Positions 1 to 20,896 of a stretch of 20,896 bases of DNA are shown here, in pieces. Under the pieces are notes generated by a model. It was not told the origin of the DNA, made no database searches, and saw nothing but the letters and a program-made list of their open reading frames with translations. A program made the position numbers and the translations under genes. How positions within the stretch are numbered: position 1 is the stretch's first letter; the number at the start of each line of letters is the position of its first letter. Source of the stretch: Acidithiobacillus sulfuriphilus (GTDB lineage Bacteria; Pseudomonadota; Gammaproteobacteria; Acidithiobacillales; Acidithiobacillaceae); contig NZ_RIZI01000146.1 of the NCBI RefSeq assembly GCF_003721225.1, positions 1 through 20,896 of the forward strand, read 5' to 3'.

Positions 1-191
1 ACATCCGCCACGCCAATACCGGCATCCTCGACTGGTTTTTCGAAAGCTACCGGCGGGCCGCCGCCGCGCGGCCCGGCCTGAGCCTGCAGGAGTGGATAGA
101 AAAAGACTATGACCGGGAGACCGTGCTCAAGAGCTTCCGCCCCTGGTACCGCCTGGACTGGCTCACCGACCGCCTCCTGCGCCGCGAATGA
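1..191 (+). CDS. 3' end of an unrecognised protein (partial, open at the window edge)
   Basis: An open frame (codons starting at position 3) runs from the left edge to a TGA at 189-191 and gives about 62 C-terminal residues. The fragment is rich in aromatic and charged residues (for example DWFFESYRR near the start and SFRPWYRLDWLTDRLLRRE at the end) and has a soluble look. I do not recognise the family. The TGA overlaps the ATG of waaA (ATGA, 188-191), so the two genes are probably co-transcribed and translationally coupled. A role in envelope or carbohydrate metabolism would be a guess from that neighbour only. Confidence 0.7.
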   Translation, partial: IRHANTGILDWFFESYRRAAAARPGLSLQEWIEKDYDRETVLKSFRPWYRLDWLTDRLLRRE

Positions 192-1447
192 TCCGCCGCC
201 TCTACGCCGGCCTGCTCTGCCTGCTCAGCCCCCTGGTGCTGGGCTTCACCCTCTGGCGCGCCTGGCGCCGTCCCGTTTATCGCCAACGCTGGTGGCAGCG
301 ATTCGGCTGGATACCGCTCAGCCGGGGCCCCGCCCCCCTGTGGGTGCATGCCGTCAGCGTCGGCGAGGCCATTGCCGCCATTCCCCTGGTGCACGCCCTG
401 CAGGAACGCTATCCCGGGCATCCCATCCTGATGAGCACCACCACCCCCACGGGGGCCGCCGTGGTGCGGGCACGGCTGGGCGAGGGCGTCACCCATGCCT
501 ATGCCCCCTATGACCTGCCGGCCGCCGTCGGGCGATTCCTCCGCCGCAGCCGCCCCGCCCTGGGCATCATCATGGAAACCGAGATCTGGCCCAATCTCTA
601 TCACGCCGCCGCCCGCCACGCCATCCCCCTGTATCTCTTCAACGCCCGCCTCTCGCCGCGCTCCCAGCGCGGTTACCAACGCTTTCACCGCCTGCTGGGG
701 CCAGCGCTGCAGAGCCTGCATGCCATAGCCGCGCAAAGCGAGGCCGACGCCGCGGCCTTCCGCGCCCTCGGCGCAATGCGGGTATGGGCCACCGGCAACC
801 TGAAATATGACCTGCCCGAGCAGGATGCCGTGCGCGCGGCGGGAGCCGCTCTGCGCCAGCCTTGGGGATACCGGCCGGTCTGGGTCTTCGGCTCTACCCA
901 CGCCGGCGAAGAAGAACTGGCCGTGGCCGTCTTGCGCACCCTGCGCCAGCGGTTTCCGCACCTTTTACTGGTCCTGGCGCCGCGCCATCCCGAGCGTTGC
1001 GCGAGCGTGGCCGCCCTCCTGGAGGCACAGGGTCTGCACGCCCAGCGGCGCTCCGCAGGACAGCCCGTGCGCCCGGAACAGGAGGTCTTGCTGGTGGACA
1101 CCCTGGGCGAGTTGCCCACCTTTTATGCCGCCGCCGACGTGGTGAGCGTGGGCGGCAGCTTTGTCCCCAAAGGCGGGCACAACCCCCTGGAGGCCGCCGC
1201 CCTGGCCAAGCCGGTGAGTTTCGGCCCGCACATGGAGAATTTCCGCGACATTGCCAGCACCCTGCTGGCCGCCGGGGCAGCCGTGCAGGCCGCCGACGGC
1301 AACGCCCTGGCCGTCACCCTGGCCCACTGGCTCACCGACCCCGCCGCTGCCCGGGAAATCGGTCGACACGGCCTGCGCGTGGTGCAAGCGCAGCGCGGCG
1401 CCTTGGCACGCAGCCTCGCCCTCCTGCCGGAACGGCTCCGAACCTAA
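188..1447 (+). CDS. waaA: 3-deoxy-D-manno-octulosonic acid (Kdo) transferase
   Basis: WaaA (KdtA) transfers Kdo from CMP-Kdo to lipid IVA at the cytoplasmic face of the inner membrane, the first step of LPS core assembly. The 419-aa length matches the family. A hydrophobic N-terminal anchor spans about residues 5-23. The sequence then shows the GT-B/GT30 landmarks: VHAVSVGE at 53-60, whose Glu60 fits the catalytic base; METEIWPN at 129-136; GNLKYD at 203-208; GSTHAGEEE at 235-243; and the CMP-Kdo-binding GGSFVPKGGHNPLE at 322-335. The ATG overlaps the stop of the upstream gene, which explains the lack of a strong ribosome-binding site. The gene ends in TAA, followed by a REP-like palindrome that separates it from the convergent ABC transporter. 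Whether the enzyme adds one or more Kdo residues cannot be read from the sequence. Confidence 0.95.
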   Translation: MIRRLYAGLLCLLSPLVLGFTLWRAWRRPVYRQRWWQRFGWIPLSRGPAPLWVHAVSVGEAIAAIPLVHALQERYPGHPILMSTTTPTGAAVVRARLGEGVTHAYAPYDLPAAVGRFLRRSRPALGIIMETEIWPNLYHAAARHAIPLYLFNARLSPRSQRGYQRFHRLLGPALQSLHAIAAQSEADAAAFRALGAMRVWATGNLKYDLPEQDAVRAAGAALRQPWGYRPVWVFGSTHAGEEELAVAVLRTLRQRFPHLLLVLAPRHPERCASVAALLEAQGLHAQRRSAGQPVRPEQEVLLVDTLGELPTFYAAADVVSVGGSFVPKGGHNPLEAAALAKPVSFGPHMENFRDIASTLLAAGAAVQAADGNALAVTLAHWLTDPAAAREIGRHGLRVVQAQRGALARSLALLPERLRT

Positions 1448-1476
1448 CAGTCAGGCCCTATGGCGAACCTGCAGGC

Positions 1477-1501
1477 GTAGGAGCGGCCCATGGCCGCGAT
1501 C
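1477..1501 (+). repeat. REP-like palindrome, copy A (single unit)
   Basis: A 25-bp element starts with the tetranucleotide GTAG. It contains the imperfect palindrome GCGGCC-CAT-GGCCGC (6-bp arms, 3-nt loop) and ends CGATC. It is identical over all 25 bases to 12670-12694. It lies in the 67-bp gap between the stops of waaA and the convergent ABC transporter, a typical place for REP elements. REP families beginning with GTAG are known to be mobilised by RAYT (IS200-like) transposases; no such gene is in this window. Membership of that class is inferred from form. Confidence 0.7.
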
Positions 1502-1514
1502 GGGTTACATAGAC

Positions 1515-3275
1515 TCACGCCGGCTGCGGCTGCAGGGGCGAGGCCCCTGGCAGCGTGACCGGCCCCAAGCGCCAGCGGCCCTCGCTCAACAGCTCCAGGC
1601 GCTGCTCGTGATATTGCAGGAGACTGGAACGGTGGCCGACGCTGATGATGGCGGTTTGGGGGAGTTCCTCGATGAGCATTTCATAGAGGCGTCCTTCCGC
1701 TGGCTCATCCAGGGCGGAAGTCGCCTCATCCATGAAGACCCACTGCGGCTTCTGCAGCAAGATACGGGCAAAGGCCAGGCGTTGTTGCTCTCCCAGAGAC
1801 AAGACATGGGCCCAGAGGCGGGCCTCATCCAGGCGCTCTGCCAAGCTGGCCATGCCGCAGAGCAGCAAGATCCCGCGCAGGCTTTCATCGCTCACCCCCG
1901 GCACGCCGAAGGGGTAGACCAGTACATCGCGCAGGGTACCCAAGGGCAGGTACGGCTTCTGCGGCAAAAAGAGGGGGCGATCGTTGCGCGGCATCTGCAC
2001 TGCCCCCTCGCCAAAGGGCCAGATGCCCGCCAAGGCCCGCACCAGGGTACTCTTGCCGCCCCCCGACGGTCCCATGATGAGCAAGCGCTGCCCCCGCTCC
2101 AGAGTGAAATCCAGATCATGGATCAACTCGCGGCCATCGGGAAGGCGCACGTTGAGATGCCGCACCGCCAGATGGGGGCCGTCCTCCCGGGTAATCTGGT
2201 AATGGGTCTCGCGGATCACCTGCACTTCATGCATGGCCTGCTCAAAGAAGCGTAGGCGATCCACCACCGCATGCCAGCTCGCCAAGCCGGTATAGCTATT
2301 GACGATGAAGGACAAGGCCCCCTGTACCTGGCCAAAAGCGCTGGAGATCTGCATGATGGTCCCCAGAGGGATGGCCTTGGCAAAATAGGCGGGCAAGCTC
2401 ACCAGCACCGGGAAGATGATGGCTGCCTGCCCATAGCCGGACACCCACCAGTTGAGGCGCTTGGTGCGCTTCATGATCTGCCAGAAATTGCCGAAGACAC
2501 TGGCGAAACGATTAAGGAAATGTTGCCGTTCCTGGGTCTCGCCCCCATAGAGGGCCACGCTTTCGCTATTTTCCCGCAGGCGCACGAGACTGAAACGAAA
2601 ATCCGCCTGAAAACGCTCCTGATTGAAATTGAGATTGATCAGGGGCCGCCCGATCCAGGCCGTGAGCACGGTGCCCAGGATGGCGTAAAGCAGCGCCGCC
2701 CAGACCAGATAACCGGGGATAATCCATCGCTGCCCATCCCAGGGAATGATGACATGGGAGGACAGATCCCAAAGCATGAAGACAAAGGCCGCGAGGGTCG
2801 TTATGGAACTCAGCACGCCGATGACGAGGTTCAGGGTCTGGGAGGTGAAGCTCGCCAGGTCCTCGCTGATACGCTGATCCGGGTTGTCGGTGCCGTCCCC
2901 CAGCACCTGCATGTGATAAAAAGTGCCCTTGTCCAGCCAGGCATCCAGATAATGCTCGGTGAGCCAGCGCCGCCAGCGGATCTCCAGCATTTGTGTGAGA
3001 TAGGTCTGATAAACCGCGGCGATGATATAGGGCGTGACGAGGATGGCGAAGATGAGGAGCTGGTGCCAGGCCGCCGGCGCGTCGTAACGCTGCAAGGCAT
3101 TCCAGAACGTGTTATACCATTCCGTAATGCGGTAGGAGATGAATACCATGAGGAGATTGAGCAGCACCACGAGGGCGAAGAGCCCCCGCGCCAACCAGCG
3201 TTCCTCGGAGCGCCACCAGTAGGGCTTGGTGAGCAGCCACAGGTCACGGAAAAAGGCACGGTTGAATTGCTGCAT
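1515..3275 (-). CDS. ABC transporter, fused permease/ATPase, YddA/SbmA-BacA-like
   Basis: This is a half-transporter of 586 aa. An N-terminal membrane domain of the SbmA/BacA/ABCD type occupies about residues 1-340 (hydrophobic segments near 30-50, 75-95, 150-172 and 188-210, with NPDQRISEDL at about 131-140). It is fused to an ATPase with Walker A GPSGGGKST (about 402-410), an LSLGEQQ signature (about 492-498), Walker B VFMDEA (about 513-518) and the H-loop His in SVGHRS. It should work as a dimer in the inner membrane. The family includes YddA and the BacA-related importers of peptides and vitamin B12, but the substrate here is unknown. Two in-frame ATGs exist, at 3281 and 3275. The Shine-Dalgarno AGAGG (3282-3286) touches the first and is 6 nt from the second, so 3275 is preferred. 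The neighbouring DsrE-like gene is divergent. Confidence 0.9.
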   Translation of the reverse strand: MQQFNRAFFRDLWLLTKPYWWRSEERWLARGLFALVVLLNLLMVFISYRITEWYNTFWNALQRYDAPAAWHQLLIFAILVTPYIIAAVYQTYLTQMLEIRWRRWLTEHYLDAWLDKGTFYHMQVLGDGTDNPDQRISEDLASFTSQTLNLVIGVLSSITTLAAFVFMLWDLSSHVIIPWDGQRWIIPGYLVWAALLYAILGTVLTAWIGRPLINLNFNQERFQADFRFSLVRLRENSESVALYGGETQERQHFLNRFASVFGNFWQIMKRTKRLNWWVSGYGQAAIIFPVLVSLPAYFAKAIPLGTIMQISSAFGQVQGALSFIVNSYTGLASWHAVVDRLRFFEQAMHEVQVIRETHYQITREDGPHLAVRHLNVRLPDGRELIHDLDFTLERGQRLLIMGPSGGGKSTLVRALAGIWPFGEGAVQMPRNDRPLFLPQKPYLPLGTLRDVLVYPFGVPGVSDESLRGILLLCGMASLAERLDEARLWAHVLSLGEQQRLAFARILLQKPQWVFMDEATSALDEPAEGRLYEMLIEELPQTAIISVGHRSSLLQYHEQRLELLSEGRWRLGPVTLPGASPLQPQPA

Positions 3276-3490
3276 AGGCATCCTCTAAAAACTTCGCCAA
3301 AGATACGGCTTGATTTTTGCATAACATCCTGCCCAGGACAGTTCGCAAAACTGCAAGGCAAGTCCCCGGCGGGCCCCCAAGGACAGTCGGCCTCCGGAAT
3401 TTTGCGCATTGCCCTTTCCCGTGCACCAACCCCATGGGGGCAAAGGCAGGCCTGCCCCCCTGACCAAAAGCAGCCAGCAAGGAGGATAAC
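3276..3490. other. Divergent intergenic region (ABC transporter / DsrE-like gene)
   Basis: About 210 bp without a gene. It must hold the promoters of the divergent genes, but I see no convincing -35/-10 pair. Just before the dsrE ribosome-binding site is a GC-rich inverted repeat. GGGGGCA (3436-3442) can pair with TGCCCCC (3453-3459), and the 12-bp perfect palindrome GGCAGGCCTGCC lies at 3445-3456. It may form a hairpin in the dsrE leader. Confidence 0.5.
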
Positions 3491-3970
3491 ATGGCCCAAT
3501 CGGAAAACCATTCCCGTCGTCGCTTCCTGGGCAGCCTCGCCGCTGCCGCCGGCGCCACCGCCCTGGTGAGCGGCAAGAGCGAAGCCGAAGGCCTCATGGG
3601 GCCCAGCAAAAACAAGATCGTTTACCAGCTCAACCAGTCGGAGCCGGCCTACATCCTGGAGATACTCCATAGCGCCGCCGTGGTCCTGCAGCATTTCAAC
3701 AGCGACGCCGACATCGTCATCACCTGTTTCGGCCCGGGCATCTGGCTGCTGGTGAAGCCCGCCAAGAACAAGCACCACTATGAAAAATTCATTCTCGAAC
3801 AGGTGCAGAGTCTGGCCATGTACGAGGTGAGCTTCCACGCCTGCGAGCAGACCATGAAGACCGTCAAAATTGATGATGCCGACCTGATCCCGGAGGCCAA
3901 GCGCGTATTCAGCGGCGCCGTGGACCTCATGACCCTGCAACAGCGGGGTTTTGCCTATATTGCTTGGTAA
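3491..3970 (+). CDS. DsrE/DsrF-like family protein with Tat signal peptide
   Basis: A 159-aa protein preceded by an excellent Shine-Dalgarno (AAGGAGG, 3479-3485). The N-terminus carries a twin-arginine signal: SRRRFLG at residues 8-14, followed by an Ala-rich hydrophobic stretch to about residue 26. This predicts folding in the cytoplasm and export to the periplasm. From about residue 42 the sequence matches the small DsrE-like fold (KIVYQLN, then a helix ending DADIVITCFGPG, the segment FHACEQTMKT, and the ending LQQRGFAYIAW). Cys79 and Cys118 are at family positions, and Cys118 in HACEQTMK is the likely sulfur-handling residue. DsrE relatives carry persulfide sulfur or bind small ligands; an exported version fits periplasmic sulfur metabolism, but the partner is unknown. 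The last 44 bp overlap the end of the convergent amidase gene. Confidence 0.85.
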   Translation: MAQSENHSRRRFLGSLAAAAGATALVSGKSEAEGLMGPSKNKIVYQLNQSEPAYILEILHSAAVVLQHFNSDADIVITCFGPGIWLLVKPAKNKHHYEKFILEQVQSLAMYEVSFHACEQTMKTVKIDDADLIPEAKRVFSGAVDLMTLQQRGFAYIAW

Positions 3971-4781
3971 GGGGGGGCCGGCAAGCGCGGCGGTGTTCCA
4001 GGGCGGGAAGGGCGGCGCGGCATTGGCCGAGGAAGTCGAGGTCCAGATGCGCCATACAGACCCCCGGACCTTTGTCGAGGCGACCCAGCACCGTTCCCCA
4101 GGGGTCGATGACCTGGCTGCCGCCAAAAGTCTCGCGGCCGTTGTCGTGGTCACCGCCCTGATCGGCGGCCAGGACGAAGGCGAGATTTTCAATGGCCCGC
4201 GCGCGCAGCAGCACATCCCAGTGCGCCAGCCCCGTCCGCTGGGTGAAGGCGCTGGGCACCACCAGTAATTCGGCCCCCGCATAGGCCCGATAGAGTTCGG
4301 GAAAGCGCAGGTCGTAGCAAATGGACAGGCCCATCCGTCCCCACGGGGTTGCCACCAGGACCGGCTCCTTTCCCGGCGCAATGCTGCGCGACTCGCGATA
4401 GGATTCGCCGCCCCCCAGGTCCACATCAAAGAGATGGATCTTGTCATAGCGCGCCCGGCGCTGACCCTGCTCGTCATAAACCAGGCAGGCGGCATGACAG
4501 CGCCCATCGCCGGCGGCCAGGGGCATACTGCCACCCACCAGCCAGAGACCCAAACGCCGGGCCTGGGCGGCCAGCCAGTCCTGGATGGGGCCTTCGCCGT
4601 CGGCCTCCATGATGGCCAGCTTGTCCGTTTCCTCCCGCCCCATCAAGGCGAAGTTCTCCGGCAGGAGCACCAGCCGTGCCCCCTGCGCCGCCGCCCGATC
4701 CAGCAGTAGGGCCGCGGCGGCGAGGTTTTCCGCCACCTCTGCCGTAGCCACCATCTGCACTACCGCCACCGTCACGATCAT
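3927..4781 (-). CDS. Carbon-nitrogen hydrolase, Nit1-like (deaminated glutathione amidase type)
   Basis: A 284-aa cytoplasmic nitrilase-superfamily amidase. The Glu-Lys-Cys triad is visible: Glu42 in LLPENFAL, Lys114 in YDKIHLFDVD and Cys155 in SICYDLRFPE. YDKIHLFDVD, CYDLRFPELYR and HWDVLLRARAIEN are typical of the Nit1/YbeM branch, which repairs deaminated glutathione; substrate assignment remains by similarity. The ATG at 4779-4781 has AAAGGAGA about 9 nt upstream and overlaps the stop of the yhdP-like gene (ATGA, 4778-4781), which decides this start over in-frame upstream ones. The yhdP-amidase order is known from pseudomonads, where tldD usually follows. Here tldD is absent, and the reading frame runs about 18 residues past the usual family end (after ALEHRRA) into the complement of the DsrE-like gene. 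Confidence 0.9.
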   Translation of the reverse strand: MIVTVAVVQMVATAEVAENLAAAALLLDRAAAQGARLVLLPENFALMGREETDKLAIMEADGEGPIQDWLAAQARRLGLWLVGGSMPLAAGDGRCHAACLVYDEQGQRRARYDKIHLFDVDLGGGESYRESRSIAPGKEPVLVATPWGRMGLSICYDLRFPELYRAYAGAELLVVPSAFTQRTGLAHWDVLLRARAIENLAFVLAADQGGDHDNGRETFGGSQVIDPWGTVLGRLDKGPGVCMAHLDLDFLGQCRAALPALEHRRACRPPLTKQYRQNPAVAGS

Positions 4782-7700
4782 GGGCTTGTCTCCTTTGCGT
4801 GAACGCTGCGTACCACGGGATGATCCCAGGGGCCTTGCACTCGATATTCCCATTCTACCACCTTGCCGCTGCGGCCAAAGAGGGCTGGGCCGAGCAGCGG
4901 AAAGTGGCCAATGAGCAGATCCACGCTTTGCAGAGGATAGACCTGCAGGGCCAGATTCAGATCGTGCCGCTGCAGATCCACCGAACCCTCCGCCTTGGCC
5001 TCAACGGCACTGGACTGGAGGACGACGTTGCGACTCGTGGCCACCCCCTCATCCAGGGCAAAATCACCGCTGAGCCGGGAAAAGAACAGCCCGTTACCAA
5101 AAAGCGGACGGTAATTAAAAGTAAGCACGTCGCTCAAGAGGCTGGTCGGGTTGACCAAAACCAGCCAGGCAAGGCCGGCACCCAGTTTGCCCAAACGCCC
5201 ATCCTGGAGGGTGAGGCGGACGCTGCCATGGAGATGCGCCAGGGCAAAATCCCAGGGTGGGCCGGGCCAGTGGAGATCGCCCTCGGATCGGGCGCGGGCA
5301 TAATCGAGGCTATCCACCCCCAAGGTCCGCAGGAAAGGGGCAGTGTCAACGGCCTGCATCTGGCCATGAAAACGTGAGCTTCCCGCCCCCCGGCCCAGCC
5401 ACTCCCCGGCCAGCGTCCAGCGACTTCCCGCCCATTGCGCGCTTACCTGGGGAAACTGCCAGCCCGTGGCGTTGCGGTGGCCCTCCAGGGAAAAGTCCTG
5501 CAGGGCATGACCGTCCCATTGCAGGCGGGCGATATGCGCCGTAAGCGCTAGGGGCGATCCTCCCGGATGGCCGGCGACATCCGGGGCAGTACCCTGACCC
5601 TTTGCCAACGGGGGGATGTCCAGGTGCTGCAGTTGCACGCTGAAGCGCGCGGGGGCGGCCTCATAGCGGAGCTGTCCGGCAACGGCGGGACCGCCCAACT
5701 GCAGCGCGAGGCCGTCGCCGGCCGCCTGGCCCTGCAGGGTGACATCGGGCCAATCCCGGCCCAGGAACTGCACACTTTGCCAGTGGGAGCGCAGGATCAG
5801 GGTCGGCCAGGCGGTAAGGCCCGCAGCGCTGCCATGCAAGACCTGCAGCCAAGCGTCCACGGGCAGCACTCCGCCCCGGCCGGTGAGCAGGATACCGGCC
5901 GGCGGCAGCGGCGGTGCGGTGTGGCCATCCAATTGCCAGCTCCCAGCCGCCAGTTGCCAGCGGTTCTGCTGCCGTTGCCAGACCAGGCTGCCGGCCTGGG
6001 CAGCAGCGTGCACGTTGACGCGCAACCGGCTGCTGAGATCGCCCTGACCGGAAATCGCCACGCTGCCCGCCGATCCAGCCACCCGGTTCAGCGGCGATGG
6101 CAGCCGGCTCGCCAAGCCCTGCAGATCGCCCTGGGCCCGAAACTGCAGATCATCCCCCGCCAAGACCCCCTCGCCGCTGTAGGGCAGCAGGCCGGAAATG
6201 GCGCCAAACGCAGGCAGGTCCAAGGGCTGGGCAGCGGCAGCGGGCTGCAGGGCACCCTGGGTCTGGAACTGTAAGCGGGCGGTTTTTTCCAGATCCCCGG
6301 CCTGGAGCGTCATCTGCAAGGGGCCGCCCAAAAACCGGCCTTTCAGGGATTGCGCCAAGATCTGGTCACGACTGAACACGATGGGACCGTTGAGGGCATC
6401 GGCACGCCATGGACCCCAAGAGAAATCAGCCTGATGGAGATCCAAGCGCCCTGTCACGGTCGTTTTCGCCGGGCCGAAGGGAACCTGCAAGAGCAACTGC
6501 AGCCGTCCCTGTCCGTCCATCTGGATGGGCGCCGCGCCCAGGGCCTTGGCCCGCAGAATCGGCGAGTTGCGCAAAAAACGCAGTACGGCGGGCAATGGCA
6601 GCAGCGACTGGATCCCTACCTGGAGCACCTGATGGCTGGCGAAGACGTCGGCCACCTCCGCCTGTGCCTGGGCAACGGGCGTCCCGAGGATGCTGCCGTG
6701 CTGGCTGCTGATCTGCAGATGCCCTCCCTGCCATTGCAAATGGGCATCGAGATCCGCGACGGCCGGCCACTCGGGCGCATAGCGCAGGGCGACGTTCTGG
6801 AAATCGGCATCCAGCGCAAAGACACCCGCCCCGGGATTCCGGAACGGAAAGTCGCGCAACGGTCCCCGCAGCACCAGATCCGCCTGGCGCATGGTGCCGG
6901 TGCTAAAACTGGTCTGCAGCCAATGGCGAAAACCGGCGTCGATGCCCTCCAAGGGGGCTAGACGGGAGATCATGTCCATGGGCAGATCGGCCAGATGCAG
7001 ATGCAGGTCGACCCTGTCTCCCTGGGGGGGGCCGCTTTGCCAATGCAACCGTCCGCGTAGATGGCCGGGCGCTGCCAGGCGCAGGTCATCGGCAACAACG
7101 GACCAACCGCCATCCTGAGGCGCTGCCGTTACCCGCGCGGCTGCGCCGCGCAGGGTCAGGGGGGCGGCAAGGAGCCGGGGCCAATGCAAATCCAGCCTGG
7201 GACTATCCAGATCCAGGTGCAGCGCCTGAGGCCCGGCAGCGAGGCCGCCAGTCAGTCCCTCCATCCCCGGCCATGGGCCGTGGGGAGCAAAGCCTACCCC
7301 ATCCAGGCGCGTAGTCAGCTCCCAACTCGCCGGCCGCGACGGCAGTCCGCTCTGCCAGCGCAGATCCAATGCCTGCAAACGCCCGTGGACGGGACTGTCG
7401 AGCAACCAGCGCCCCGCCGCCGGCAAGCAGTCCGGAGGAAGCGCATGGACCAGCGCAAATGGCAGCGCCGGGCTCTGCACCTGCACGATCCAGCCTTTGC
7501 GCCAGTCCAGGTGGACCTGTCCCTGCAAAGGCGCACCGGGCAAACCCGCCCAGCGCAAATCCGTCACTGTCAGCAGGCCGTGCCCGCTTTCCCCCTGCCA
7601 GCGCCACTGGGCATGCAGACCCGGCAAGCGCAAAGCCGACCCGCTGCCGCCATGGACCTGCTGCAAATCCAGCCAGCCCGACCCCCCCCGCCATACCCCG

Positions 7701-8587
7701 TCGCGCCATTGCAACTGCGCCTTGCCGCTTACCTCGCCCTGCCACTGCGACAGGCTACCCAGCAGGTTCAAGGGCAAGTGCTCCACCGTCAGGTTCCCTT
7801 CGCCCAAGGAGCGGCGGGGCGTGGCGAAGATCCCATGCAAAACGCCCGCATAATGCAGGTAACCAGTAGGGGACCAGCGTAGTTGGGCTTGAACCCTGGG
7901 GCGAAACCCGCCCGAGCTGCGCCATTGCAGGTGCAGATCCTGGGGGCGCTCCCGTTCCTGGGCCTGCCAGACCAGCGTCACCCGCTGCAGATCCATGCGC
8001 GCCCAGTCCAGGTTGACGGGCAGCGCCCCGGCGCCCTGCCCCAGAACCTTGCCCGCCACCCGCCAGCGGCCATCCGTTCCCTGCCGCACCTGCACGCGGG
8101 CACTGTCCACCTGCAGGTCGCGGGCGATATAATCCCCCCAGAGCAAGGGCAGCGCATAGAGGCGCAAGCGGAAGGCATGTATTTCCAGAACGGGATCTGC
8201 GGCCGGCCCGGCACGCAGATCCCGCACTGTCAGCCAGGGCCCCCAGTCCCAACCCAACTGCAGGCCGCGGACCGTTACGGGTGCGCCCAACTGCACGGCC
8301 AACTCCTGGGCAAGGAGGGGGCGCAGGGCATCCAGACGGGGCAGCGCCAGGAGATAAAAAGCCGCCGCGGCCCCGATGGCCAGCGTAGGCAGCACGGCCA
8401 GCAGCCAGAGCAGCGCGCGGCGCAAGCCGCCAAAACGTGGCCAAAAACGAAGGGCACGCAGCGACAACAGGATGACCCTACCCGCCCACGTCGGGGCAGG
8501 GGATCGCGGCCGCAGCGGCACGCAGGGACGCGCGCCATCCGCACTCCCCAAGTGCAGGCAGCAACGGCCTATGGCAGGTCGGAACAC
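4778..8587 (-). CDS. yhdP: YhdP-family AsmA-like membrane protein (DUF3971 / AsmA-like C-terminal region)
   Basis: A very large protein (up to 1269 aa) with one N-terminal transmembrane segment (about residues 57-80 from the first possible start). A long beta-rich periplasmic body follows, and the C-terminus is AsmA-like (SGDFALDEGVATSRNVV, then GSVDLQRHDLNLALQV, ending in YRVQGPWDHP). YhdP-type proteins are bridge-like lipid carriers that help move phospholipid to the outer membrane in E. coli; the same role is inferred here. The start is unsettled. 8587 is the outermost GTG, without a Shine-Dalgarno, while an in-frame TTG at 8465-8467 puts the membrane anchor close to the N-terminus as in homologues and is my preferred start. 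The stop overlaps the amidase start (ATGA), so the pair is an operon. glnE is divergent. Confidence 0.88.
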   Translation of the reverse strand: MFRPAIGRCCLHLGSADGARPCVPLRPRSPAPTWAGRVILLSLRALRFWPRFGGLRRALLWLLAVLPTLAIGAAAAFYLLALPRLDALRPLLAQELAVQLGAPVTVRGLQLGWDWGPWLTVRDLRAGPAADPVLEIHAFRLRLYALPLLWGDYIARDLQVDSARVQVRQGTDGRWRVAGKVLGQGAGALPVNLDWARMDLQRVTLVWQAQERERPQDLHLQWRSSGGFRPRVQAQLRWSPTGYLHYAGVLHGIFATPRRSLGEGNLTVEHLPLNLLGSLSQWQGEVSGKAQLQWRDGVWRGGSGWLDLQQVHGGSGSALRLPGLHAQWRWQGESGHGLLTVTDLRWAGLPGAPLQGQVHLDWRKGWIVQVQSPALPFALVHALPPDCLPAAGRWLLDSPVHGRLQALDLRWQSGLPSRPASWELTTRLDGVGFAPHGPWPGMEGLTGGLAAGPQALHLDLDSPRLDLHWPRLLAAPLTLRGAAARVTAAPQDGGWSVVADDLRLAAPGHLRGRLHWQSGPPQGDRVDLHLHLADLPMDMISRLAPLEGIDAGFRHWLQTSFSTGTMRQADLVLRGPLRDFPFRNPGAGVFALDADFQNVALRYAPEWPAVADLDAHLQWQGGHLQISSQHGSILGTPVAQAQAEVADVFASHQVLQVGIQSLLPLPAVLRFLRNSPILRAKALGAAPIQMDGQGRLQLLLQVPFGPAKTTVTGRLDLHQADFSWGPWRADALNGPIVFSRDQILAQSLKGRFLGGPLQMTLQAGDLEKTARLQFQTQGALQPAAAAQPLDLPAFGAISGLLPYSGEGVLAGDDLQFRAQGDLQGLASRLPSPLNRVAGSAGSVAISGQGDLSSRLRVNVHAAAQAGSLVWQRQQNRWQLAAGSWQLDGHTAPPLPPAGILLTGRGGVLPVDAWLQVLHGSAAGLTAWPTLILRSHWQSVQFLGRDWPDVTLQGQAAGDGLALQLGGPAVAGQLRYEAAPARFSVQLQHLDIPPLAKGQGTAPDVAGHPGGSPLALTAHIARLQWDGHALQDFSLEGHRNATGWQFPQVSAQWAGSRWTLAGEWLGRGAGSSRFHGQMQAVDTAPFLRTLGVDSLDYARARSEGDLHWPGPPWDFALAHLHGSVRLTLQDGRLGKLGAGLAWLVLVNPTSLLSDVLTFNYRPLFGNGLFFSRLSGDFALDEGVATSRNVVLQSSAVEAKAEGSVDLQRHDLNLALQVYPLQSVDLLIGHFPLLGPALFGRSGKVVEWEYRVQGPWDHPVVRSVHAKETSP

Positions 8588-8624
8588 TCAGCATGAAGCA
8601 CACTATAGTAGGGACGGGGGGCAA
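8588..8624. other. Divergent yhdP-like/glnE intergenic region
   Basis: Short spacer, extended to 8468-8624 if yhdP begins at the TTG. TATAGT at 8604-8609 could be a -10 for glnE, but no good -35 lies 16-18 bp upstream. The same palindromic ACTATAGT could serve the opposite strand (TACTAT with CTGACA 15 bp upstream). Neither is a firm promoter call. Confidence 0.3.
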
Positions 8625-11495
8625 ATGTCAGCATCCACATTACCAGAATCCATGGCGACCGCCATTGCCGCCCTACCCGTGGACGGGCCTGCCACCCGTG
8701 CTGCCCTGCAAGCCATCTGGGAGGCCCTGGCGGCGACGGAACAGGGCGAGGTCCAGCGCGCCGGGGCTGCCTTCGGGCAACACTCGGCGCGGATACTCTG
8801 CATCAGTCCCTTTGCCCGCGCCCTCCTGTTGCGCCACCCCCACTGGCTGCCGGCACTAGCTCAAGGGCAAAGCCTCAGCCCTGCCTTTCCCCAGGAACTG
8901 GGGCAGGACGCCCTCTTCGCCGCCCTACGGCAATTTCGCAACCGGCGCATGGTGGAGATCCTCTGGCAGGACCGGCTGCCGGGCGAGCACTATGAGGAAA
9001 CCGTCCGCGCCCTCAGCCAACTCGCCGAAGACTGCCTGGCCCAGGCCCTGAGCTCCGGCGAACGGGTCCTCCAGGAGCGCCATGGCCGGCCGCGCAACGC
9101 CCAGGGCGAGGCGGTGCCCTTTGTGGTCCTCGGCATGGGCAAGCTGGGCGGTGGCGAACTCAATCTCTCCTCGGACATCGACCTGCTCTTTGTCTACGGC
9201 GAGGGGGGCGCGACGGACGGCCCGCTGTCCATAGAGAATGGCGATTATTTCCAGCGCCTCGGCCGCTGGATCATCCAGGCCCTGGACACCCCCACCGCCG
9301 ACGGTTTCTGTTTCCGCGTGGACATGCGCCTGCGTCCCTTTGGCGACGCCGGGCCCTTGTGCCTCCCGGCGGCGGCCATGGAACAGTATTATCAGGTCCA
9401 TGGCCGCGGCTGGGAGCGCTACGCCCTCATCAAGGCCCGCCCGGTGGCCGGTGAACTGCGCTTCGGGGCACAAGTCCTGCACGGCCTGCGGCCTTTCGTC
9501 TACCGCCGTTATCTCGACTTCACGGCCCTGGACGCCCTGCGCGAGGTCAAGGCCCTCATGGACGCCGAACAGCAACGCGGCCCCGACGACATCAAAAAAG
9601 GCCTGGGCGGCATCCGCGAGATCGAGTTCATCGTCCAATCCCTGCAACTTATCCATGGCGGGCGCAATCCCACTCTGCGCGGTACCAACACCCTGGCCGT
9701 CCTCCATGGGCTCCACGCCGCGGGACTCCTGCCGGCCGATGACGCGGCCCTCCTTCACAAGGCGTATCTCTTTTATCGCAACACCGAACACTGCCTGCAG
9801 ATGGTCCACGACCGCCAGACCCAGCGCCTGCCCCAAAACCAGGCCGAATGGGAGCGCCTCGCCTATGCCCTGCAGCAAGACAGCGTCGCCACCCTCCAGC
9901 AAACCCTGCAACACTTTCGGCGCCAGATCCACGAGCGTTTCGCCCTGACCCTTGCCGTGCCCGCCAGCAGCATGCCCACTGGGGCCGACCCCAGCACCGA
10001 CCTCTGGCGCCACGTCCAGCAAGCAACCCTCACCAGCCCCGTCACCGCCCTCCTCGCCGAACATCGCTTCAGTAGCCCCGATCAGTCCTGGGAGCGGCTC
10101 TGGCGTTTCGCCCACAGCCGCGACGTGCAAAGTCGTCTTTCCGCCAGCGGCCGCGCCAGGGTGGACCGGATGCTGCCCCTGGTCCTCGGTCTCTGCCGCC
10201 GCGACAGCCAGCCGGATGCCCTCCTCGACCGCTTCCTGCAGATCATCGAAGCCATCCTCAGCCGCGCCAACTACCTGGCCTTGCTGGCCGAAAACCCCAT
10301 TTTCCTTGGTCGCCTGGCGCAACTCCTGCAAAGCCCCTGGCTCGCCCGGGAACTGGCCCATTACCCCGTCCTCCTGGACGACGTCCTCAGTCAGCCCCGC
10401 ATCGGTGTTGGCGAATGGCCCTCCGCCCTGGCCGCCCAACTCCTCTCCGCCAACGACCTCGAAGAGCGCATGGATGCCCTGCGCCGCTTCAAAAATGCCG
10501 AATTCCTGCGTCTGGCCGCCGCCCACTGGATGGAGCAATTGCGCACCGCCGAACTCTTGACGCTGCTCAGCGGGCTGGCCGAACTCTGCCTGCGCACCGC
10601 GGTGCGGTGGGCCGAGGACGAGATGCTCCGCCGCCATGGACAGCCGCGCAAGGCCGATGGCCAGCCCGCCCAGTTCGGCGTCATCGCCTTGGGCAAACTC
10701 GGCGGAAAGGAAATGGGCTTCGCCTCGGATCTCGACCTGGTCTATCTCTACGACGCTCCCCTGGACGGCGAAAGTGACGGCCCCCAACCCTTACCCAACC
10801 CCGCCTGGTTTGCCCGCCTCGGCCAGCGCCTCATCCACATCCTCGGCACCCTCACCCGCGCCGGCACCCTCTATCAGATCGACATGCGCCTGCGTCCCAG
10901 CGGCCAGTCGGGGCCCCTGGTCACCACTCTGCAAGGCTTTGCCGACTACCAGCGCCAGCACGCCTGGACCTGGGAGCATCAGGCCCTGACCCGTGCCCGG
11001 GCCGTAGCGGGCGATTCCGATCTGGGTCAACGCTTCGCGCAAATCCGGCAGGAAATCCTCTGCCAGTCCCGCGACCTGCAAACCCTGGCCGCCGATGTCC
11101 GCGCCATGCGCGCGCGCATCCACAACGCCAAAATCATCCCCCCCGGCTCATTCCATCTAAAACTCAGCCCGGGCGGGCTAACGGATATCGAATTCCTCGT
11201 ACAATTTGCTATGCTAGGCCATTGTCATTCCCATCCGGAGCTTGCCGCCAGTACCAGTACCGTGACGGGCATACGGGCTTTGGCCCAGGCGGGACTGTGG
11301 CAAGCCGACGCGGCGGCGGCGCTGGAATCCGCCTGGATTTTGTATCGAACGTGGGAAACGCGACTGTGGCTGAAGCTGCAAGGCCCCAGTGTAACGCCGG
11401 AAACGACCTCCGCATGGCAGGCGATCACGGCCGCACAGCGCAGCGTCATGCGCGTTTGGCAACAACAACTCGGCGAAACCGAAAGCAAAAATTAA
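8625..11495 (+). CDS. glnE: Bifunctional glutamine synthetase adenylyltransferase / deadenylase
   Basis: GlnE adds AMP to, and removes it from, glutamine synthetase in response to PII and glutamine, tuning nitrogen assimilation. From the ATG at 8625 the protein is 956 aa, the normal family length; an open frame continues upstream but is non-conserved and runs antisense to the yhdP-like gene. Both nucleotidyltransferase-like halves are intact. The N-terminal deadenylase has GKLGGGELNLSSDIDLL at about 172-188 with Asp184/Asp186. The C-terminal adenylylase has GKLGGKEMGFASDLDLV at about 690-706 with Asp702/Asp704. The helical regulatory part lies between them. The Shine-Dalgarno is poor (a G-run just before GCAAATG). 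ilvE follows 12 bp after the TAA. Confidence 0.96.
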   Translation: MSASTLPESMATAIAALPVDGPATRAALQAIWEALAATEQGEVQRAGAAFGQHSARILCISPFARALLLRHPHWLPALAQGQSLSPAFPQELGQDALFAALRQFRNRRMVEILWQDRLPGEHYEETVRALSQLAEDCLAQALSSGERVLQERHGRPRNAQGEAVPFVVLGMGKLGGGELNLSSDIDLLFVYGEGGATDGPLSIENGDYFQRLGRWIIQALDTPTADGFCFRVDMRLRPFGDAGPLCLPAAAMEQYYQVHGRGWERYALIKARPVAGELRFGAQVLHGLRPFVYRRYLDFTALDALREVKALMDAEQQRGPDDIKKGLGGIREIEFIVQSLQLIHGGRNPTLRGTNTLAVLHGLHAAGLLPADDAALLHKAYLFYRNTEHCLQMVHDRQTQRLPQNQAEWERLAYALQQDSVATLQQTLQHFRRQIHERFALTLAVPASSMPTGADPSTDLWRHVQQATLTSPVTALLAEHRFSSPDQSWERLWRFAHSRDVQSRLSASGRARVDRMLPLVLGLCRRDSQPDALLDRFLQIIEAILSRANYLALLAENPIFLGRLAQLLQSPWLARELAHYPVLLDDVLSQPRIGVGEWPSALAAQLLSANDLEERMDALRRFKNAEFLRLAAAHWMEQLRTAELLTLLSGLAELCLRTAVRWAEDEMLRRHGQPRKADGQPAQFGVIALGKLGGKEMGFASDLDLVYLYDAPLDGESDGPQPLPNPAWFARLGQRLIHILGTLTRAGTLYQIDMRLRPSGQSGPLVTTLQGFADYQRQHAWTWEHQALTRARAVAGDSDLGQRFAQIRQEILCQSRDLQTLAADVRAMRARIHNAKIIPPGSFHLKLSPGGLTDIEFLVQFAMLGHCHSHPELAASTSTVTGIRALAQAGLWQADAAAALESAWILYRTWETRLWLKLQGPSVTPETTSAWQAITAAQRSVMRVWQQQLGETESKN

Positions 11496-11507
11496 GGAGA
11501 AGCACGG

Positions 11508-12431
11508 ATGTCCATGGCAGATCGCGACGGTTATATCTGGTTTGACGGGCAACTCGTCCCCTGGCGGGAAGCCACGGTACACGGACTCACCCACAGCCTC
11601 CACTACGGTATGGGGGCCTTTGAGGGCGAACGCGCCTATGCCACCCCCCGCGGGGCCGCCATCTTCCGCCTCACCGAACACACCCGGCGTCTCTTCAACA
11701 GCGCCAAGATCCTGCAGATGGACATGCCCTACACGGAAGCGGAGATCAATGCCGCCACCAAGAAAGTGATCCGCGCCAATCAACTCCAGTCCGCCTATAT
11801 CCGCCCTCTCCTCTTCTACGGCGCGGAAGGCATGGGCCTGTCCGCCAAAGGCCTCAAGGTCCACGTCCTCATCGCCGCCTGGACCTGGGGCAGCTATCTC
11901 GGCCAGGAAGCCCTGGAGCGCGGCATCCGCGTCAAGGTCAGTTCCTACAGCCGTCATCATGTCAACATCCATCTGTGCAAGGCCAAGGCCACGGGCAACT
12001 ACATGAACTCCATGCTAGCCCAGCGCGAGGCCGCCCATGGCGGCTATGACGAAGCCCTGCTACTCGACCGCGAAGGCTATGTGGCCGAAGGCTCCGGTGA
12101 AAACGTCTTCATGGTGCGCAACGGCACCCTCTACACCCCCACCCTCACCTCCGCCCTGGAGGGCATCACCCGCGACACCATCCTCGGCTTCGCCCGGGAT
12201 GCCGGCATCCCGCTGGTGGAAAAGCAGCTCACCCGCGACGAGTTCTACATTGCCGACGAGGCCTTCTTCACCGGCACCGCCGCCGAAGTCACGCCCATCC
12301 GCGAACTGGACAACCGCAGCATCGGCAACGGCCGCCGCGGTCCCATCACCGAGGCTCTGCAAAGCCGCTACTTCGACACCGTCACCGGCCGCCGCGACGA
12401 CCATCCCGAGTGGCTGCACTACACGGATTAA
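11508..12431 (+). CDS. ilvE: Branched-chain amino acid aminotransferase
   Basis: A fold-type IV PLP enzyme of 307 aa catalysing the last step of Leu, Ile and Val synthesis with glutamate as amino donor. Features seen: THSLHYGMGAFEGERAY at about 28-44; the PLP Lys160 within LCKAKATGNY (156-165); EGSGENVFM at about 194-202; and LTSALEGITRDT with TGTAAEVTPI toward the C-terminus. AAGGAGA lies about 8 nt before the ATG at 11508; a second ATG two codons later is less well placed. The gene sits 12 bp after glnE and 7 bp before a zinc-finger gene, so the three form one operon. glnE-ilvE adjacency is common in proteobacteria and links nitrogen regulation with a glutamate-using transaminase. Confidence 0.95.
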   Translation: MSMADRDGYIWFDGQLVPWREATVHGLTHSLHYGMGAFEGERAYATPRGAAIFRLTEHTRRLFNSAKILQMDMPYTEAEINAATKKVIRANQLQSAYIRPLLFYGAEGMGLSAKGLKVHVLIAAWTWGSYLGQEALERGIRVKVSSYSRHHVNIHLCKAKATGNYMNSMLAQREAAHGGYDEALLLDREGYVAEGSGENVFMVRNGTLYTPTLTSALEGITRDTILGFARDAGIPLVEKQLTRDEFYIADEAFFTGTAAEVTPIRELDNRSIGNGRRGPITEALQSRYFDTVTGRRDDHPEWLHYTD

Positions 12432-12438
12432 CCCGCCC

Positions 12439-12651
12439 ATGGCCGAAAAAATCACCTGCTGCGACAAGAGCTACCACGAGCTGGACCCCAGCGAATTGCC
12501 CTTATCCTGCCCCCTGCCCGGCATGAGCCACTGGAACGGCCACCCCCGGGTATTTCTGGCCATCGAGGACACGGGCGAGGCCCGCTGTCCCTATTGTGGC
12601 ACCCTCTACATCCTCAAGGGCGGCCCGTTGCAAAAAGCGGCTGGGCACTGA
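12439..12651 (+). CDS. zf-CHCC zinc-finger domain protein
   Basis: A small protein of 70 aa. It has the zf-CHCC pattern: Cys24, His35 in GHPRVFLAI, and Cys50/Cys53 in ARCPYCGTLY, which would bind one zinc. The domain resembles the C-terminal zinc site of mitochondrial complex I subunit NDUFS6, but bacterial stand-alone copies have no firm function. It lies 7 bp after ilvE without a clear Shine-Dalgarno and is likely translated by coupling. ilvE followed by this small gene is a recurring arrangement in beta- and gammaproteobacteria. The waa genes that often follow are absent here; a REP-like inverted pair follows instead. Confidence 0.85.
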   Translation: MAEKITCCDKSYHELDPSELPLSCPLPGMSHWNGHPRVFLAIEDTGEARCPYCGTLYILKGGPLQKAAGH

Positions 12652-12669
12652 CCGGGTGCAATAACTCCC

Positions 12670-12734
12670 GTAGGAGCGGCCCATGGCCGCGATCTTTTGC
12701 CGGTCGCGAGCATTTTGGTCGCGGCCATGGGCCG
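12670..12734. repeat. REP-like inverted pair (BIME-like), copy B
   Basis: 12670-12694 is identical over 25 bp to 1477-1501 and starts GTAG. A perfect 16-bp inverted repeat follows. CGGCCCATGGCCGCGA at 12677-12692 pairs with its complement at 12719-12734 across a 26-nt loop. The right arm lacks the GTAG head. The element lies in the 111-bp gap between the convergent zf-CHCC and dsbD genes and could act as a transcription end or barrier for both; that role is inferred. Confidence 0.72.
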
Positions 12735-12762
12735 TTTGGGGATACTGCCCGGGGTGCCTGGG

Positions 12763-14655
12763 TCAGTTCTCCTTCAGCCACCGCATAAACGCATCCGGGC
12801 CCAGATAACCTTCCTGCTGCATCAGGGTCTTGCCATCGGCAGCGACCAGCAAAAACGCCGGCGGTCCCACCAGGCGGAAGCGCTTCAAGAGGGCGCGGCT
12901 GTCGGCGTCGTCCTGGCTCACATCCACGCGAATCAGGGTCACGCCCCGCAGGCGTTCCTGCACCCGCGGGTCGGCAAAGGTCACCTGATCCATCCGTGCA
13001 CACTCCACGCACCAGGTCGCCCAGAAGTCCACCAGCACCGGCTTGCCCTTGGCTGCCGTCAGGGCCGCCGTCAGTTGCGCCGGCGTTGTGACCGTGGCGA
13101 AATGCAGGGTCTCCGCTGCGCCCGCAACAGCCTTTCCCTTGGCAACAAAGGGCTCCAGGGGGGCAAAAGGCCGCGACCCGCCGGCCAGGGCGCCCAGCCC
13201 CATGACCAATCCCCAACCCAGCAGCAATATTCCCACCCCCTTCCAGAAGCGTCGCCACCCCGATGCGGGCGCAGGCAGGGCATCCACAGCCCCCAGATAG
13301 ACGGCGCTGACCACCGCCAGGGCGCCCCACAGGGCCAGGGTCACTGACCCCGGCAGCACCCGCGCCAGCAGCCACACGGCAACCCCCAGCATGAGCACGC
13401 CGAAGATCGCCTTGACCCCGTTCATCCACGGGCCCGCCTTGGGCATGAAATGGCCCGCCGAGGTGCCGATGATGAGCAACGGCAAACCCATGCCCATGCT
13501 CAGGACAAAGAGGGACAAGCCGCCGAGGAAGACGTTGCCGGTCTGGGAGATGAAGAGCAGACCGCCCGCCAGGGGCGCCGCCACGCAGGGACCGACAATG
13601 AGAGCGGAAAGGGCCCCCATGACGAAGCTGCTGAGGAGGTGCCCCCCCTTGCCCACTTGGGACAAGCGGCTCTGGATGCTCGTCGGCATCTGCAGCTCAT
13701 AGAAGCCGAACATGGACAGGGCCAGCAGCACGAAAATCGCGGCAAAGGTCCCCAGGATCCATGGATTCTGAAAGGCCGCCTGCAGATAGGCACCCGTCAG
13801 CCCCGCAATGACCCCGGCCACCGTGTAGGTCAATGACATCCCCAGCACATAAGCCAGAGACAGGCCAAAGGCGCGCCGCCGCGACCGGCCCTGACCACCT
13901 TCCTGGCCCACAATGATGGCTGAGAGAATGGGAATCATGGGAAAAACGCAGGGCGTAAAGGCCAGCCCCAGACCGGAGACAAAAAAGAGCCCCAGCGTCA
14001 GCCAGAAGCGCTCTTGCAGACTCGTCGCCAGCGCTCCGGCGCTACTGCCCTGAAGTGCTGGAGCCGCTGCCACCCCCCCGGCGCCCCCCGGCGCGGCAGC
14101 GGCGCTGCCCGCCGCCGCCACCGCGGAAGCGCCCAGGGGGATGGTAATGGTTTTGCGCTGCTCGGGGTAACAGACCCCCGCGTCGGCACAGCCTTGAAAA
14201 GTGCTGGTGACCGTAATGGCGGACGGCGGCGTGCCGTCGATCCGGTAGGGCACCGTCAGGGTTTGCGTCCCTTCCAGCACCCGTACCTTGCCAAAGGCCG
14301 GATCATCCAGATCCACCCCCGGCGGCAGCGTATAGGTCCCCAGAATGACGGTGCTGGGGCTGACGGAGAGGCGAATGCGGTCCCGATACAGGTGATAGCC
14401 GGGCGCCGCCCGCCAGTTCAGCAGCAGGGTATGATCTGCTCCCGCCTGGGCGCTGAATTGGAAGGCCTCGTCCGGCTGGAGGAATTGGGCAGCGCCGGCC
14501 GGGGCCGATGCGCCAAGCAAGAGCATGCCCCACAGCAACAGCGGGAAAAGTGCCCAGGCACGCAGCCAACCCTGGGCCACGCCGCCTTCCTCTCGCCATA
14601 GCCCATGGCCCGCCCGCCCGTTTCTCTGCGTTGTATCCCTGTTAGTCAAAGCCAT
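12763..14655 (-). CDS. dsbD: Thiol:disulfide interchange protein DsbD
   Basis: DsbD carries electrons from cytoplasmic thioredoxin across the inner membrane to periplasmic DsbC/CcmG-type partners. From the ATG at 14655 (GGGGAG close upstream) it has 630 aa. A signal sequence at about 30-56 is followed by the alpha domain with Cys156 and Cys162 (QGCADAGVCYPEQ), an Ala/Gly-rich linker at about 176-210, and the membrane beta domain with Cys236 (FTPCVFPMIP) and Cys357 (GPCVAAPLAGG). The gamma thioredoxin domain ends the protein with WCVEC (Cys549/Cys552). All six relay cysteines are therefore present. The open frame continues upstream, but that part is the complement of the cutA region and lacks homology. 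cutA lies 95 bp upstream on the same strand, as in E. coli. Confidence 0.95.
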   Translation of the reverse strand: MALTNRDTTQRNGRAGHGLWREEGGVAQGWLRAWALFPLLLWGMLLLGASAPAGAAQFLQPDEAFQFSAQAGADHTLLLNWRAAPGYHLYRDRIRLSVSPSTVILGTYTLPPGVDLDDPAFGKVRVLEGTQTLTVPYRIDGTPPSAITVTSTFQGCADAGVCYPEQRKTITIPLGASAVAAAGSAAAAPGGAGGVAAAPALQGSSAGALATSLQERFWLTLGLFFVSGLGLAFTPCVFPMIPILSAIIVGQEGGQGRSRRRAFGLSLAYVLGMSLTYTVAGVIAGLTGAYLQAAFQNPWILGTFAAIFVLLALSMFGFYELQMPTSIQSRLSQVGKGGHLLSSFVMGALSALIVGPCVAAPLAGGLLFISQTGNVFLGGLSLFVLSMGMGLPLLIIGTSAGHFMPKAGPWMNGVKAIFGVLMLGVAVWLLARVLPGSVTLALWGALAVVSAVYLGAVDALPAPASGWRRFWKGVGILLLGWGLVMGLGALAGGSRPFAPLEPFVAKGKAVAGAAETLHFATVTTPAQLTAALTAAKGKPVLVDFWATWCVECARMDQVTFADPRVQERLRGVTLIRVDVSQDDADSRALLKRFRLVGPPAFLLVAADGKTLMQQEGYLGPDAFMRWLKEN

Positions 14656-14750
14656 GCGCTCCCCGAAAAGATCTGGACGACATCCAGAAATAGCATAGCA
14701 AAAAACGCGCCTGATTGTCGCCGTAGCCATCCAGACCCAAGCCCCTCTCG
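14656..14750 (-). promoter_or_regulatory. cutA-dsbD spacer with possible promoter and inverted repeat
   Basis: On the minus strand TATGCT (complement of 14692-14697) could be a -10, with a poor -35 (GCGACA, 18 bp upstream). Immediately downstream lies a perfect inverted repeat, TCTGGA (14672-14677) and TCCAGA (14683-14688), with a 5-nt spacer where transcription would begin. It could be an operator or a small leader hairpin. No regulator can be named. Confidence 0.3.
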
Positions 14751-15176
14751 CTATCCTTCGCTCACGGCAGCGGCCACCCAGGTCAGATAATCGGGAAGTC
14801 CGTCCATAACGGGCAAGGCGACGATCTCCGGCAGCGTGTACGAATGCAAGGCGCGCAGACGCTGCTCCAGTGCCGCATAAGCCCTTGCCGTGGTCTTGAT
14901 GAGCAGCGTGACCTCTTCGGTAATGTTCAACCGCCCTTCCCACCGGTAGATGGAAACACCCTTGGGCAATAGGTGGATACAGGCTGCGAGATGTTCGTCC
15001 ACAAGGATGCGGGCCACGCGCTCGGCCTCGTCCCGGCTGGGGAAGGTGGTCATAATTACGCAGATGGCGTCGGGCGTCGCGGTGGGGATCACAAAATTTG
15101 CTCCAGGCAAGGGAACTTCTGCAGGAGGATAGCCTCTAATCTGTTGCAAGCGACTTGAAGATGGTTGCGAGCGCAT
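14751..15176 (-). CDS. cutA: Divalent-ion tolerance / CutA1-like trimeric protein
   Basis: CutA is a small, very stable trimer of PII-like ferredoxin fold, linked in E. coli to copper tolerance though its exact role is unsettled. The conserved core is clear: VIMTTFPSRDEAERVARILV, LAACIHLLP, SIYRWEG, ITEEVTLLIKTT, LPEIVALPV and DYLTWV. The start is ambiguous. ATG 15174-15176 has a near-perfect AAAGGAGG and gives 141 aa with about 30 extra N-terminal residues. GTG 15090-15092 with GGAG 8 nt upstream gives 113 aa, the normal family length. A third in-frame ATG at 15317 has the same ribosome-binding site because the segment is duplicated. The strong site may be only the complement of a plus-strand RNA motif. 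dsbD follows 95 bp downstream. Confidence 0.88.
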   Translation of the reverse strand: MRSQPSSSRLQQIRGYPPAEVPLPGANFVIPTATPDAICVIMTTFPSRDEAERVARILVDEHLAACIHLLPKGVSIYRWEGRLNITEEVTLLIKTTARAYAALEQRLRALHSYTLPEIVALPVMDGLPDYLTWVAAAVSEG

Positions 15177-15233
15177 GTTTCTTTCCTCCTTTGGTGGTTT
15201 TGGGCGGCACCTTCCGGCGCCGCCCTTCTTTTT
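15146..15233 (+). ncRNA. Candidate small RNA, unit 1 of a tandem pair
   Basis: The unit has a possible 5' stem (GCAA 15146-15149 with TTGC 15165-15168), then a CU-rich tract (15178-15192) containing CCTCCTTT, then an intrinsic terminator. 31 bases (15163-15193) are identical to unit 2 at 15304-15334. The -10-like TAATCT at 15137-15142 aligns with that of unit 2, but no -35 is recognisable, so expression is less certain than for unit 2. The unit is antisense to the strong ribosome-binding site and ATG of cutA. No protein-coding reading is convincing. The call rests on structure and duplication, not on a known family match. Confidence 0.45.
15202..15233 (+). terminator. Intrinsic terminator of unit 1
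   Basis: GGGCGGC (15202-15208) pairs with GCCGCCC (15219-15225) across a 10-nt loop, followed by TTCTTTTT. The U-tract is on the plus strand, although the nearest gene upstream on that strand is several kilobases away (the zf-CHCC gene), so it terminates a short local transcript. Confidence 0.75.
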
Positions 15234-15255
15234 CCGACCGGTCAGAATGTTTCTA

Positions 15256-15284
15256 TTGTCATCTTGTTGGACTTTTGCTAATAT
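15256..15284 (+). promoter_or_regulatory. Sigma70-type promoter for unit 2
   Basis: TTGTCA (15256-15261) and TAATAT (15279-15284) are separated by exactly 17 bp. The predicted start, about 7 nt downstream, is near 15291, which is the first base of the 5' hairpin of unit 2. The surrounding sequence is clearly more AT-rich than the neighbouring genes. Confidence 0.55.
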
Positions 15285-15290
15285 TGCCTT

Positions 15291-15367
15291 GCAGCCAAGT
15301 ATGGGTTGCGAGCGCATGTTTCTTTCCTCCTTTGTGGTTTTAGGGGCGACTTGGTCGCCCCTTTTTT
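15291..15367 (+). ncRNA. Candidate small RNA, unit 2 of a tandem pair
   Basis: A predicted transcript of about 76 nt. The 5' hairpin is GCAGCC (15291-15296), a 7-nt loop, and GGTTGC (15304-15309). A likely single-stranded CU-rich tract (15319-15333) contains CCTCCTTT, and a strong terminator follows. CCUCCUUU matches the usual 3' tail of 16S rRNA, so the RNA could pair with AAAGGAGG Shine-Dalgarno sequences. A well-spaced promoter lies upstream. Tandem sibling small RNAs with anti-Shine-Dalgarno loops are known in other proteobacteria, such as the NmsR pair in Neisseria; homology to them is not claimed. It could also be a prematurely terminated leader of the hydrolase gene that begins 18 bp after the terminator. 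Confidence 0.55.
15343..15367 (+). terminator. Intrinsic terminator of unit 2
   Basis: GGGGCGAC (15343-15350), a TTG loop, and GTCGCCCC (15354-15361) are followed by six T. Compared with unit 1, the stem pair G-C has become A-T on both arms (GGGCGGC/GCCGCCC against GGGCGAC/GTCGCCC). That is a compensatory change supporting a functional RNA stem. Confidence 0.85.
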
Positions 15368-15384
15368 AAAGCAGAGGCGCACCC

Positions 15385-16185
15385 TTGTCCAACCGCCCCT
15401 TCCCTGCCGCCGAACGTCCCTTCACTCTCGTCCACCGCAACGGTGAACGATTGTGCGGGATGATCCAGGATCGCCATGGGGGCCCGGTAGGCATCTACCT
15501 GCCCGGATTTGCTTCCACCATGGACGGCAACAAATCCCTCTTGCTGGCCCAAAATGCCCAGGAGCAGGGTTGGTCCTGGGTCCGTTTTGACCCACGGGGC
15601 GTCGGCCGCTCCGACGGCCTTTTCCAGGCGCTGACCGTCAGCCACTACCTCGCCGACCTGCAGCTCATCCTGGGCATGCTGGAGCAGCGGACCGTCGTGC
15701 TGGTGGGTTCCAGCATGGGTGGCTGGCTGGCCGTCATTGCCGCCGGCCGCTGGCCAGCGCGCATGGCCGGGCTGCTCCTGATCGCCCCCGCCTTCAACTT
15801 CATCCAGCAGATCTACGGCGGCCTGTCCATCACCGAGCAGCGACAGTGGCGGGAAACCGGCCTACGCCGCTGGCAAGATCCCTATGGCCTGGGCGAGATT
15901 GCCATGCAGTATGATCTGGTGGCCGATAGCTGGCGCTATGACCTCCTCCGCTTCCCGCCGCGCCTATCCTGCCCGGTGGAGATCCTGCATGGCAGCGCCG
16001 ATGAGGCGGTACCCCTGCGGCAAAGTTATCAATTTGCCGCCGTCGCCCAAGCGCCGCTCCTCAGCGTGCGCCCCCTCATCGGCGCCGAGCACCGTCTCCA
16101 GGGTGCCGATGCGGTGCTGCTGCGCAGTCTGCAGGGTCTCTGGTCCCATGCCGCCGTAGAAGACCTCCCGGGTATTCAGCCCTAG
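15385..16185 (+). CDS. Alpha/beta hydrolase family protein
   Basis: A 266-aa serine hydrolase of the alpha/beta fold, similar in style to ABHD10-like esterases/thioesterases. Motifs seen: YLPGFASTMDGNK (38-50) for the oxyanion region; FDPRGVGRSDG (68-78); the nucleophile elbow GSSMGG with Ser110; Asp206 in HGSADEAVP; and His236 in GAEHRL. The triad is therefore complete. The substrate is unknown. No signal peptide is seen, so it is cytoplasmic. The best start is TTG 15385-15387 with AGAGG 7 nt upstream. It lies only 18 bp after the unit 2 terminator, so expression probably depends on read-through of that terminator or on a promoter not seen. The following groES promoter is independent. Confidence 0.87.
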   Translation: MSNRPFPAAERPFTLVHRNGERLCGMIQDRHGGPVGIYLPGFASTMDGNKSLLLAQNAQEQGWSWVRFDPRGVGRSDGLFQALTVSHYLADLQLILGMLEQRTVVLVGSSMGGWLAVIAAGRWPARMAGLLLIAPAFNFIQQIYGGLSITEQRQWRETGLRRWQDPYGLGEIAMQYDLVADSWRYDLLRFPPRLSCPVEILHGSADEAVPLRQSYQFAAVAQAPLLSVRPLIGAEHRLQGADAVLLRSLQGLWSHAAVEDLPGIQP

Positions 16186-16245
16186 AACGACCAGGGCATG
16201 CAACGCGCCCAGCCGCCAACCCGATTCCCGCCATCGCCGCACCCC

Positions 16246-16273
16246 TTGACAGGGGGCTGTCAGTCCTTATGAT
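16246..16273 (+). promoter_or_regulatory. groES-groEL promoter, sigma70 type
   Basis: A perfect -35 TTGACA (16246-16251) and TATGAT (16268-16273) are spaced by 16 bp. Transcription would start near 16280, inside the CIRCE element, leaving a leader of about 78 nt before groES. No clear heat-shock sigma32 promoter is visible. Confidence 0.85.
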
Positions 16274-16299
16274 TAGCACTCGATGGGTGTGACTGCTAA
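16273..16299 (+). promoter_or_regulatory. CIRCE operator (HrcA binding site)
   Basis: TTAGCACTC (16273-16281), 9 bp, then GACTGCTAA (16291-16299). This is the CIRCE inverted repeat with one deviation in the right arm (GAC in place of GAG). Its first base overlaps the -10 hexamer, and the predicted transcription start lies within it, so bound HrcA would block the promoter. hrcA is not in this window. Confidence 0.9.
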
Positions 16300-16357
16300 C
16301 AGCACCCAGATGTTTAGGTTCTGTCCGTCCTATTGAGCAACAGTGAGGAAGCGTTCC

Positions 16358-16648
16358 ATGAAACTTCGTCCCCTGCATGATCGCGTGGTCATTCGTCGTC
16401 TTGAAGAAGAGCAGAAGAGCGCTGGCGGGATCATCATTCCCGACACCGCCAAGGAAAAGCCCGTTCAGGGTGAAGTCGTTGCCGTCGGCAACGGCAAGAT
16501 CCTCGAAGACGGGAAAGTCCGCGCCCTGGATCTCAAGGCCGGTGATCGTGTCCTCTTCGCCAAATACGCCGGCACCGAAGTCAAGGTGGAAGGCGAGGAA
16601 CTCCTCGTTATGCGCGAGGATGACGTGATGGCCGTCATCGACAAGTAA
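16358..16648 (+). CDS. groES: Co-chaperonin GroES
   Basis: GroES forms the heptameric lid of the GroEL folding chamber in the cytoplasm. The protein is 96 aa, the normal size. It begins [16 protein letters not shown], has the mobile loop region around [18 protein letters not shown] (about 17-34), then [14 protein letters not shown], and ends [11 protein letters not shown]. The ATG at 16358 is preceded by GAGGAA. It is the first gene of the heat-shock operon behind the promoter and CIRCE site and lies 82 bp before groEL. Confidence 0.97.
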
Positions 16649-16658
16649 CACACCATGA

Positions 16659-18380
<1,722 letters not shown>

Positions 18381-18425
18381 GCCGCCCCCTCGCCGGCAAG
18401 GCGGTGGTAAACCGCCTATCCAGCC

Positions 18426-18459
18426 AACCGGCCCCTGTATGGGGCCGGTTTTTTATTTT
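18426..18459 (+). terminator. Intrinsic terminator of the groESL operon
   Basis: AACCGGCCCC (18426-18435), loop TGTAT, and GGGGCCGGTT (18441-18450) form a perfect 10-bp stem followed by a T-rich tract (TTTTATTTT). It ends 45 bp after the groEL stop, so the downstream phosphoribosyltransferase needs its own promoter; none is obvious in 18460-18536. Confidence 0.93.
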
Positions 18460-18536
18460 CCATGGTCCATCCGGGATTTGGGTGTCGGGCCCTGCTTGTG
18501 GCACACTGCGCCGAAAACCCGCGGAGAAACCTGCTC

Positions 18537-19112
18537 ATGACCTTACCTGCCAGCTACGACCTGGAGATTGCCGGCCTGCGCCGCTCACTCCCTCTATTCC
18601 GGGTACAACCGGATCTGGCCATTGCCGTGCTCAATATCCTGGGCGACACCGAACTGGTGGAAGTCTCCGCCCGCCAGCTCGCGGTCCGTCTGGCCGAGCA
18701 TGATTACGCCGTGCTGGTGACTGCGGAGGCCAAAAGCATCCCCCTGGTCCACGCCCTGTCGGTACACAGCGGCCGGCCCTACGTGGTGCTGCGCAAAAGC
18801 TACAAATCCTACATGGGCGATGCCCTGCAGGCGCAGACCGTATCCATCACCACCGGGGCCCCGCAAATGCTCTATCTGGATAGCAAGGATCGGGCCCTCC
18901 TCAGCGGTAGCCGCATCGTGCTGGTGGACGACGTAGTGAGTACCGGTTCCACCCTGACCGGCATGCGCGCCCTGATGAGCCAGGCGGATGCCCATGTCGT
19001 CGGGGTAGCGGCCATCTGCACCGAAGGCGACGCCAGCCAATGGCAGGAGGTCATTGCCCTTGCCCACTTGCCGCTCTTCCCGAGCCGCAAGGACGGAGCA
19101 ATGACGCCCTAA
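18537..19112 (+). CDS. Type I phosphoribosyltransferase, adenine-PRT-like
   Basis: A 191-aa enzyme with the PRPP-binding loop VLVDDVVSTGSTLTG at about 128-142, preceded by YAVLVTAEAKSIPLVHALS (57-75) and YVVLRKSYKSYMG (82-94). It should transfer ribose-5-phosphate from PRPP to a nucleobase in purine or pyrimidine salvage, or act as a sensor of that fold. The closest feel is adenine phosphoribosyltransferase, but the usual EARGF segment reads TAEAKSIP, so the base specificity is open. ATG 18537 is chosen with GGAG about 11 nt upstream; an in-frame ATG at 18462 would place the start right at the groEL terminator and adds non-conserved residues. The stop overlaps by 4 bp the stop of the convergent flavoprotein gene. 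Confidence 0.85.
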   Translation: MTLPASYDLEIAGLRRSLPLFRVQPDLAIAVLNILGDTELVEVSARQLAVRLAEHDYAVLVTAEAKSIPLVHALSVHSGRPYVVLRKSYKSYMGDALQAQTVSITTGAPQMLYLDSKDRALLSGSRIVLVDDVVSTGSTLTGMRALMSQADAHVVGVAAICTEGDASQWQEVIALAHLPLFPSRKDGAMTP

Positions 19113-20320
19113 AAAACCCCCAGGCGCCCGCGCAACTCTTCGGACCCCACCACCTCCCGGCCGGCGATGAGGGCACGGGCGGCGTCTGCCTGTCCCCAGA
19201 CGTTCCACAGCAACACGCCATGGACCTGATTATCGCGCAGAAAATACACTACGCCCTGATCTCCTTCCCTGGACAGGTCGATAAAGGTGGCCATGCTGCT
19301 CCAGCACTCGCCCACCGCCTCGAAGCCGAACTCGTAAATATCGCTGAAAAACATGCCCTGATGCGTGTAGGGTTGGTCCAGTCCCGCCATGACCAGGCCC
19401 GCATGGCGCCCCGTGGCCTCGGCATTGTCCCAATGCTCCAGACGCAGGGGCTGACCCCAAACGGGGTCGGGAAAGGTGGCCATATCCCCGGCAATCCAGA
19501 TCTGTGGATCACTGCTGCGCAGGCGATCATCCACCGCAACCCCCCCGCCAGCCAGTTGCAGACCTGCCGCTTCCGCCAAGGCGGTGTTGATTTGCAGGCC
19601 AATACCATAGGCGACCCAGTCACAGGCCATCTCCTCGCCACTGGCACAGCGCGCCACCGGGCCTGCAGGGCCCATGGTCAGCTCGGCAAAGCGCTGTTCC
19701 GTACTCAACAAGACCCCGGCGCTCTGATATCGATCGCTGATCATCTGCACCAGGGCGGGCGGTAAGACATGGGACAAGGGCCCACTCCCGGCAACGCAGT
19801 ATTGCACCTGCAGGCCGGTCTGGCGCGACAAGGCCACGGCCAGTTCGGCACCCAGAAAACCGCCGCCCAGGACCAGTACCTTACCCCCTTGGGCCGCCCG
19901 CGCCCGCAAGCGCCGATAGTCCTCCAGGGTACGCAGGGTCAGCACCCGATCCCGTAGGGTCTCCGGGGTGGCAAGGATGCGTGGGGTACCGCCCATGGCC
20001 AACAACAGCTTGCCATAGTCATAATCCCTGCCCGCCGCCGTCCGGACCCGGCGGCGCCCCCGCTGCACCGCCAGCACCGGGTCCCCCAGCGCCAGTGTCA
20101 CTTGCAGGGCTGCCCAGTCGGCAACGCTTTTGATGGGCAAATCCCCCTCCTCCTGCTGCCCGAGCCATAGCCCCTTGGAAAGGGGAGGACGCTGGTAAGG
20201 CGGCTCCCGCTCCGCGCCCAGCAGCAGGATGCTGCCCTCCTTATCCTGTTCGCGAATGGCCAGCGCCGCCGCAGCGCCCGCCGGTCCCCCGCCCACGATG
20301 ACATAATCAAAATGCGACAT
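19109..20320 (-). CDS. FAD-dependent NAD(P)H oxidoreductase, AIF / ferredoxin-reductase-like
   Basis: A 403-aa flavoprotein. The FAD motif VIVGGGPAGAAAAL lies at about 7-20, PYQRPPLSKG at about 41-50 (typical of the ferredoxin/rubredoxin reductase group), the NAD(P) motif VLVLGGGFLGAEL at about 148-160, and the second FAD motif IWIAGDMATFPDP at about 274-286. RLEHWDNAEATGRHAG is typical of the AIF-like branch, followed by a reductase C-terminal domain from about 320. It should pass electrons from NAD(P)H to an iron-sulfur partner or act as an oxidoreductase; no ferredoxin or oxygenase gene is adjacent, so the partner is unknown. GGAGGTGGAG precedes the ATG at 20320. A DUF2784 gene lies 83 bp upstream on the same strand. 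A weak -10 (TAAGAT, complement of 20363-20368) is possible in that gap. Confidence 0.9.
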   Translation of the reverse strand: MSHFDYVIVGGGPAGAAAALAIREQDKEGSILLLGAEREPPYQRPPLSKGLWLGQQEEGDLPIKSVADWAALQVTLALGDPVLAVQRGRRRVRTAAGRDYDYGKLLLAMGGTPRILATPETLRDRVLTLRTLEDYRRLRARAAQGGKVLVLGGGFLGAELAVALSRQTGLQVQYCVAGSGPLSHVLPPALVQMISDRYQSAGVLLSTEQRFAELTMGPAGPVARCASGEEMACDWVAYGIGLQINTALAEAAGLQLAGGGVAVDDRLRSSDPQIWIAGDMATFPDPVWGQPLRLEHWDNAEATGRHAGLVMAGLDQPYTHQGMFFSDIYEFGFEAVGECWSSMATFIDLSREGDQGVVYFLRDNQVHGVLLWNVWGQADAARALIAGREVVGSEELRGRLGVF

Positions 20321-20403
20321 CTCGCTCCACCTCCGCCAGAACGCCCCCCCGGAACTACCTTTATCTTAGAACAGAAGCAGCGGTTGGCCAGTCTGATGCC
20401 CCC

Positions 20404-20805
20404 TCATGGTCTACGCCAGGGTAAAACGGGCGGCACCTTCCACCATAGCAGCAGTACCCCGATCCAGACCAGGACATAAACCGTGGTGAAAAAAATCATG
20501 GGCAGATGCCAGAACAAGAGATGATCGATCCAGGTCTGGATCAGGGGGAGGCGATAGCCTTGACGCCCCGCCGCTTCCTGCAGACGGCTCTGCCAGATGG
20601 TAAAAAAGCAGGCACGGCCGAGCAGGGCCTGCGCGGCCACCACGAAGAGCGTGGCGAGGTGGAGGGCCCGCCACCAGAAGATGCGCACCCACTGCCAGCC
20701 CCGCCAGCCACCCAGCGGAATGGCGATCAGGCCAAAAACATTGAAGGCGATGATCAGGATATGAAAAGACAGGATCAACTGCGCCAGCCAAAGATCGCTT
20801 TGCAT
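20404..20805 (-). CDS. DUF2784 family membrane protein
   Basis: A 133-aa integral membrane protein with about four hydrophobic segments (roughly 7-30, 45-62, 90-107 and 108-124). The middle holds the DUF2784 pattern: a conserved Cys in LLGRACFFTIWQSRLQEAAG, then YRLPLIQTWIDHLLFWHLP, matching the family's usual C-x-x-T-x-W-E-x-x-L-R segment with Gln in place of the usual Glu. The function is unknown for the family. The ATG at 20805 has no good Shine-Dalgarno; a TTGACA just upstream (complement of 20817-20822) is too close to the start to be its promoter. It is followed by the flavoprotein gene on the same strand and may be co-transcribed with it. Confidence 0.85.
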   Translation of the reverse strand: MQSDLWLAQLILSFHILIIAFNVFGLIAIPLGGWRGWQWVRIFWWRALHLATLFVVAAQALLGRACFFTIWQSRLQEAAGRQGYRLPLIQTWIDHLLFWHLPMIFFTTVYVLVWIGVLLLWWKVPPVLPWRRP

Positions 20806-20846
20806 GCCCCGGCGTCTGTCAAGGTAGTTGTCGCGTTTCCCATTTT

Positions 20847-20896
20847 TTAAGCGGCCTTTTTATCCTGCCGCTGCGGGTTCAGATCTACCGCACCGA
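20847..20896 (-). CDS. Possible 3' end of another minus-strand gene (partial)
   Basis: Reading inward from the right edge, the minus strand gives an open frame of about 15 codons (GAVDLNPQRQDKKAA) ending in TAA at 20847-20849. The charged, Lys-rich end looks like a normal protein C-terminus, and the distance of 41 bp to the DUF2784 start would suit an operon. It is too short to identify or to confirm as coding. Confidence 0.3.
   Translation of the reverse strand, partial: GAVDLNPQRQDKKAA

Follow-up and report, generated by a model that had tools for sequence, protein, structure and literature searches.

Tandem terminator-capped units with an anti-Shine-Dalgarno-like tract between cutA and a hydrolase gene in Acidithiobacillaceae: candidate sibling small RNAs with different promoters

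Gene context and anatomy of the tandem units

The window, the whole stretch of 20,896 nucleotides that was analyzed, belongs to a member of the Acidithiobacillaceae. According to Pfam, its gene order comprises glnE, a class IV aminotransferase gene (ilvE type), dsbD and cutA (both on the minus strand), the segment under study, an alpha/beta-hydrolase gene, and a groEL-type chaperonin gene. The segment, between cutA (14751 to 15092, minus strand; CutA1 domain) and the hydrolase gene (15385 to 16185, plus strand), holds two plus-strand units. The start of cutA was set by inspection, and the GTG at 15092 is proposed for it, so that the ribosome-binding site (RBS) of cutA itself would fall outside both units; the hydrolase gene starts with a TTG about 17 nt past the second terminator. 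The nearest plus-strand gene upstream is distant, as a preliminary description of this DNA had noted, but it ends at 12431, about 2.7 kb away rather than the 2.5 kb given there. A perfect 16-nt inverted repeat at 12677 to 12734, between the aminotransferase gene and dsbD, is possibly the REP element of that description. Right behind the groEL-type gene, positions 18378 to 18455 give a weak Rfam match to Hrs13 (20.6 bits against a cutoff of 52), which is probably that gene's terminator.

The tandem pair of terminator-capped units observed earlier was confirmed. Unit 1 is a putative small RNA (sRNA) of about 88 to 90 nt at 15145 to 15233 (plus strand), recognized by its fold and a covariance-model score of 79.8 bits, with its start placed from the −10 element and its end at the U-run. 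It consists of a 5' stem-loop (GCGACT/GGTTGC, 15150 to 15168) whose pairing holds over 36 units, a conserved tract, GAGCGCATGTTTCTTTCCTCCTTTG (15169 to 15193), with a mean identity of 1.00 (rounded) for 15170 to 15193 in 17 nonredundant genomes, and an intrinsic terminator (15202 to 15233) evident from folding and from the U-run in the sequence. The anti-Shine-Dalgarno (anti-SD)-like octamer CCTCCTTT occupies 15185 to 15192 (plus strand). Unit 2 is a putative sRNA of about 78 nt at 15290 to 15367 (plus strand; 77.4 bits), also with a predicted start. Its 5' stem-loop (GCAGCC/GGTTGC, 15291 to 15309) is seen in the fold and in the pairing across units, its conserved tract (15310 to 15334) in the fold and in the identity across genomes, and its intrinsic terminator (15342 to 15367), with a nine-pair stem, in a terminator scan as well as by folding. 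Here, CCTCCTTT (15326 to 15333, plus strand) is predicted to lie in a 16-nt loop closed by CGCA/TGTG.

The repeated layout of 5' hairpin, CU-rich tract, and terminator is thus present in both units, and the 31 identical bases that had been claimed for them were found at 15163 to 15193 and 15304 to 15334. Both terminators are seen by folding, the terminator scan listing that of unit 2 and missing that of unit 1. The compensatory base pair proposed between the two terminators did not survive, because their stems are different sequences and the comparison is therefore unsound. The fold of unit 2 has a z-score of −3.13, with none of 200 shuffles as good, and that of unit 1 a z-score of only −1.59, with 12 of 200 shuffles as good; the fold quality of unit 1 was dropped as evidence. 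A search for more copies in the same genome found the motif at these two places only, the next covariance-model match having 18.6 bits and an E value of 0.44.

Conservation among relatives

A BLASTN search with 15137 to 15370 matched 31 of 57 genomes: 25 of 29 from the family (that of the window included), both from the order's other family, and, of the 26 remaining genomes from the class, 4. Unit 1 is found in 25 of the 29 family genomes and unit 2 in 24 of those 25, a degree of conservation of the pair that exceeds chance. The four family genomes that BLASTN left unmatched, three of them 61 to 71% complete (G001, G017, and G019) and one 99% complete (G011), yielded no units with the covariance model either (best score, 18 bits). 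A further genome, G008, has kept unit 1 and lost unit 2. With G011 having neither unit and G008 no unit 2, the pair is not indispensable. In both genomes of the other family, the pair has the same position, flanked by dsbD-cutA on one side and the hydrolase gene on the other, and its two copies are almost identical, with 83 and 70 nt shared. Flank synteny was scanned in the window and in these two genomes; for the remainder of the family it was followed through the hydrolase motif only, which lies behind the units in 13 of the 25 genomes, G008 being one of them.

Mean identities, taken over 17 nonredundant genomes of the 25, are uneven along the segment. In unit 1, they are 1.00 for the −35 element, 0.57 for the spacer, 0.95 for the −10 element, 0.95 for the 5' hairpin, 1.00 for the tract, and 0.81 for the terminator; in unit 2, they are 0.91 for the extended −10 element, 0.69 for the hairpin, and 0.93 for the tract, values that are lowered by the inclusion of G008, which has no unit 2. 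The exact 24-nt tract occurs in nine named records, all Acidithiobacillus, one of them Igneacidithiobacillus. In the 23 other family genomes with two units, the tract of unit 1 is one T shorter and the longest run shared between the units is 11 to 22 nt, so the 31-nt identity is partly peculiar to the genome of the window. The additional T, at 15182 to 15185, sets this unit 1 apart from the other 24 of the family and makes its tract equal to that of unit 2; gene conversion and chance insertion are alternative origins.

The 5' stem covaries across genomes, which bears out the suggestion that it is kept as a structure. The stem alignment covered 36 of the 53 units, seven units 2 with a longer loop (L019 to L025) and 10 near-duplicates having been excluded beforehand. 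In it, 215 of 216 cells are paired and four of the six pairs are changed on both sides. Slid positions pair at 20 to 60%, and column shuffles give 97.0% paired cells and a mean of 1.9 both-side pairs, with 12 of 500 reaching four. The covariation is a real signal, although the compensatory cells behind it are few (seven). Among the seven longer-loop units, six fold with a 5' stem that closes on the same 3' arm, L022 being the exception.

Folding covered 52 of the 53 units (unit 2 of L014 was not caught by the pattern), and all 52 close with a stem and, after it, a T-rich run; the stem sequences differ. Hence, relatives do not keep the segment merely as a cutA RBS devoid of terminators and covariation, the outcome that the preliminary description had named as fatal to its reading. 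Unit 1 keeps CCTCC-TTT-GGTGG, which is able to partly close the anti-SD octamer, and unit 2 mostly keeps CCTCC-TTT-GTGG, with one base altered in 4 of 24 cases. The octamer is predicted to be unpaired with a mean of 0.65 over 25 units 1 and of 0.84 over 23 units 2, where it is displayed in a wide loop.

Promoter elements and the rpoE locus

Ahead of unit 1 lies a sigma-E-type promoter absent from the preliminary description, GGAACTT (15112 to 15118) and TCTAA (15135 to 15139) separated by 16 nt on the plus strand (15112 to 15139). This arrangement, GGAACTT-N16-TCTAA, is that of the Escherichia coli sigma-E consensus. The form GGAACTT-N16-TC(T/C)AA precedes unit 1 in all 25 family genomes that have it, and in the other family all four units have a TGAACTT or GGAAC −35 element, with up to two mismatches, and a TCNNA −10 element at the same spacing. 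In the genome of the window, GGAACTT-N15-17-TCTAA has one exact match, at unit 1, and the backwards control pattern also has one.

The same genome encodes an RpoE equivalog (330 bits against a cutoff of 236). Next to it is a protein with the N-terminal domain of RseA (RseA_N, 34 bits against a cutoff of 24), which falls under the NCBIfam cutoff for full-length RseA (27 of 263 bits), and this is followed by a gene for a Do-type protease, cut by the end of the locus, giving the order rpoE-rseA-degP. Three proteins of this genome match PF08281 over its cutoff; RpoE is the sole extracytoplasmic function (ECF) factor among them, and FliA and a NarL-type regulator account for the other two. Within the 3.1 kb around rpoE, no sigma-E-type promoter was found within one mismatch per hexamer, and the sigma-E consensus is therefore not calibrated in this genome. 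Both features by which a sigma-E-dependent sRNA was to be recognized, a sigma-E promoter and a genomic RpoE, are present, the promoter as judged by its consensus only. Together they suggest that unit 1 would depend on sigma-E.

Unit 2 has a promoter of the sigma-70 type at 15256 to 15284 (plus strand). The TTGTCA-N17-TAATAT arrangement reported for it is present, and it carries an extended TG besides, which gives the extended −10 element TGCTAATAT. Within 5 kb, 4 sigma-70-type sites were counted where 1.2 would be expected (two of them are registers of the unit 2 site), and the match taken alone is not beyond chance. In the family, TGCTAATAT is kept in 23 of the 24 units 2, and a −35 element within two mismatches of TTGACA at 16 to 18 nt is found in 20 of the 24.

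A palindrome, likewise absent from the preliminary description, TTCCGACCGGTCAGAA (common form in the family, TCCGACCGGTCGG), spans 15232 to 15247 between the units, with an identity of 0.93 at 15234 to 15247. The sequence TCCGACCGGTCGGA or a near form of it stands directly past terminator 1, ahead of the promoter that serves unit 2. Of the 29 family genomes, 11 contain an exact match to the 14-mer (A or T allowed at its ends), and in 9 of these it lies at the locus of the two units. In the remaining two, that of the window (L094) and G001 (L093), which belong to the same genus, it stands where an outer membrane efflux (OEP) gene has its promoter. Across the 29 genomes, the backwards control gives eight forward matches, spread over 7 of them, and at two mismatches the palindrome and its control tie at three in the genome of the window. 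Given these control matches, the palindromes at efflux genes may be due to chance, and only the clustering at the locus of the two units is beyond it. The palindrome fits an operator; alternatively, it may act as a hairpin in read-through transcripts. Assignment to the operator of a known regulator was rejected, no regulator having been found and the efflux places being possibly due to chance.

Shine-Dalgarno complementarity

The conserved tract contains GAGCGCATGTTTC(T)TTCCTCCTTTG, the complement of an SD sequence, a spacer, AUG, and CGC, and within it CCUCCUUU, which is presumably the tail of 16S rRNA. The proposal of tandem terminator-capped RNAs with an anti-SD-like CCUCCUUU tract is supported by conserved promoter elements over variable spacers, by the covarying stem, and by terminators on the plus strand.

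A search of the genome of the window and of the 29 family genomes with the whole SD-spacer-AUG complement revealed no trans target that was both near-perfect and conserved. With three mismatches, the genome of the window has two further places, one of them before a long open frame, against one for the backwards control; with two mismatches, the 29 family genomes have three further places, each in a different genome and ahead of a different frame, against no control matches. If the RNAs act in trans, they would then do so through shorter pairings, as do anti-SD RNAs elsewhere. The place before a long frame (G000:C106:19536-19554, near 1501 of L044; three mismatches) precedes a signal-peptide-like start, and that frame is a possible target. 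The hfq gene was found in 28 of the 29 family genomes, that of the window included, and both units may depend on Hfq.

Possible function and alternative explanations

What was computed here comprises two conserved units with promoter-like elements, terminators, and covariation in the 5' stem, together with SD complementarity and, in the genome, an RpoE locus and hfq. From these, we infer the transcription of the units, their dependence on sigma-E and Hfq, their pairing, their targets, and their purpose. The units are probably two trans-acting sibling sRNAs that block SD sites, one tied to envelope stress and the other to housekeeping transcription. Each would be transcribed from its own promoter and capped by its own intrinsic terminator, unit 1 upon the release of sigma-E (RpoE) by envelope stress and unit 2 from the sigma-70-type promoter, perhaps with modulation through the upstream palindrome. 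Both RNAs would expose the same tract, GCAUGUUUCU(U)UCCUCCUUUG, which would pair with the RBSs of target mRNAs, probably with Hfq, and block binding of the 30S subunit. With a sigma-E-type promoter on unit 1, a sigma-70-type promoter on unit 2, and the same tract in both, one translation-blocking payload would be wired to two signals. Precedents with a like anatomy, as far as the cited parts of their sources describe them, are NmsRA/B and the Burkholderia double-hairpin RNAs. A more far-reaching picture, which we regard as doubtful, is a conserved two-input brake on translation initiation in extreme acidophiles. A payload mimicking the 16S tail and covering the AUG would have been duplicated, with one copy under sigma-E for damage to the envelope and the other under sigma-70 and a palindromic operator that, in the genus of the window, is also found at an outer membrane efflux promoter, so that envelope and efflux state meet on one set of RBSs. 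Its odds are lowered because the palindrome away from the sRNA locus is no commoner than the control.

The proximity of the hydrolase gene raises the question of whether the units, and unit 2 in particular, act as transcription attenuators within its 5' leader, with terminator read-through setting hydrolase expression. The TTG at 15385 is close past terminator 2, the N-terminal motif of the hydrolase follows the core of unit 2 by 78 to 95 nt in 12 of the 24 two-unit family genomes (those where the pattern matched) and by 114 to 117 nt in both genomes of the other family, and the hydrolase mRNA probably begins in or before unit 2. Against this, unit 1, which has its own promoter and terminator, is followed by a further promoter and not by a gene of its own; G008 still has the hydrolase motif without unit 2; the likely gene behind a third copy (see below) is, by inspection, oriented the other way; and it is the SD-complementary tract that is most conserved, while the terminator stems drift more. 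Attenuation as the explanation of the units is thus unlikely, and attenuator and trans-acting roles could coexist. Also to be weighed is an sRNA pair of the ordinary kind without sigma-E input, the GGAACTT...TCTAA element being idle or bound by something else. This would agree with the single exact match in the genome, no more than for the backwards control, and with the absence of a match around rpoE itself. It leaves unaccounted for an invariant −35 element and a near-invariant −10 element that keep their exact spacing in all 25 family genomes with unit 1 while the spacer varies, as well as the (T/G)GAAC-type −35 elements (up to two mismatches) and TCNNA −10 elements at the same spacing in all four units of the other family, and we consider it quite improbable.

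The opposite strand offers a different explanation, namely, that the minus-strand AAAGGAGGAAAGAAACATG serves as the RBS for cutA or for a short leader peptide, with the appearance of plus-strand RNAs as a by-product. On the minus strand, both units have a strong SD followed by ATG CGC, and in the genome of the window both ATGs are in frame with cutA. A 12-codon frame starting MRSQ or MRLQ is found in 13 of the 25 family units 1 and in all four units of the other family, and a weak minus-strand match to RF03091 reflects the same RBS look. Yet the frame from unit 1 reaches cutA in 1 of the 25 family genomes, that of the window, and stops after 12 to 55 codons in the others; those from unit 2 range from 7 to 221 codons, and one-base changes in the loop shift the frame. 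In the cases inspected, the 12-codon frame meets its stop codon within the antisense of the −10 element. The U-runs of the terminators, the promoter elements, and the covariation of the stem all belong to the plus strand, and the third copy has no ATG at the corresponding place. With minus-strand frames that are not conserved into cutA, this explanation was mostly rejected and is very improbable.

Comparison with described RNAs

The sibling sRNAs favored here are of a known kind (NmsR, AbcR, CcsR, and double-hairpin RNAs); the family and its split sigma-E/sigma-70 wiring look new. Among the matches listed for the Acidithiobacillus literature, no paper dealt with RpoE-driven or anti-SD sRNAs as judged by its title and the start of its abstract. 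In E. coli, MicA and RybB are sRNAs made under sigma-E that cut the translation of envelope proteins; they are single genes with specific seeds and are not known as anti-SD siblings. If the proposal holds, bioleaching acidophiles would gain an envelope-stress RNA arm, and the pair, with the payload the same and the sigma factor different, would offer a natural setting in which to ask why sibling sRNAs are maintained in bacteria.

No Rfam family reaches its cutoff for either unit, and membership in a known family was rejected, all scores being below the gathering score. The highest-scoring shapes in an Rfam scan were SorY of Rhodobacter (RF02651; 25.1 and 23.1 bits, the gathering score being 111), which has a 5' stem, a CCUCCC tract, and a terminator in common with the units, and sbrA of Listeria (RF01489; 26.9 bits for unit 1 against 45), where the match is mainly to the terminator. 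The NmsRb model (RF02877) aligns end to end with unit 2 at 21.9 bits against a gathering score of 52, and unit 1 is not listed at an E value of ≤1. In Neisseria, NmsRA and NmsRB (NgncR_162/163, RcoF) are described, in the cited portion of the source, as siblings in tandem that have mapped starts, a putative promoter each, stem-loops, and UC-rich anti-SD tracts (PMC5362039). To that extent, the units share with the NmsRs the tandem arrangement and an anti-SD tract between 5' stem and terminator. They differ in the sigma-E-type promoter of unit 1, none being described for the NmsRs in that portion of PMC5362039.

Other anti-SD RNAs are less close in their organization. CcsR (cuckoo) RNAs and NfeR1 of alphaproteobacteria carry repeated anti-SD motifs in unpaired regions; CcsR1 to CcsR4 are clustered, have a role in stress defense, and are co-transcribed with ccaF1 from one RpoHI/RpoHII promoter and cleaved by RNase E, according to the cited parts of PMC10746234 and PMC10253847. 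Here, by comparison, promoter and terminator are separate for the two units, and no DUF1127 protein is among the eight window proteins scanned, unlike in the CcsR setting. The CCUCCUCCC motifs in unpaired hairpin regions by which those parts of the sources define cuckoo RNAs are not seen, the tract being CCUCCUUU, once per unit. With the model of the Betaproteobacteria toxic small RNA family (RF02278), for which the gathering score is 50, units 1 and 2 score 19.6 and 21.0 bits, and the match extends over the tract and terminator and not over the 5' stem. The likeness, as far as the source's cited part goes, lies in a CU-rich, RBS-complementary tract with hairpins. These Burkholderia double-hairpin RNAs occur in three to five copies per genome, and overexpressing one slows growth (PMC5688073, in the part cited).

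A covariance-model search of related genomes, as had been recommended, was carried out with a model (R1) that recovers all 53 units at a score of at least 65.7 bits, 36 of them by construction, R1 having been built from most of the units that it recovers. Its terminator brackets are one column off, so its scores lean on sequence and on the 5' stem. Among 369 genomes of the class, R1 has matches at an E value of ≤0.01 in 25, of which four are the sampled Acidithiobacillales, with tandem units at 77 to 88 bits, and 21 are others at 24 to 33 bits. Of 19 of these 21 loci tested against Rfam, 15 match RF02278 at 29 to 45 bits (cutoff of 50) and 4 do not match it at an E value of ≤0.1; RF02278 seems narrowly drawn. 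Most of the loci L053 to L073, in many genomes of the class, consist of CTCCTCCATCCTCCTTTGGTGGTTT or a near form with a terminator (e.g., L062:1501-1560).

Further copies were found in two Acidithiobacillales genomes, G030 (44.9 bits) and G029 (28.6 bits). By inspection, the third copy of G030, in the order's other family (L078:1501-1589, minus strand), has a transposase-like frame on one side and a convergent gene on the other. It does not contain the ATG complement and has no RF02278 match at an E value of ≤0.1, and its tract, CTTCCTCCTTTGGTGGTTTGGGCGCG, looks intermediate toward the RF02278-like RNAs. The chain from the family's own units through this third copy to the RF02278-like RNAs is suggestive of common descent, though not proof of it; weak as it is, it hints that several families of anti-SD RNAs may branch from one older group. 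Beside two of the RF02278-like RNAs, there are subthreshold matches to the glycine riboswitch, at 70 bits against a cutoff of 110 (L057:1705-1884 and L060:1194-1375).
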